Program-made: the position numbers and the translations under genes
Assembly (NCBI GenBank): GCA_903920145.1
Contig: CAIXKV010000241.1
Location: forward strand, 1 to 64,000
Source: an uncultured Rhodospirillales bacterium
GTDB lineage: Bacteria; Pseudomonadota; Alphaproteobacteria; Azospirillales; Azospirillaceae
Direction: 5' to 3'
DNA: 64,000 bases
The notes under the pieces: model-generated
Database searches by the model: none
What the model was told of the DNA's origin: nothing
Seen by the model: only the letters and a program-made list of their open reading frames with translations
In this document: positions 1 to 64,000 of the stretch, piece after piece
How positions within the stretch are numbered: the first letter of the stretch is position 1
Layout of the letters: each line of letters begins with the position of its first letter

Positions 1-201
1 CGCCCGCCCGGCGTTTGAGGGCCACGTTTTGGGCCGCGACGGCGGCCCCGCGCGCCCATGCGCGCGAAGCCAAGGGCGCGGATGCGCCCGCCCGGCGTTT
101 GAGGGCCACGTTTTGGGCCGTGACGGCGGCCCCGCGCGCCCATGCGCGCGAAGCCAAGGGCGCGGATGCGCCCGCCCGGCGTTTGAGGGCACCTTGATAC
201 A
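1..201. repeat. 84-bp tandem repeat (about 2.3 copies) made from the interspersed repeat
   Basis: The same 84-bp unit begins at 1, 85 and 169, the third copy being partial. Copies 1 and 2 differ at only about one position (gggccgcgac against gggccgtgac). The unit is the GC-rich middle of the interspersed repeat in reverse orientation, followed at 190-205 by a remnant of its CCTTGATG...CATCAA arm. Because 84 is divisible by 3, open frames run through it and give periodic peptides, but nothing suggests they are genes. The array touches the window edge, so its true copy number is unknown. It lies directly against the 3' end of the Sua5-type gene. Confidence 0.85.
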
Positions 202-1203
202 TCAACATTCGATGGCAGGGCTGTTGCTGCGCGGGGCGGCGGCTCGGCGTAAGCGGTCGTTAATGGCAAAGCCGATGCTGCGTTCGGGAATCGGCATGAC
301 GGCGATGGCGGTGTAGGCTGGGTCATCCAGGCGATGGATCATCGCGTAGAGGTTAGAGGCCGCCTCGTGCAAATCGCCCTCGGGGCTGAGATTGAGCCGG
401 GTGGCACCGCCTCGGATAGAGCGGTCGGGGCCGAACGCCAACAGCGCCTCGGTTGGGCCGACTGTGACGGCGTTCAGGCGAACCGGCAGGCGCGGCGCGT
501 AATGGCTGGCCAGTTGTCCTGGAGCGTTTGGGGTCAGCGGAACCGCTTGACCTTCGCTTTCGGGGGCCGCAATGGGACCGATCAGGCCCTCGATCTCGCG
601 GCGACCGACCCGGCCCGGACGCAGCAGGCGCGGCGGGTCGCAGGTCATGTCGAGAATGGTCGATTCCAAGCCAACCTGACAGCGCCCGCCGGCCAGAATC
701 ATGGCCACTCGTTCGCCCAGGTCTTTGGCGACATGCATGGGCGTGGTCGGACTGACGCCGCCCGAACGATTGGCGCTGGGGGCTGCAATCGGTCGATCCA
801 GGGCCTTTAGCAGGCTGTGGGCCACCTGATGGCCGGGCACCCGCACCGCCACTGTGTCCAAGCCGGCGCTGACCATGGGCGAGATCGGCGCGTCCGGGCG
901 GCGAGGTAGCACCACCGTAAAGGGACCGGCCCACAGGCCATGGCCCAGGGTCCGCGCTCGGTCGTCGAAGACCGCCACCCGCTCGGCCATTTCCAGATCC
1001 GCGACATGAACGATCAGCGGATTGAATTCGGGCCGGCCCTTGGCGGCGAATACCGACTCGACGGCATCTTGATTACTGGCGTCCGCGCCCAGGCCGTAAA
1101 CGGTCTCGGTGGGGAACGCCACCAGATCACCGGCGCGCAGCAAGTCAGCGGCGCGAGCGATGGCTGCCGCCGTGGGCGGCAGGATTTCGGGTCTTACGAT
1201 CAT
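202..1203 (-). CDS. L-threonylcarbamoyladenylate synthase, Sua5 type
   Basis: This cytoplasmic enzyme makes L-threonylcarbamoyl-AMP from threonine, bicarbonate and ATP, the first step of the t6A modification of ANN-decoding tRNAs. The 333-residue protein has an N-terminal YrdC/Sua5 core (about 8-200) with the characteristic FPTETVYGLGADA stretch, a later PSANRSGGVSPTT and STILDM. A separate C-terminal Sua5 domain (about 225-333) contains PGQLASHYAP. The ATG at 1203 was preferred because the family begins right at this point; an upstream in-frame ATG at 1239 would add only an unconserved tail. The last codons lie against the tandem repeat, and the final residues may have been altered by it. 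Confidence 0.93.
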   Translation of the reverse strand: MIVRPEILPPTAAAIARAADLLRAGDLVAFPTETVYGLGADASNQDAVESVFAAKGRPEFNPLIVHVADLEMAERVAVFDDRARTLGHGLWAGPFTVVLPRRPDAPISPMVSAGLDTVAVRVPGHQVAHSLLKALDRPIAAPSANRSGGVSPTTPMHVAKDLGERVAMILAGGRCQVGLESTILDMTCDPPRLLRPGRVGRREIEGLIGPIAAPESEGQAVPLTPNAPGQLASHYAPRLPVRLNAVTVGPTEALLAFGPDRSIRGGATRLNLSPEGDLHEAASNLYAMIHRLDDPAYTAIAVMPIPERSIGFAINDRLRRAAAPRSNSPAIEC

Positions 1204-1417
1204 ACCGTCTCTTTTACCCCAAGCCGGCCCGCGCTCCAACCGTCGTGAATCGTCGAAGCAAACCCTTCGCCTGCTTGCGCGCCCGCTGTACCCGTACTAT
1301 GCAGATTGACCGGCGAGTCCATGGGCTGTGAGTCCAGGGGCAGGATGTCTGTGGGCGATTAGAGCGATGGGCGCTCGCCGCCCGGACGTTGCAGCGGTCG
1401 GCGGCGGGGGACGGGGC

Positions 1418-2062
1418 ATGGGCAAGGTCATCACCATCGCGCAACAAAAAGGCGGCGCCGGCAAGACCACGCTGACGGCCCATTTGGCCGTGGCTTGGGG
1501 ACAGAGCGGGCGCAGGGTTGCGGTGATCGACATTGATCCCCAAGGCAGCCTGTCAAGCTGGTTTCAGGTTCGGGCGACAGCCCTGGGGAGCACCGTCGGT
1601 TTGATCCATAGTCGGGTTGGTGGCTGGCGCACCGAGCGGGAAGCCGAGCGGTTGGCGCGGGAGTGCGATCTGGTGGTGATCGACAGTCCGCCCCATGCCG
1701 AAACCGAGGCGCGAATTGCGGTGCGGGTGGCCTCTTTGGTGGTGCTGCCGGTCCAGCCCAGTCCCATGGATATTTGGGCCACTCAACCGACCATTGATAT
1801 GGCCAAACAGGAAAAAGTGCGAAGCCTTCTGGTTCTTAATCGGGTGCCGCCCCGGAGCAAAATGACCGAGGATTTGGTCGGTGTGATTCGAGGACTGTTG
1901 ACCCCGCCTGTCGTCGACTTGGCCGACACCCGGATTGGCAATCGTGTTGCTTACGCTAGCGCCTTACTGGCGGGCCGGACTGCTGTTGAGACCGACCCCG
2001 GCTCGCCGGCAGCGGTCGAGATGACTGCGTTGGCCGAGGAAATTCTCCGCCGCCTGGGGTAG
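1418..2062 (+). CDS. ParA/MinD-family ATPase, standalone
   Basis: This is a 214-residue deviant Walker-type ATPase that probably positions a cargo such as DNA or a protein cluster. It starts with VITIAQQKGGAGKTTLTAHLA (deviant Walker A), followed by VAVIDIDPQGSLSSW (A') and LVVIDSPPH (Walker B). The ATG at 1418 puts the P-loop at residue 11, as usual in the family; longer versions only add a low-complexity leader. No ParB lies beside it. The nearest gene, 10 bp away and convergent, encodes a ribbon-helix-helix protein, which might be a DNA-binding partner, but that is inference. Housekeeping chromosome-segregation ParA normally sits with parB and gid genes, so this is an accessory ParA-type protein. 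Confidence 0.85.
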   Translation: MGKVITIAQQKGGAGKTTLTAHLAVAWGQSGRRVAVIDIDPQGSLSSWFQVRATALGSTVGLIHSRVGGWRTEREAERLARECDLVVIDSPPHAETEARIAVRVASLVVLPVQPSPMDIWATQPTIDMAKQEKVRSLLVLNRVPPRSKMTEDLVGVIRGLLTPPVVDLADTRIGNRVAYASALLAGRTAVETDPGSPAAVEMTALAEEILRRLG

Positions 2063-2072
2063 GGCGCTCCGG

Positions 2073-2609
2073 TTATGCCTTGGTCTTGTCAAGCGGGGCG
2101 ATGCTGTCCAACGCCCGCAGCATGGCCGGACTGAGGGCCGGTCGATCGTCGGAGGACTCCGACAAGCCCCGGTGCGGACGATCACGATCGGCGGCCTCTT
2201 TAAAATACCGGGTCAAATGGGTACGAATCGCCGTCACCAAGGCGGTGTTGCCGCGCGTCCGGTCGACCTCTGAGACGATGTCGTCTTCGCTGAGGCCCTG
2301 GCGCTGGCACAGCTCGTCCAGAGCTTGCCACACCGCAGGCTCTAGTCGAACCGTAAGGCTTCGGCCCCTCACCGTCAGAGTCTTGCTAATACGCATAATA
2401 CCATCGGGCCTTGATGGTGACTCATCAAGGCTGCCCTCAGACGCCGGGCGGGCGCATCCGCGCTCCTCTAGAGTCACACGGGGGCTTCGCGCGCCTGGAC
2501 GCGCGGGGCCGCCGTCGCGGCCCGATACCGGCGATGTGTCAGTATCAGGGCTCGCCGGTATAAGGCCAGAGGATTCCTCGTCGGAATCGGTGCTTTCGGA
2601 CTCGCTCAT
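2073..2609 (-). CDS. Ribbon-helix-helix protein with an interspersed repeat in its reading frame
   Basis: The conserved part is the last 106 residues, beginning at an internal Met (codon 2394-2396). It reads ISKTLTVRGRSLTVRLEP, then AVWQALDELCQRQGLSEDDIVSEVD, a pattern typical of the RHH_4 ribbon-helix-helix family of putative DNA binders. The frame stays open upstream through a full copy of the repeat (2398-2561, about 54 codons rich in G, A, R, P and S) to an ATG at 2609. That ATG has GGAA about 8 nt upstream and an acidic, Ser-rich leader (MSESESTDSDEESSG). From 2609 the protein is 178 residues. If translation begins at 2396 instead, it is 106 residues and the repeat is 5' leader; no good ribosome site is visible there. 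Both starts remain possible. Confidence 0.7.
   Translation of the reverse strand: MSESESTDSDEESSGLIPASPDTDTSPVSGRDGGPARPGARSPRVTLEERGCARPASEGSLDESPSRPDGIMRISKTLTVRGRSLTVRLEPAVWQALDELCQRQGLSEDDIVSEVDRTRGNTALVTAIRTHLTRYFKEAADRDRPHRGLSESSDDRPALSPAMLRALDSIAPLDKTKA
2398..2561. repeat. Interspersed modular hairpin repeat, full-length copy inside the RHH frame
   Basis: This is the reference copy, about 164 bp. Module A is CCTTGATG-GTGACT-CATCAAGG, a perfect 8-bp hairpin. Module B is GACGCCGGGCGGGCGCATCC and following GC-rich bases. Module C contains GGGCCGC-CGTC-GCGGCCC, a 7-bp perfect stem. Module D begins ATACCGGCGA and ends TCGCCGGTAT, a 10-bp perfect stem around a loop containing GTGTCAGTATCAGGGC. 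Other copies in the window carry all or some of these modules. Confidence 0.9.
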
Positions 2610-2874
2610 GGGATTTTCCGGTGGTTGCCGGCCAGATACTCGCCCCAAACAACCGATCCGCCACCGATTGCTATGGATGCTTAATAAAGAAGCTATACAT
2701 GCAATCGCATGCATCGATCAATACGGTTATGGAAGGCCGCCACCGACACGATCTTTCTGATTTCAATATGACAGGGTTGCGCCAGGCTGGTTATAGTGTG
2801 GCGCCGTGGTCGCGTCGGGGACCGGCACCGGCGGCAGCGGATTGTGATCGAGATTGACCGGGGGGTGGCGGCAA

Positions 2875-5028
2875 ATGACGGATTTTTCCAAGAAGACCTT
2901 GGCCGAGTGGACGGCGTTGGCCGGCAAAGACATTGGCAAGGGCGGTTCAGTTGACCAGTTATTATGGCGGACGCCGGAAGGCTTGACGGTTAAGCCGCTT
3001 TACACCGCCGCCGATCTGGAAGGGCTGGAACTGGACGGGCTGCCCGGTTTTCCGCCGTTTGCTCGCGGTCCTCGCGCCACCATGTATGCCCACCGGCCCT
3101 GGACCATTCGCCAGTATGCCGGCTTCTCGACCGCCGAAGAATCCAACGCTTTTTACCGCAAAAATCTCGCTGCCGGGCAAATGGGGCTTTCGGTGGCCTT
3201 CGATTTGGCCACCCATCGCGGCTATGACAGCGATCACCCTCGGGTGGTGGGCGATGTCGGCAAGGCCGGGGTGGCCATCGATAGCGTCGAAGATATGAAG
3301 ACCTTGTTCAGTGGCATTCCGCTCGACAAAATGAGCGTGTCGATGACCATGAATGGTGCGGTGCTGCCGGTTTTGGCCGGCTATGTGGTCGCCGCCGAGG
3401 AGCAGGGGGTGCGCCAGGATCAATTGGCCGGCACCATCCAGAATGATATTCTTAAAGAGTTCATGGTCCGCAACACGTATATTTATCCGCCCGAACCGTC
3501 GATGCGGATCATCGCTGATATTATCGAGTACACGGCACGCAATATGCCGAAGTTTAACTCGATTTCCATCAGCGGTTATCACATGCAGGAAGCGGGCGCC
3601 ACCGCTGTCCAAGAATTGGCCTTTACGCTGGCCGATGGGCTGGAATATGTCCGGGCAGCCCTGGGCAAAGGGCTGCGGGTTGATGAATTCGCGCCTCGGT
3701 TGTCGTTTTTCTTCTCCATCGGCATGAACTTCTTCATGGAGATCGCCAAGCTGCGCGCCGCCCGGCTGCTGTGGGCGCGGCACATGAAGCGATTGTTCGC
3801 GCCGACCGATGACCGCTCGCTGGCTCTGCGGACCCACTGTCAGACCTCGGGCGTGTCGCTGACCGAGCAGGATCCGTTCAATAACGTCATCCGCACCACT
3901 ATCGAGGCGATGGCGGCGGTTTTGGGCGGAACCCAATCCCTGCACACCAACGCCTATGACGAGGCGCTGGGCCTGCCGACCACCTTCTCGGCTCGGGTCG
4001 CCCGCAACACCCAGTTGATCATCGCCGAGGAAAGCGGCATTCCCCATGTGGTCGATCCGTTGGGCGGTTCGTATTATGTCGAGGCGCTGACCCACAGCTT
4101 GGCCACCGCCGCCGACGAATTAATCGCCAAGGTCGAAGGTTTGGGCGGAATGACCCGCGCCGTCGAGTCGGGTATGCCCAAGCTGTTGATTGAAGAAGCT
4201 GCCGCCCGGCGGCAAGCGGCCATCGATCGCGGTGACGAAGTGGTGGTCGGCGTCAACAAGTATAAGGTGTCAGAGGCTGATACCGCAGCGGTGGATGTGC
4301 TGGACATCGACAACAGCGCCGTGCGGATCGCCCAGGTGGAACGCCTGAAACAAATCCGGGCCAGCCGCGACGCCAATGCCTGCGCCGCTGCGCTGGAAGC
4401 CTTGACCAAGGCCGCCGCCGACAAGTCGGGCAATTTGCTGGAACTCGCCATCGTCGCCACCCGCGCCCGCGCCACCGTCGGCGAAATCTCCGATGCCCTG
4501 GAAGCGGTCTATGGCCGTCACAGCGCGGTGATTCGCTCGGTTTCGGGGGTTTATGGTGCGGCTTATGCCAATGATGACGGCTTTAAGCGCATTCAAGCCG
4601 ATGTTGCCAGCTTTGCCGAGGCCGAAGGGCGTCGGCCCCGCATGCTGGTGGTCAAAATGGGCCAGGACGGCCATGATCGCGGTGCCAAAGTGATCGCGAC
4701 CAGCTTTGCCGACATTGGCTTTGACGTGGATGTCGGGGCCTTGTTCCAAACCCCGGCAGAGGCGGCGCAGCAGGCGGTGGAGAACGACGTGCATATCGTC
4801 GGGGTCTCCAGCCAAGCCGCCGGTCACAAGACATTGGTGCCGCAGCTCATCGAAGAGTTGCGTAAGGCCGGAGCTGACGACATACTCGTGGTGTGCGGTG
4901 GGGTGATCCCGCCGCAGGATTATGACACTTTATACCAAGCTGGGGTTGCGGCGATTTTCGGACCCGGCACCAACATTCCGCAGGCGGCGGAAACGGTGTT
5001 GGCCCTTCTGAAAAAGCGTCCGACGTAA
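2875..5028 (+). CDS. scpA: Methylmalonyl-CoA mutase, single-chain catalytic subunit
   Basis: This adenosylcobalamin enzyme interconverts (R)-methylmalonyl-CoA and succinyl-CoA, the last step of propionyl-CoA assimilation and of the ethylmalonyl-CoA pathway. The 717-residue protein has the substrate-binding barrel (about 1-540, with [18 protein letters not shown] and [15 protein letters not shown]) and a C-terminal B12 domain. The lower-ligand motif is DGHDRG at about 598-603, followed by [14 protein letters not shown]. Both parts are present, so this is the active large-subunit type. The ATG at 2875 follows a GGGGGTGG purine stretch and matches the family N-terminus ([11 protein letters not shown]). 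Two other pathway enzymes, mcl2 and mch, lie about 30 kb away in the same window. Confidence 0.96.
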
Positions 5029-5053
5029 CGGTCTGGGGCCGACCGGCCCCGGT

Positions 5054-5083
5054 GGCGTTTGGGGGTGTGTGCCCCCGAACGCC
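5054..5083. terminator. Hairpin downstream of methylmalonyl-CoA mutase
   Basis: GGCGTTTGGGGG (5054-5065) pairs with CCCCCGAACGCC (5072-5083), leaving a 6-nt loop and one T-G wobble. It begins 25 bp after the mutase stop. There is no T-run, so it may be a transcript-stabilising or REP-like hairpin rather than a true terminator. Confidence 0.45.
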
Positions 5084-5104
5084 GAGGGCAAGGGAGCCGG
5101 GGGT

Positions 5105-6208
5105 GTGACCGACTGGAACGAACAAGGCAACCGGTTGCAGCTAGACGAGAACCGCCCCGAGGAGGCCGAGCAGGCTTATCGGCGGGCTATTGCCGAGACG
5201 CCCACCGATGCCCGGCCCTGGAATGGATTGGGCATTTTGCTGTCCGACCGGCTGGGGCGGTTCGACGAGGCGGCGGCGGCCTTTCAGCAGGCGATTGCGC
5301 TGGCCCCGGATTTTGCCGCCCCCTGGAACGGCCTGGGGATTTACCAGCAGGAACAGCTCTGCCGCCCGGACTTGGCCGAAGCCTCGTTCCTAGCCGCCAT
5401 CGACCGCGACCCGCTCGATTTTACGCCCTGGTATAACTTGGCCGGATTGCTGCGTTTGTGGAAAGCCGACGTGGCCGGAGCCGCCAAAGCCTATCGTGTG
5501 GCACTGGAATTCGCCCCCGACGAGCCGTTTCTTTGGTTGGGTTATGGCGAGTTGGCGCTGGTTCTGGGGGATCGTGTGACGGCGCTGGCGCGGCTGAATC
5601 GGGCCGCCGAAGCCATGCGGTCCTGCACGGATCCTCAAGCGGCGGTGTTGTCTCTTTCGTTGGCCACCGCCCTGGATCGACCGCCATCGACGCTCGAGAT
5701 TGTGGAGACCGTGGTGGCCATCGCGGAGACACCGGCCCGTCCCGTGGAAGCCGCCGTGGTCTTGGCCATCCACCATTTTGGACTGGGTGAGACTGCCCAG
5801 GCGGACTCTTGGCGTGACCGGACTCTGGCGCTTTTGACCCGCCATCATGACCGTTTCTCGGCCTTGGCCGAATGCTACGGCGCTGCCGGTTTGCGTCCGG
5901 GCTTGCGCCTTTGGCTGGCGGATTTTGCTCGGCGGTTGTTTGCCGCCGATCAACAGGTGGGCCGCGTGTTGTTTGGAACGCCAACCCCCGAAATGATTTT
6001 GAAACGCTTCCGCCGTTTTGCCTTTGAAGGGGGCCGGGGGGCCGGCGATCCTTTGGATCGGCCCTTCTGGTGTCGTGATGTCGCGGCGATGTGGGCGGAA
6101 TCGGATTTAGGAGAGGAAGTCCCGAGTGATGCGCACGGCTTCGGCCAGGCCGACGCGCCGAACCTCAATTTTACTGGGAAAGGCTCCGTAAAGCCGACTC
6201 GGCATTAG
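5105..6208 (+). CDS. Tetratricopeptide-repeat protein
   Basis: This 367-residue protein has at least four TPR units in its first 170 residues, for example AEQAYRRAIAETPTDARPWN, FDEAAAAFQQAIALAPDFAA and AAKAYRVALEFAPDEPFLW. The C-terminal half is helical and not recognised. TPR arrays usually scaffold protein complexes; no partner can be named here. A GTG start at 5105 is preferred because GGGAG lies 8 nt upstream; an ATG at 5069 would add 12 residues overlapping the hairpin. No signal peptide is visible. The last 102 bp overlap the 3' end of dinG on the other strand, which is unusually long for a convergent overlap. Confidence 0.75.
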   Translation: MTDWNEQGNRLQLDENRPEEAEQAYRRAIAETPTDARPWNGLGILLSDRLGRFDEAAAAFQQAIALAPDFAAPWNGLGIYQQEQLCRPDLAEASFLAAIDRDPLDFTPWYNLAGLLRLWKADVAGAAKAYRVALEFAPDEPFLWLGYGELALVLGDRVTALARLNRAAEAMRSCTDPQAAVLSLSLATALDRPPSTLEIVETVVAIAETPARPVEAAVVLAIHHFGLGETAQADSWRDRTLALLTRHHDRFSALAECYGAAGLRPGLRLWLADFARRLFAADQQVGRVLFGTPTPEMILKRFRRFAFEGGRGAGDPLDRPFWCRDVAAMWAESDLGEEVPSDAHGFGQADAPNLNFTGKGSVKPTRH

Positions 6209-8902
6209 CGGATCTAGCAGCACGAACACCCCTCGGTCATCGGCCCGGCGGATCAGGCGGCCAAACGCCTGTTTCAGGCGCAGCCGGGTCAGCATGTCAT
6301 CATAACGCCGCCCACCGAAATGCTCGCGCCGGGCTTTGTGCAGGATGTTGGGGCGCGGCCACGGCACCCGGTCGAACACAATCAGTTGCAACGATCGGCC
6401 CGGCACATCCACGCCGTCCCGCACGGCATCGGTGCCCAACAGGCAGGCCTGTTCCTCGGCCCGGAAAATGTCGATCAGGGTGGCCACGTCCATGCCGTCC
6501 ACATGTTGAGCATATAGCGGCACGCCGGCGGCTTCCAGAGGCTCGGCGATCCGGGCTTGGATACCGCGCAACCGGGAAATGGCCGTGAACAACCCTAACG
6601 CGCCGCCATGGGCTGCCAGGAACAGATCCCGATAGGCCGCCGCGACTTGACCGAGATCATCTTTGCGGACATCGGTTACCACCAGCACGCGGGTATGGGT
6701 GGCGTAGTCGAAGGGCGACGGCACCGCCACTCGCCAGGTGGGGGTTGAGAAGTGAATGGCGCCGGTGCGGGATTCGGCGGCCTGCCAGTCCAGTTCGGGG
6801 TCGCCGCTGCCATCGGTCAGGGTGGCCGAAGTGATGGCCAAACCATGAGTTGGCCCCAACACCGCCTGACTGAAGGGCAAAGTCGGGTCGACGAAGTGGC
6901 GATACAGACCGACATCGACATCCCGTCCCTCGTGGCGCTCCAGGGCCAACCAGTCGACGAAACCGGGCTGGGTGTTGCCGGACAGGGCACCCAGCATATC
7001 GAGCCAAGGCAAGAGGGTTTGCTGAACCCGTCGGGTCAGTCCTCGGGACAGGGCGTCGATGCGTCGCCGTTGGTCGGGCTCCAGCACTGCGGCCTGATCT
7101 TCGAGTCCCATGGCCAGTACTGTGGCCAGCGTCATCAGCGGCTTGACCAACTCCCCCAGCGCCACAGACAGGGCCGCCGCCGTTTCGACCAAGGCGTCGG
7201 TGGGTGGCATGGTTTCGGTTTCAAGGCTGTAGGGGGAATCCGGGCCGGCGGTGCGGGCTAACACTTGGCGTCGGACCTGATCCAAAAAGCGTTCGGTGGG
7301 ACCGTTAGGATTGTCGGCAGCCAATCGCAACCGCCAGCCGTCGGCGGGCAGGATGCGGGCCGCCTGCAACACCTCGTCCAGTGCCTTTTCTGCGTCGTCG
7401 TCGGCGGCCACCAGATCATCCAGCCGCCGCCGCAAACCACGCGCTCGGCTGTTGGTACTGGTGCGGCCATCGGTATCGCCCAACAGCCAGCGCCGTAATT
7501 CCCGAGTCTCAAGGCCGGTGAGATGGGCGGCGAAGGCGCCGTCGGCGGCCTCGAAGACCTGATGTCCTTCGTCAAAGACGTAACGGGTCGGCAATCCGCT
7601 GTCTTCACTGCCGCCTTGGGCCGCCTGGATCATCACCAGAGCGTGATTGGCGATTACGATATCGGCCCGTCGTGCCCGGCGGATGCTTTTCTCGATGAAA
7701 CATCGATTGTAATGCTCACAACCAGAGTAAATGCACTCGCCCCGGCGATCGGCCAGCCCCAAGGTGGCGGCCCGCCCCAGGACATCCACCAGCCAGCCGG
7801 GAAAGTCCGATCCCTGGAGATCGCCATCTCGCGTGGCAGCGATCCAGCGCGCCAGGAGGGCCAAGCCGATCCGATAGCGCGGATCCAGGCTGCTGGCCCG
7901 GATGGCTTCTTCGTAATTCAAAAGGCACAGATAGTTTTCCCGTCCCTTGCGGAGCACCACCTTGCGGGCCTTGATGCTCGGGTCGGGATAGAGCCGATCC
8001 AATTCGGCATCGATTTGATGTTGAAGATTGCGGGTATAGGTGGAAATCCAGACCGTGCCCCGGTTCTTTTCCGCCCATAGGCTGGCTGGTGCCAGATAGC
8101 CAAGGGTTTTGCCAACCCCGGTTCCGGCTTCGGCTAGAACCAGATGGGGTTCATTGGCCTCGGTTCGGGGGGCAAAAGCGGCAGATAGGGCGTCGGCATA
8201 GTCCGATTGCTGGGGTCGGGCTTCGGACGCATAGCCTTCGGTGGCGGTCCCTCCAGCCCCACTTCCCCCTGTTCGCCGGGGCGCCGCCACCAACTGGGCG
8301 AGGCGACGCCGAGCCTCACCCGGTTCCAAGGCCAATGGAGCCGGCGTTGGCTCGGGGGCTTCCATCGACCATTCGGGCAAGTTCCGCCACACCGCCAACC
8401 CGGCATCGCCAGTCTTGTGGCTGGGGCCGCCGGGCACTCCCAGCGCGGGAAGCACCATGGGCGCCCAAGGCCATCCCGCCACGCCCAGAGTCCAGGCCAA
8501 TGCTACCGGGTCGGCGCGCTCGTCTTTTTGAGCCCCGGTTTTCTGCCGATCAGCAAGACGGTCCAACAACGCTTCGGTGACGTGGAACAGCGTCACCGCC
8601 GCTTCGGTTGGAGTCGTGGGGATGGGCAGGTTCAGGAAACGCGCCAATCCTCGAGGAGTCGGCAGACAAAACTGGGCCGGGCAAACGAAAGCAAACAGCT
8701 CCAGGACATCGAAAGCCTCGAGCCGGTCTACTCCCAAACGGCGAGCCAAATTCGGGGCGTGGCACACCATCACCGCCCGGTCGGCCAACAGGCGACGGGC
8801 GGTGGCGATCTCCCAGGTTTCCACCTCGCCATCGGGGCTGACCAGGACAAGCTGTCGGGGACCGGCCACCACTGCCGGGATATCGGAAAAAAGATATGGC
8901 AT
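6107..8902 (-). CDS. dinG: DinG/YoaA-family ATP-dependent DNA helicase with an N-terminal extension
   Basis: This is an XPD-like superfamily 2 helicase expected to act in DNA repair. The 931-residue protein has Walker A AEAGTGVGKT (about 257-268), iron-sulfur cluster cysteines (one near 325 in RENYLCLLNYEE, then GECIYSGCEHYNRC at about 389-402), a DEGH box in YVFDEGHQVF (about 444) and C-terminal helicase motifs ending with LKQAFGRLIRRADDRGVFVLLD. All four expected Fe-S cysteines are visible. The first 190 residues are not helicase. Their pattern (HAPNLARRL, AFDVLELFAFVCP, LARFLNLP, AAVTLFHVTEALL) resembles a worn DnaQ-type exonuclease domain, as fused to DinG in some Firmicutes, without clear catalytic acidic residues; that reading is tentative. 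Confidence 0.9.
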   Translation of the reverse strand: MPYLFSDIPAVVAGPRQLVLVSPDGEVETWEIATARRLLADRAVMVCHAPNLARRLGVDRLEAFDVLELFAFVCPAQFCLPTPRGLARFLNLPIPTTPTEAAVTLFHVTEALLDRLADRQKTGAQKDERADPVALAWTLGVAGWPWAPMVLPALGVPGGPSHKTGDAGLAVWRNLPEWSMEAPEPTPAPLALEPGEARRRLAQLVAAPRRTGGSGAGGTATEGYASEARPQQSDYADALSAAFAPRTEANEPHLVLAEAGTGVGKTLGYLAPASLWAEKNRGTVWISTYTRNLQHQIDAELDRLYPDPSIKARKVVLRKGRENYLCLLNYEEAIRASSLDPRYRIGLALLARWIAATRDGDLQGSDFPGWLVDVLGRAATLGLADRRGECIYSGCEHYNRCFIEKSIRRARRADIVIANHALVMIQAAQGGSEDSGLPTRYVFDEGHQVFEAADGAFAAHLTGLETRELRRWLLGDTDGRTSTNSRARGLRRRLDDLVAADDDAEKALDEVLQAARILPADGWRLRLAADNPNGPTERFLDQVRRQVLARTAGPDSPYSLETETMPPTDALVETAAALSVALGELVKPLMTLATVLAMGLEDQAAVLEPDQRRRIDALSRGLTRRVQQTLLPWLDMLGALSGNTQPGFVDWLALERHEGRDVDVGLYRHFVDPTLPFSQAVLGPTHGLAITSATLTDGSGDPELDWQAAESRTGAIHFSTPTWRVAVPSPFDYATHTRVLVVTDVRKDDLGQVAAAYRDLFLAAHGGALGLFTAISRLRGIQARIAEPLEAAGVPLYAQHVDGMDVATLIDIFRAEEQACLLGTDAVRDGVDVPGRSLQLIVFDRVPWPRPNILHKARREHFGGRRYDDMLTRLRLKQAFGRLIRRADDRGVFVLLDPLMPSRLYGAFPSKIEVRRVGLAEAVRITRDFLS

Positions 8903-9002
8903 GGAGATCGGTCTTTGCCCCCATAGGCGCTGGGATAAGGTTTCTCGTCGTCCTCACCCTTGACTTCGCGTGTTGGGCCGCGCGGAGCCGCAGGTGTAGC
9001 CT

Positions 9003-11114
9003 TCAGGTCTGTCGTCGGACAGTGGTCGCAAACATCTTGCTGACCATGGGGCGTCCCAGCAAAAACCCTTGGGCCACATCACAGGCGCAAGCATCCAGAA
9101 AGGCCAGTTGCTCTGTACTCTCGACGCCTTCGGCCACCACCGTCAATGCCAGCCGATGGGCCATGGCGACGATGGCTTCGGTCAGGGCGGCGGCGTCGGC
9201 ACTGGTGGTGACATCGCGAATGAAGGAACGGTCGATCTTGAGAGTCTTCAAGGCAAAGCGGCGCAGGTAACTAAGGGACGAATAGCCCGTACCAAAATCA
9301 TCCACCGATAGCCCGATCCCCATATCCACCAATTCCCGCAAAATATTAACCACGCGCGGGACGTCATCCAGCAACAGGCTTTCGGTGATTTCCAAATGCA
9401 ATTGATCACTGGAAAGGCCGTTATGACTCAGGGCCTTGGCGGTGATTTTGGCAAGGTCTCCGGTGGCAAACTGACGGCTGGATACATTGACCGCAATGTG
9501 GGACAGGCACAACCCGCTATCCAACCATACCCGCATGTCTCGACAAGCCTGATGCAGAACCCATTCCCCGATGGGAACAATCAGCCCGCTTTCCTCAGCG
9601 AGCGGAATAAAGCGCACCGGCGGCACTTCGCCAAGGTCGGGGTTGATCCAGCGCAGCAACGCTTCGGCTCCAATGATTCGCCCCGAAGTGACGGCCACCA
9701 AGGGCTGATAACAGAGGTGAAACTCGTCATGCTCAAGGGCATGCCGAAGCCGGGACTCCATGGACATGCGGACCCGCGCTTTTTCATTCAGGGCTTGAGT
9801 GAAAAAGCGTGCAATGTTGCGGCCATCGGCTTTGGCCTGATACATGGCGACATCGGCGTTGCGCATAAGAATGTGAGGGTCATCTCCATCAAGTGGCGCC
9901 ACTGTGACGCCAATACTGGTTGAGCTGAAAATCTCATGCTCTTCAATACGGAACGGTGCCGCAAAGGCCGCCGCGATTTTCTCGATGACGACTTCCGATT
10001 GTAGGGGGGAGCGCAATCCGGTCAAGACCACCACAAATTCATCCCCGCCAAAGCGGGCCACGGTGTCTTCTTCCCGCACGCAGTGTTCTAGGCGCCGAGC
10101 GGATTCCCGAAGCAACTGGTCGCCGGCATCGTGACCCAGAGTGTCATTGATCCGCTTGAAATGGTCGATATCGATAAATAGCACGGCCACCAGCGTATTT
10201 TCCCGGCGCATCCGTGCCAGAGCTTGGGTCAGACGATCCAGAATCAATAATCGATTGGGTAGGTTGGTTAATTGGTCATAGTGAGCTTGGCGCAATAACT
10301 GTTCTTCATGATGTTTCCGAACCGTGATGTCTTCTTTAACCGCAACAAAGTGAGTTATGATTCCAGAAGGGGCGGCGATCGGCGAGATCGAAGCAAATTC
10401 CCAATACCGGGTTCCGTCTTTTCGAAGGCTATGCAATTCACCGCGCCAAACCTGACCAGAGAGAATCGTTTTCCAAATATCTTGATATTGTTCTTGTATG
10501 GCATAGTCGGTCTGTAATAATTTTAGATTATGACCGATGACTTTATCAGAGTCATAGCCGGTCACTTCAAAAAACTTTGAATTAGCATATTCAATAATAC
10601 CATCAACGTCAGTGATCAGTACCGATGCTGGGCTTTGTTCCACAGCCAAAGAAAGCTTTTGTAAGGTCTCTTCGGCCCGCTGGCGCTCGATCATTTCGGT
10701 CCGTAACTCTTGGGCTCGGACTTCAGCCCGGCGTTCCAATTCATCATGGGCGAGGCGCAGGGCGTTATGTTCGCGAAGAGCCTGTATTTCTCCGTCACGC
10801 CGTTGCTCTCCGGCGCGATCGGTGATCACAACCACCAAACCGCCCTTTTCGGCAGGATATTGGTCGATCTCGATGCCATCTCGCTCTTGCAGCACTCCCG
10901 ACACCTGTCCATCGACGTCCAGTCGGAAGAGGTCGTGGAACAGGACTCCCCGAACCACGGCGCCGATCCCGAGCAGAGCGCCAAATGCCCGATTGGAGAA
11001 TACCAGCGCCCGATCCCCGTCAAACACGGCGAACCCCTGGTCCAGCCGGTCCACGCCGGTTTGGATTAAGCCAAGATTCTGCCAAATCGGCGTAGAGGTG
11101 TGATCCTGAGACAT
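9003..11114 (-). CDS. PAS-GGDEF-EAL cyclic-di-GMP signalling protein
   Basis: This 703-residue protein probably makes and/or degrades cyclic-di-GMP. The order is an N-terminal PAS-like segment (about 15-90, RLDQGFAVFDGDRALVFSN), a coiled coil (about 100-145), a PAS domain with PAC tail (about 146-265, SPASVLITDVDGIIEYANSK), a GGDEF domain with an intact RFGGDEF (about 355-361) and an EAL domain with GAEALLRW (about 483). The inhibitory I-site is present: REED lies exactly five residues before GGDEF. EAL catalytic stretches (VNVSSRQF, ITESLLLDD, VDDFGTGYSSLSYLRR) look complete, so both activities are plausible. No membrane segment is seen, so it should be cytosolic. The FHA-domain gene lies upstream on the same strand, 106 bp away. 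Confidence 0.95.
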   Translation of the reverse strand: MSQDHTSTPIWQNLGLIQTGVDRLDQGFAVFDGDRALVFSNRAFGALLGIGAVVRGVLFHDLFRLDVDGQVSGVLQERDGIEIDQYPAEKGGLVVVITDRAGEQRRDGEIQALREHNALRLAHDELERRAEVRAQELRTEMIERQRAEETLQKLSLAVEQSPASVLITDVDGIIEYANSKFFEVTGYDSDKVIGHNLKLLQTDYAIQEQYQDIWKTILSGQVWRGELHSLRKDGTRYWEFASISPIAAPSGIITHFVAVKEDITVRKHHEEQLLRQAHYDQLTNLPNRLLILDRLTQALARMRRENTLVAVLFIDIDHFKRINDTLGHDAGDQLLRESARRLEHCVREEDTVARFGGDEFVVVLTGLRSPLQSEVVIEKIAAAFAAPFRIEEHEIFSSTSIGVTVAPLDGDDPHILMRNADVAMYQAKADGRNIARFFTQALNEKARVRMSMESRLRHALEHDEFHLCYQPLVAVTSGRIIGAEALLRWINPDLGEVPPVRFIPLAEESGLIVPIGEWVLHQACRDMRVWLDSGLCLSHIAVNVSSRQFATGDLAKITAKALSHNGLSSDQLHLEITESLLLDDVPRVVNILRELVDMGIGLSVDDFGTGYSSLSYLRRFALKTLKIDRSFIRDVTTSADAAALTEAIVAMAHRLALTVVAEGVESTEQLAFLDACACDVAQGFLLGRPMVSKMFATTVRRQT

Positions 11115-11220
11115 TTAGTCGTATTCAGTCGATAGTTGCTGTGCGTGACGACGGGCCATCGATCACTTTGCCATCATTTGACGATTGGAGTGGTAGTGTC
11201 GGTTTTTTCTTACGAGATTG

Positions 11221-13050
11221 TCAAGGCACGCCCACGCGCTCAAAGCCAATGATGGCGCTTTCGGCAGCATCCAGGCAATCGCCCGTGATGCCGATGGTAA
11301 TGGTCCCTTGTCCATAAAGGATAGTACTATTCTTGGCCAAAGCAATGGTCTTGCGATTTTCAATCCGAACATAAGTCCCATTTTTGCTCTGATCGACCAA
11401 AATAAAATCAGAACCTTCGACATGAATAACAGCATGAGTACGAGATGCCGTATTCCAATCTATCGTTAATTTTGACTCTGGACTTCTGCCGATGGTAAAT
11501 GGAGTTTCTTCTGCAACTATAACATAGCGAAGACCGCGATAAGTTAGAACTAACTTACCAATGTTAACAGAGTGTGTATTTTCTATCTTCGATGAACTGG
11601 CGCTCATTGAAGCATTATTTTGTAAAATTTCAAGTTTTTGGATTAAACCATCGGCCAAGGCATGGGGAATTCCGGCTTGATAGAGGCGGCATCGGAACTC
11701 TTCCCGAACCATGTCATGGGACCAAGTGCTATCGGCATGGGGTGCAAAATCGCGGATGGAGCGTAATTGCGAAAAAAGGTCTGCTACCATTCTGGTAATG
11801 TGGGCGGTTCTTCGTCGGCCCATGTCCGAAGACAGCAGGTCTAACAGATAACCGATCTTACCCGCTGGATTGGGAAGAAAGGTGCAAAGAGTATTGATGG
11901 TCTCTTCGAAGGATAAATCTTCCGGACGTGTGCTGAGGTCGACCTTAACCCGGCGAGTCAGGGCGGCTGCCATGGCCGGCCCACCCATAAAGCCGCCGAA
12001 CTGCTTCAATTTCGGCAGTAATCGCTTCAGGGCTTCGCCATTACTGACCCGATCTCCCTTGGTCAAGGGGGTTTGCCCGCCCAGTGCGGTGCTGATCCGG
12101 TTCAGCAACGCCGTTCGCACGCGCGGCGCCGACTGCCGGGCCATCACTTCGTTCAGTTTGCGCAAACTGGGCGTTCCCGGCAGCCGGTCATCCCAGGTTC
12201 CGTCCAGCGCCGCCACCAATGCAGATAAAGCCGTCGCCAGATCCGGCGCATAACCCACAATCGCTTTAACCGCCGCGTTGCCGTCGATGATTTCGGCCAA
12301 CAACTCGTCGATCCAGGCGGCGGCGGGGGCGCTTTGGTTTTCGTCGAACAGATCATGGGCGGCATTAAGTTTAAGCGCCCAATCTCGGGCTTCGCGAAGA
12401 TGGCGCGCCAAGGCAAAAGTGATGACCCGAGCCTGCTCGTCTTCTGGCCAATCCATCGCCACCCGATCCACCAGGGCGGTTAAACCTTGGGGAATCAGGT
12501 CTTCGGCATAAGACGTCAGTCGATCGGATGTCTTGGATAAATCTAAAATATCGCGAAACAGTCGGCTTAACCGATCGTACCGCTCGGTCGGTTTGATCCT
12601 AAGCTGTTGTCCTTGCAATGCGGCCAGACGATGCAGGGCTTGATTGAATAAGAGGGCGTCACGCTCCAAATAACGGAGAGCCATTGGGTCATGTAGTAAT
12701 TCTAATGGAAGAATTAACTGTTGATCAAAATATCCACGCAGTAAATGCAGAAGAGTTGATCGGCTCTCAAATAAGTATACATCATGAACTGTTGTGCATA
12801 CATAAGCGTGATCGATTGCAGCAATTATCGATGCGTTATTACCGATTGCGCCGGTATGAATTTTTTCAAAAATAAGACGATGACTATCATTTATGCCAAT
12901 TTTATAAACTCTAACTGCTGTGTATTTAGCCAGTTTCAGCAAGTCCAGTGCTCGATCACGGGCAATCTTTTCATCTGGATAAATACCTTCGATTTCGGGT
13001 TTTCCCGAAATTTCGACGCTGACTTCGAAGGTCGCGGCCCGCATCATCAA
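11221..13050 (-). CDS. Large protein of unknown function with a C-terminal FHA domain
   Basis: The 609-residue protein ends in a forkhead-associated phosphothreonine-binding domain (about 500-595): FTIGRSPESKLTI, then SRTHAVIHVEG, then LVDQSKNGTYV carry the Arg, Ser-x-x-His and Asn-Gly-Thr positions expected for binding. The first 490 residues are mostly helical, without membrane segments or a motif I recognise. The extreme N-terminus (TFEVSVEISGKPEIEGIYPDEKIARDRALDLL) looks like a small alpha/beta domain. Start: three consecutive ATG codons at 13050, 13047 and 13044 follow a GGAGGAGCTGGAG purine stretch. FHA proteins usually read out Ser/Thr kinase signals; no kinase or phosphatase is nearby. 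Position upstream of the cyclic-di-GMP gene suggests a shared signalling unit, which is inference. Confidence 0.8.
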   Translation of the reverse strand: MMMRAATFEVSVEISGKPEIEGIYPDEKIARDRALDLLKLAKYTAVRVYKIGINDSHRLIFEKIHTGAIGNNASIIAAIDHAYVCTTVHDVYLFESRSTLLHLLRGYFDQQLILPLELLHDPMALRYLERDALLFNQALHRLAALQGQQLRIKPTERYDRLSRLFRDILDLSKTSDRLTSYAEDLIPQGLTALVDRVAMDWPEDEQARVITFALARHLREARDWALKLNAAHDLFDENQSAPAAAWIDELLAEIIDGNAAVKAIVGYAPDLATALSALVAALDGTWDDRLPGTPSLRKLNEVMARQSAPRVRTALLNRISTALGGQTPLTKGDRVSNGEALKRLLPKLKQFGGFMGGPAMAAALTRRVKVDLSTRPEDLSFEETINTLCTFLPNPAGKIGYLLDLLSSDMGRRRTAHITRMVADLFSQLRSIRDFAPHADSTWSHDMVREEFRCRLYQAGIPHALADGLIQKLEILQNNASMSASSSKIENTHSVNIGKLVLTYRGLRYVIVAEETPFTIGRSPESKLTIDWNTASRTHAVIHVEGSDFILVDQSKNGTYVRIENRKTIALAKNSTILYGQGTITIGITGDCLDAAESAIIGFERVGVP

Positions 13051-13338
13051 ATCTCCAGCTCCTCCACTGTGGCTCTTGGCATCTCATGGCCCCAGCGGTC
13101 TTTCGCGACAGGTTATTCCGTGCCTGTCGTGCTCTGTCATTCGGGAGCTTAGGAGCGATCGATGATAGATCCAAGAGCCGTTCAGCGTTACGGCCCGCGT
13201 GTATTGCGGGGGATTGCCTTGGAATTGGCTGGCTCTGGGAAAAAAGGTTTACAGCATAAAGGGTTATCCTTGACGAGACGCTTTTCTTTTGGCACGCTGA
13301 CAAACCGGAACGCCTTGCAGCGGGGAGCCATCACGGCC

Positions 13339-13620
13339 ATGACCAAGTCGGAGTTGATCCTGCGGTTATCGGAGCGCAATCCGCACCTTTACCAGCGCGA
13401 TATCGAAAAAATCGTCGGCACCATCTTTGACGAAATCACCGAAGCGTTGGCGCGAGGTGATCGGGTCGAGTTGCGAGGTTTTGGGGCTTTTTCGATTAAA
13501 CGTCGCGATGCCCGCACGGGTCGCAATCCCAGGACTGGGGAAGCCGTGACCGTCACCGAGAAATACATCCCTTTCTTCAAGACTGGCAAGCAGTTGCGAG
13601 AGCGAATCAACGTCGATTGA
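13339..13620 (+). CDS. ihfB: Integration host factor beta subunit
   Basis: This 93-residue DNA-bending protein of the HU/IHF family forms a heterodimer with IhfA and assists recombination, replication and sigma-54 promoter activation. [23 protein letters not shown] is the conserved beta-arm core, and [11 protein letters not shown] ends the protein. The ATG at 13339 gives the canonical [15 protein letters not shown] start; a longer open frame upstream is non-coding leader. Its presence near nif genes is coincidental, but IHF normally assists NifA-sigma-54 promoters such as the one at 23.7 kb. Confidence 0.93.
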
Positions 13621-13639
13621 CGCCAAGGGCGCTTCTACG

Positions 13640-14596
13640 ATGTATTTAATCACCGCCGGCGAATTGCGATCGGTTCTTCATTATCGCATGCTCATCGAGC
13701 GGTTGCGTCAGGGCTTTCGAGCCGGTTGCGAGATGCCGACAGGGACGCGGTATGGGATTCCCACCTATGGGGCTCATGACGCTGTCCTGGGGCTCGAGTG
13801 CGCTTGGCAGGCGGGTCGCCATATCGGGGTCAGCGTCGCAACCGCCTTCCCCGACAATCCGCAACGCGATTTGCCGGCGACCAATGCCAGCTACCTTCTG
13901 CATGACGGGAAGACCGGCATGCTGCGGGCCGTGTTGGATGGCCGGGCTTTGGCAACGCACCGGGCCGCCGCGACGTCGGCCTTGGCTGCCAGTTACCTAG
14001 CCCGCCCGGATGCCGGGCGATTGCTGGTGATCGGCACGGGGGCGTTGGCGCCCCATGTGATCGAGGCTTACGCGGTGGTGCTGCCATTGTGCGAGGTTCT
14101 GGTGTGGGGCCGCGATCGCAGCAAAGCCGAGAAAATCGCGGCCCGGTTTCGACGCGGTGCCTTCAAGGTGGCGGCCACCACCGATTTGCCGGGGGCGGTG
14201 GCCGGGGCTCATGTGGTGGTCTCCGCGACCTCTGCCAGCGAGCCGGTTGTGCGGGGCGCGTGGTTGGCGCCGGGAACGCATGTGGATCTGGTGGGCGGCA
14301 CCTCCCCTGACGTTCGGGAAGCTGACGACGAGGTGATCCGAAAGAGTCGAGTGTTCGTCGATTCGCGCGACGGGGCGAGTGGTCAGGCCGGCGATTTGGC
14401 TCGCCCCATGGCCGATGGCCTTCTGTCCCCTGACGATGTGGCGGCTGATCTGTTCGACCTGACTCGGGGAGAGCGGAGCGGTCGGCGCTATTACGATCAA
14501 ATCACCCTGTTCAAGTCAGCCGGGGTGCCCCTCGAAGACCTCGTCGCGGCTGAGTTAGCGGTGGAAATGGTCGTTCATAACGAAACCCTTCGATAG
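13640..14596 (+). CDS. Ornithine cyclodeaminase / mu-crystallin family protein
   Basis: This 318-residue NAD(P)-dependent enzyme of the ornithine cyclodeaminase / alanine dehydrogenase / ketimine reductase superfamily has a Rossmann motif VIGTGALAPHVIEAYA near residue 133, preceded by the family stretch ALATHRAAATSALAASYLA. VDLVGGTSPDVREADDEV and FVDSRDGASGQAGDL are also family-typical. The substrate cannot be decided from sequence: ornithine cyclisation, alanine oxidation and imine reduction all occur in this family. It starts 19 bp after ihfB on the same strand, so the two may be cotranscribed. Confidence 0.85.
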   Translation: MYLITAGELRSVLHYRMLIERLRQGFRAGCEMPTGTRYGIPTYGAHDAVLGLECAWQAGRHIGVSVATAFPDNPQRDLPATNASYLLHDGKTGMLRAVLDGRALATHRAAATSALAASYLARPDAGRLLVIGTGALAPHVIEAYAVVLPLCEVLVWGRDRSKAEKIAARFRRGAFKVAATTDLPGAVAGAHVVVSATSASEPVVRGAWLAPGTHVDLVGGTSPDVREADDEVIRKSRVFVDSRDGASGQAGDLARPMADGLLSPDDVAADLFDLTRGERSGRRYYDQITLFKSAGVPLEDLVAAELAVEMVVHNETLR

Positions 14597-14876
14597 ACGC
14601 GTCCCGCTCGAGAGAGCAAACTCTAGGTCTTAATAGAGTGCGCTGATGTGCTTAAATGAAGGTGTTCGCACTGCGGCGCACGTCATGAACGGGACGAAAA
14701 TGCGGCAAGGACTATTGAGCGGGTAGGGCGGGCTACGCCCGAACCGTCGGCGGATCATCCGCCGACTACGCACGGGAAGGTTGCGGCGCTGGCCGTCTTG
14801 CAAAAGATGGTGAAACTGCGGTCGGTGAACCGTGAACGACAACCGAGCGCACTTGTGCGCACAAAGTAAGAAGCCG
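14597..14876. other. Intergenic region with hairpins
   Basis: No gene is seen. Hairpins are GGGCGGGCTACGCCCG (14726-14741), GTCGGCGGAT-c-ATCCGCCGAC (14746-14766, perfect 10-bp arms) and GCGCAC-tt-GTGCGC near 14849. They lie between the convergent 3' ends of the cyclodeaminase-like gene and the YciI-like gene and may act as bidirectional terminators, though there is no T-run. Confidence 0.5.
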
Positions 14877-15164
14877 CTAGCTTTTCAGGAAAGCCAATCG
14901 CGGATCGGCAACCCGGATGGCGTGGTCCAGAATCTCGACCCGAATCAATCCGGCTTTGGCGAATGGGTCTTCGGCCAAACGAGCTTCCAGCGCCTCCCGC
15001 GTGAGGCCGTGCGCTAAGATCACCCCGCCAGTTCGGGGCGTCAACGGCCCGGCGGCGACGAACACTCCGTCGGCCACACCGGCTTCGACCCAGGCCCGAT
15101 GAGGCTCAACATGCTGGTCGATCTCTTCGAGGGGGACAAGATAGCTCAGGTGAACAATGAACAT
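14877..15164 (-). CDS. YciI-like protein
   Basis: This 95-residue ferredoxin-fold (dimeric alpha/beta barrel) protein of the YciI/YCII family has the family start FIVHLSYLVPLEEIDQHVEPHRAWV with its conserved histidine, GPLTPRTGGVILA in the middle, and DPFAKAGLIRVEILDH near the end. Members are small cytosolic proteins of mostly unknown catalytic role. The ATG at 15164 gives the family N-terminus; an upstream ATG at 15197 would add 11 unconserved residues. Confidence 0.85.
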   Translation of the reverse strand: MFIVHLSYLVPLEEIDQHVEPHRAWVEAGVADGVFVAAGPLTPRTGGVILAHGLTREALEARLAEDPFAKAGLIRVEILDHAIRVADPRLAFLKS

Positions 15165-15232
15165 GGCAGGCGCTCTCGATTGATGGCGACGGCTCAAGCT
15201 CTCCTTTTCAGCAAAAGCAAGTCAAGGGTATC

Positions 15233-15337
15233 ATACCATCGGGCCTTGATGGTGACTCATCAAGGCTGCCCTCAGACGCCGGGCCGCCGTCGCGGCCCGA
15301 GGACCGGCGATGTGTCAGTATCAGGGCTCGCCGGTAT
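15233..15337. repeat. Interspersed repeat, copy lacking most of modules B-C
   Basis: It begins ATACCATCGGGCCTTGATGG and ends CTCGCCGGTAT. Module A and module D are complete, while about 60 bp of the GC-rich middle is missing, leaving GACGCCGGGCCGCCGTCGCG. It sits upstream of the YciI-like gene. Confidence 0.9.
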
Positions 15338-15433
15338 CATCAAAAATAAAAAGGAGGGCGACCTGGCGGCCGCCCTCCCACTTTATCGCTAAAACCAGCC
15401 TTTCCTGTGTCGGAAAGGTGATCTTAGACCGAT

Positions 15434-15533
15434 GGCCTTGGACGTTGACACGTCCGCAGCGCCCTCAGACGCCGGGCGGGCGGCGGTCGCCGCCGATACC
15501 AACGGCACGGATCATTGTCCAGGGCCGTTGGTC
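15434..15533. repeat. Diverged interspersed repeat at the groEL 3' end
   Basis: It carries the GCCCTCAGACGCCGGGCGGG core but has different outer arms. The left end, GGCCTTGGACG-TTGACACGTC (15434-15454), recurs exactly in inverted form at 50442-50462. The right end forms the hairpin ACCAACGGC...GCCGTTGGT, ending one base before the groEL stop codon. It may serve as the groEL transcription end. Confidence 0.7.
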
Positions 15534-17213
<1,680 letters not shown>

Positions 17214-17257
17214 CTAGAGCTTAACTGTCGGACGATAAAAGAGCCCGAACGGCATCA

Positions 17258-17548
17258 TCACTTCTCGATGACGCCCATGATGTCGGATTCCTTCATGACC
17301 AACAGCTCTTCACCATCGATCTTGACTTCAGTGCCGGACCATTTTCCGAACAGGATACGGTCGCCAGCCTTAACATCGAGCGCGACCACCTTGCCGTTAT
17401 CGTCCCGAGCGCCAGGACCAACCGCAATCACTTCGCCTTCTTGGGGCTTTTCCTTGGCGGTATCGGGGATGATGATCCCCCCCTTGGTCTTTTGGTCGGA
17501 TTCCAGGCGCTTGACCACCACGCGGTCGTGCAGCGGACGGAACTTCAT
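17258..17548 (-). CDS. groS: Co-chaperonin GroES
   Basis: This 96-residue lid of the GroEL ring starts [15 protein letters not shown] and contains the mobile loop around [19 protein letters not shown] and the end [11 protein letters not shown]. The ATG at 17548 is the canonical start, preceded by GGGAGACGAG. It is the first gene of the groESL operon. Confidence 0.98.
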
Positions 17549-17595
17549 CTCTCGTCTCCCACAACAGGCTGTAAAATAATGGAAACTGAGGGCGG

Positions 17596-17622
17596 TTAGC
17601 ACTCCCCCTCAGTGAGTGCCAG
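17596..17622. promoter_or_regulatory. CIRCE operator of groESL (HrcA site)
   Basis: TTAGCACTC-N9-GAGTGCCAG matches the CIRCE consensus (TTAGCACTC-N9-GAGTGCTAA) at 16 of 18 arm positions. It lies 48 bp upstream of the groES ATG. HrcA is the known repressor of such sites; hrcA itself is outside the window. Confidence 0.9.
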
Positions 17623-17725
17623 ATACCTAGTCGGTGTGCTGCGTGGTTTCAAGAGGCTTTTTTTTGACAGTCCGGGGCATCGGGCGTTGATGGTGGTTCC
17701 TTAAAGCCGCTTTTGCGCTCGATGC

Positions 17726-17766
17726 TTGACCCGCCCCATAAAAAATGTATATTCGAATATACGAAT
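17726..17766 (+). promoter_or_regulatory. Promoter with ATTC-N8-GAAT operator (possible SqrR/BigR-type site)
   Basis: TTGACC (17726-17731) and TATATT (17748-17753), spaced 16 bp, form a plausible sigma-70 promoter. A perfect 16-bp palindrome GTATATTCGAATATAC (17747-17762) covers the -10 box. Shifted by four bases, ATTC-GAATATAC-GAAT (17751-17766) fits the ATTC-N8-GAAT form that I recall for the persulfide-responsive ArsR-family repressor SqrR of Rhodobacter. The site is seen in the sequence; the regulator is inferred. Confidence 0.55.
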
Positions 17767-17804
17767 AAAATAGGAACGCTGGAACCGCCAAAAGGACTCT
17801 GAGC

Positions 17805-18161
17805 ATGCACAAGGATTGGCCCAAGCTGGCGCGGGAGTTGTCCACCCTGATGGGGTCGGCCCGCCAGGGCGCCCCGGAAACCTGGGGCGCTTTTGCCGCC
17901 ATGAGCAAAGCCGCCACGGCGCCGGGCGCACTTGACGCTAAAACCAAGGAGTTGGTGGCCTTGGCGCTTGGCATTGCGGCTCGATGCGACGGGTGTTTGG
18001 CTTTTCACACCAAGGCGGTTGCCCAGCTTGGCGGCACGCGAGCAGAAGTTCTTGATGTGATCGGCATGGCCATCTACATGGGCGGCGGTCCCTCGGCGAT
18101 TTACGGCGCCATGGCGTTGGAAGCTTTCGACCAGTTCAGCCCTTCGACGGTGGCGGCTTGA
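17805..18161 (+). CDS. Carboxymuconolactone decarboxylase / AhpD-like protein
   Basis: This 118-residue protein of the AhpD-like fold carries the redox CxxC in ARCDGCLAFHTKAVAQLGGT (about 65-84), preceded by LDAKTKELVALALGIA. The histidine three residues after the second Cys is also present. Small stand-alone members are usually thiol peroxidase-like or of unknown redox role. The ATG at 17805 has AAAGGA 8 nt upstream. The promoter carries a possible persulfide-sensor operator, and two YeeE/YedE sulfur-transport genes lie downstream on the same strand, so a role in sulfur or thiol redox is a reasonable guess. Confidence 0.87.
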   Translation: MHKDWPKLARELSTLMGSARQGAPETWGAFAAMSKAATAPGALDAKTKELVALALGIAARCDGCLAFHTKAVAQLGGTRAEVLDVIGMAIYMGGGPSAIYGAMALEAFDQFSPSTVAA

Positions 18162-18320
18162 TTCTTTGCTGTGTTCAATAGAAGCGATCGTGATGGTTTC
18201 TTGGCTTTCGGAGGGCTCTGCCCTGCACCCGCAAGGAGGCGCAGCCTTCTTGACCTCAGGACGTTATGGGAAAAGCATCACGGGTTTTTGCGGGTGTGTG
18301 CAGAGCCCACGAAAAGCCTA
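18162..18320. repeat. Intergenic region with a second repeat family (18211-18258)
   Basis: Bases 18211-18258 contain CCCTGCACCCGCAAGGAGG and TTCTTGACCTCA. The reverse complement of this block recurs with few changes at 36981-37030. GCAAGGAGGCGCAGCCTTCTTG can fold imperfectly. No gene is seen between the AhpD-like and YeeE-like genes. Confidence 0.7.
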
Positions 18321-18488
18321 ATATCATCGGGCCTTGATGGTGATTCATCAAGGCTGCCCTCAAACGCCGGGCGGGCGCATCCGCGCCCCCGAGAGTCCAC
18401 AACACTGGGGCTTCGCGTCCACGAGGACGCGGGGCCGCCGTCGCGGCCCGAGGACCGGCGATGTGTCAGTATCAGGGCTCGCCGGTAT
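18321..18488. repeat. Interspersed repeat, full-length copy
   Basis: All four modules are present, from ATCATCGGGCCTTGATGGTG to CTCGCCGGTAT. Module A has one change in its loop (GTGATT for GTGACT). Module C reads CTTCGCGTCCACGAGGACGC, where compensating changes keep the GCGTCC/GGACGC stem although other copies have GCGCGC...GCGCGC, so the hairpin rather than its sequence is conserved. It ends 21 bp before the YeeE-like start, so it forms that gene's leader. Confidence 0.9.
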
Positions 18489-18509
18489 CACTCATCGAAA
18501 GGTCTCGAT

Positions 18510-18920
18510 ATGTCCTGGATTCCGTCGCTTGTGGGGGGGCTTCTGATTGGATCGGCGGCGGTCCTGTTGATGGCGCTGTGTGGTCGGATCGCTGGGATCA
18601 GCGGCATCCTGGGGGCCGTATTGTGGCCAAGCGCCGGCTTTGAGCCCTGGCGCCTGGCTTTTTTGGTTGGCTTGGTGGCGGCAGCGCCTTTGGTGACGCT
18701 GGGGTCAGGCGTAACGCCCCTCAAACCGCCGGAGGGTTCGGTGGCATGGCTAGCGACGGCAGGCTTGCTGGTGGGTCTGGGGACGGGACTGAGCGGCGGT
18801 TGCACCAGCGGGCATGGGGTTTGTGGCTTGGCTCGATGGTCGCCGCGCTCTCTGGCCGCCACCCTGACCTTTATGACGTTTGGCTTTCTGACCGTCTTCA
18901 TCGTTCGGCATGGGCTGTAA
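18510..18920 (+). CDS. YeeE/YedE family sulfur-compound transporter, N-terminal half type
   Basis: This 136-residue inner-membrane protein has about four hydrophobic segments and the family signature GGCTSGHGVCGLAR (about 95-108). The paired cysteines are thought to relay thiosulfate or another sulfur compound. Start ATG at 18510 has GAAAGG 8 nt upstream; the frame is open further upstream only because the repeat lacks stops. Together with the next gene it makes one full-size YeeE/YedE transporter split over two proteins, an arrangement common in proteobacteria. Confidence 0.9.
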   Translation: MSWIPSLVGGLLIGSAAVLLMALCGRIAGISGILGAVLWPSAGFEPWRLAFLVGLVAAAPLVTLGSGVTPLKPPEGSVAWLATAGLLVGLGTGLSGGCTSGHGVCGLARWSPRSLAATLTFMTFGFLTVFIVRHGL

Positions 18921-18930
18921 CGGCGCTTCC

Positions 18931-18974
18931 CTCAACACCCCCTCAACACCCCCTCAACACCCCCTCAACACCCC
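18931..18974. repeat. Four tandem copies of an 11-bp unit
   Basis: CTCAACACCCC is repeated four times without change between the two YeeE-like genes. It is C-rich on this strand and not palindromic. It ends 18 bp before the next ATG. Confidence 0.95.
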
Positions 18975-18992
18975 ATCCATAGGGGAAGCTTC

Positions 18993-19535
18993 ATGCGTTT
19001 TATCATTGCGGGCCTGATGGCCGGGCTGCTGTTTGGCGTTGGTTTGGCTGTTTCGGGTATGACTGACCCTCATATCGTTCTCGGCTTTTTGGACGTGGCG
19101 GGCGACTGGAATCCTGCGTTGGCCTTGGTGATGATCGGTGCTTTGGCCGTTGCAACGCCGGGTTATAGGTTGATTTTTAAGCGCGGACGACCCTTATGGG
19201 CCGACAGTTTCGCCCTACCCACCGCCAAAATTATCGACTGGCGATTGATGATCGGAGCCGCCCTATTCGGTACAGGCTGGGGGTTGTCCGGGTATTGTCC
19301 GGGACCGGCCTTATCGGCCTTATCGGCCTTGTGGCCCGGAACCCTGGTTTTCGTTGTTGCCACCGGGGTTGGGCTGGTTGTGGCAAAGGGGCTCATACCA
19401 TCGAGCTTTAATAATGTGTTAACACGAAAGCGGCCCTCAGATGCCGGGCGGGCGCGTCTGCGCCCTTGGCTCCGCGCACATAGGCGCGCGGGGCCGCCGT
19501 CGCCGCCCGATACCGGCACTGTGTCACTGTTATAG
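18993..19535 (+). CDS. YeeE/YedE-type (DUF6691) transporter with repeat-encoded C-terminus
   Basis: This inner-membrane protein is the partner of the preceding gene. Residues 1-134 have about four membrane segments, the family start RFIIAGLMAGLLFGVGLAVSGM, and the conserved GWGLSGYCPGPA with its cysteine (about 97-108). At residue 135 the frame enters an interspersed repeat and continues for 46 codons (rich in R, P, A and S) to a TAG in the loop of module D, giving 180 residues. Family members end near where the repeat begins, so the original stop has probably been lost or displaced. The tail should lie outside the membrane after the last segment. AGGGGAAG upstream supports the ATG at 18993. 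Confidence 0.88.
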   Translation: MRFIIAGLMAGLLFGVGLAVSGMTDPHIVLGFLDVAGDWNPALALVMIGALAVATPGYRLIFKRGRPLWADSFALPTAKIIDWRLMIGAALFGTGWGLSGYCPGPALSALSALWPGTLVFVVATGVGLVVAKGLIPSSFNNVLTRKRPSDAGRARLRPWLRAHRRAGPPSPPDTGTVSLL

Positions 19536-19546
19536 CTCGCCGGTAT
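19395..19546. repeat. Interspersed repeat overlapping the 3' end of the second YeeE-like gene
   Basis: It starts ATACCATCGAGC and ends CTCGCCGGTAT. Module A is badly diverged (CTTTAATAATGTGTTAACAC), while B, C and D are recognisable. It supplies the last 46 codons and the stop of the YeeE-like gene and ends 20 bp before the nifW stop on the opposite strand. Confidence 0.88.
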
Positions 19547-19566
19547 CACCCGTTGAGCCGCCGGGA

Positions 19567-19881
19567 TCAGCGAGTTACGGCCTCCAGGGGGACAAACACC
19601 CGGCTCGGAACTGGTTTCTGAAAGACCTTGAACAACCCGGCATCCTGGGGGGCGACGGACTGGGCGTCGGCATAGGCTGCCGCCAGAGCGGCGGCGACGG
19701 CGGTGCGTTCGGCGGCGGGATCCAGGCCCGTGAGCGTCAAAGCGGACAGGCGCTCGTTAAAGTGCTTGAGGATATGCAGACGCTTAACATGAAGATAATG
19801 GGGGTCGAAGGGGACATCCAGAGCAAGGAAGAAGTCTTCAGCGGTGGATAATGCCGCCAATTGATCCTGAAGTGCGCTCAT
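19567..19881 (-). CDS. nifW: Nitrogenase-stabilising/protective protein NifW
   Basis: This 104-residue protein assists maturation or oxygen protection of the MoFe protein. [32 protein letters not shown] is the conserved NifW core. Its ATG overlaps the nifV stop (ATGA), so the two are translationally coupled. It is the last gene of the nif block on this strand. Confidence 0.92.
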
Positions 19882-21020
19882 GCTCGACCTCCTGTTTCCG
19901 AATAAGCCATGACGTCACCAAGAAAACGCCGAAGGTCATCCACGGTCGGTTCGGCTTTGACGGTGGTGGCGTGGCGGCGAATATGAGCCAGAACCGCCCG
20001 AGCCTGAACCGGCCCGACCGTGAGGCCGTGCCCGCGCATGACCTCCATGACGGCGGTGACTCCAGAATGTTTGCCCAACACGATTCGGTGATGGCGCCCG
20101 AGGGCCGCCGGATCCACGGCCTGATAGTTGCGCCGGTCATTCAAAAGACCATGAACATGAAGGCCCGACTCGTGAGTAAAAGCCGACGACCCCACCACGC
20201 TTTTGGATGGCGGAATCGGTCGTCGGGCCGCATCCGCCACCAATGCCGACAGGCCGGGCAGGTGGCGGGGATCAATCCCGGTATCGCGCTGGTGTAAATA
20301 CGACAAGGCCACCACCACCTCTTCTAGAGCGGCGTTTCCGGCTCGTTCTCCCAATCCATTAACCGTCACGCTCACCGCATCGGCTCCGCCCAGCACGGCT
20401 GCCAGCGAATTGGCGGTGGCCATGCCCAAATCGTCATGGGCATGAATCTCTAGACTAAGATCGGTGGCGGCGCGGAGTCGGCGAAACACTTCTCGGGTGG
20501 TAAAAGGGTCAAGAATGCCCAATGTGTCAGCAAAGCGATAACGAACGGCTCCTGCTTGTTCGGCAACCTCGATGACTCGCACGATAAAATCGGGATCAGC
20601 GCGCGATGAATCTTCGCCGCCCACCGCCACCATCAGGCCTTGATCTTGGGCTAAAGCGATCATATCCGGGATATGATTCAAAACCCAGCCTCGATCTCGC
20701 TTCAATTTTTTGACAATTTGCTGATCGGAAACCGGGATTGACAGATTGATCATGGGCACGCCGCAGGCCGCAGCGGCGGCGATATCGTCCCGGCGCATCC
20801 GGCACCAGGCTATGGGCCGAGCCGCCAAGCGTTGGGCGACGATGGCGCGCATGTCATCCTGTTCGGCCTCGCCCATGGCCGGAACACCGATTTCCATCTC
20901 GGGCACGCCGGCCCCGTCCAGAGCTTGGGCAATGGCGATTCGTTCTTCGGTGGTGAAGGCTACGCCCGCCGCTTGCTCTCCGTCGCGAAGCGTGGTGTCG
21001 TTGATGCTGACACGATGCAT
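19878..21020 (-). CDS. nifV: Homocitrate synthase NifV
   Basis: It condenses acetyl-CoA with 2-oxoglutarate to homocitrate, the organic ligand of the iron-molybdenum cofactor. The 380-residue protein has the DRE-TIM metallolyase start [17 protein letters not shown] (residues 6-22), [18 protein letters not shown] in the barrel and the [11 protein letters not shown] motif of homocitrate synthases. Its position between nifS and nifW separates it from leucine- and lysine-pathway relatives. Confidence 0.95.
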
Positions 21021-21087
21021 GGACTCCCTCCCCTTGCTCTGTTCCGAATGACCCCGGCGAGCAAAAACTCAAGTGTCCTTCCGGCTC

Positions 21088-22293
21088 CTAGGCGTAAGCG
21101 GGTTCAAACGCCTTGCCGGTTCCTTCTGTGGCATTCCAATAGGGCGATACGCCGCGCAGACGCTCGATGATGCCGGGCATAACCTCGATGACACGCTCGA
21201 TGTCGGCGTCCGTGGTGTCTCTGGACAAGGAAAACCGGGTGGCGCCGTGGGCTGCGGTATAGGGAATGCCCATGGCGCGCATCACATGGGATGGCTCCAA
21301 CGATCCTGACGTACAGGCCGAGCCCGACGAGGCGGCGATGCCCTCGCGGTTGAGCAACAACAGAATCGCCTCACCTTCGATGAATTCAAAGGCAATATTG
21401 GCGGTGTTGGGCAAGCGGTTTGCCACATCGCCAGTGACGAAACAGTGCTGAATCCGAGCCAGCAGCTCCCGCTCCAGCCGATCTCGCAAAGCCCGAACCC
21501 GCGTATTTTCATCATTCAATCCGGCTAGAGCCAATTCGGCGGCGCGTCCCAAGCCGACAATCCCCGGAATATTTTCGGTTCCAGCCCGCCGGCCCCGTTC
21601 TTGATGGCCGCCCCGGATTAGGGGCCGAAACCGGGTTCCGCGCTTGATATACAGGGCGCCGATCCCCTTCGGCGCGTGGAGCTTGTGACCCGAGAGCGAC
21701 AACAGGTCGATGGCACTGTGCGCGAGCGTCATCGGAATCTTTCCGACCGCTTGAACCGCATCCGTATGGAACGGAATATCAAAAGCCTTGGCCATCTCTG
21801 CCAAGTCTTCCACCGGAAAGAGGGTTCCGGTTTCATTGTTGGCCCACATAATCGAAATCACGGCAACCCGTGCCGACAAGGCGTCGCGATAGACATCAAG
21901 GTCAAGTCGGCCTTTGTCATCGACGGGAATGATATGAAGCCGATAGCCCTCTTGTTTGGCCAAATACTGGCACAATGAGAGAACTGCGGGATGCTCGACT
22001 GCCGATGTGATGATCTCTCGCCGTTCAGGATGTGTGGCCAGAGCGGCCAAAATGGCCGCAGAATTTGACTCCGATCCGCCGGAAGTGAACACCACTTCAT
22101 GATCATGGGCCGCGCCCAGCAATGTCTGAAGCTGGGTTCGGGCGTGGGCCAGCCCGGTGCCGGCGGCGGTCCCGAAGCCATGCATGGATGAGGCATTGCC
22201 GAAATGCTCGGTAAAGAAGGGGAGCATCGCCGCGACCACGTCGGAATCGACTCGGGTGGTGGCGTTGTTGTCGAGATAGATCGCGGGCGGCAT
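21088..22293 (-). CDS. nifS: Cysteine desulfurase NifS
   Basis: This PLP enzyme takes sulfur from cysteine for nitrogenase Fe-S cluster assembly on NifU. The 401-residue protein starts IYLDNNATTRVD, has the PLP lysine in LSLSGHKLHAPKGIGALY (near residue 203) and the catalytic cysteine in SSGSACTSGSLEPSHVM. All active-site parts are present. It lies 32 bp downstream of nifU. Confidence 0.96.
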   Translation of the reverse strand: MPPAIYLDNNATTRVDSDVVAAMLPFFTEHFGNASSMHGFGTAAGTGLAHARTQLQTLLGAAHDHEVVFTSGGSESNSAAILAALATHPERREIITSAVEHPAVLSLCQYLAKQEGYRLHIIPVDDKGRLDLDVYRDALSARVAVISIMWANNETGTLFPVEDLAEMAKAFDIPFHTDAVQAVGKIPMTLAHSAIDLLSLSGHKLHAPKGIGALYIKRGTRFRPLIRGGHQERGRRAGTENIPGIVGLGRAAELALAGLNDENTRVRALRDRLERELLARIQHCFVTGDVANRLPNTANIAFEFIEGEAILLLLNREGIAASSGSACTSGSLEPSHVMRAMGIPYTAAHGATRFSLSRDTTDADIERVIEVMPGIIERLRGVSPYWNATEGTGKAFEPAYA

Positions 22294-22325
22294 GGCGGGA
22301 CACTCCTGGATCGGATGGCGGGTGT

Positions 22326-23333
22326 TCAGGCAGCCTGACCGTCGGCTGGAACCACCCGAATGAAGCGGCCCAGGGCTTCGCTCAGTTTTTCCTGGACCAT
22401 GTGTAAGGTGAAGGACGACATGCTACAATCGACACAGGTTCCAAAGAGCTGAACCGACACGGTGTCGCCCTCGACATCGACCAGCTCCACGTCGCCGCCA
22501 TCGCGCTGAAAGGTCGGTCGGACGGCCTCCAGGGCTTCCTGGATCAGCGCAATCTTCTTGACCATGGTCATCGGGGGGGCCGGCTTGGCTGGCGCCGAGG
22601 CTGGCGTTGGCGCTGCTGCGGTGTGGGAAGGCCGCACCGCAGCCGGGCGGGCGGGCGCCGTGGCGCGGGCCGTGGCCGGGGTCGTGGTCGGAGCGGTGTC
22701 GGCAAGCCCCCGCCCGCGATACCGAAACGCCTTGGTGCTTTCCAATATTCCTTCGCTGACCATCTCGGCATTGACGTCACCCAAGACCATCTCGATCTTG
22801 TCGCGGCAGGTGGCGCAACTCCCGCCCGCTTTGGTGTAGGCCGTGACTGTTTCGACGGTGGTCAAGGCATTGGTGCGGATGGCTCGGGTCAGTAATCCTT
22901 CGGTGATCCCGAAGCATTTGCAAACCAGTGCGCCATCCTCGTCATCGTCGGCCTCCACGGCTTCGCCACGGAAATTGGCGATGGCGGCGCGTAAGGCTTC
23001 GGCGCCCATCACTGAACAATGCATCTTTTCTGGCGGTAAGCCTCCCAGATAACCGGCAATATCCTGATTGGTAACGGTCAAGGCCTCGTCAATGGTCTTG
23101 CCGATGATCATCTCGGTGAGAGCCGAAGATGACGCAATCGCCGAACCGCAGCCAAAGGTTTGAAACCGGGCATCGACAATTCGATTCTCTGTTGGTGCCA
23201 CCTTAATCATCAGTTTAAGGGCATCACCGCAGGCAATCGAGCCAACCTCACCGACGCCATCGGGATTTTCCAACACGCCCACATTGCGCGGGTTGAAGAA
23301 ATGGTCCTTAACCGTCTCGGAATAGTTCCACAT
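22326..23333 (-). CDS. nifU: Fe-S cluster scaffold NifU (three-domain)
   Basis: This scaffold builds Fe-S clusters for nitrogenase. The 335-residue protein has an IscU-like domain (about 1-125, [12 protein letters not shown]), a central [2Fe-2S] domain ([10 protein letters not shown], then [12 protein letters not shown], about 137-180) and a C-terminal Nfu domain with [12 protein letters not shown] (about 298-309). An unusually long Ala/Pro/Thr linker of about 45 residues joins the last two. The start [17 protein letters not shown] at 23333 is the family start; a longer frame from 23369 would overlap the upstream stop. Confidence 0.95.
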
Positions 23334-23347
23334 GACAGGGAATCCGT

Positions 23348-23671
23348 TCAGCAGGTCTGGGAATGACATGACCCGCAGCCGGATTTGGCTTTGGGATTAT
23401 CGATCACAAAGCCGGAGCCATCCAAATTATCGACGAAGTCAACTTTGGCTCCGTCCAGGATCGGCTGGCTTTCGGCATCCACCAGAACCGTGATGCCATC
23501 GACCTGGAACACCGCATCGCTGTCTAAAATCTGGAAGTCGAGGCCCATTTTGTAACGGACGCCCGAGCATCCGCCCTCTTCGGCCATGATTCGCAGGCCG
23601 GCGGGCGGCGTTTCCGCCGTCTCGAAGACGCGACGAATGGCGATCACGGCATTTTCGGTCAGAGCCACCAT
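23348..23671 (-). CDS. IscA-type Fe-S carrier of the nif operon
   Basis: This 107-residue A-type iron-sulfur carrier (IscA/ErpA/NifIscA) has the three conserved cysteines in [12 protein letters not shown] (about 34-36) and in [11 protein letters not shown] at the C-terminus. It is the first gene downstream of the NifA/sigma-54 promoter and is separated from nifU by 14 bp, so it belongs to the nif operon. GGAGGGAGGAAG lies just before the ATG at 23671. Confidence 0.93.
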
Positions 23672-23736
23672 GGCCTCTTCCTCCCTCCGAAGCCCAACCG
23701 GCACAGGGTGGGCAACGTTGCGCATGCCAAACGCAA

Positions 23737-23752
23737 TGCAAACACCGTGCCG
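23737..23752 (-). promoter_or_regulatory. Sigma-54 (-24/-12) promoter of the iscA-nifUSVW operon
   Basis: On the minus strand the sequence is CGGCACG-GTGT-TTGCA, differing from the consensus TGGCACG-N4-TTGCA only at the first base. The transcript should start near 23726, about 55 bp before the IscA-type ATG. Confidence 0.85.
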
Positions 23753-23846
23753 GGGGTGGCCGGGGCGCAAATGAAGGAAAGAACCAGAGCGGACAGGACG
23801 TCCGCTGCCGCTGCGTCTGGCGGGAGTGCAACAGAGCGACGGGGGA

Positions 23847-23862
23847 TGTCGACTTTACGACA
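23847..23862. promoter_or_regulatory. NifA upstream activator sequence
   Basis: TGT-CGACTTTACG-ACA is an exact TGT-N10-ACA. It lies about 95 bp upstream of the -24 element, the usual distance for NifA acting through a DNA loop. Confidence 0.8.
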
Positions 23863-23874
23863 GATTCATATCAT

Positions 23875-23912
23875 ACCGGCGAGCCCTGATACTGACACAT
23901 CGCCGGTATCAC
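23875..23912. repeat. Module D hairpin alone
   Basis: Only the terminal hairpin of the interspersed repeat is present (ATACCGGCGA, loop, TCGCCGGTAT). It lies 13 bp upstream of the NifA site. Its flanking TGATAC provides the TGA stop of the minus-strand gene upstream of the nif operon. Confidence 0.9.
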
Positions 23913-24439
23913 TGGTACCAGAGCCAATACATGTAACGGTGATCCGATGCCTTGGTTTCTTGAAACTCTTCATGCTTTTGGCGCTGCATCTCGCGCAGGC
24001 GGCGGCGATGGTCGCGCAAGGCGCTGTCTTCGTGACGGGAGGCCGCGAGTTCGGGCAAACGGCGCTCGATGCCGGTATCATGCAGCACCCGCTCCAGAAA
24101 GGACTCGGTGCCGGTGACGCGGAAACCAGGATGTTTGGCTTGAAGCACCGAAATCAATTGCTTGAAAAAGGCCGAACCGGAAACCCGCTTTTCGTCATGG
24201 ACATCGTGCCGGGTTGGGCGGATGGTCAGGGTTGGCCCCTCTTTGATGACTTCGACCGCCCAGGTGGTCCCGGTGCTGTCGAACACCGAGAAGACCTTTT
24301 CATCCCAATGGCAGGCGTTGAACAGCTTGGTCAGGTCTTCGAGGCTGTGGACGCGCTCTAACGTGGCATCAAGTTTGGTGATGACCACCAATTGCCGGAA
24401 GGCGACGGACAGCAGGGCTTGTCCTTCAGCGGTTTTCAT
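23909..24439 (-). CDS. Protein of unknown function upstream of the nif operon
   Basis: I do not recognise this 176-residue protein. The first 110 residues look like a mixed alpha/beta domain (LVVITKLDATLERVHSLEDL, then VFDSTGTTWAVEVIKEG). The last 45 are very charged and helical (ALRDHRRRLREMQRQKHEEF) and end in an aromatic stretch, YMYWLWYQ. The stop codon is the edge of a module D hairpin, so the natural C-terminus may have been altered. AAGGAGAGGGG before the ATG supports the start. Its location between the nif operon and a weaker sigma-54-like site suggests, without proof, a nitrogen-fixation link. Confidence 0.7.
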   Translation of the reverse strand: MKTAEGQALLSVAFRQLVVITKLDATLERVHSLEDLTKLFNACHWDEKVFSVFDSTGTTWAVEVIKEGPTLTIRPTRHDVHDEKRVSGSAFFKQLISVLQAKHPGFRVTGTESFLERVLHDTGIERRLPELAASRHEDSALRDHRRRLREMQRQKHEEFQETKASDHRYMYWLWYQ

Positions 24440-24484
24440 GGGCGCCCCCTCTCCTTAGCAGCGCCGGTCTTTGTTCGTCGGGAC

Positions 24485-24501
24485 GGCATCGCCGTTGCCA
24501 A
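24485..24501 (-). promoter_or_regulatory. Possible weak sigma-54 promoter
   Basis: The minus strand reads TTGGCAACGGCGATGCC, with GG and GC spaced exactly 10 bp as required, but with mismatches in the -24 and -12 flanks. It lies about 45 bp upstream of the unknown gene ending at 24439. No TGT-N10-ACA was found upstream. Confidence 0.35.
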
Positions 24502-24685
24502 GAGCGGTCGGGCCGGCACGACCGGACATTACCGATCAAGCTAGGCCATTCATCGGCGAGATCAAAGCACCGACTTTTACAGTTGACGTTTGGCTCGATC
24601 CACCCCGGCGTTCCCCGGCCTGTTTTATGGGCCGTGGACTCGGGCCGATCAGTGCGAAGAAACGGAGCAAATAGCCGCTTCCTAT

Positions 24686-25147
24686 TTACTCGGCAACCCG
24701 CTCCATAACCTCATTCGCGAGAGCGATATTGCTTTCATGGGCCCGCAGCATGTCCGTGAGATCGTCGCGTAAGAGATCGTCATCCACACGCGGTAGCATG
24801 TCGCGCAGTTTTTTGACCACCCACCCTTGGCCGCGATTGAGGAACGTGATGCGGGCTTTGAGATCCGGGATGGCCATGGCTTTTTCGTGGAAGGCGCCGA
24901 CCTTTGGCGACGGCGTTTCGGCCAGGGTTTTGAGATGACGGCTCAACAGGGCGCACCAGCGTGCCTCATCCCGTTGAACGGTCTGCATCAGCTCGGCGAT
25001 GGGGCCAGGGGCGGCGGCGCGGGCGCTTTCCAGGGCAACCCGTGCCCCGGCCCGCTCGGCCTCCAGCAGCTCGTTCAGGAAGGCGATCAACTCTTCCCGG
25101 CTGGCGGGGGGAAGTGGAGCGGCACGGTCATGGTCCTGAGTGGTCAT
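24686..25147 (-). CDS. DUF6306-like helical protein
   Basis: This 153-residue, all-helical, ferritin-like looking protein starts ASREELIAFLNELLEAERAGARVALESA and continues with an acidic/His pattern (VQRDEARWCALLSRHLKTL). It resembles what is annotated as DUF6306, with no known function. ERAGAR and DEARW could place metal-binding carboxylates on adjacent helices, as in ferritin-like bundles, but a full ligand set is not evident. It is 26 bp downstream of bcp on the same strand. Confidence 0.7.
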   Translation of the reverse strand: MTTQDHDRAAPLPPASREELIAFLNELLEAERAGARVALESARAAAPGPIAELMQTVQRDEARWCALLSRHLKTLAETPSPKVGAFHEKAMAIPDLKARITFLNRGQGWVVKKLRDMLPRVDDDLLRDDLTDMLRAHESNIALANEVMERVAE

Positions 25148-25173
25148 GGCAAAGACATCCTTGGATTGGCTGG

Positions 25174-25638
25174 CTACAGAGCCTTCACCGCCGCCAGGAC
25201 GGCCCCGGCGTGGCCCTCGACTTTAACCTTACGCCAGACCGAGCGTACCAGCCCGGCAGCATCGATCAAAATTGTGGCGCGGTCCATGCCCATATAGGTT
25301 CGTCCATAACGGCTCTTTTCAACCCAAACCCCGTATAATTTCGCCACTTCGGCCTGTTCGTCTGAAGCCAGAGAGAAGGGCAGGGTATATTTGTTCTTGA
25401 ACCGATCATGGCTTTTGGGCGGGTCTTTGGAAAGACCGACGATGGCCACATCCAGCGCCGAGAAGTCTGGGAACTGATCCCGAAAGGCACAGGCCTCTTT
25501 GGTGCAGCCTGGGGTATCATCCTTGGGATAGAAATACAGAACCACCGGACGTCCGCGCAGGGCGGCAAGGGACAGCGTGCCGCCGCCATCGGTGGGGAGA
25601 GTGAAGTCGGGGGCGGGCTGGCCGGCTTCGACGGTCAT
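25174..25638 (-). CDS. bcp: Peroxiredoxin Bcp (thioredoxin-dependent thiol peroxidase)
   Basis: This 154-residue cytosolic peroxidase reduces hydrogen peroxide and organic peroxides. The peroxidatic Cys45 and resolving Cys50 sit in DDTPGCTKEACAFRD, the atypical two-cysteine arrangement of Bcp. FYPKD and the late GRTYMGMDRATILID also fit. Its start overlaps the glnE stop by four bases (ATGA), so it is coupled to glnE. Confidence 0.95.
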   Translation of the reverse strand: MTVEAGQPAPDFTLPTDGGGTLSLAALRGRPVVLYFYPKDDTPGCTKEACAFRDQFPDFSALDVAIVGLSKDPPKSHDRFKNKYTLPFSLASDEQAEVAKLYGVWVEKSRYGRTYMGMDRATILIDAAGLVRSVWRKVKVEGHAGAVLAAVKAL

Positions 25639-28600
25639 AACGATGCTCCTTTCCGGGGTGGTTGTTCTGGCGCCGAACGGGCAAGGGCCAGGTGTTCGCG
25701 TTCGGCGGGCTCATCGATGAGCATTTGCAGATATTGGAAGGCCCGCGCCGCACTGTCACGCACATGGGCGTCAACATCCTTGAAATCAATCGGATCCTTG
25801 AAATCAACCGGCGCCAGCGTATCCGGTTGAGAGTCCGGGGGAGCCTTTTGGGGCTGTCCCGACTCTGGCCAAACGCAGCGGGCTAAGGCCAACCGTAACG
25901 CCAGGGGGGCGTCATTGGGCTCGAAGCCGCCGCCGGTGGTCAGGCGTAAGAAGCCCTGAATGCGGCGCCAAGTCCGATGGATGGTCATCAGATCATCGGC
26001 CAAATCCCGCGCCAAAACCCCCGCACTGGCTAATTTATCCAGAGCCTCGACTGTATTGGCGCTGATGACTTGGGGGTAATCATGAGCGTGACGCAGCATT
26101 AGATATTGGGCAATGAAGTTAATATCAATAAAACCACCCCGCATATATTTTATTTCCCAAGGATTTTTGGTGGCAAATTCCTTTTGGATGCGCCGCCGCA
26201 TATCGGCCACGTCCATCACCAGACGAACCGGATCGCGGGGATGGGTCAACACGTCGTGAATAATCCGGCGGAGTTGCTCGCACAGCCAGGGCGATCCTGC
26301 AACCAGACGGGCTCGAGTCAAGGCCATATGTTCCCAAGTCCAAGCCTCGTCACGATGATAGCGGGTGAAGGCTTCAAGACTGACCGCCACCGGCCCGGCA
26401 TGGCCAGAAGGCCGCAGCCGCATATCCACCTCGTAAAGCCGGCCCTCGGGCGTGGGCGCCGTGATGACGTGAATCAGGCGTTGGGTCAGTTTGATCGCGT
26501 ATTCCGAAGGTGATAACGGTTTAGCACCGTCCGATTGGCTGACGTCGGGCGGGACATGGTAAACCAAAATCAGGTCCAGGTCAGAGCCGATGGTCATTTG
26601 ACCGCTGCCCAGTTTCCCCATGGCGATGATGGCGATGCTGCCCCCGGCGATCCGACCGTGGCGCCGCGCGAAATCCTCGGTGACGCGCTCCAGCAGATCG
26701 GCTAGGGCGATATCCGCAACCGCCGACAAAAAGGGGCCGCAGTGGTCACCATCGGTGATATTGCGCAAAATGTGAACACCAGCCCGGAAAATCTGGTCAT
26801 GAACCCAGCGCCGGGACAAAGACAAAGCCTCTTCGAAATGACGGGCCGGAGCGACGGCGTGCCGGTAAGCATCGGCTAGGGCGGTGGCTTGGGGCAGGGG
26901 GTCGAAAAAATCCGGCGCCAACACCGCTTCCAGCAACGCCGGATGAGCCGCCAGGGATTGGGCTAGGCGCGGTGCGGTGCCCATGACTTCGGCAATGATC
27001 CCCAGCAGCCACGGATTGGCGTGGAACAGCGAAAACAGCGGAATGCCGGCGGGCAGCCGACTCAACAGCATATCGAGCCGCCCCAAGGCTTCGTCGGGAT
27101 GGCGGGTTCGGCCCAACTCCTGAAGCAGCGTCGGAGTGAGTTCCGTCAAAAGCTCGCGGGCGCGGGCGCTGCGCATGGCTCGGTACCGGCCATGGTGCCA
27201 AGCCGCCACGGTGGCGATTACGGCAGACGGATTGCTAAAGCCCAACCGCCCCAAGGTTTCGACGGTGCCGGGGTCGGGGTCGGTGCCGGTGAACACCAGA
27301 TTGCCCGGTCCCGCCAGCGGCGGCGCTTCTTCGAACAGGTCGGCGTAATGCTCTTCCACCCGGACCAAATGGCCGAGCAGCATGTCACGGAATGCGGCGG
27401 GGGTGTCATAGCCCAAAAACACCGAAAGCTTTTCCACCCCTTCATCCGTTTTAGGAAGCTGGTGGGTTTGACGATCGTCAATCATTTGCAGGCGGTGTTC
27501 GACCTGCCGTAAAAAAAAGTAGGCGGCTTTCAACTCGACCGCCGTCATCGGCGCGACGCGACCGGCGGCAACCAGCGCCTCCAGAGCGGCACAGGTGGGC
27601 GACAGGCGCAATCGGGCCTCGCGGCCGCCAAAGATTAACTGCTGGGTTTGAGCAAAAAACTCGATTTCACGAATCCCGCCGCGTCCCAGCTTGATGTCAT
27701 GGCCGTTGACTGCGGGCCGGTGGTGGCCTTTATGGGCGTGAATCTGGCGTTTGATCGAATGAATGTCCTGGATTGCCGCAAAATCCAGGTTCCGCCGCCA
27801 GATGAACGGCTTGAGAAACTCCAGGAACCGGGCGGCGGGTTCGGGATCCGAGGCCACGGGCCGGGCCTTGATCAAGGCCGCCCGCTCCCAATTCTGGCCG
27901 ACACCCGCATAATAGGTTTCAGCCGCCGTCACCGAAACCGCTAACGGTGTGGCACCGGGGTCTGGGCGCAACCGTAGATCTGTGCGGAAGACATAGCCGT
28001 CCCGTGTCCGTTCGTCCATAATGCGGACCAGATCGCGGGCCAGACGAATAAAGGTGCGGGCCATGCTATCCGGTGGAGCCTTGGCCACTTCGTCGTCGTA
28101 GAACAGGATCAGATCAATATCGCTGGAATAGTTGAGTTCGCGCGCTCCGAATTTGCCCATGGCCAAAATGATCAGGCCCGACCCCAAGAGGGGCTGTTCA
28201 AGGTCGGGCAGATGCAAGAGCTTTGCGGTAGCCGCCCGGCGCAGCAGATGGTTGGCCGCCAAGTCCAGCGCGCACTCGGCCATATCGCTGAGGGCGCCGG
28301 TGACGGAGGCCAGCGACCAGGCGCCGCCGATGTCGGCCAGGGCGATCAGCAGCGCCGCCCGCCGTTTGGCCAAACGCAGTCCGGCCATCAGCCGATCGGT
28401 ATCGGTTTCGCCGGCATATCGGCGGCGGAGTTCCGCCAGTGAGGCGGTTTGGGTGGCTTCAAAGCCGTCTCGGAGTAGGCCGCGCACGAAATCCAGGTCG
28501 CGGACGAGGCTATTGCCCAAATAGGGACTGTTGCCGCACACTGACAAAATTAAGTGTCGGCCCTCCGGGCTGTCTGCCAGGGATTCGGCGAACGCCCGAG

Positions 28601-28709
28601 TTTCCGGCTCGGCGGCTTTGGCGGCGGCCAGCCAGTCCGCTAGGCCACGGGCTGCCATGGCGTCATCGGCAGGCTTGGGAAACTGCAAGCCGGGCGGAAC
28701 GAGTGACAT
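25635..28709 (-). CDS. glnE: Bifunctional glutamine synthetase adenylyltransferase/deadenylylase
   Basis: This enzyme adds and removes AMP on glutamine synthetase in response to PII and glutamine. The 1024-residue protein is full length with two nucleotidyltransferase domains: ELNYSSDIDLILFYDD (about 191-206, deadenylylase) and MTIGSDLDLILVYH (about 704-717, adenylylase). Both active sites keep the two-aspartate pattern. Nitrogen control fits the nearby nif genes. It is divergent from the AsmA-like gene across a 78-bp gap. Confidence 0.97.
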   Translation of the reverse strand: MSLVPPGLQFPKPADDAMAARGLADWLAAAKAAEPETRAFAESLADSPEGRHLILSVCGNSPYLGNSLVRDLDFVRGLLRDGFEATQTASLAELRRRYAGETDTDRLMAGLRLAKRRAALLIALADIGGAWSLASVTGALSDMAECALDLAANHLLRRAATAKLLHLPDLEQPLLGSGLIILAMGKFGARELNYSSDIDLILFYDDEVAKAPPDSMARTFIRLARDLVRIMDERTRDGYVFRTDLRLRPDPGATPLAVSVTAAETYYAGVGQNWERAALIKARPVASDPEPAARFLEFLKPFIWRRNLDFAAIQDIHSIKRQIHAHKGHHRPAVNGHDIKLGRGGIREIEFFAQTQQLIFGGREARLRLSPTCAALEALVAAGRVAPMTAVELKAAYFFLRQVEHRLQMIDDRQTHQLPKTDEGVEKLSVFLGYDTPAAFRDMLLGHLVRVEEHYADLFEEAPPLAGPGNLVFTGTDPDPGTVETLGRLGFSNPSAVIATVAAWHHGRYRAMRSARARELLTELTPTLLQELGRTRHPDEALGRLDMLLSRLPAGIPLFSLFHANPWLLGIIAEVMGTAPRLAQSLAAHPALLEAVLAPDFFDPLPQATALADAYRHAVAPARHFEEALSLSRRWVHDQIFRAGVHILRNITDGDHCGPFLSAVADIALADLLERVTEDFARRHGRIAGGSIAIIAMGKLGSGQMTIGSDLDLILVYHVPPDVSQSDGAKPLSPSEYAIKLTQRLIHVITAPTPEGRLYEVDMRLRPSGHAGPVAVSLEAFTRYHRDEAWTWEHMALTRARLVAGSPWLCEQLRRIIHDVLTHPRDPVRLVMDVADMRRRIQKEFATKNPWEIKYMRGGFIDINFIAQYLMLRHAHDYPQVISANTVEALDKLASAGVLARDLADDLMTIHRTWRRIQGFLRLTTGGGFEPNDAPLALRLALARCVWPESGQPQKAPPDSQPDTLAPVDFKDPIDFKDVDAHVRDSAARAFQYLQMLIDEPAEREHLALARSAPEQPPRKGASL

Positions 28710-28787
28710 GGATAACCTCCGGGGGCCGAATGATGGTGACGATAATATGAATCAAGGTCATCGTTCCAGCGACGCAAGAGGCACGCC

Positions 28788-31700
28788 ATGATCGGTCGGG
28801 CGAGTGTGCGGTTGGTGCGGGCTGTCGGCTTTGTGGTTGCGGGCTTGGCTGTGCTGGTGGGGTTGGCGGCTTGGAGGTTGTCCACCGGCCCGGTCACCTT
28901 GACGTCGCTGACGCCGATCTTAACCCAGGCGCTGGATGGCGCCGTGCAGAGTTTTGGTGATCTGCGGGTGACGGTTGGTGAAACCGTGGTGATTTGGGGC
29001 GGATTCGAGCACCCGTTGGCTTTGCGTCTGCGTGATGTCCGCTTGACGACGGTCGATGGCCAGGCGGTGGCGGCGATTCCAGAATTGGGCGTTGGTTTTT
29101 CCGTGCGGGCTTTGGTCCAGGGCCGGTTGGTGCTGGCCAATTTGACCGTGGTTCGGCCAACCTTGCATTTGGAGCGGACTCCGGATGGTCGGTTGGTGCT
29201 TGATTTGAACGGCCCTGGCCAGCCGGAGCGGACGGCGGCTGTGACGGTGCCCATCACCGGCGGCGCTTCGGGGTCGGGAGTGACGGCGGCGTGGCTTGAT
29301 GCCGTGCGCCATCCGACAACCGATCCGCTCGATCCGCTGGCGGCTTTGGTCCAGGTGGCGGTGACCGATGCCACCTTGACCATTGACGACCAAAAAACCG
29401 GACTCACATGGTCGGTTCCCAATGCCGCGCTGACGGCAGGCCGAACCGATGCCGGGATTCGCGTCCAGGGGCATCTGGAAGCACAATTGCCCAGCGGATT
29501 GGCGGTGTTCGATGTCGAGGCGATTGATCGTGGCCGTCCGGCTGAAGAGTCGGTGGGGGCCCCCGCGACTCCGACCACCACCACCGCAATGCTGCATTTT
29601 ACCGGCTTCGATCCTACGGTTTTGGGGCTGTTCTTGCCGTTGCCGCCGACGCTGGCCGGAGTCCATGTGGTGTTGTCGGGTGAGATTGACGCGGCCTTTG
29701 ACCCGGCCTTTGTGCCCCAGAAGCTGACGCTGTCGGTGTTGGGAGCCGAAGGCGGAACCGTGGACCTGCCGATGATTCGCCCCGAGCCCTTGGCTGTGGG
29801 GGCGTTTGCCCTGACCGCCGGGTGGGAGCCGGAAGCCAAGCGGCTGGTATTGGAGCGTGCCCGGCTCGAACTCGAAGACCCGGCCTTGATCGTGACCGCC
29901 GCCGGCCAAGTCGATGGTATGCCCGATGCGCCCTCGGGGACCGCGAGTCTGGACCTAAGGATTGGGACTGACCCGGATCATGTGGCGCCGGTTCATCTGG
30001 AGGCCCGCCTCAGCGCCGCCGACCATCGGCTGACCCTGCGGATGGCCGGGCTGGAGCCGGCTCGGTGGGCGGCTTTGGTGCCGCAATTGGCCCCGTTAGC
30101 CGCTGCCGCCTTTCCCATCGACGGCACCGCCGACGTGACGCTGGATGCCAGGGGTCAGCCGACCCGAGTGGCCCTGGATCTGGCCGCCGCCGAGGGGCAA
30201 CTGGTCTTGCCGCCGGCCTTGCTGTCGGACCCGGTGCCGATTCGCAGCATCGCCCTTAGTGCGGTGATCGATCAGCCCTTAGACCCGATGCCGGCCCAAA
30301 TCCAGCTCAAGACGTTAGCCTTGGATTTCGGAGGGCCGCGCGTGGCCATCGACGGGACGGTGACGCGGACCGGCGAGCGTGTGGCCATTGTGGGCGGGGT
30401 CAAGGCCGAGGCGGTGCCGGCGGATCGTCTGCCCAAATTATGGCCGGTGACGGTCGGCAAGCATGCTCGGGATTGGATCACCGCCAACATCACCGCCGGC
30501 ATGATCGATGAAGGATGGTTGCGAGTCGATGGTTCCGCCCCAGTGGCGGACCCCAGCGATATTCTGGCCACCACTCTGGATGGTGGTGTCGTCGCCAGCA
30601 ATTTGACGGTCGGCTATTTCAAGACGCTGCCGCCGATCGTCGGGATTTCCGGGCGGGGCACCAGTGATGGGCGCGCCTTGGTGTTGAACACCAGCGGCGG
30701 CCATATCGGCGATTTGGCGGTGGGTGATGCGAAAATCGTCATCAGTAAGCTCGATACCCCGCAAGAGTGGATTGATATCGACGCGCCGCTTTCGGGGTCT
30801 TTGCGGTCGGCCCTGGAGGTGTTGGACACGCCGCCGCTGCGTTATGCCCATCGGGTTGACATGGATCCGGCCAAGACCGAAGGCACGCAAACCTGCCGCC
30901 TTCATTTCTATTTTCCGCTTAAAAAGAGCATCGATATCGAAAATGTCGAGATTCGCGCCGTCGCCGCATTGCATGGAGCGGCGATTGCCGGAATTGCCGG
31001 TGGATTGACGGTGACGAATGGTGACTTAAAGCTGGCCTTGGACGGCACTGGGATGGATGTCACTGGCACTACGGATGTGGAGGGCATTCCGGCGGCGGTG
31101 CGGTGGCGTGAGAATTTCCGGGATGGAGCCGATCCCCGGACCCGAGTCGATGTCAAAGGCAAGATCGGCGCGGCTGACCTTGCCCGTTACGGTCTGCATT
31201 CGGCCCCTTATTGGGATGGAGCGGTGGGCGCCGATGTGCGGTTGGTGATCGATCACGCCAAGCGGACTTCGGTCAAGGGGCAACTCGATTTGGCCCCGGC
31301 GCAGTTGGCCTTGCCCGCCCTGGGATGGACCAAGCCGCCCGGCACTGCGGGCACCGCCCGCTTTACGCTCGACTTTGATCGGGGGAAAGCGGCGCGAGTG
31401 TCGGGGATCGGGATTGAAGCCGCCGGTCTTAAAGCGGCGGGAAGTCTCGATCTGGCGGCAGGAGGGGGGATCGCTCGGGCGACGCTCGGGGCGTTCCAAG
31501 TGGGGGCCACCGATCTTGGCGGAGAGCTGACGCTTCGGCCCGGCGGTGAGTATGACGTGGTGGTTCGGGGAACCAGCCTGGACGCTCGGCCTTTGCTGAA
31601 GGAGCCGGACGATGCAGGGGAAAAGCAGCGCCGCCGGGCCGAGCGACTGGCCAAGCGCAACCATCCGCCCCAGCCGGGGCCGTCCTATGACCTGTCGATT

Positions 31701-32507
31701 CGGCTTGATCGCTTGATAACCGGCGAGGATCAGCGCGGTTTGAGCCAAATTCAGGGGCGGTTGGCCAGCCGGGGCCTGGGGTGGGACAGCGCTGATTTGA
31801 CGGCAGCGATTCCCGGATTCGAGGGCAGCCCGTCCAGCGCGCTCACGCTGCGCTATCAGCCCGAGGGCGCCCAGCGCCGTTTAACTGTGACCGCCGGCGA
31901 CGCCGGGGCGGTGTTGCGGGCTCTGGATGTGACCGACAGTCTGCGGGGCGGTGATCTGAAAATCAGCGGCACGGGTGAGCCGGGCTTTCCGGTGCGCCCC
32001 TTCACGGGTCAGGTGACGTTGGGCGCCTATCGGGTGGTCGGCGCGCCGCTGTTGGCCCGAGTCCTTAACGCGTTGTCGGTCACGGGCCTGATGGAGCTGC
32101 TTCAGGGGCAGGGGTTGGGATTCTCCCAGCTTCAAAGTGACGTGACCGCCAATGGCGACGAAATCAATCTCCGCACCCTGCGAACCTCGGGCGGGGCCTT
32201 GGGCTTGACCCTGTCGGGCCGGATCGATCTGGCCGCCGACACCTTGGCCGTCGACGGAACCATCGTACCGCTCTATGGGTTGAATCGCATGTTGGGCATG
32301 GTTCCAGTGCTGGGGGATTGGCTGAGTGGCGGCGCCGGTCAAGGAGTCTTCGCCGCCACATACGCCCTTTCGGGTGCTCTGGACGAGCCGACGGTGTCGG
32401 TCAATCCGTTGGCGGCCCTGGCGCCGGGGTTTTTGCGCAATCTGTTGTTTTTGAATGACGATAAGCAGAGCCCAGCCCCGAGTTCCCAAGACGGCCCGCC
32501 GCCTTGA
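28788..32507 (+). CDS. AsmA/YhdP-like envelope protein (DUF3971)
   Basis: This very long (1239-residue) protein is anchored by one N-terminal membrane segment (about 8-30, VRAVGFVVAGLAVLVGLAAW). A large beta-rich periplasmic body follows, as in the YhdP/TamB/AsmA bridge proteins that carry phospholipids to the outer membrane. VTLTSLTPILTQAL and GGFEHPLALRLRDVRL at the start and an AsmA-like C-terminal region (about 1030-1200, with SGALDEPTVSVNPLAALAPG) support this. The end, FLRNLLFLNDD, is typical. It is followed by a module D hairpin 13 bp past the stop. Confidence 0.85.
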   Translation: MIGRASVRLVRAVGFVVAGLAVLVGLAAWRLSTGPVTLTSLTPILTQALDGAVQSFGDLRVTVGETVVIWGGFEHPLALRLRDVRLTTVDGQAVAAIPELGVGFSVRALVQGRLVLANLTVVRPTLHLERTPDGRLVLDLNGPGQPERTAAVTVPITGGASGSGVTAAWLDAVRHPTTDPLDPLAALVQVAVTDATLTIDDQKTGLTWSVPNAALTAGRTDAGIRVQGHLEAQLPSGLAVFDVEAIDRGRPAEESVGAPATPTTTTAMLHFTGFDPTVLGLFLPLPPTLAGVHVVLSGEIDAAFDPAFVPQKLTLSVLGAEGGTVDLPMIRPEPLAVGAFALTAGWEPEAKRLVLERARLELEDPALIVTAAGQVDGMPDAPSGTASLDLRIGTDPDHVAPVHLEARLSAADHRLTLRMAGLEPARWAALVPQLAPLAAAAFPIDGTADVTLDARGQPTRVALDLAAAEGQLVLPPALLSDPVPIRSIALSAVIDQPLDPMPAQIQLKTLALDFGGPRVAIDGTVTRTGERVAIVGGVKAEAVPADRLPKLWPVTVGKHARDWITANITAGMIDEGWLRVDGSAPVADPSDILATTLDGGVVASNLTVGYFKTLPPIVGISGRGTSDGRALVLNTSGGHIGDLAVGDAKIVISKLDTPQEWIDIDAPLSGSLRSALEVLDTPPLRYAHRVDMDPAKTEGTQTCRLHFYFPLKKSIDIENVEIRAVAALHGAAIAGIAGGLTVTNGDLKLALDGTGMDVTGTTDVEGIPAAVRWRENFRDGADPRTRVDVKGKIGAADLARYGLHSAPYWDGAVGADVRLVIDHAKRTSVKGQLDLAPAQLALPALGWTKPPGTAGTARFTLDFDRGKAARVSGIGIEAAGLKAAGSLDLAAGGGIARATLGAFQVGATDLGGELTLRPGGEYDVVVRGTSLDARPLLKEPDDAGEKQRRRAERLAKRNHPPQPGPSYDLSIRLDRLITGEDQRGLSQIQGRLASRGLGWDSADLTAAIPGFEGSPSSALTLRYQPEGAQRRLTVTAGDAGAVLRALDVTDSLRGGDLKISGTGEPGFPVRPFTGQVTLGAYRVVGAPLLARVLNALSVTGLMELLQGQGLGFSQLQSDVTANGDEINLRTLRTSGGALGLTLSGRIDLAADTLAVDGTIVPLYGLNRMLGMVPVLGDWLSGGAGQGVFAATYALSGALDEPTVSVNPLAALAPGFLRNLLFLNDDKQSPAPSSQDGPPP

Positions 32508-32520
32508 CCGTTTGGCGACG

Positions 32521-32562
32521 TGATACCGGCGATGTGTCAGTATCAGGGCTCGCCGGTATCAC
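32521..32562. repeat. Module D hairpin alone, 3' of the AsmA-like gene
   Basis: TGATACCGGCGA...TCGCCGGTATCA is the terminal hairpin only, without modules A-C. With no T-run it is not a classical terminator, but its position right after a stop codon would allow it to cap the transcript. Confidence 0.9.
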
Positions 32563-32646
32563 TCATTGATAAGCCGTTGTATGATCGGCAGTTGATGATG
32601 GTTGCAGACCCATATCACATACCTATGTGGAGAAGGATGTGTTGCA

Positions 32647-33138
32647 ATGAGGGATGCTAGGACGAAGAACCCGCCGATACCGCCAACGAAATACGGATCG
32701 GGGGGAACCGCGCAGCCGGTTAAGGCCGCCCCCCCTCCTGTCCCGCCGCCCGCGATTCCGCGTGGTGGTTGTTCCTGCGGGGGACGATGTGGGGGGCGGT
32801 GTGGCGGTCGCTGCGGTGGTTCCTGTTCGCAAAAATCAGGCGCCGCCCAGCCGCGTATGGCGGCGCCCATCCACGGCGCCACTTTGCAGCAAATGGAGAA
32901 GAAGGCCACCTACGAATGGCGCGGGGGAAAGAAGGTTAAGGTCAAGCCGCCCCCCAAGGACAACTCGGGGAAGGGCGACGGGCACAAACAGATGGACACT
33001 CGCGGCACCTGCTACAGCGGCCGCGATTGCAGCGGCGACGTCGTCAGTCACCCTCACCACAAACATAATTGCTGCGGCGGGCGCGGCAGTTCGGGAACCT
33101 CGTTTAGGGATTCCTTCGGCGTTTGCAGCAACTGCTGA
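32647..33138 (+). CDS. Cysteine-rich protein with RCGG repeats, function unknown
   Basis: This 163-residue protein contains 12 cysteines in two clusters. A Pro-rich leader (1-40) precedes residues 41-60, GGCSCGGRCGGRCGGRCGGS, with C spaced every four residues. A basic middle (ATYEWRGGKKVKVKPPPK) leads to a C-terminal domain, TCYSGRDCSGD, then HPHHKHNCC, ending FGVCSNC. The His/Cys density suggests metal binding; alternatives are a disulfide-rich exported peptide or a modified-peptide precursor, but no signal peptide or maturation gene is seen. Start ATG at 32647 has GGAGAAGGA about 10 nt upstream. Codon third positions become strongly G/C in the C-terminal half, supporting this frame over the overlapping one. 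Confidence 0.75.
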   Translation: MRDARTKNPPIPPTKYGSGGTAQPVKAAPPPVPPPAIPRGGCSCGGRCGGRCGGRCGGSCSQKSGAAQPRMAAPIHGATLQQMEKKATYEWRGGKKVKVKPPPKDNSGKGDGHKQMDTRGTCYSGRDCSGDVVSHPHHKHNCCGGRGSSGTSFRDSFGVCSNC

Positions 33139-33208
33139 TCCCGATCAGGACGCCCCCAGCGGTTAAGGTTCAGACGCGGGGCTTCCTTGGCGGTTGGCTT
33201 GTTCGCTC

Positions 33209-33340
33209 TCAGTTTTGGGCCAGGAGAATGCGTCCAATCACCAGGACCAAGAAGCCCAAGGGCACCACCCACCGGGTGTGGTTTCGCACTTCTTGATAGA
33301 GGTCGCCCGGCGGTGGGGCCCCTTCTGGCCGGACCCGCAT
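33209..33340 (-). CDS. Small single-span membrane protein (putative)
   Basis: This is a short frame of 43 codons with a hydrophilic start (RVRPEGAPPPGDLYQEV) and one clear membrane span (WVVPLGFLVLVIGRILLA). An in-frame ATG at 33373 would lengthen it to 54 residues but lies within a hairpin. No good ribosome site is visible at either start. The strong amphipathic-then-hydrophobic layout argues for a real gene. Confidence 0.45.
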   Translation of the reverse strand: MRVRPEGAPPPGDLYQEVRNHTRWVVPLGFLVLVIGRILLAQN

Positions 33341-33368
33341 GACCGTTAACGAAGGCTCGAGGGTATGA

Positions 33369-33412
33369 GGCATCCTGGGAGCAGGGCTTTTTGCCTGCGC
33401 TCCCAGGATGCC
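33369..33412. terminator. Strong hairpin downstream of the 86-residue gene
   Basis: GGCATCCTGGGAGC (33369-33382) pairs perfectly with GCTCCCAGGATGCC (33399-33412). It starts five bases past the minus-strand stop at 33417 and probably ends that transcript. TTTTT lies in the loop rather than after the stem. Confidence 0.6.
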
Positions 33413-33416
33413 AACC

Positions 33417-33677
33417 CTACTTGTCGAAACGGCGGACGTTCGTGACCATCAGGGTGTAAAGCTGCGTCACCAGCTCGCTCGGCCTCAGCCGGCCAAAGGG
33501 CATGTTGTCATGAACAAACGGCAACAACCCTTCGGGCGGACGCACCGGCACGATTTCGTAACCTGCTTTCTGCACCGCCTGGATCACCGCCGCCGCCTGT
33601 TTGGCATAGTCCTCGTTAAACATCGAGCTGTCGGCCTTTTTGATGGCCAGCGCGATGATTTCCTTTAAATCAGCCAT
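33417..33677 (-). CDS. Small conserved-looking protein of unknown function
   Basis: This 86-residue soluble protein has the pattern ADLKEIIALAIKKADSSMFN, then EDYAKQAAAVIQAVQKAGYE, then PEGLLPFVHDNMPFGRLRPSELV. The layout, two helices with an amphipathic repeat and a short C-terminal helix, looks like an ordered domain, but I cannot name a family. It is divergent from asd across 139 bp. Confidence 0.7.
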   Translation of the reverse strand: MADLKEIIALAIKKADSSMFNEDYAKQAAAVIQAVQKAGYEIVPVRPPEGLLPFVHDNMPFGRLRPSELVTQLYTLMVTNVRRFDK

Positions 33678-33816
33678 TCTGTCCTCTTGCGGTCATCGCA
33701 GCGGCCACGGCCCGCCGTCGCCGCATTCCTTGGTCGATGTCGGCACTGTTGCAAAAGCACCAAGATCGTATTAGGTCAACGATCATTTTCCGTCCAGTCA
33801 AGGAAACACCGTCGCC

Positions 33817-34833
33817 ATGGGCTACAAAGTCGCCGTGATCGGCGCTACCGGCAATGTCGGGCGCGAGATGCTCTCCACCCTCGCCAGCCGTGATTTCCCG
33901 GCGACCGAGGTTATCGCTCTGGCGTCCGAGCGGTCGGTAGGAACCGAAATCTCGTATGGTGAGAAGAAGGTGCTCAAGGTCCGAGACCTCGCCAGCTTCG
34001 ATTTCCACGGCGTGGACATCGCCTTGTCGTCTCCCGGAGCCAAGGTCTCGGCGATCCACGCGCCAAGAGCTGCGGCTGCCGGCTGCGTGGTCATCGACAA
34101 CACCTCGCATTTTCGGATGGATCCCGACGTGCCGCTGGTGGTGCCCGAAGTCAATCCCCAGGCCATCGCCGACTACCGCAAGCGCAACATCATCGCTAAC
34201 CCCAACTGCTCGACCATCCAGATGGTGGTGGCGCTGAAGCCACTGCATGACCTCGCCACCATTAAGCGGGTGGTGGTCTCGACCTATCAGTCGGTGTCGG
34301 GAGCAGGCCGCGAAGGTATGGACGAGCTATTCAACCAAACGCGGGCGATTTACGTCAATGATCCGATCGTGCGCGAGAAATTCACCAAGCAAATCGCGTT
34401 TAACGTCATCCCCCATATCGACGTCTTCCTGGACGATGGCGCCACCAAGGAAGAATGGAAGATGGTGGTCGAGACCAAGAAAATTCTCGATCCCAAAATT
34501 GCCGTCGTGGCCACCTGTGTCCGGGTTCCGGTTTTCATCGGGCATGCCGAAGCGATCTCCATCGAGTTTGAGCGGCCCATTACCGCCGATCAGGCTCGCG
34601 ATGCGTTGCGAGCAGCCCCTGGCGTAACGGTTATCGATCACCGTCGCGACGAAGGCTATGTCACCCCGGTCGAGGTGGCCGGCGACGATCCGGTGTTCGT
34701 GTCGCGCATCCGCGAGGATTACACGGTGGAAAATGGCTTGTGCCTGTGGGTGGTCGCGGACAATCTTCGGAAGGGCGCCGCACTCAACGCGGTGCAAATC
34801 GCCGAAACCCTTGTCCAGGATTATCTTGGCTAG
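33817..34833 (+). CDS. asd: Aspartate-semialdehyde dehydrogenase
   Basis: This NADP enzyme reduces aspartyl phosphate to aspartate semialdehyde for lysine, threonine, methionine and cell-wall synthesis. The 338-residue protein has GATGNVGREML at the N-terminus, the catalytic cysteine in NPNCSTIQMVVAL (about 129-141) and the later YQSVSGAGREGMDELF. Length and motifs match the proteobacterial short form. Confidence 0.97.
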   Translation: MGYKVAVIGATGNVGREMLSTLASRDFPATEVIALASERSVGTEISYGEKKVLKVRDLASFDFHGVDIALSSPGAKVSAIHAPRAAAAGCVVIDNTSHFRMDPDVPLVVPEVNPQAIADYRKRNIIANPNCSTIQMVVALKPLHDLATIKRVVVSTYQSVSGAGREGMDELFNQTRAIYVNDPIVREKFTKQIAFNVIPHIDVFLDDGATKEEWKMVVETKKILDPKIAVVATCVRVPVFIGHAEAISIEFERPITADQARDALRAAPGVTVIDHRRDEGYVTPVEVAGDDPVFVSRIREDYTVENGLCLWVVADNLRKGAALNAVQIAETLVQDYLG

Positions 34834-34881
34834 CAGTCCCTCGGCTAGGATTCCCTTGGAACCTCATGCTATCCAAGTCTA

Positions 34882-34904
34882 GGGCGGGCTCCTGGTGCCC
34901 GCCC
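34882..34904. terminator. Hairpin between asd and mcl2
   Basis: GGGCGGGC-tcctggt-GCCCGCCC is a perfect 8-bp stem 48 bp past the asd stop. The downstream bases are C-rich rather than T-rich, so termination is only possible, not certain. Confidence 0.4.
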
Positions 34905-34945
34905 CCATAAGCCGCCAATCCGTTTAGGGAGTGAAAGCAAGAGTC

Positions 34946-35815
34946 ATGGCCACTATCGTCCGTCCGCGTCGCAGCGTGCTGTATATGCCGGGCTCCAACG
35001 CCCGCGCCATGGATAAGGGTAAGGGTCTGGCCGCCGATGGCCTGATTTTGGACCTTGAGGATGCCGTAGCGCCCGATGCCAAGCTTGAGGCGCGCAAACT
35101 GGTGGTCGATGCCGTCGCCGGGGGCGGTTATGGTCGGCGGGAACTGTTTGTGCGGGTCAATGGCCTGAATACCCCGTGGGGTTACGGGGATCTGGTCGCG
35201 GCGGCCACATCGGGCGCCGATGCCGTGTTGCTGCCTAAGGTTGATTCGGGTGATACCGTGCGCCAAGCGGACGCGATTCTTCGTGCCGCCGGAGCGCCCG
35301 AGAGTTTGGCGCTATGGTGCATGCTGGAAACGCCCATGGGCATCTTGAATGTCCGGGAGATCGCGGGCTCCTGCGGGCGGCTTGGCGGTTTCGTGATGGG
35401 AACATCGGACCTCGCCAAAGATCTGCATTGCGCCCACACGCGCGACCGACTGCCGATGATCACCAGTCTTGGTCTGGCGATGCTGGCGGCGCGGGCTTAT
35501 GGGTTGGCCATTCTTGACGGTGTCCATCTGGACCTGAACGACGACGATGGCTTTTATCTGGCCTGCCGCCAAGGGGTTGAGCTGGGCTTTGACGGCAAAA
35601 CCCTGATCCACCCCAAGACCATCGAAGCCGCCAACCGCGTCTTCGCTCCATCGGAAAACGAGGTTGCCTTCGCCCGCCGAGTCATCGAGGCTCATGCCCA
35701 GGCCACCGCCGCCGGTAAGGGCGTGGTGGTGGTTGACGGTCGGTTGATCGAAAATCTCCATGTCGAAGCGGCACGCCGACTGGTCGCTCTCGCCACCGCT
35801 ATTTCCGAGCTTTAG
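34946..35815 (+). CDS. mcl2: (3S)-malyl-CoA thioesterase, Mcl2 type
   Basis: This CitE/HpcH-family enzyme hydrolyses malyl-CoA to malate in the ethylmalonyl-CoA pathway. The 289-residue protein begins RRSVLYMPGSNARAMDKGKG and contains LILDLEDAVAPDAKLEAR, VMGTSDLAKDL and LGFDGKTLIHPKTIEAANRV, closer to Rhodobacter Mcl2 than to the longer Mcl1 lyase. A malyl-CoA/beta-methylmalyl-CoA lyase activity cannot be excluded by reading. mch follows 39 bp downstream. The ATG at 34946 places the family start at residue 1. Confidence 0.85.
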   Translation: MATIVRPRRSVLYMPGSNARAMDKGKGLAADGLILDLEDAVAPDAKLEARKLVVDAVAGGGYGRRELFVRVNGLNTPWGYGDLVAAATSGADAVLLPKVDSGDTVRQADAILRAAGAPESLALWCMLETPMGILNVREIAGSCGRLGGFVMGTSDLAKDLHCAHTRDRLPMITSLGLAMLAARAYGLAILDGVHLDLNDDDGFYLACRQGVELGFDGKTLIHPKTIEAANRVFAPSENEVAFARRVIEAHAQATAAGKGVVVVDGRLIENLHVEAARRLVALATAISEL

Positions 35816-35854
35816 AGCTCGTCTCTGATCGGAAGCAGGAGCAGGAACAGAGTC

Positions 35855-36910
35855 ATGACAAAGACCAACCCCGGAAATTTCTTCGAAGATTTCACCCTCG
35901 GCCAGGAGATCCATCACGCCACGCCGCGTACCGTAGCCAGCGGCGATACGGCCTTATACATTGCCTTGACAGGCTCACGTTTTGCGCTGCATTCAGCCGA
36001 TACCTTTGCTCAAGCTTTGGGTCTGGAAGCCGCGCCGTTGGATGACTTCTTGGTGTTTCACATGGTGTTCGGCAAGACCGTGCCGGATATCTCGTTGAAC
36101 GCCGTGGCCAATCTCGGTTATGCCGCAGGGCGCTTCGGGGTGCCGGTTTACCCTGGCGACACGGTAGCCACCAAATCCACGGTGATTGGGCTTAAGGAAA
36201 ACTCCAACCGCCAGACCGGGACCGTTTACGTCCGTTCGATTGGCACCAACCAGCGCGGCGAGACGGTGTTGGATTATTGCCGCTGGGTAATGGTGCGCAA
36301 ACGGGATCCCGAAGCCGCCGTGCCGGCAGCAAGCGTGCCCAATCTGCCCGAGGCGGTGCGGGTGGCTGACTTGGCCGTACCTGTTCACCTCAATCTGAAT
36401 GACTATGATGCTGTTGCTGCCGGCTCTCCGCATTTGTGGGAGGATTACAAGGCCGGAGAACGGATCGATCATGTGGACGGCATGACCATCGAGGAAGCCG
36501 AGCACGCGCTTGCTACTCGTTTATACCAAAACACGGCTAAGGTTCACTTCAATCAACACACCGAAAGTCAAGGCCGTTTCGGCAAGCGCCTGATTTACGG
36601 GGGACATATTATCAGTCTGGCTCGTGCCCTCAGCTTTAACGGCTTGGCCAATGCCATTCGGGTCGCCGCCATCAACGGCGGACGGCACGTCGCCCCGACC
36701 TTCGCCGGCGACACCATCTACGCCTGGACCGAAGTGGTGGAAACCAAGGCGCTAACCGCGCGTCATGATGTGGGCGCTTTGCGTCTGCGAACCTTCGCCA
36801 CCAAGGATCGTCCTTGCGCTGATTTCCCTGGCGCCAGTGCCGATGGCAAATATGATCCGTCGGTGGTGTTAGACCTTGATTACTGGGTGTTGATGCCGCG
36901 TCGGGGCTGA
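35855..36910 (+). CDS. mch: Mesaconyl-CoA hydratase
   Basis: This double-MaoC hydratase converts mesaconyl-CoA to beta-methylmalyl-CoA in the ethylmalonyl-CoA pathway. The 351-residue protein matches the family from end to end: NPGNFFEDFTLGQEIHHATPR, VFHMVFGKTVPDISLNAVAN, VDGMTIEEAEHALATRLYQN and YGGHIISLARALSFNGLANA. AGGAGCAGGAA lies before the ATG. Together with mcl2 and methylmalonyl-CoA mutase it indicates acetate assimilation without isocitrate lyase. Confidence 0.94.
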   Translation: MTKTNPGNFFEDFTLGQEIHHATPRTVASGDTALYIALTGSRFALHSADTFAQALGLEAAPLDDFLVFHMVFGKTVPDISLNAVANLGYAAGRFGVPVYPGDTVATKSTVIGLKENSNRQTGTVYVRSIGTNQRGETVLDYCRWVMVRKRDPEAAVPAASVPNLPEAVRVADLAVPVHLNLNDYDAVAAGSPHLWEDYKAGERIDHVDGMTIEEAEHALATRLYQNTAKVHFNQHTESQGRFGKRLIYGGHIISLARALSFNGLANAIRVAAINGGRHVAPTFAGDTIYAWTEVVETKALTARHDVGALRLRTFATKDRPCADFPGASADGKYDPSVVLDLDYWVLMPRRG

Positions 36911-36925
36911 TCGGAAAGCAGAGGC

Positions 36926-37034
36926 ACTCGCAAAGGGTCGGTTGGCCCTTTGAGCCCATGACGTTTTACTCAGAATGTCTTGAGGTCAAGGAGGCTATGC
37001 CTCCTTGCGGGTGCAGGGCGGAGCCCCGCCAAAG
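36926..37034. repeat. Two intergenic repeat elements (AAAGGG...CCCTTT and the 18.2-kb family)
   Basis: CAAAGGG-TCGGTTGG-CCCTTTG (about 36931-36952) has relatives at 37761-37790 and 42871-42900. From 36981, TGAGGTCAAGGAGGCTATGC with AAGGAGGC-tat-GCCTCCTT is the inverted counterpart of 18211-18258. Both lie between the convergent 3' ends of mch and the methyltransferase gene. Confidence 0.7.
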
Positions 37035-37044
37035 CCAAAAGAAC

Positions 37045-37728
37045 CTACAGAGCCCCGCCCCCCAAGGCCTGCATCACGTCGCCCCGCTTCCAAACCCCAA
37101 GCCAACGCGGAAACTCGTCAGGCACCCAGTCCTTGAGGCAATAATCGGGCTGGGGCCAGTTAAAGGGTGGCTTGGTCAGATTCCGGGGGTGATAAGTGAT
37201 AGGGCTGGTGGGGCTATCCCCGTTAGCCTCGCAATCCAGAAAATGGCTGGTCATCAGATATTTGATGTCCGAGCGCAAAAAGTTATCCAAAACTCTTTGA
37301 ACGTCAGCCACCGACATATGAAAGAGGACATCTCGACAGAGCCACAGATCAGCCTCAGGTAAAGAATCCTGGGTAATGTCAAGAACCCGAAAGTCAACCG
37401 TCGGATGGTTGGTCCGCAAGTCATCGATCATCGACGGCACGATATCGGCGCCGATATAGGGCCGTCCGCCAAGATTGACGCCGCGCATCCAGTTAAAATC
37501 GCCACACGGCGCATCGAGAACGCTGCGACAATCAAGCAAGTCGAGCATCATCGGGATACTGCGCCGAAGCTGGCGCGTATAGGCTCGGGTCGAGCCTCGC
37601 CCGCTCCGGGTTTCCCCGCGCGACCATAGGCTTTTTTCATAAACGATGCTGAAGGCTGTTTTTGGGTCCATGGCCAGATCATACCCGATCCCGATGGTCG
37701 TGATCCAGCGGGCCTTTATCCCGCACAT
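37045..37728 (-). CDS. SAM-dependent methyltransferase (class I)
   Basis: This protein of about 208-227 residues has a Rossmann methyltransferase motif VLDAPCGDFNWMRGVNLGG, then YIGADIVPSMIDDL and LWLCRDVLFHMSVADVQRVL. The pattern and SGRGSTRAYT near the start recall methyltransferases of cell-surface glycan loci. Two starts are possible: ATG at 37728, or ATG at 37671 (MDPKTAFSIVYEKSLW). The longer one keeps residues typical before the motif, but no ribosome site is clear at either. Nothing nearby names the substrate. Confidence 0.75.
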   Translation of the reverse strand: MCGIKARWITTIGIGYDLAMDPKTAFSIVYEKSLWSRGETRSGRGSTRAYTRQLRRSIPMMLDLLDCRSVLDAPCGDFNWMRGVNLGGRPYIGADIVPSMIDDLRTNHPTVDFRVLDITQDSLPEADLWLCRDVLFHMSVADVQRVLDNFLRSDIKYLMTSHFLDCEANGDSPTSPITYHPRNLTKPPFNWPQPDYCLKDWVPDEFPRWLGVWKRGDVMQALGGGAL

Positions 37729-37760
37729 GCTGGAATAGAGCTTTCGTAGGCTCCACCCAC

Positions 37761-37790
37761 ACCTGCAAAGGGTCGAGCGGCCCTTTGAAC
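37761..37790. repeat. AAAGGG hairpin repeat copy
   Basis: ACCTGCAAAGGG-TCGAGCGG-CCCTTTGAA is the second copy of the element found at 36931 and 42871. It lies in the upstream region of the methyltransferase gene. Confidence 0.7.
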
Positions 37791-37887
37791 TTATAATCTT
37801 CACCCCCTGAAAAAAACACGATAATCGTATTCCCAGACGAACCACTTCGTCGTATGGTTCCACGTTGTTTCTGGTGTGAGGGTTCCC

Positions 37888-39147
37888 GTGCCGCGCTTTC
37901 TTCACGCCGCCGATATCCACCTGGATAGCCCCCTGGACGGCCTCGCCGCGCGGGCCGGAGAGCACGCCAACACGTTGGTTGGCGCCACCCGCCGGGCGTT
38001 TAAGGCTCTGATCGATTGCGCCATCGAACAAGCCGTGGACTTCGTGATCATCGCCGGAGATCTGTATGATGGCGATTGGCGCGATTTCAGCACGGGCCTG
38101 ACCTTTATGGCCGGCATGGCTCGGTTAGAGAAAGCCCAGATCCAGGTTGTCATCGTCCGGGGCAATCACGACGCCGAAAACCAAATGACCCGGCGCTTGA
38201 CCTTGCCGCCCAATGTCCGAATCTTCGACTCCCGCAAAGCGCATAGCCTGCCGTTTGAAAATCTGCGGGTGGTCTGCCATGGCCGCAGCTTTGGAACCCA
38301 ACACCAAGCCGAAAATTTCGCTCTCTCCTATCCCAAACCGTGGCCGGACTATTTCAACATCGGGGTTCTTCACACATCGGCCACAGGCCGCCCCCTTCAT
38401 GATGTTTACGCGCCGTGTTCCGTGGATGACTTAGTGGCCAAAGGCTACGACTATTGGGCGCTCGGGCATGTTCACAAGCGCGAAGTCCTGTGTCAGGATC
38501 CCTGTTGGATCGTCTTTCCCGGCAATCTGCAAGGCCGGGACGTCAATGAAACCGGCCCCAAAGGCTGCACCCTGGTTACGGTGGACGGTCAGCGCGTCGT
38601 TGCGGTGGAAGAAAAAATACTCGATGTGGCCCGCTGGGTGCGTTGCTTAGTTGATGTGTCGCGCTGCACGACCCTGGAAGGTATGGGAGAAACGGTGCGT
38701 GCGGCTTTGGCCGAAGAGGTGGCCACCGCCGGTCATCGGACCCTGGCGGTGCGCATCACCCTGACCGGTGCCAGCCGGCTCCATCGTCGCTTGGTCAGCA
38801 ATCCTGAAGCCACCGAAGCCGAATGCGCGGTGGCAGCGACTCGGGCCGGTGATATCTGGATCGAGCGGGTGGTGGTGGCCACCACCGACCCCGAGCCCCC
38901 CGCTCTGGCGTCATCCGATGCCCTCACCGAACTGTTTCGTGCCCTGGACGGGGTCCAAGCCACCCCCGAAGATTGCTTGTCACTGTTCGGGGAACCGCTG
39001 GCAGCCCTTTTGGAAAGACTGCCGATGGAAATCCGTGAAACAGCCGACCTGGCCACGATGACCGACGAGACATTGGGCGACATTTTAGCCGACGCCAAGA
39101 CGCTGCTGCTGGACCGCTTGCTCGGCACCCCGGAGGAGCGGCCATGA
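37888..39147 (+). CDS. SbcD/YhaO-like DNA exonuclease (calcineurin-type phosphoesterase)
   Basis: This nuclease subunit of a Mre11/SbcD-like complex has the metal-binding motifs FLHAADIHLDSPL (start), IIAGDLYDGD (about 55-65), VRGNHDAEN (about 86-94), a later LHTSATG and WALGHVHKRE. The C-terminal third is a capping domain. GTG at 37888 with GAGGG about 5 nt upstream gives 419 residues; an earlier GTG at 37876 is possible. The next gene overlaps by four bases and encodes the matching ATPase. Confidence 0.9.
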   Translation: MPRFLHAADIHLDSPLDGLAARAGEHANTLVGATRRAFKALIDCAIEQAVDFVIIAGDLYDGDWRDFSTGLTFMAGMARLEKAQIQVVIVRGNHDAENQMTRRLTLPPNVRIFDSRKAHSLPFENLRVVCHGRSFGTQHQAENFALSYPKPWPDYFNIGVLHTSATGRPLHDVYAPCSVDDLVAKGYDYWALGHVHKREVLCQDPCWIVFPGNLQGRDVNETGPKGCTLVTVDGQRVVAVEEKILDVARWVRCLVDVSRCTTLEGMGETVRAALAEEVATAGHRTLAVRITLTGASRLHRRLVSNPEATEAECAVAATRAGDIWIERVVVATTDPEPPALASSDALTELFRALDGVQATPEDCLSLFGEPLAALLERLPMEIRETADLATMTDETLGDILADAKTLLLDRLLGTPEERP

Positions 39148-42100
39148 GGCTGGAAGAGTTAACTCTTGAACGCTACGGCCACTTTCAGGACTTCCGGTTG
39201 TCTCTAGAGGGCGCAGGGACTCGCCTGCATGTGATCTTCGGCCCCAATGAAGCCGGGAAATCCACCCTGTTGGAAGCGATTTCCGACCTGCTGTTCGGGT
39301 TCCCCCCCCGGACCCGTTACGGCTTTTTGTGCGGATACGACAACCTGTTGATCGGCGCGACCCTGTCCAACCGGGCCGGGGATCGCCTAAGCATCCGCCG
39401 GCGAAAACGCCAACGGAACACTTTGCTGGATCCCCAAGGCGGGGTTCTGCCCGAAACCGCCCTCAAACCTTTTCTTGGTAGCCTGGACCGCAAGGTCTTC
39501 GAACAAGAATTCGGCCTGGATCACTATCGATTGCGCCAAGGCGGCGATCAGATGCTGGCGGCTAAAGGCGATTTGGCTCACAGCCTGTTCCAAGCCAGCG
39601 GCCTTTCCGACGTAACCAAAATTCAGGATGCCCTTAAAACCGCCACCGACGAGCTGTGGTCCCCCCAGCGCAAAGTGGCCAGCAAGCCCTTGTGGGGCGC
39701 CATTGAGGACTATAACGAGGCCAAGCAACGGATGCGCCGGGAGGCGCTGCGGGTTGATGAGTGGGACCAAGCGGAGCGGGCCGAGACCGAAGCCACCGCC
39801 GCCCTAGCCGCCTGCAAAAGCGCATTAGAGACGTTGCGGCGGGAGCGAAATCGGCTCCAACGGTTGCGGGACGCCCTGCCCGCCCTGGCTCGACTCGATG
39901 CTTTGACCGAACGTTGGGCGCCGCTAGCCGACGCCCCAGAGCTGCCGGCGGATTTCGCCGACCACTGGCGCAAAGCGGTCAGTCGGGAAGCCATCGCCAC
40001 CGCCGAGGTTCAGCGTCTATCCGACGAACGGCTCACCCTGGAAACCGCCCTCCGGGATTGGCCCGCGCCCAGCCGCTTGCCGGACCATGCCCACCGAATC
40101 GAGTCGCTGTTCCGTCAGTCCGGGGATCTGGCCGCCAAGCACGGCGACCACCCCAAGTTGTTGCGGGATTTGGAACACAGCGACGGGCGGCTCGCGCAAC
40201 TGATCCTTCAGTTGGGCGGGCCTTTCACCCTGGCTAACCTGGAACAGCACCGCCCCTCTAAGCCGATGGTGGCGCGCATTCGGGAGCGAATCGGTCAATG
40301 GGGAGCCCTGGACGCCGAATTGACGGCCAAAACCGAGCAGGCCGCCGCCGCCCACAGCCAATTGCAGGAAACCGAGCAGGAACAGGCCACCCTCGGGCAG
40401 CCAATAGACCCCGCCGGGGCTAAAGCCGCCCTTGATGAAGCCCTCAAAGCCGGTGATCTCGAGACGCGGTTGGCCGCCGCCGAGCGCGTCGCCGGACAGG
40501 CCGCCGCCGCCGCTGCCACCGCCTTTGCCCGGTTGGGAGGCGGCTGGGCTGGTTCCCAGGACGCTCTGAGCGCCACGCCCTTCCCCAGCCGGGAAACAGT
40601 CGAGACGGTCTATCGAACCGGCCAAAGCCTGGACGCCGAGCGCCAACGCCGCCAGGACGACCGGGATAAGGCTCAAACCGGGTTGTGCCGATTCGAAGCC
40701 AGTGTGCGCCAATTGGAAGCCGGGACCGAAGTTCCGACCCCTGAAGCACTGCAAGAAGCCCGCCGACATCGAGAGCGGGGATGGCGACTGGTTCGGGGCG
40801 GTTATATCGACCAGACCTTGGAGATTGCTCAAGCCGCCGTCGATTACGCTCCCGAAACCGGCGACCTCCCCACCGCATACGAAGACGCTGTGCGGCGGGC
40901 GGACGATCTGGTTGATCGGGCCAAACTCGAAGCCGATCAGGTCGCGCGCTATCTTGCCCTGCAAACTCAGACCACCGAGGCGCGACAGACCGTCATGCAG
41001 TGTGAGGCGGCTTTGGTCGACCTCGACCGTCGGATCGCCGAACATCAAGCCCAATGGGCGGCGCTGTGGCGCCATTCCGGCGTTACCCCAACCGCTCCGA
41101 TCGAGATGCTGGCGTGGCTCCAGCGCAAGGACGAAGCGATTCAGGCCGCCCACCACCAACTTAAGGCCGAGGATGATGTCGCGGGACTCCGCCAGCAAGC
41201 GGAGATCTTGCGGGGACTTTTGCAGCAAGCCGGCGCCCTGTTAGGGCAAACCGACCTGGATAATCTCCCGAGCACGGCTCTGCGGCACACGATCAAGGCC
41301 GCCGTCGACCAAGCCAGCCGCACCTGGAACGAAGCCTCCCGTCTGCGCGAGGACCAAAGGAAACACCGCCGGGCTCTGGAAAAGGCCGACGCCGCCCTAG
41401 CCGAAACACACCGACGCCGACAAGCCTGGTCATTGGCCTGGACGGAAGACATGCCGGCCCTGGGCCTGCCCGGAACCGCCACGCCGATTGAAGCCGAAGT
41501 GGCCTTGAAGACGTGGCAAACCATCGAAGAAGAATTGGTGGATCGACGCCAGAGGCACGAGCGCCTGCAAGGCATTGAGGAGGATTTGGCTGCCGGACGC
41601 GAAGACGTCCTGAGTCTGATCGAAGCCATCGGCGAGTCCCTACCGACTGAGTCCGCCCCCCGGTCCAGCTCCCTGTTCAATGACCCTCTTCTGGACCTCC
41701 CACAACGCCTGCATGATCGTCTTAAGGCCGACCAGCAAGCCCTCATCCATCGGAACACCCTGTCCAGCCGCGTCGCCGACCTAGGAGACGCCTTGGCTCG
41801 CGCGCAGCGAAGCCAGGAGCAGGCCCGCCAAGCCCTCTTGGTCCTGCGGAGCGCCCACGGCTTAAGTGCCACGGTCGACCCCTTGCAGGAAGCCGAACGC
41901 GCCACCCAACGCCGCGCCCTGATCGAGCCCTTGGCCGAAGCCCGACACAGGGTTGAGACTTTGGCCGCTGGCCAAGACGAAGCCAAATTGCGGGACACAC
42001 TGCGGGGAGAAGACGCCGACGCTCTGGGCGCTCGTGCTCAAGCCGTCGACGACGACGAACAGCGGCTGCATCAAGACCTTGAAGACGCGAGCAAAGCCGC

Positions 42101-42701
42101 CCTGTTGGCCCACCAGCAGCGAGAGGCCTTAAGACAACGGGCCGGCATCCAGGAGGCCGCACAACAGGAGCGAGACACCAAACGGCACGCCGCCAACCTT
42201 GCCAACCGCTGGGTCCGGCTATGGGCGGCGCAAGCCCTCCTGGGTGCCGCCATCCAGCGCTTCCGCAATGCCAACGAGCATCCTCTGGTCAAGTGCGCCA
42301 GTACACTGTTCGCCCTGATCGCCGGCGCCGGCCACAACCCCATCGAACGCCTCAGTGTGGAATATGGCGACAAAGACCACCCTGTGCTGATGGGAATTCG
42401 CCGAGATAACAGCCGCTGCCCCGTCGAAGGCATGAGCGACGGCACCCGCGACCAGCTCTATCTGGCGCTCCGCATTGCCGCCGTGGAATCCGCCGCGATC
42501 CAGGGCGAGCCGATGCCCTTTATTGCCGACGACCTGTTCATCACCTCGGACGACGAACGCACCTCTCCCGGCCTCCGAGCCCTGGCCGAGCTTGGCCGGG
42601 AAACCCAGGTTCTCCTCTTCACCCACCATCGATCCGTGGTCGACACCGCCCTCTCGGTGGTTGGCGCCGAGGGGCTGCGGATTCACGAGTTAAGTCGGTA
42701 A
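39144..42701 (+). CDS. SbcC/YhaN-like AAA ATPase
   Basis: This 1185-residue, Rad50/SbcC-type protein pairs with the preceding nuclease. Walker A is GPNEAGKSTLLEAI (about 36-49). A very long central region (about 200-950) is coiled coil, rich in A, E, R and Q. The ABC-type C-terminal half has EGMSDGTRDQLYLALR (signature) and PFIADDLFITSDDERT (Walker B), then LLFTHH. The N-terminal segment FLCGYDNLLIGATL is typical of the YhaN branch. The ATG at 39144 overlaps the upstream stop, so the two are coupled. Confidence 0.92.
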   Translation: MRLEELTLERYGHFQDFRLSLEGAGTRLHVIFGPNEAGKSTLLEAISDLLFGFPPRTRYGFLCGYDNLLIGATLSNRAGDRLSIRRRKRQRNTLLDPQGGVLPETALKPFLGSLDRKVFEQEFGLDHYRLRQGGDQMLAAKGDLAHSLFQASGLSDVTKIQDALKTATDELWSPQRKVASKPLWGAIEDYNEAKQRMRREALRVDEWDQAERAETEATAALAACKSALETLRRERNRLQRLRDALPALARLDALTERWAPLADAPELPADFADHWRKAVSREAIATAEVQRLSDERLTLETALRDWPAPSRLPDHAHRIESLFRQSGDLAAKHGDHPKLLRDLEHSDGRLAQLILQLGGPFTLANLEQHRPSKPMVARIRERIGQWGALDAELTAKTEQAAAAHSQLQETEQEQATLGQPIDPAGAKAALDEALKAGDLETRLAAAERVAGQAAAAAATAFARLGGGWAGSQDALSATPFPSRETVETVYRTGQSLDAERQRRQDDRDKAQTGLCRFEASVRQLEAGTEVPTPEALQEARRHRERGWRLVRGGYIDQTLEIAQAAVDYAPETGDLPTAYEDAVRRADDLVDRAKLEADQVARYLALQTQTTEARQTVMQCEAALVDLDRRIAEHQAQWAALWRHSGVTPTAPIEMLAWLQRKDEAIQAAHHQLKAEDDVAGLRQQAEILRGLLQQAGALLGQTDLDNLPSTALRHTIKAAVDQASRTWNEASRLREDQRKHRRALEKADAALAETHRRRQAWSLAWTEDMPALGLPGTATPIEAEVALKTWQTIEEELVDRRQRHERLQGIEEDLAAGREDVLSLIEAIGESLPTESAPRSSSLFNDPLLDLPQRLHDRLKADQQALIHRNTLSSRVADLGDALARAQRSQEQARQALLVLRSAHGLSATVDPLQEAERATQRRALIEPLAEARHRVETLAAGQDEAKLRDTLRGEDADALGARAQAVDDDEQRLHQDLEDASKAALLAHQQREALRQRAGIQEAAQQERDTKRHAANLANRWVRLWAAQALLGAAIQRFRNANEHPLVKCASTLFALIAGAGHNPIERLSVEYGDKDHPVLMGIRRDNSRCPVEGMSDGTRDQLYLALRIAAVESAAIQGEPMPFIADDLFITSDDERTSPGLRALAELGRETQVLLFTHHRSVVDTALSVVGAEGLRIHELSR

Positions 42702-42705
42702 TCAG

Positions 42706-42867
42706 ACCATCGGGCCTTGATGGTGACTCATCAAGGCTGCCCTCAGACGCCGGGCGGGCGCATCCGCGCCCCCTAGAGTCCCCATTGGGGCTTCGTGCGC
42801 ATGGGCGCGCGGGGCCATCGTCGCGGCCCAAGGACCGGCACTGTGTCAGTGTTAGGGCTCCGGCATC
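42706..42867. repeat. Interspersed repeat, full-length copy
   Basis: Modules A, B and C are intact. The C region reads CTTCGTGCGCATGGGCGCGC, and module D is partly degraded (ACCGGCACTGTGTCAGTGTT and CTCCGGCATC), so its stem is shortened. It begins five bases after the SbcC-like stop. On the minus strand it stays open in the same frame as the RHH copy. Confidence 0.9.
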
Positions 42868-42870
42868 ACA

Positions 42871-42900
42871 CCTGCAAAGGGCTAATCAGCCCTTTGCAGG
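42871..42900. terminator. Perfect 13-bp hairpin
   Basis: CCTGCAAAGGGCT-AATC-AGCCCTTTGCAGG is a perfect stem with a 4-nt loop, placed immediately after the interspersed repeat. It is the best member of the AAAGGG...CCCTTT family. GC content and stem length suit termination, but no T-run follows. Confidence 0.55.
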
Positions 42901-42951
42901 GCCCGCCGTCTCCTTAGAAAGAGATCAACCGGCCTACAAAGAAGTCCCAAC

Positions 42952-43068
42952 ATGAGATGGTATCAATCTTTAGGTGTAAATGAGCGCCTTTTCGTCTGGT
43001 TCACAGTGGGAGTCGCGACCGGCGGCTTTCTGCTCCGATTGGTTTGGTTGTGGCGCTATTGGACATGA
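42952..43068 (+). CDS. Small membrane protein, putative
   Basis: This 38-codon frame has a short polar start (MRWYQSLGVNERLF), then a hydrophobic stretch VWFTVGVATGGFLLRLVWLW and an aromatic end. AAAGAAG sits about 9 nt before the ATG. The amino-acid pattern fits a one-span membrane peptide, but with so short a frame this could be chance. It is upstream of the sulfide operon on the same strand, 76 bp from its first start. Confidence 0.4.
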   Translation: MRWYQSLGVNERLFVWFTVGVATGGFLLRLVWLWRYWT

Positions 43069-43082
43069 CCCCGAGCTTCTCT

Positions 43083-43112
43083 TGACGGCTTGGCTTCGCC
43101 CAAGATATTCAT
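43083..43112 (+). promoter_or_regulatory. Possible promoter of the sulfide operon
   Basis: TTGACG (43083-43088) lies 16 bp before GATATT, in front of ATTCATAGTTACGCAAAT. The latter only loosely recalls the ATTC-N8-GAAT dyad found at 17751, with its right arm lost, so shared control is unproved. Confidence 0.3.
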
Positions 43113-43144
43113 AGTTACGCAAATACGACGTTACGGGGGTTTTT

Positions 43145-44914
43145 ATGGATACAGTCGTCCGACTTACGCCGTTCCTTTCGGTCTCGGGTCAGCTCTCGGA
43201 AACCGACGTGGGCATTGCTGGTGCTCGGGGCTTTCACACCATCATCAACAGCCGCCCTGACAGTGAAACCGAAGGGCAGCCGACGAGCGCGGCGATGGAA
43301 GCAGCGGCGCGACGGCACGGTTTGGAGTATCGGTATTTGCCGGTGATCTCGGGCAAAATCACCGACAGCGACGTCGAGGCTTTCGGCAAAATTCTGAGTG
43401 AAGTTCGGGGCCCCGTGTTGGCCTATTGCCGAACCGGAACGCGATCGACGTCGCTGTGGGCGCTGCACTCGGCTCGCCAACTAGACCCCGACGCCGTGCT
43501 CAAGGTCTGCACTGAGGGCGGCTATCACCTAGACGCCCTACGGCCACGACTGGAAGCCCGCTGGACCGGAGAGGGAACCGGGGTCGGTGACGGAACCATC
43601 GGTTCAGCCGCTTTAGGACCGCGCGGCTATGACGTGGTGATTGTGGGCGGCGGCGCTGCTGGCATTGCCACCGCTTCCAGCCTGCTAAAGCGGCGACCAT
43701 CCCTGGCCATCGCGGTGATTGAGCCCAGCGACAAGCATTATTATCAGGCCGGGTGGACTCTGGTCGGCGCGGGCCTATTCGACCGTCGCCGAACCGAACG
43801 TCCGATGGCGCAGGTCATGCCGTCCCGCGTGACGTGGCTGCGCTCGATGGCCACCGCATTCGAACCCGAACACCATCAAGTGGTCCTGGAAGACGGAACT
43901 CGGGTTCGTTACCGGGCTTTGGTGGTGTGCCCCGGCATTCGCTTGAATTGGGACGGCATCGAAGGACTGCGCGAGACCCTGGGCCGCAACGGCGTGACCT
44001 CGAACTACATGTTCGATCTGGCTCCCTATACCCAACACTTGGTCCAGGGGTTGCGCGGCGGCAAAGCCCTATTCACCCAACCGCCGATGCCGATCAAATG
44101 CGCCGGCGCACCGCAAAAAGCCCTGTATCTGTCCTGCGACCAATGGCAACGGCGCGGCGTGCTGTCTGACATTGATGTCGAATTCAACACCGCTGGCGCC
44201 GTTCTGTTTGGCGTTCCCGATTATGTGCCCGCGTTGATGTCTTATGTCGAACGCTACAAGGCCAAATTGTGCTTCAGCAGCACCTTGGTTGCCGTTGATG
44301 GCCCCGCCCACAAGGCTTGGTTCGACATCAAGCAGGCCGATGGTTCGGTGCAGCGGGTGGAAAAAGACTTTGACATGATTCATGTCTGTCCGCCGCAAAC
44401 CGCCCCCGAATTCGTGCGCAACAGCCCTCTGGTCGATGCTACCGGCTGGGTCGAGGTCAGCCCCGAAACGCTCCAACACACCCGATACGGCAATATTTTC
44501 GGCCTCGGCGATGCGTGTTCCGCCCCCAACGCCAAAACCGCCGCCGCTGTCCGTAAACAGGCCCCGGTGGTGGCTGAAAATGTCATTGGAGTGCTGGATG
44601 GCAAAGGCCCGCGCTCCCTTTATGACGGTTATGGCTCCTGCCCGCTGGTTGTCGAAAAAGGCAAAGTGGTTCTGGCTGAATTCCTCTATGGCGGAAAACT
44701 GGCGCCAAGCTTGCCTTTCCCGGACTTCACCAAGCCTCAATGGCTTGGCTGGTTCATGAAGACCCAAATGTTCCCGGTCCTATACTTTGATTTGATGCTG
44801 AAAGGCCACGAGTGGATGGCCACTCCGAAGCGCCTGCCTCATCAACCCACCGCTCAGGAAGCGGCAGCAGCCTGCAATTTCGATTCGGTTCATTCGCAAA
44901 AAAGGACGCGATGA
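43145..44914 (+). CDS. DUF442 phosphatase-like / sulfide:quinone oxidoreductase fusion
   Basis: This two-domain, 589-residue protein is expected to oxidise sulfide at the membrane surface. Residues 1-135 are the DUF442 (beta-lactamase-hydrolase-like) domain with a phosphatase-type CRTGTRS loop (95-101). From about 160 a type II SQR follows: YDVVIVGGGAAGIATAS (FAD), IKCAGAPQKALYLSCD (catalytic cysteine region) and the late GLGDACSAPNAKTAAAVRKQ. The SQR resembles the mitochondrial SQOR type, which hands sulfur to small thiols. The DUF442 domain may act as a sulfurtransferase. The following MBL gene overlaps its stop, forming an operon. Confidence 0.92.
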   Translation: MDTVVRLTPFLSVSGQLSETDVGIAGARGFHTIINSRPDSETEGQPTSAAMEAAARRHGLEYRYLPVISGKITDSDVEAFGKILSEVRGPVLAYCRTGTRSTSLWALHSARQLDPDAVLKVCTEGGYHLDALRPRLEARWTGEGTGVGDGTIGSAALGPRGYDVVIVGGGAAGIATASSLLKRRPSLAIAVIEPSDKHYYQAGWTLVGAGLFDRRRTERPMAQVMPSRVTWLRSMATAFEPEHHQVVLEDGTRVRYRALVVCPGIRLNWDGIEGLRETLGRNGVTSNYMFDLAPYTQHLVQGLRGGKALFTQPPMPIKCAGAPQKALYLSCDQWQRRGVLSDIDVEFNTAGAVLFGVPDYVPALMSYVERYKAKLCFSSTLVAVDGPAHKAWFDIKQADGSVQRVEKDFDMIHVCPPQTAPEFVRNSPLVDATGWVEVSPETLQHTRYGNIFGLGDACSAPNAKTAAAVRKQAPVVAENVIGVLDGKGPRSLYDGYGSCPLVVEKGKVVLAEFLYGGKLAPSLPFPDFTKPQWLGWFMKTQMFPVLYFDLMLKGHEWMATPKRLPHQPTAQEAAAACNFDSVHSQKRTR

Positions 44915-45774
44915 TGAGTCCCAACGTCAAAGCTTTCTATGACAGCGCAACCTTTACCGTCAGCTATGTCGTTTCGGATCCAAAGACGCGGATCGCCGCG
45001 ATTATTGATTCGGTCCTCGATTACGACCCCCACGCCGGGCGAACCTCGACGACGTCCGCCGACGCCCTGATCGCCTGGGTCAAAGAGCAAAATTTGACTA
45101 TCGACTGGATTCTGGAAACCCACGTCCACGCCGACCACGTCACCGCCGCGCCCTATTTAAAGGAAAAGCTAGGGGGCCGAATTGCCATCGGCCAGCATGT
45201 CAAAACCGTCCAGACAACCTTCAAGTCGATCTTTAACGCCGAAGCCGAATTTGCCACGGATGGTAGCCAATTTGACCATCTGTTCATGGATGATGAAGGC
45301 TTTCAGATCGGAACGATCCGGGCCAAGGCCATTCACACCCCCGGCCATACACCGGCTTGCGTCACCTATCACATCGGCGACACGGTGTTTGTCGGTGACA
45401 CCCTGTTCATGCCGGATTTTGGCACCGCTCGGTGTGACTTCCCCGGTGGCTGCGCGGCAACCTTGTATCAATCGATTCGGAAAATTTTATCCCTGCCGCC
45501 GCAAACCAGGATGTTCCTGTGTCACGACTATCAACCGGGGGGCCGAGAGGTTCTGTGGGAAACCACCGTTGCCGCTCAACGGAATGAAAATCTCCATGTC
45601 CGTGACGGCGTGACCGAAGCCGAATTCGTCACCATGCGCACCGAGCGGGATCGAATTCTGGATATGCCGGTGCTGATCCTACCGTCGGTGCAAATCAACA
45701 TGCGCTGCGGAGACCTGCCGCCAGCCGAAGAAAACGGCATCCGCTATCTTAAAATTCCTCTCAATGTTTTGTGA
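44911..45774 (+). CDS. MBL-fold persulfide dioxygenase-like protein (ETHE1/Blh type)
   Basis: This 287-residue metallo-beta-lactamase-fold protein has THVHADHVTAAPYLK (metal site, about 73-87), HTPGHTPACVTYHIGDTVFVGDTLFMPDFG and FLCHDYQPGG. The first two match the single-iron site of persulfide dioxygenases that oxidise glutathione persulfide to sulfite. LPSVQINMRCGDLP at the end is typical of the Blh branch. ATG at 44911 or 44914 follows AAAAAAGGA. Coupling to the SQR gene supports a role in removing the persulfide product. Confidence 0.9.
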   Translation: MMSPNVKAFYDSATFTVSYVVSDPKTRIAAIIDSVLDYDPHAGRTSTTSADALIAWVKEQNLTIDWILETHVHADHVTAAPYLKEKLGGRIAIGQHVKTVQTTFKSIFNAEAEFATDGSQFDHLFMDDEGFQIGTIRAKAIHTPGHTPACVTYHIGDTVFVGDTLFMPDFGTARCDFPGGCAATLYQSIRKILSLPPQTRMFLCHDYQPGGREVLWETTVAAQRNENLHVRDGVTEAEFVTMRTERDRILDMPVLILPSVQINMRCGDLPPAEENGIRYLKIPLNVL

Positions 45775-45798
45775 TTCTGGCTCCAACGGAGAGTATGA

Positions 45799-46587
45799 AT
45801 GGTCATCGAATCCGGTCTCCAAGCCATCCTGGCAACACTGTCAGGTGGTTTTGCGGGCTTTAGCCTGGGACTGATCGGTGGTGGCGGATCGGTTCTGGCC
45901 GTTCCTCTGCTGATTTACTTCGTTGGGATCAGCGACCCGCATATTGCAATTGGGACAAGCGCGTTGGCGGTGGCTTTAAATGCCTTCGCCAACTTGCTTC
46001 CCCATGCCCGCGCAGGTCATGTTCGCTGGCGCAGTGCGTTCATCTTTGGAACCGCCGGAGTGATCGGCGCCTATGGTGGTTCCACTTTGGGCAAGCTGTT
46101 GGATGGTCAAAAACTGCTGTTCTTGTTTGCCATCGTGATGATGGTTGTCGCGGTGGTGATGGCAAAACCACGAAAGGCCGGCCCGGTTCAACCCGAATGC
46201 CGGAAATGGATCTGCTTTATGCCGGTGGTCGCTACCGGCTTGGTGGTGGGTGCACTTTCGGGGTTCTTCGGAATTGGCGGCGGCTTCCTGATCGTTCCCG
46301 GCTTGGTCTTTTCCACGGGAATGCCGCTGATCGAAGCGATCGGAACGTCCCTGTTCGCCGTTGGCGCTTTCGGCCTCACCACGGCTGGGAACTACGCTGT
46401 TTCAGGCCTGATCAACGGGCCCATCGCCGCCGTCTTCATCGCCGGGGGAATCGTTGGGGGATGGGGCGGCATGCTGCTTGCCAAACGCCTTTCGAAAACG
46501 CATCGCATGTTGAACCTGATCTTTGCGGTGGTGGTGTTTGCGGTCGGTGTTTATGTCCTGATCAAAAATATCGGAGCCTTTGTCTAG
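45799..46587 (+). CDS. TauE/SafE-family sulfite/anion exporter
   Basis: This 262-residue inner-membrane protein has about eight hydrophobic segments and two homologous halves: GFAGFSLGLIGGGGSVLAVPLL near the start and GALSGFFGIGGGFLIVPGLV in the middle are the paired family motifs. It lies 24 bp after the persulfide-dioxygenase-like gene and would plausibly export sulfite made by it. Confidence 0.93.
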   Translation: MVIESGLQAILATLSGGFAGFSLGLIGGGGSVLAVPLLIYFVGISDPHIAIGTSALAVALNAFANLLPHARAGHVRWRSAFIFGTAGVIGAYGGSTLGKLLDGQKLLFLFAIVMMVVAVVMAKPRKAGPVQPECRKWICFMPVVATGLVVGALSGFFGIGGGFLIVPGLVFSTGMPLIEAIGTSLFAVGAFGLTTAGNYAVSGLINGPIAAVFIAGGIVGGWGGMLLAKRLSKTHRMLNLIFAVVVFAVGVYVLIKNIGAFV

Positions 46588-47185
46588 GGCTTGGATAGGA
46601 CTAGATGCGGCAGCCCTCGGGGCGGGGCCTCCGCGCCCGTGGCTTCGCGCGCATGGGCGCGCGGGGCCGCCGTCGCGACCCGAGGACCGGCACTGTGTGC
46701 CGGCATTAGGGCTTGCCCGTATAAATTAGCATTTTTTAGGCTGATTATTATAAAAGTTCTAGGAACTGTCGGCAACATTGGTCGGCAGTAATAAAAAATC
46801 TAAAGCACGCCTTTCAATACCAAACCTTCAGCGTCGCATTACAGTTAGTGATGATGGACATTATTTTGATAAAATCTACAATAACGAGCTATATGAATAG
46901 ATATTATAATACCTATACTGATCAATAGCCCATTGTAATTACATAAATACAATCACGAAATCCTTCGGCATCATTAAAATCATAGATATATCTGATATTT
47001 CAATAAATTAGCATAAATATGCTCACTCAATACAAATTAAGCATTCATTAATCATGCCATACAATTGAATAGGAAGAGAACGGCTAGGGCCACTGATATT
47101 GTTTTTTCCCTCAAAAATGGGCAAATTATCTGCGCGATGAGGCTGTTCTTTAAAATGTGCAAGCGTGAGGTTCCGGGAGGTTATT
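46588..47185. other. Intergenic region: diverged repeat then AT-rich stretch
   Basis: 46607-46724 is a diverged interspersed repeat (CTTCGCGCGCATGGGCGCGC and GGGGCCGCCGTCGCGACCCG are recognisable, and module D is largely lost). From about 46735 to 47150 the sequence becomes strongly AT-rich (for example AATAGATATTATAATACC and CATAAATATGC), unlike the rest of the window. No gene or RNA is recognised there; short frames are not convincing. It is the upstream region of the chemoreceptor gene. Confidence 0.7.
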
Positions 47186-49210
47186 GTGGATCGTCTTTCA
47201 TCTATGATGTCGTGGTTGCAAATTCCCCAAAGAGTCTTTGGTGGATTCTCAATCGTAATTGCATTAACAATTATTCTTGCCGCATTATTTTTTAGCGTTC
47301 TAAATGGGGTCCATGGCGGTGCGCAAACTTTAGCGAGTGCTAACCGCGCGAGTCTTAACATGGTCGATCTTGTTGTTGAGCTACAGGATCATCAAACTGC
47401 AATTATGAACTATATTCTTTCTCAAGACGAGAAAACAACCCGAGTGGCCAAAGTCGCGATCGAGAAAATTGCCGAGATCCCACAGCGCGCCCGTGCCATA
47501 ACCGCCAGTGACAGCTATAGCGACAAGATCGCGGCGATCGAAATGGCTGTTGCCGAATATCAGACGGCATTTCACGATATCACCGAAGCTATCGCTCGTC
47601 GAACTGAGCTTGTTGCCGGAACCTCCGCATTAAGCGCCGACCTCAGTAACACTCTTCAAGCTGTGGTCGACTTCGGAGTCAATGCGAACAATCGCCCTCT
47701 TGTCCAATCTGGGCTACGCGCTGGCCAAGCACTGCAACTTACCCGCGTTGGGACTGCGCAATTTTTATCCAACCACGACCCGAACGTCGCCAACCTAATT
47801 CAAGAAAATGTTGCGAAGATCATCGCCGAACTCAAGCCGATGCGAGAAAATGCGGCCGAGTTACCCAGGGTCCAAAGATTTTGTAATCGCATCGAGTCGG
47901 AATTGGGGGATCTGCGCAAGGCCATCGACAGTGTTTTACAAGAAGACCGAACCCTAGCACACGCACAGGACAACAGCCGTCATGCCAGTACCGTCCTGAT
48001 CGAGATGGTAACGGCTCTGCGTAGCGCGTTCACCCAAACCCAAGCCACCGCCGAAAATCACGTTTTCACCGTCATCGACAAAATGACCACCCGCTCGGCG
48101 ATCTTTGCCGCCGCGATTATCCTTGTCAGCAGTCTCCTAGCGTGGCTCATCGGCGCCACAATTTCCCGCCCACTGAAGCGAATCGCTAAAATCATGGGCA
48201 CCCTTGCCAAGGGTGACTATACCGTTAATGTTCCCTATCGCACTTACCGGGACGAAATTGGCGGCATGGCGGACGCCGTCCAAGTCTTTAAAGAGAATGC
48301 TGAACGCATCTCTGAATTGTCGAGAGAAAGCGAGCGGATGAAGGCCGTCGCGGCGCAAGAGCGAACCGCCTTACTGGCTCAAACCGTTGACCGACTCGAC
48401 CAGACCGTTGCAGCCAGACTCTCCCAAGTGAGCCAATCCACCGGCCACATGAAAACGGCAACGGCAACGGTGGTGGAAAAAATGGGAAAGGCCGAGGCCA
48501 GTGGCGCGCAGATCGTTCAAGCAACCGCCGATAGTCTTGGTAACGTCGAGAGCATCGCTGCCGCGACCGAAGAGCTATCATCCACCATTGACGAAATTTC
48601 CCATCGCATTTCCGACTGCGTCCGCATCGCCGCTGCGACCTCTGACGCCGCCAATCTAGCCAGCCACACTGTCGAGAATCTTGCCGGCCAAGCCGATCGG
48701 ATCGGCAGCATCGTGCGCATGATTCACGGCATCGCCGACCAGACCAACTTGCTTGCTCTTAACGCCACCATCGAAGCCGCCCGAGCTGGTAACGCCGGAC
48801 GCGGTTTTGCGGTGGTGGCAGGCGAAGTCAAGTCCTTAGCCGCCCAGACGGCCCAAGCCACGGAAGAAATCACCCGCCAGGTTCAGAGCATTCAAACCGC
48901 CACCGGACAGGCTGTTGACGGCATTCGCACCATCTCCCGAGTGGCCGGACAGTCTCGAGAGGTTGCCACCGGGATTGCGGCAGCGATCGAAGAACAAAGT
49001 GCCACCACCCAGGATATTTCACGCGGCGCCCAACATGCAGCCGATCGCATTCGGAACGTGGCCGCCAATATTGGCTTGGTCGTCACCTGCGTAACCGATG
49101 CCAATCGGTCAGTCTGTAGCCTCGACCAGGAAAGCGCCCAGATCGTCGACGAATGCCGAGCCCTCCAGAGTCAAGTCAAGACATTCACCGAGACCGTCCT
49201 GGCAGCCTAA
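47186..49210 (+). CDS. Methyl-accepting chemotaxis protein
   Basis: This 674-residue membrane chemoreceptor has TM1 (about 18-40, [20 protein letters not shown]), a helical periplasmic bundle with no recognised small-ligand domain, TM2 (about 302-325, [20 protein letters not shown]), HAMP (about 325-378) and a long signalling coiled coil with the tip [24 protein letters not shown] start at 47186 is chosen because GGGAGG lies 5 nt before; an earlier GTG at 47165 is less likely. The first 150 codons are more AT-rich than the rest. A TRAP binding protein gene follows. Confidence 0.93.
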
Positions 49211-49367
49211 CACCGGCACGCGGTCTCATTAATGGTGACACATCGCCGGTCCTTGGGCCGTGCCTATCCTGCGTATAAGGACAGATTCGATAGTATGGGC
49301 CCTATCCCCGAACCGTTAGCCCCCATAAACTGCATCACACTCGGTTCGATCCCTGACAGGAGGTTTC
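49211..49367. other. Intergenic region with a scrambled repeat fragment
   Basis: 49226-49260 contains ATTAATGGTGACACATCGCC and CCTTGGGCC, a rearranged remnant of modules A and D. The rest precedes dctP; no other feature was seen. Confidence 0.5.
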
Positions 49368-50348
49368 ATGTTTCGGAGCATTATGGCCGCACTAGGCGTC
49401 GGCCTACTGATCGCTGGAGCCCCGCCCGCAGCTCAGGCGGAAGACGTGCTGAAACTTGGCCATGTCGGCGGCTCCGGATCGGCCTTCTCCATCATGGCCC
49501 AGAGCTTCGCCTCGGAGGTCGCCAAAGCAACCAACGGTCGTTACCGAATTGAGGAGTACGGCAATAGCGTGCTTGGCGACGAGTCGGCCCTGCTCGATGC
49601 CGTCAAGCTTGGTACCGTGGACGTGGTCATCACAGGCCTGGTTGGGCCCATGCCTGGGGTCGCACCCGAAACCGGCGTCCTGATTCTGCCTTTCCTATTT
49701 CGTGATGAAGCCCATGCGGTCAAGGTGCTAGACGGCCCCATCGGCCAATCCCTGCTCGACGGCATGCGGAACCACGGCTTTCGGGGTTTGGCTTGGGGCG
49801 AGAATGGTTTTCGCCAGCTCATGACCAGAGATGTTGCGGTTCGCGAGCCCAAAGATGTTAAGGCGCTCACGATTCGGGTGGCCAAGGGCAACATTATTCC
49901 ACGCATATGGAAAGACTTGGGCGCCGCTCAGGTGGTTGAGCTTAATGTTAATGACGTTTACGAAGCCCTCAAGAGCGGTCGGATCAATGCCCAGGAAAAT
50001 GCGCTTCCCAACGCCTGGGGCTATAACTTTTTTGACTATCAGAATCACGTCACCATTCTTAACTACATTTACTCGCCGCTGGTTCTGGTCATGAACAACG
50101 ATGTCTTCGACGAACTCGGCCCGGAGATTCAGAAGACGATCGTTCAAGCCGCCCATGGCGCAGCTCAAGCCTCGCGCGACTTTGTGGCAAAACAAAACCA
50201 GGAGTTGATAACTAAGCTGGAGGAAAAGGGTACCATATTTATAACAGATCCCAATCTCGCCGCCTTCCACGATGTTCTAAAACCAACCTTGATCGAATTA
50301 GGCAGCAAATACGGAGAGATGGTTGAAAATATTCGAAACAACCAGTAA
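49368..50348 (+). CDS. TRAP transporter substrate-binding protein (DctP family), orphan
   Basis: This 326-residue periplasmic solute receptor has a signal peptide (about 1-24, ending AAQA before EDVLKLGHVG) followed by the DctP fold. The family arginine is in IRVAKGNIIPRIWKDLGA (about 170-187), and ALKSGRINAQENAL lies after it. ACAGGAGG before the ATG supports the start. No DctQ or DctM membrane genes are near; the next gene is on the other strand. Lying right behind a chemoreceptor, it may feed ligand information to that receptor or serve transporters elsewhere. Confidence 0.92.
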   Translation: MFRSIMAALGVGLLIAGAPPAAQAEDVLKLGHVGGSGSAFSIMAQSFASEVAKATNGRYRIEEYGNSVLGDESALLDAVKLGTVDVVITGLVGPMPGVAPETGVLILPFLFRDEAHAVKVLDGPIGQSLLDGMRNHGFRGLAWGENGFRQLMTRDVAVREPKDVKALTIRVAKGNIIPRIWKDLGAAQVVELNVNDVYEALKSGRINAQENALPNAWGYNFFDYQNHVTILNYIYSPLVLVMNNDVFDELGPEIQKTIVQAAHGAAQASRDFVAKQNQELITKLEEKGTIFITDPNLAAFHDVLKPTLIELGSKYGEMVENIRNNQ

Positions 50349-50401
50349 TAGCGACAGTCCGCCCCTGTCCCACCACAGTCTTGTGGACTGAACGCTTTCA
50401 G

Positions 50402-50490
50402 ACCATCGGGCCTTGATGGTGACTCATCAAGGCTGCCCTCAGACGTGTCAACGTCCAAGGCCATTGGTAAGACCGGCGAGCCATGGCACT
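50402..50490. repeat. Interspersed repeat, hybrid copy
   Basis: Module A is intact (CCTTGATGGTGACTCATCAAGG broken here as CCTTGATG-GTGACT-CATCAAGG). Module B then gives way to GACGTGTCAACGTCCAAGG, the inverted form of the segment at 15434-15454. A fragment of module D (GACCGGCGAGCCATGGCAC) follows. Confidence 0.8.
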
Positions 50491-50594
50491 AATATAGTGG
50501 CGATTTTTAGGCTGCAACTGCGGTACAGATCGACGGGAGGGCCGGTCGGTCTGTCATGGCAAGGCCCGACGCCCTGCCAAGAAACGTGCCGGGA

Positions 50595-51206
50595 TCAGAA
50601 CATCCTCAGACTGACGATACCCAATACGGCGACCCCCAATACCAAGCTCGTGGCAAGCATCAACCGCTTTTCAATCAGGGTTTCGATCTGAGGGCCATAA
50701 CGCCATAACAAAGCTGTAACCATGTAATACCGAGAGAACCGCGCAACCAAGGAGCACAGCACGAAAACGGTCAAATCCAGCTTGGCAAAACCGGCGGCAA
50801 TGGCCAACAGCTTGTAGGGCACCGGCGTAATGCCCTTGAGAATCATGAACCAGGGCCCATAAAGCCGGAACGCCTCTTGAAAGCGACCGAAGGCGTCTTG
50901 AGCCTGATAAAATTCGATCAGCGATTGCCCAATCGACGTGAACAAATAATAGCCGATGGCATAGCCCAACAGGCCGCCAAACATCGAAGCGATCGAGCAA
51001 ATCGTGGCATAAAACCACATCCGCGATGGCGTCTTCAACGCCATCGGCACCAGTAAGATATCCGGCGGCAAGGGAAAGAAGGAGCTTTCCGCAAACGACA
51101 CCAGACACAGCCACCAGATGGCTCGAGGACTTCTCGCCCGCGCCACCAACCAATCATAAACCGGCCTTAGCACTCGCACCGACCCCAGCCAGCATGCCCC
51201 TGGCAT
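50595..51206 (-). CDS. YqaA/DedA-like membrane protein
   Basis: This 203-residue SNARE-associated (VTT/DedA-like) inner-membrane protein has FAESSFFPLPPDILLVPMAL (about 38-57) and MFGGLLGYAIGYYLF as typical motifs. GPWFMILKGITPVPYKLLAI is also family-specific. The exact start is uncertain (ATG at 51206; no clear ribosome site). It is separated from rplQ by 84 bp containing a strong terminator, so it is probably a separate transcript. Confidence 0.87.
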   Translation of the reverse strand: MPGACWLGSVRVLRPVYDWLVARARSPRAIWWLCLVSFAESSFFPLPPDILLVPMALKTPSRMWFYATICSIASMFGGLLGYAIGYYLFTSIGQSLIEFYQAQDAFGRFQEAFRLYGPWFMILKGITPVPYKLLAIAAGFAKLDLTVFVLCSLVARFSRYYMVTALLWRYGPQIETLIEKRLMLATSLVLGVAVLGIVSLRMF

Positions 51207-51251
51207 ATCCGCGAAAAAGCCTGCCCGGCTCGACCCCAGACCCCGGACGAA

Positions 51252-51277
51252 ATCGGGGTGGCCGAAGCCACCCCGAT
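51252..51277 (-). terminator. Terminator after rplQ
   Basis: ATCGGGGTGGC-CGAA-GCCACCCCGAT is a perfect 11-bp stem. On the transcribed strand the loop is TTCG, the stable tetraloop, and TTCGT follows the stem. It sits 13 bp past the rplQ stop and probably ends the ribosomal superoperon. Confidence 0.75.
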
Positions 51278-51290
51278 GATCACCCAAATC

Positions 51291-51707
51291 TTAACCTTCA
51301 CTGTCCGCACTGGCCTGCGGCGGCCCACTGTCCTGTCCCTTGGCTTCGGGATCCCGATCAACGAACTCGATCACCGCCATAGGAGCGGCATCGCCGTAGC
51401 GGAAGCCCGCCCGCAACACCCGCGTATACCCGCCGGGACGAGTCGCATAGCGCGTGGCCAAAACCCCAAACAGCTTGGTCACCATCACATCATCGCGCAG
51501 AACCGCATAAGCCTGACGGCGATTATGCAAGCCCCCCTTCTTGCCCAACGTCACCAATTTCTCGACGTAAGGACGCAACTCCTTGGCCTTGGGCAAGGTC
51601 GTGGTGATCTGTTCATGCTTGATCAACGCCGCAGCCATATTGGCGAACATCGCCTTACGATGGCTCGTGGTTTTGTTTAGCTTCCGTCCGCTCACACCGT
51701 GACGCAT
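51291..51707 (-). CDS. rplQ: Ribosomal protein L17
   Basis: This 138-residue large-subunit protein has the family start [32 protein letters not shown]. The last 25 residues are an acidic low-complexity tail, absent from shorter L17s. It is the last gene of the alpha operon, 158 bp after rpoA. Confidence 0.97.
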
Positions 51708-51865
51708 CGCGTGTCCATCCTCCTCAATATGGCTTGATTTCGTCGCGCGAAATCGATAGCGAAACCCGCCGCCCGATCACCGGTACGGCGGGTCAATCTG
51801 CTTTCTGCGGCGGTGGAGCCAATTGCGACACGAACACCGCCACACTCTCAAGTGTGCCCTTATAC

Positions 51866-52879
51866 TCAGTAAGGCTCTTCAAGCCGCTTGGCCAATTCCT
51901 CGATATTCTCGGGCGGCCAATTCGGGATTTCCATACCAAGATGCAGGCCCATCTGTGCCAGCACTTCTTTGATTTCGTTCAACGACTTGCGCCCGAAATT
52001 CGGGGTCCGCAACATCTCGGCTTCGGTCTTTTGAACCAAATCCCCGATGTAAACGATATTGTCGTTCTTGAGGCAATTTGCCGACCGAACCGACAACTCC
52101 AACTCGTCGACCTTGCGCAGCAGGTTCTTGTTGAACGGCGGCTCTTCGCCCCGCTCCTCGCGCACCGCGTGGCTTGGTTCTTCGAAATTGATGAAGAGCT
52201 GAAGCTGATCCTGAAGAATCCGAGCTGCCAGCGCCACAGCATCATCCGGCGACACCGCGCCGTTGGTCTCAACCAACATGGACAACTTATCGTAGTCCGT
52301 CACCTGACCAACACGGCTGTTTTCCACCCGATACGACACTTTACGCACCGGGCTAAACAAAGCATCAACCGGGATCAAGCCGATTGGGGCATCTTCGGGA
52401 CGATTTTGGCTAGCCGGAACATAGCCCTTGCCCGCCTCGACCGTCAGCTCCATGACCAGCTTTGCCCCGTTATCCAGGGTGCAAATCACCTGATCAGGAT
52501 CCATGACCACGATATCTGGCCCTGTTTCGATCAGGCCTGCCGTGACCTCACCGGGACCGTCCGCCCGCAACCGCATCCTTTTGGGGCCATCCCCATGCAG
52601 CCGAAGCCCCATCGACTTGATGTTCAGGACGACGTCGGTCACGTCCTCCCGAACACCGGGAATCGACGAAAACTCATGCAGCACCCCCTCGATTTGAATC
52701 GAGGTTACTGCGGCCCCCTGGAGAGACGACAACAGAACCCGGCGCAGCGCATTTCCTAACGTCAAGCCGAAACCACGCTCCAGCGGCTCCGCCACCACCG
52801 TGGCCACCCGATCCGGATCATCCCCCGGATGAATGTCGAGCTTCTTTGGTTTGATCAGTTCCTGCCAATTTTTCTGCAT
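51866..52879 (-). CDS. rpoA: RNA polymerase alpha subunit
   Basis: This 337-residue subunit nucleates core RNA polymerase assembly (N-terminal domain, about 1-235) and contacts UP elements and activators (C-terminal domain, about 255-325, with [21 protein letters not shown]). ATG at 52879 gives [14 protein letters not shown], the family start; an upstream frame extension to 52933 is not conserved. Full length and intact. Confidence 0.98.
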
Positions 52880-53035
52880 CACGGGAGCGTCCTCTTGCCT
52901 TTTTCCGGGAGCACGGCGTGACCAAACCGCCACCCCACCTCATTAGGCCAACCCGTCAATGGCCAACCCGTCTCGACGCGAGAACGGCCGCCTCCGGCGA
53001 CCGCCACCCTCGAGACCCGGCGTGTCCAGAAGTGA

Positions 53036-53434
53036 TCAGACCCTGCGCTTCTTCGGCGGGCGCACGCCATTGTGTGGAATCGGCGTCACGTCACGAATCG
53101 ACGTGATGGAGAATCCAACACCTTGTAGCGCGCGTAACGCCGACTCACGCCCCGACCCAGGCCCCTTCACCTCAACCTCGAGGGTCTTCATGCCATGCTC
53201 CATCGCCTTGCGCCCGGCATCTTCGGCGGCGATCTGAGCGGCATACGGCGTCGACTTACGCGACCCCTTGAACCCCTGACTGCCAGACGACGACCAGGCA
53301 ATGGTGTTGCCCTGAGCGTCTGTGATGGTAATCATAGTGTTGTTGAAGGACGCGTTGACGTGCGCGACGCCAGCGGAAATGTTCTTGCGCTCGCGACGAC
53401 GCAAGCGCTGGGCTGCTGCATTCGGTTTGGCCAT
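53036..53434 (-). CDS. rpsK: Ribosomal protein S11
   Basis: This 132-residue small-subunit platform protein has [20 protein letters not shown] and the C-terminal [15 protein letters not shown]. It lies 18 bp after rpsM in the alpha operon. Confidence 0.98.
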
Positions 53435-53452
53435 GGGCTCGAACTCGTTCGG

Positions 53453-53821
53453 TTATTTCTTCTTGCCGGCGATCGGCTTGGCCGGACCTTTGCGGGTCCG
53501 TGCGTTGGTGTGCGTCCGCTGGCCATGCACCGGCAATCCCTTGCGGTGGCGCAGACCTCGATAGCAACCAAGATCCATCAATCGCTTGATGTTCATGGCC
53601 ACCTCGCGCCGCAGATCGCCCTCCACCCGGTAATCGCTGTCGATCACTTCGCGGATACGCAAAACCTCGTCGTCGGTTAGCTGATTGACGCGACGCTCCG
53701 GAGCCACCCCCACCTTGGCGCAAATCACCTTGGCCTTGGCCGGTCCGATGCCATGAATATAGGTCAACCCAATTTCCACACGTTTCTGTGCGGGAATATT
53801 GACGCCAGCAATACGCGCCAC
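53453..53821 (-). CDS. rpsM: Ribosomal protein S13
   Basis: This 122-residue small-subunit head protein has [20 protein letters not shown] at the start and [20 protein letters not shown] near the end. GTG at 53821 is the start, with GAGGAGG 8-9 nt before; no ATG is available at this position, and longer frames are unconserved. rpmJ (L36) is not between adk and rpsM, as is usual in alphaproteobacteria. Confidence 0.97.
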
Positions 53822-54076
53822 GCCTAGCCTCCTCGCTTCATTGCGCTGCCCGCCAATTTGGCGACAGCCCCCATTCTCTTTTTGACCAGAGCCCAGTCGG
53901 ACCCTCGACCCCACCTTGCCCGTATAGAACAACACCCACGTCGCCCAATCGGGCGCCGCAGGGATCTATGCTCACATACAGCCAACCAAGCGCACCAACC
54001 CCATCCCGGCTCAAAGAGAACCAAGGACGGCGGATGGTAGTCGGAATCTCGCGCGTGTCAACCCTTTTCACGCACC
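53822..54076. other. Intergenic region between adk and rpsM
   Basis: This 255-bp gap inside the superoperon may hold the alpha-operon promoter. A weak hairpin CGCCC-aatc-GGGCG is near 53943. No gene is seen. Confidence 0.4.
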
Positions 54077-54730
54077 TTATTCATCGGCGGTGAGAAGGGC
54101 CTCAAGCTGCCGCGTGACATCCTCAATCGCTGCCATACCATCAACCGCTTTGAGAATGCCCTTATCCTGATAATACGGCAAAATCGGGGCAGTCTGGGCA
54201 TGATACTGCGCCAGCCTGGTCTTCACCGTCTCGGCATTATCGTCAGCTCGGCGCTTGAACGTACTATTTCCGCAGTTATCACAAATACCAGCAATCTTGG
54301 GTTGCTGAAATAAATCATGATAACCTGCACTACATTTAGCACATGAATAACGCCCGGTGACGCGCTCAACCAGCGCCTCATCGTCAACCTGCATCTCGAT
54401 CACATGATCAAGCCGTAGCCCTTTGTCCGCCAACATCCCGTCAAGCGCCTCGGCTTGAGGCACGGTGCGAGGAAAACCATCAAGGATAAAGCCATTCTTG
54501 CAATCCGGCTGATCGATTCGCTCGGAAATCATTTGAATGACCAAACCATCGGACACCAGCTTGCCCGCATTCATGATCTCTTTGGCTTGCTGACCGAGCG
54601 GAGAGCCCGACGCGACGGCCGCCCGCAGCATATCTCCGGTCGACAACTGAATGACGCCGAATCTATCCTCGAGAAATTTGGCCTGCGTCCCTTTCCCCGC
54701 GCCAGGCGGGCCGAGCAAAATAATATTCAT
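54077..54730 (-). CDS. adk: Adenylate kinase
   Basis: It interconverts ATP plus AMP with 2 ADP. The 217-residue long-type kinase has [14 protein letters not shown] (P-loop, residue 7), [10 protein letters not shown] and [13 protein letters not shown]. The lid carries four cysteines (CAKC...CDNC, about 130-153), as in zinc-binding lids. Its ATG overlaps the secY stop by four bases. Confidence 0.97.
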
Positions 54731-56070
54731 CCTCTTCTCCCCCTGAGCTTGGCCTTTTTAATGAGACCTTCGTACTGGTGCGCCAAGAGATGCGAATGAA
54801 TCTGCGCCACAGTATCCATCGTCACGCTGACCACGATCAACAGACTGGTACCGCCGAAGTAAAACGGCAGGGACTGGCGGGAAATCAGAAACTCAGGAAG
54901 CAAGCACACCGCTGACAGGTAGGCCGCTCCAATCACGGTTAGACGGGTCAGGACGTAATCAAGATAGTCGGCCGTATTCTTACCAGGACGAATACCCGGT
55001 ATGAACCCACCATACTTCTTGAGATTGTCTGCGGTTTCAACTGGGTTGAAAACGATCGCCGTATAAAAGAAGGCGAAGAAAATGATCAGTGCCGCATAAA
55101 AAACCATATACAGGATAGAGCCGTGGCTGACAAACGCCGACAGCGTTTGCAACCATTCGGGCCCCTGCCCACCCGCAAATCCCACCGCTGTCAACGGCAA
55201 CAGTAACAACGAGCTGGCGAAAATGGGGGGAATAACGCCAGAGGTGTTAAGCTTCAAAGGCAAGTGAGACGACTCGCCGCCATACATCCGGTTTCCCATC
55301 TGCCGCTTGGGATACTGCACGATCAGCCGACGTTGAGCCCGTTCGAAGAATACGATGAAGGTCACAACCCCCACCGACATAACCAGCAAGAAAACAATGA
55401 ACAGCGTCGACAACGCCCCGGTTCGCCCCATTTCCAGGGTTCCCGCTAAAGCATGCGGCAAGTTAGCGACGATACCGGCAAAAATAATCAACGAAATGCC
55501 ATTCCCAACACCCCGAGCGGTAATTTGCTCACCCAGCCACATCAGGAACATGGTCCCGCCAACCAGCGAAATCACAGTGCTGATTCGGAAGAACAGGCCA
55601 GGATCAATGACCGCCGCCGCACCGCCGTTATTCATGCCCTCAAGGCCAATCGAGAGGCCATAAGCTTGAACTGCTGCCAACAGAACCGTCAAATAACGGG
55701 TATATTGGTTCAGCTTCTTTCGCCCACTCTCGCCCTCTTTCTTGAGAGCCTCCAGCGTCGGCGAAGTCGCCGTAAGTAATTGGATAATAATTGATGCCGA
55801 AATATACGGCATGATATTAAGGGCAAAAATCGTCATACGCCCGAGCGCACCGCCCGAGAACATGTCAAACATCCCCAGAATGCCGCCGCCCTGCCGGCTG
55901 AAGACATCGTGGAAGATATGCGGGTCAATTCCAGGAAGCGGAATGTAGGTGCCCAGCCGGTAAACCACCAGCGCACCCAGGGTAAACCACAGCCGTTTCT
56001 TCAGCTCAGTAGCTTTGGCCAGAGCGCCAAAATTGATGTTGGCGGCTAGCTGTTCGGCGGCGGATGCCAT
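54727..56070 (-). CDS. secY: Protein translocase subunit SecY
   Basis: This 447-residue inner-membrane channel of the Sec system has about ten membrane segments and the family stretches [17 protein letters not shown] and [14 protein letters not shown], plus a C-terminal LRGRRG tail. It is coupled to adk. Confidence 0.98.
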
Positions 56071-56165
56071 ATCCCTGTCCCTCGTCTTCGACAGTGTACT
56101 TCACGACAGGAAGACACCGTCTCGCTGCGTCTATCGCAGGAGCCGGTGTCCCCTTGAGCGCGGTT

Positions 56166-56621
56166 TTAGGAAACCGTGACGCTGCCGCCGGCCTGTTCGA
56201 CCAGAGCAATGGCCCCCTTAGAGGCACCAGCGACCGTAATCGACAACCCGACGCTCAAAGTCCCCTTGCCGAGCAAACGAACCTTGCTCTGCCCAGGCCG
56301 AATCAATCCAGCCGCCTGAAGAACCTCGGCTGTAATCGGTTGGCCTGCATCAAGCCGGCCCGCATCGACCGCCTGCTGCAAACGTCCAACATTGATCTCG
56401 GCAAAATCACGTTCTGCCAGCGATGTGAACCCCCGCTTCGGCAACCGCCGATGCAGCGGCATCTGCCCGCCTTCAAACCCGTTGATCGAAACGCCGGTTC
56501 GAGACGTCTGACCTTTCACACCCCGACCGCAGGTCTTACCCTTGGTGCAGCCGATCCCCCGACCAACCCGGGTCCGCGCCTGGCGAGCGCCATCATTGTC
56601 GCGAATCTGATTGAGCTTCAT
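56166..56621 (-). CDS. rplO: Ribosomal protein L15
   Basis: This 151-residue large-subunit protein starts [20 protein letters not shown] and has the glycine-rich [20 protein letters not shown]. It precedes secY by 95 bp. Confidence 0.98.
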
Positions 56622-56642
56622 TGTAAAAAACCCCTGCGGCCT

Positions 56643-56849
56643 CTAGTCCGTCTGTTCGACCCGGACCAAATGCCGGACCTTCGCCACCATACCACGGATC
56701 GCCGGCGTATCGGGCAACTCGCGAGTCCGGTGCATCTTGTTGAGGCCAAGCCCGACCAAAGTCTCACGCTGGTCGTGCTTGCGACCGATGGGGCTCCCCA
56801 CCTGCGTGACGATCAGAGTCGCCCCTTGCTTGTCCGCGCTCTCAGGCAT
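56643..56849 (-). CDS. rpmD: Ribosomal protein L30
   Basis: This 68-residue protein has [20 protein letters not shown] and [20 protein letters not shown], the L30 core. It overlaps the 3' end of rpsE by 8 bp. Confidence 0.96.
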
Positions 56850-57432
56850 TGGCTACAGCCTCCTTCGGCTCGGCAGCAGTCTCCCGACGCCCCAAAATGT
56901 CCGACACGCGCCGGCCGCGACGTGCAGCCACCACCCGAGGGCTGACCACCTGAATCAAAGCATCAAACGTCGCCTTGATCATGTTATGCGGATTCGAGGT
57001 TCCAATCGACTTGGTCACCACATCCTGCACGCCCAACGCTTCGAAGATCGCGCGCATTGGACCACCGGCGATGATGCCAGTTCCCCCCGGAGCCGCCCGC
57101 AATACCACCCGCCCCGCGCCGTAATGGCCCTGGACATCGTGATGAAGCGTCCGCGCCTCGCGCAGCGGCACCCGAATCATGGTGCGTTTCGCCTGGTCGG
57201 TGGCCTTACGAATCGCCTCGGGAACCTCTCGGGCTTTACCCGATCCGACGCCGACCCGACCCTTGCCATCACCCACAACCACCAAGGCAGCGAAGCCGAA
57301 GCGACGGCCACCCTTAACCACCTTGGCCACCCGATTGATGCTGACCAACTTCTCGATCAGCTCGCTCTCTTCACGATCCCGCTCCCGCGGCTGCCGATCC
57401 CGGTCGCCCCGTTCGCCTTTTTCACGCGCCAT
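56842..57432 (-). CDS. rpsE: Ribosomal protein S5
   Basis: This 196-residue small-subunit protein involved in decoding accuracy has a charged N-terminal tail rich in R, E and D (1-22), then [40 protein letters not shown] and [20 protein letters not shown]. Confidence 0.98.
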
Positions 57433-57461
57433 AATCAGGCTCCCCTTGCGCCGCCGTCATC

Positions 57462-57824
57462 TTAGAACACCAAGCCGGCTTCACGCGCGGCGTCAGCCAG
57501 CGCCTTGACCCGGCCGTGGAACAGATAGCCGCCCCGGTCGAACACCACCTCGGTCACCCCTGCGGCAACCGCCCGTTCAGCAATCAATGTGCCGACACGC
57601 TTTGCCGCTTCGATATCCGCTCCGGTTTTCAACTCGACCCGTAGCCCCTTGTCCAGAGACGACGCCGCCGCCAGTGTCCGCCCTGCGGTATCATCGATAA
57701 CCTGGGCGTAAATATGCTTGCTCGACCGATGCACCGACAGCCGCAGACGACCGCCCGAGAACCGGGCGATCCGGGTCCGTACCCGGAGCTTGCGGCGCAA
57801 GTTCAACTTCTTGGCTTTATCCAT
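57462..57824 (-). CDS. rplR: Ribosomal protein L18
   Basis: This 120-residue 5S-rRNA-binding protein has [18 protein letters not shown] and ends [19 protein letters not shown] followed by REAGLVF. Confidence 0.98.
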
Positions 57825-57838
57825 AACCTGCGCCCCGC

Positions 57839-58372
57839 TTACTTCTTCTTGCCTTCCTTACGCAGCAATACTTCCGTATCGTACTTGATGCCCTTGCCTT
57901 TGTAAGGCTCTGGCTTGCGGAAGCTGCGAATTTCAGCGGCAACCTGCCCGACCTGACGTCGGTCACGGCCACTGATCGAGACCAAGGTCGGCTTCTCGGT
58001 CTTAATCGTGATCCCCTCGGGAATCGGATACTTCACATCGTGGCTATAGCCAAGCTGAAGCACCAACTCCGCGCCCTGAACCGCTGCGCGGTAACCAACG
58101 CCATTGATCTCCAGATTGACCGTATAGCCCTTGCTCACCCCAACCAACAGATTGTTGACCAAGGTCCGCGAGGTGCCCCACATGATCCGGGCCCGGCGCG
58201 TGTCCGACCGTGGGGACACCACCACTTTACCATCCTCAAGCTTCGCCAGAATGTCGTCGATCAGGACGACACTCAGCTCGCCGAGTTTACCCTTGGCCGA
58301 GACCTGCTGGCCGTTGACCGTAACGTCAACGCCCGCCGGAATCGGCACGGGGTGCTTACCAATGCGCGACAT
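57839..58372 (-). CDS. rplF: Ribosomal protein L6
   Basis: This 177-residue protein starts [20 protein letters not shown] and contains [20 protein letters not shown] and [20 protein letters not shown]. The ATG at 58372 is the family start; the open frame upstream lies inside rpsH sequence and is not used. Confidence 0.98.
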
Positions 58373-58385
58373 GGAACCGGCTCCT

Positions 58386-58784
58386 TTAGAACAGGCGGCA
58401 CAGCACTTCGCCACCAACATTGGCGGCGCGGGCTTCATTGTCCGACATAACCCCTCGCGGTGTTGACAGGATGGAAATGCCCAATCCGTTAAACACACGT
58501 TGAAGGTCGGCGATCTTGGAGTAAACCCGCCGTCCGGGCTTCGACACCCGAGAAACGTGTTTAATCACAGGTTCGCCTTCATGATACTTAAGCTCGATGC
58601 GCAACGCCGCAACGCCGGGCTTAATCTCGCGGCGACTATAGCCGCGGATATAGCCTTCACGCTTCAGCACTTCCAGCACATTGGCCCGCAGCTTGGAGGC
58701 TGGGCTGTCCACTGCCGCCATGCGCGCACGTTGCCCATTGCGGATACGGGTCAGCATATCGCCTAGGGGATCGCTCAACGCCAT
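58386..58784 (-). CDS. rpsH: Ribosomal protein S8
   Basis: This 132-residue protein has [18 protein letters not shown] and the C-terminal [20 protein letters not shown]. It is full length. Confidence 0.98.
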
Positions 58785-58799
58785 CTTCTCTGTCCCCTC

Positions 58800-59105
58800 T
58801 TACCAGCTCGACTTGACCATGCCCGGAATCTGGCCGGTCGAGGCCATATCCCGAAGCGCGATGCGCGACAGCTTGAATTTGCGATAAAAAGCACGCGGAC
58901 GCCCGGTCAGCTCACACCGATTCCGAACGCGGGTACGGCTCGAGTTTCGCGGCATTTCAGCCAATTTCAACCGAGCCGCAAATTGTTCCTCTGGCGGCAC
59001 CGACGGATCCTTCGCCTTCGCCTTTAACCGGGCGCGCTTTTCGGCATACTGCTTCACCAGCCGTTCGCGACGCTTGTTCTTCTGGATGGCACTGACTTTT
59101 GCCAT
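58800..59105 (-). CDS. rpsN: Ribosomal protein S14 (zinc-free long form)
   Basis: This 101-residue form, typical of proteobacteria, has [20 protein letters not shown] and [20 protein letters not shown]. The zinc-binding cysteine pairs of the short form are absent, as expected. Confidence 0.98.
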
Positions 59106-59127
59106 GGTTTCCGATCTCCGTCGCTAC

Positions 59128-59667
59128 TCAATTGATGAACGGCATGTCGAAACCGCGTAGAAGCGCCTTGGCTTCTTTGTCGGTCTTCGCCGTGGTGACG
59201 ATGATGATGTCCATTCCCCGGACGTGATCGATCTTGTCGTAATCGATTTCCGGGAAAATAATCTGTTCCTTGACACCCATCGCATAATTACCCCGGCCAT
59301 CAAAGCTGTTGCCGGGGACACCACGGAAATCTCGAACCCGTGGCAGCGCAATCGTGACCAAGCGATCCAGAAACTCATACATCCGGTCCCGGCGCAACGT
59401 AACCTTGCAGCCGATGGCCATATTTTCGCGCAGTTTAAACTGAGCGATCGACTTCCGTGACTTAGTAATAACCGGCTTCTGGCCAGTGATTGCAGTCAAC
59501 TCGCTTACGGCCTGGGTAATCCGTTTGCTGTCCCCGGTCGCCTCGCCGACACCCATGTTGATCACGATCTTTTCGATCCGTGGAACCTGCATGTCGTTTT
59601 CGTAGGCGAACTCGTCCTTGAGGGCCGGCCTGATCACGCTCTCGTAGCGTTGCTTTAATCTCGTCAT
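59128..59667 (-). CDS. rplE: Ribosomal protein L5
   Basis: This 179-residue 5S-rRNA-binding protein has [20 protein letters not shown] and ends [20 protein letters not shown] followed by FDMPFIN. Confidence 0.98.
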
Positions 59668-59681
59668 GGCTACGGCCCTTC

Positions 59682-60005
59682 CTAAAGGTCGATAACTTCG
59701 CCGGAGCGCTTGGCGAACCGTACCTTGCGTCCGTCGTCGAGAAACTTATACCCAACCCGCGTTGCTTTACCGGAGCGAGGATCCACATGGGCCACATTAG
59801 AGACAGCGATCGGCGCCTCAATCTCTTTAATGCCACCCTGGGACTGTGTCGTCTGGCGCTCGTGCTTGGTCACGAGGTTAATACCTCGAACCACAACCCG
59901 GTTTTCCTTGACCAGAACTTTGAGGACTTCGCCGGTTTTGCCTTTATCCCGACCGGTGATAACCACCACCTTGTCCTTGGTCTTGATCCTGAGCTTGCCG
60001 GCCAT
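59682..60005 (-). CDS. rplX: Ribosomal protein L24
   Basis: This 107-residue KOW-domain protein starts [20 protein letters not shown]. The ATG at 60005 overlaps the rplN stop (ATGA); a GTG just upstream is less likely. Confidence 0.97.
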
Positions 60006-60373
60006 CACAGCACCTCCGGCGCCAAAGAAATGATCTTCATGAACTTCTTACCGCGCAACTCGCGTGTCACCGGCCCGAAGATACGGGTACCGATGGGCTC
60101 GCCCTGCTTGTTGATCAGCACAGCGGCGTTGCGATCAAAGCGAATCGCGCTACCGTCGGCGCGGCGAATTGCCATGGCCGTCCGCACGATCACTGCCCGA
60201 TGAACGTCGCCCTTCTTGACCCGACCGCGCGGGATCGCTTCCTTGACCGAAACCACGATGACATCGCCGATCGACGCGACTTTGCGCTTCGAACCGCCAA
60301 TCACCTTGATGCACTGCACCCGGCGCGCGCCGCTGTTATCGGCGACCTCCAGGTTGGTTTGCATCTGTATCAT
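60005..60373 (-). CDS. rplN: Ribosomal protein L14
   Basis: This 122-residue protein starts [20 protein letters not shown] and contains [20 protein letters not shown]. Length is exactly that of the family. Confidence 0.98.
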
Positions 60374-60387
60374 GAGCTTTTACCCTT

Positions 60388-60666
60388 TCACGCCGCCGCT
60401 GCGTCGTTGCTCGCCACAGCCTTTTGGCCGACCGTTCCCTCGACGACCACCACCCACCGTTTCCGCTTGGAAATGGGACGGCTTTCTTCGATGGTCACGA
60501 CGTCGCCTGCCTTAAACTGGTTGGCTTCATCATGGGCGGCATAACGCTTGGACTGCCGAATGAATTTTTTATAGACGGGGTGCATGACGCGGCGCTCAAC
60601 CAAGACAATAATCGTCTTGTCGCCTTTGTCACTGACCACCGTGCCCTGCAATACACGCCGGGGCAT
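60388..60666 (-). CDS. rpsQ: Ribosomal protein S17
   Basis: This 92-residue OB-fold protein has [20 protein letters not shown] and [20 protein letters not shown]. The ATG at 60666 has GGGAGA upstream and matches the family start. Confidence 0.97.
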
Positions 60667-60685
60667 ACCGTTTCTCCCGCTTTTC

Positions 60686-60892
60686 CTAGCTCCGAGCGCC
60701 GACAGCAACTCGCCGTTGGCCCAGAATGGTCTTGATACGCGCGATGTCGCGTCGAACTGTCCCCACCCGAGCGGTGTTTTCCAGTTGTCCGGACGCCCTT
60801 TGAAAGCGCAGATTAAACTGTTCCTTCTTGAGAGCCAAGAGCTGGTCGTTCAGCTCGTCTTCGGTGCGGCCCCGCAGATCTTCCGCCTTCAT
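60686..60892 (-). CDS. rpmC: Ribosomal protein L29
   Basis: This 68-residue helical hairpin protein has [20 protein letters not shown] and [17 protein letters not shown]. Its ATG overlaps the rplP stop. Confidence 0.97.
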
Positions 60893-61314
60893 GCGCTCGG
60901 CTCCTCGCCCAACCGGGTCACGATCTTGGTTTTGATAGGCAGCTTGGCCGCCGCCAACTCAAATGCCCGCGTCGCGATGTCGCCAGGCACCCCATCGAGT
61001 TCAAACATGATCCGACCGGGATGAACACGGGCTGCCCAGAACTCCGGCGTCCCTTTACCCGATCCCATGCGGACTTCGGCAGGTTTACTAGAAACCGGCA
61101 CGTCAGGGAAGATGCGAATCCACACCCGCCCTTGGCGCTTGATATGACGGGTCAAAGCCCGCCGCGCCGCTTCGATCTGCCGCGAGGTCACTCGAGCCGG
61201 CTCCAGCGCCTTCAACCCAAACGAGCCGAAGTTAAGCTGGGTGCCGCCCTTAGCGGCGCCATGAATGCGACCCTTGTGCGCCTTGCGAAATTTCGTTCGC
61301 TTGGGACTCAACAT
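60889..61314 (-). CDS. rplP: Ribosomal protein L16
   Basis: This 141-residue protein begins [20 protein letters not shown] and contains [20 protein letters not shown] and [20 protein letters not shown]. Confidence 0.98.
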
Positions 61315-61329
61315 GTTCCCCGCCCTCCG

Positions 61330-62097
61330 TTAACGGTCACGATCGTGACCGCGTTCGCGGTCGTGACCACGTTCCCGGTCATGGCCGCGTTCACGATCCC
61401 GCTCACGGCCTTCGGGGCGTGCCGCGCCGGCTTGGGCCTCGCCCGCCCGCTTATCTTGTGCCATCGGGTCGTGGGCCAGGATTTCGCCCTTGAACACCCA
61501 AACCTTGACACCACAGGTTCCGTAAGTGGTCTTCGCGGTCGCAACGCCGTAGTCAATATCAGCCCGCAATGTATGCAACGGCACCCGGCCTTCCCGGTAC
61601 CATTCCATCCGCGCGATCTCTGCCCCGCCTAACCGGCCCGAGCAATTGATCCGAATGCCTTGGGCGCCAAGCCGCATGGCCGACTGAACCGCCCGCTTCA
61701 TGGCACGTCGGAACGCAACGCGGCGCTCCAACTGGCTGGAAATATTCTCGGCGATCAACCGAGCATCGATTTCGGGCTTGCGAATTTCAACGATATTGAG
61801 GCTGACCTCACTTCCGGTCATCTTCCCCAATTCGCCGCGCAGCTTCTCGATATCGGCGCCTTTTTTGCCGATCACAACACCAGGACGCGCCGCATGGATG
61901 GTAATGCGGGCACGCTTGGCTGGCCGCTCGATGATCACCTTGGCGCAGCCAGCCTGCTGCAAGCTGCCCAGGAGGTGATTACGCAACTTCAGGTCTTGAT
62001 GCAACAGCTTGGCATAATCCCGGCCCGCGAACCAGCGGCTATCCCAGGTCCGGTTGATGCCAACGCGCAACCCGATCGGATTGATTTTTTGACCCAT
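61330..62097 (-). CDS. rpsC: Ribosomal protein S3 with a charged repeat tail
   Basis: This 255-residue small-subunit entry-tunnel protein starts [20 protein letters not shown] and has a KH domain with [18 protein letters not shown] and a C-terminal [20 protein letters not shown]. The family usually ends near residue 210-235. Here a tail of about 40 residues follows with three exact copies of ERGHDR flanked by RERDR and DRDR, written in nearly repeating DNA at 61330-61410. Confidence 0.97.
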
Positions 62098-62098
62098 G

Positions 62099-62503
62099 TT
62101 ACTTGTCCTCGCCGGAGGTCGCGGCCACCGGCTCTTGGCGTTCGCGCACGATCACGGTCAGGTTACTGAACGGCTTCTCGATCCGAGCCCCTCGACCCCG
62201 AGCACGAGCGTGAAACCGCTTCATCACCATGGCCCGACCAACCGTGGCTTCCGCCACATAAAGCCGATCCACGTCGAGCTGATGATTGTTTTCGGCGTTC
62301 GCAATCGCCGCTTGCAACACCTTGCGCACATCAAGCGCAATTCGCCGCCGCGAGAAGGCCAAGTCCGCGAGCGCGCGGCTCGCATCCTTGCCGCGGATCA
62401 ACTGGGCCACAAGGTTGAGCTTGCGAGCACTGCTGCGAATTTGCGAGGCGCGTGCCCACGCCTCATTTTCGGCGACGCGCGGGGAATTGGCGGACTGGCC
62501 CAT
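62099..62503 (-). CDS. rplV: Ribosomal protein L22
   Basis: This 134-residue protein has [20 protein letters not shown] and [20 protein letters not shown]. One base separates its stop from the rpsC start. Confidence 0.98.
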
Positions 62504-62505
62504 GG

Positions 62506-62784
62506 CTACTTCCTCTTGGCCTTCTTGTCGGCCGCGTGGCCGTAGTAGGTCCGGGTCGGTGAGAATTCACCGAACTTGTGACCGATCATGTTCTCCGTGA
62601 CCATCACGGGCAGGAACTTATGGCCGTTGTAGACACCGAAGGTTAGGCCGACGAACTGAGGCAAGATCGTAGAGCGGCGAGACCAGATCTTAACGATCTC
62701 ATTTCGCCCGCTGCCCCGCGCCTTGTCCGCCTTCTTCAGCAGATAGCCGTCGACGAACGGTCCCTTCCAAACTGAACGGGCCAA
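62506..62784 (-). CDS. rpsS: Ribosomal protein S19
   Basis: This 92-residue protein has [20 protein letters not shown] and GHKLGEF-like [20 protein letters not shown]. Intact. Confidence 0.98.
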
Positions 62785-62796
62785 GGTGCCTACTCC

Positions 62797-63624
62797 TTAC
62801 TTCTGCTGACGGCGGCGCACAATCAGCCGATCCGTCTTCTTGTTGTTCCGCGTCTTCTTGCCCTTGGTCGGCTTGCCCCACGGCGTAACCGGATGCCGGC
62901 CACCAGAGGTCCGACCCTCACCACCACCATGCGGGTGATCGATGGGGTTCATGGCGACACCACGAACCGCAGGCCGACGTCCCAGCCAGCGATTACGCCC
63001 GGCTTTGCCCAGATTGATGTTGGCTTGGTCGGGATTGGAAACCGCCCCGATGGTGGCCATACACTCGCCTCGGACGATACGAACTTCACCCGAACTCAAC
63101 TTGAGCTGGGCATAGCCGGCGTCGCGCCCGACCAACTGCACATAGGTTCCAGCAGAGCGAGCAAGCTGCCCACCTTTCCCGGCCTTAAGCTCGACATTGT
63201 GAACGATCGTGCCGACCGGAATGCTGCGCAACGGCATTGCGTTGCCCGGCTTCACGTCAACCTTCTCGCCCGACACAACGGAGTCGCCAATCTTCAACCG
63301 CTGTGGCGCCAGAATATAGCTCAACACACCGTCTTGATAGCGCACCAAAGCGATAAAGGCGGTCCGATTGGGGTCATATTCCAGGCGCTCGACCACCGCC
63401 GGCACATCAAACTTGCGTCGCTTGAAATCGACGAGTCGATACACCCGCTTGTGACCACCACCCATTCGCCGGGCCGTAACCCGACCGGTGTTATTCCGTC
63501 CACCCGAACCGGTCAGGCCCTGGGTCAATGCTTTCAGCGGCTTACCGTGCCACAGCTCCGAGCGGTCCACTTGGACGAGCTGGCGCAGCGACGGCGTGAC
63601 CGGATTGAACTGTTTCAGTGCCAT
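62797..63624 (-). CDS. rplB: Ribosomal protein L2
   Basis: This 275-residue peptidyl-transferase-centre protein has [20 protein letters not shown] and the late [20 protein letters not shown]. Confidence 0.98.
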
Positions 63625-63642
63625 CCCTCGGCCCCTCCGTCC

Positions 63643-63966
63643 TTAGACGCCGGTCGTTACATCGATGCGGTGGCCCTTCGCCAGGGTCACCACGGCTTTC
63701 TTGCTGTCCGGTCGCCGGCCCAAAATACCACGGAAGCGCTTGGTTTTACCCTTTTGCACGATCGTGTTGACGGCCATCACCTTGACTTCAAACAACCCCT
63801 CCACAGCCGCCTTGATCTCCGGCTTGGTGGCGTCCATCGGCACCTTAAACGTCACCTGATTGTGTTCGGTGATGTTGGTTGCCTTTTCGGTAATCACCGG
63901 GGCCAAAATCACGTCGTACATCCGCTCCCGCGGCAACGGCGCTGCGGCCTTGCTCGGCTTGCTCAT
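63643..63966 (-). CDS. rplW: Ribosomal protein L23
   Basis: This 107-residue exit-tunnel protein has [20 protein letters not shown] and [20 protein letters not shown]. The first 10 residues ([10 protein letters not shown]) are an Ala/Pro/Lys extension common in alphaproteobacteria. Confidence 0.97.
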
Positions 63967-64000
63967 TTCAGTCGGGCCTCCAGCTGCTCGACGGCATTGC
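63963..64000 (-). CDS. rplD: Ribosomal protein L4, C-terminal end only
   Basis: The last 12 codons read [11 protein letters not shown] plus stop, a typical L4 ending, and the stop overlaps the rplW ATG. The rest lies beyond the window edge. Gene order supports the call. Confidence 0.85.

Follow-up and report, generated by a model that had tools for sequence, protein, structure and literature searches.

A non-autonomous DNA transposon (MITE) of about 147-165 bp, which appears to have been mobile recently, has inserted in a gene for an RHH_4 DNA-binding protein and in at least eight other genes of a Rhodospirillales genome, with the reading frame kept and the insert probably translated as a disordered segment of some 50 residues. 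We assign this reading a probability of about 0.87. The window analyzed here is a stretch of 64,000 nucleotides of contig C241, and the genome comprises 4.26 Mb in 269 contigs (99% complete).

The RHH_4 gene (PF13467) lies on the minus strand at 2073..2609 and encodes 178 amino acids plus a stop codon; its neighbors are a ParA-like gene (1328-2062, plus strand) and a methylmalonyl-CoA mutase-like gene (2854-5028, plus strand), both named from their translations only. As the preliminary description of this DNA had stated, the frame running from 2609 to 2073 is free of stops across the entire repeat copy. Since the DNA is GC-rich, an open frame alone is weak evidence, and the claim rests on the comparison with orthologues. 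In the G001 and G003 orthologues, both from the same genus, the junction of leader and domain is uninterrupted (MDDLENTKFNPPPGL-VRIDRTLTISGRPRSVRLEPSVWQALDEV and MNDPDNANPNETPTGL-VRVGRVLTINGRTVTVRLEPAAWQAFDEV, respectively), while the window protein reads MSESESTDSDEESSGL-(55 residues)-MRISKTLTVRGRSLTVRLEPAVWQALDEL. The same-genus orthologues use the same upstream ATG as start codon, at a position common to all of them, and have a similar leader of 15-16 residues; the insert is also absent from more distant RHH_4 homologues within the family. Because the orthologues share the start and the leader but not the insert, 165 nt (55 codons) entered between the leader and the RHH domain. Orthologues all starting at the internal Met, which the preliminary description had named as counting against its proposal, were not what we found.

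By the orthologue comparison, the native N-terminal leader MSESESTDSDEESSGL comprises 16 codons (2562..2609, minus strand) and is followed by the predicted translated insertion IPASPDTDTSPVSGRDGGPARPGARSPRVTLEERGCARPASEGSLDESPSRPDGI of 55 codons (2397..2561, minus strand), which corresponds to residues 17-71; the RHH_4 domain occupies residues 75-135 (2205..2387, minus strand; Pfam match, E 1.1e-12). The net insert is made up of a 162-bp MITE copy with the ends TACC...GGTA (2399..2560, minus strand) and 3 bp of TTA. This triplet is the target-site duplication, with its 5′ copy in gene orientation at 2561..2563 and its 3′ copy, which overlaps the internal ATG at 2394-2396, at 2396..2398 (both minus strand). 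The insert first described as a 164-bp copy adding about 54 residues is real, with the lengths corrected to 162 bp and 55 codons, and the empty site in same-genus orthologues together with the nine further in-frame copies described below bears out the idea that a mobile-looking repeat was inserted into the gene of a DNA-binding protein. In an AlphaFold2 model, the RHH part has pLDDT values of 93-97 and the insert has values of 51-60 without secondary structure; the insert is predicted to be disordered and the RHH fold to be intact. If translated, the insert contributes peptide stretches that include SPDTDTSPVSGR and PASEGSLDESPSRPDG.

At least 51 BLAST matches of the repeat were found in its own genome, with 40 of 866 candidates scored. 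Searching with a profile built from 30 copies gave 444 matches in 344 blocks within 1.43 Mb (34% of the genome). In a repeat-independent sample of 0.80 Mb, there were 199 blocks (73 close to full length), together making up 3.3% of the bases; scaled up, this corresponds to roughly 1,060 whole or partial blocks and 390 full copies genome-wide. Many contigs terminate in the element, which is probably why the assembly is fragmented. Both ends could be located in 108 copies, and 74 of these are flanked by exact 3-bp duplications, every one of them TNA (TGA 44, TCA 13, TTA 11 and TAA 6). The aligned ends read TNA-[TACC...GGTA]-TNA, and 22 of 30 bases are identical between the two terminal inverted repeats. 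The main size classes are 147, 162 and 165 bp, no transposase frame is present inside the element, and the whole element folds as a chain of hairpins (-83.8 kcal/mol and z -3.4 for the RHH copy). Thus, beyond what the preliminary description had proposed, the element has the features of a MITE: it is short, lacks a transposase gene, and has terminal inverted repeats and a target-site duplication.

With the 3-bp duplication, the three main sizes add 150, 165 and 168 bp, each a multiple of three, and the net insertion length is 0 mod 3 in 65 of the 108 copies. Two frames, one per strand (phase 2 in the numbering used), are open in most copies and two more are open in some; the remaining two are almost never open, with TGEP* or TIEP* occurring at once. 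Since the element and its duplication together span a multiple of three, and since at least two frames are free of stops in the majority of copies, the RHH_4 gene stays readable. Within the window, full-length copies are also found at 18321..18488 and at 19395..19546, the latter with a TNA duplication, and an intergenic copy is found at 42706..42860 (all minus strand). The intergenic copy had been described as encoding the same peptide; this is true of the final two thirds of the frame (GRDDGPARPCARSP..RGCARPASEGSLDESPSRPDG), but in the first third an indel shifts the frame. At positions 1-195, two tandem 84-bp copies contain only the middle part of the element (profile from about 35), without the terminal repeats.

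At the threshold used, and with 22 candidates scored per genome, there were 22 element matches in G001, mostly diverged, two in G002, and none in G003 and G004. On its own, the middle module (roughly 39-112 of the 147-bp consensus) recurs, whole or in part, as a widespread repeat in further genera of the family and outside it (G005, G015, G017, G020, G021, G022 and G041; for example, L243, L244, L247 and L248). An older REP-like repeat may thus have been taken up by the MITE between its two ends. The TNA duplication agrees with the target of the IS1031 group of the IS5 family, for which a 3-bp TNA target duplication is typical (PMC12016507). A DDE (IS1031-like) transposase acting in trans may mobilize the MITE. 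IS1031 members differ from it in being full insertion sequences with a transposase, and the quoted ends differ as well (ISLrh: GAACCTGTC...; PMC12016507). Searches for DUF4096, DDE_Tnp_1 and DDE_Tnp_1_2 and for paired ends 0.4-3.5 kb apart revealed no convincing autonomous partner with the same ends and no intact IS1031-group member with MITE-matching ends, two thirds of the genome being covered by the family search only. The only strict inward pair of ends (L064, 13559-15379) encloses a substrate-binding/OmpA-type gene, named from its translation, and not a transposase. Near this gene lie isolated first hairpins of the element (13559-13616 and 15325-15379), the second of which is in frame near the N-terminus of the gene product (MMPASHDSDRSPVSG...). 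In addition, a degraded IS5-like DDE_Tnp_1_2 remnant with a stop codon is present on contig C161 of the same genome at about 7933-8133 (L256, L258), and its ends do not match those of the MITE.

The search for other genes containing the repeat, which the preliminary description had suggested, revealed nine further gene-internal copies in eight genes within the 1.43 Mb, all of them in frame and open, with coding sequence on both sides. The hosts were named by Pfam/NCBIfam. They are a TPR/glycosyltransferase-41 protein (L065; frame YRQALTPTHRRY..), a DUF4175/TIGR02302-like protein (L113; DUF4175 666 bits), an NRPS with two insertions (L113), one of them a short distance ahead of the HHxxxDG motif in a condensation domain, a GTP cyclohydrolase II-like protein (L117), an AAA/histidine kinase in which the element is reversed (L118), TssM with an internally deleted copy (L137; TIGR03348 700 bits), HypF (L177; TIGR00143 693 bits), and an uncharacterized protein without a family match that carries a partial copy (L085). 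For all seven hosts other than the NRPS, same-genus or same-family orthologues align straight across the site without an insert. In-frame insertions absent from orthologues, the pattern of the Rickettsia RPE, are therefore found in the RHH gene and seven others; the NRPS gene is without an orthologue. The sequence data demonstrate the insertion itself, the structure of the element, the target duplication, the absence from orthologues and the preservation of the frame.

We did not recognize a frame-breaking copy within a single gene in the 1.43 Mb sample. Eight copies initially classified as same-strand but not open were inspected as possible gene breaks, and none is a recognizable break inside one gene. 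In several of them the upstream gene uses the duplicated TGA as its stop, and others lie between two genes; in some, the element's own stop ends the gene, or the flank looks antisense. A duplicated TGA or TAA is the stop codon of the adjoining gene in 4 of 62 testable copies, and because this triplet is duplicated, the insertion restores the stop codon. Copies at a TGA stop codon are found at L071 11789, L071 15761, L079 2281 and L174 6784. An ATG also arises at the right-hand junction of the element, GGT-ATGA. In L117, the GTP cyclohydrolase II-like gene carries one copy internally and in frame and another whose duplicated TGA serves as the stop codon of the gene (9959-10105 and 10921-11069).

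Translation of the insert and its tolerance by the host protein are inferred from these sequence data. For the RHH gene, the start codon is taken to be the upstream ATG because the orthologues start there and because the upstream DNA of G001 is identical: a 22-nt stretch, CTGGCCGGCAACCACCGGAAAA, located four bases before the ATG, is the same in the window and in the G001 orthologue. The upstream ribosome site reported earlier is indeed present, although weak (CCGGAAAATCCCATG). It could be argued that the insert is an untranslated leader, with the internal ATG at 2394-2396 as the working start and the upstream frame open by chance. This ATG is immediately before the conserved RHH part, long chance open frames are common in GC-rich DNA, and the strongly structured element RNA could hinder translation from the upstream ATG. 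However, the internal ATG is not preceded by a good ribosome site, the orthologues use the upstream ATG and the sequence before it is conserved, and an internal start cannot explain why the element is in frame deep within seven other genes with orthologues. We therefore consider an untranslated leader unlikely, though it is the strongest competitor of a translated insert.

We compared the observed insertions with random insertions simulated at TNA sites of long genes, in which 28% were in frame and open when the other copies were used and 49% when only the three dominant lengths were used. The sampled contigs had partly been picked for open-frame matches, and the unbiased part is 0.80 Mb. In these unbiased contigs, four copies are in frame (L065, L085, L137 and L177) versus none recognized as broken, a weaker result, for which the chance is between 0.006 (0.28^4) and 0.06 (0.49^4). 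As an estimate only, the four in 0.80 Mb correspond to some 20 gene-internal insertions across the whole genome. No indel relative to the consensus is seen in the six full-length gene copies analyzed; among the other copies, 42% are of a length that is not a multiple of three. In five gene copies (the window copy was left out), there were 11 synonymous and 24 non-synonymous differences, which is approximately neutral by rough expectation. Since these few substitutions show no clear excess of synonymous changes, nothing at the codon level speaks positively for selection on the peptide, and it appears that the frame is kept while the added peptide is near-neutral or unconstrained. Some gene copies are 1-3 bases off the consensus (L117, L113), which indicates that their insertion was recent.

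These data also bear on whether the added peptide was co-opted for a function, for example as a linker or regulatory tail. Its position between the leader and the DNA-binding domain and its retention in several genes would fit such a role, but the same peptide is present in unrelated proteins, the changes in the gene copies look neutral and some copies are very recent, so that co-option seems quite improbable. Still less probable is that RNA splicing before translation, or ribosome bypass over the hairpins during it, takes out the element and gives proteins without the insert. The element is compact and mobile with strong hairpins, and T4 gene 60 and yeast mitochondria offer known examples of bypassing elements. 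However, all nine of the further gene-internal copies preserve the frame and are free of stops, for which there would be no need if the element were taken out, and an Rfam search of the window gave no match, to an intron or otherwise. Finally, an assembly artefact in which repeats at contig ends were mis-joined into genes can practically be dismissed: the assembly has 269 contigs, many ending in the element, but a mis-join would neither unite two halves of the same gene, as seen in every case with an orthologue, nor duplicate the target, as seen in the perfect TNA duplications on both sides of the full-length gene copies.

In the explanation favored here, that of a MITE translated within its host genes, the element targets TNA and duplicates those 3 bp. 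One copy landed in codons 16-17 of the RHH_4 gene, whose product probably gained a 55-residue disordered linker that separates the acidic leader from the RHH domain; an equivalent in-frame insertion took place in no fewer than eight further genes. The majority of copies lie outside genes, and the gene-internal ones persist because the frame is kept, the added residues appearing near-neutral. A more far-reaching version is tentative and somewhat doubtful: the element family may have been molded so that its translation does no harm, through size classes that with the duplication are multiples of three and through several stop-free frames, so that it could spread within as well as between genes and supply new disordered segments throughout the genome of a bacterium outside Rickettsiales.

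The likeness to the coding palindromes of Rickettsia noted in the preliminary description is strengthened by the nine additional in-frame copies. The RPE are described as palindromes of about 105-150 bp that lie in frame in many unrelated protein genes and also in intergenic regions (Ogata et al. 2000, reviewed in PMC2229807 and PMC10969869). Like them, the MITE is found in frame in unrelated genes and between genes, has structured RNA, and resides in host genes presumed to be functional. It differs in that its host belongs to another lineage with a GC-rich genome of ordinary size, its copy number is much higher than the quoted RPE counts, and it has clear terminal inverted repeats and TNA duplications, while the target duplication of RPE is listed as unknown in PMC2229807. 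Given the different lineage and GC content, homology to the RPE families proper is unlikely. The Wolbachia WPE, likewise palindromic repeats, lie in frame in conserved genes such as addA, addB and priA and are mostly stop-free (Ogata et al. 2005, cited in PMC4224334), but their host is a Rickettsiales endosymbiont. Among MITEs, the ERIC elements of enterobacteria and the 107-bp Correia/NEMIS elements of Neisseria have open frames that fuse with genes (PMC2229807). They share terminal inverted repeats, target duplications and such fusions with the present element, but differ in hosts and sequence, and the present element duplicates TNA and has three main sizes that all add multiples of three. 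A literature search with subscription journals largely outside its scope returned no paper on palindromic elements in Rhodospirillales. What is new is the lineage, the sequence of the element and its clear transposition anatomy; the principle is already known from RPE, WPE and ERIC/Correia.

For the best-known coding palindromes, those of Rickettsia and Wolbachia, the meaning is confused by reductive endosymbiont evolution and by an unclear mechanism of mobility. The Rhodospirillales case comes from a genome of ordinary size and combines clear terminal repeats and target duplications with empty sites in the same genus. With this anatomy and these empty sites, one can ask directly at what frequency bacteria gain protein segments from transposable elements, and which of these additions an enzyme such as HypF can tolerate.
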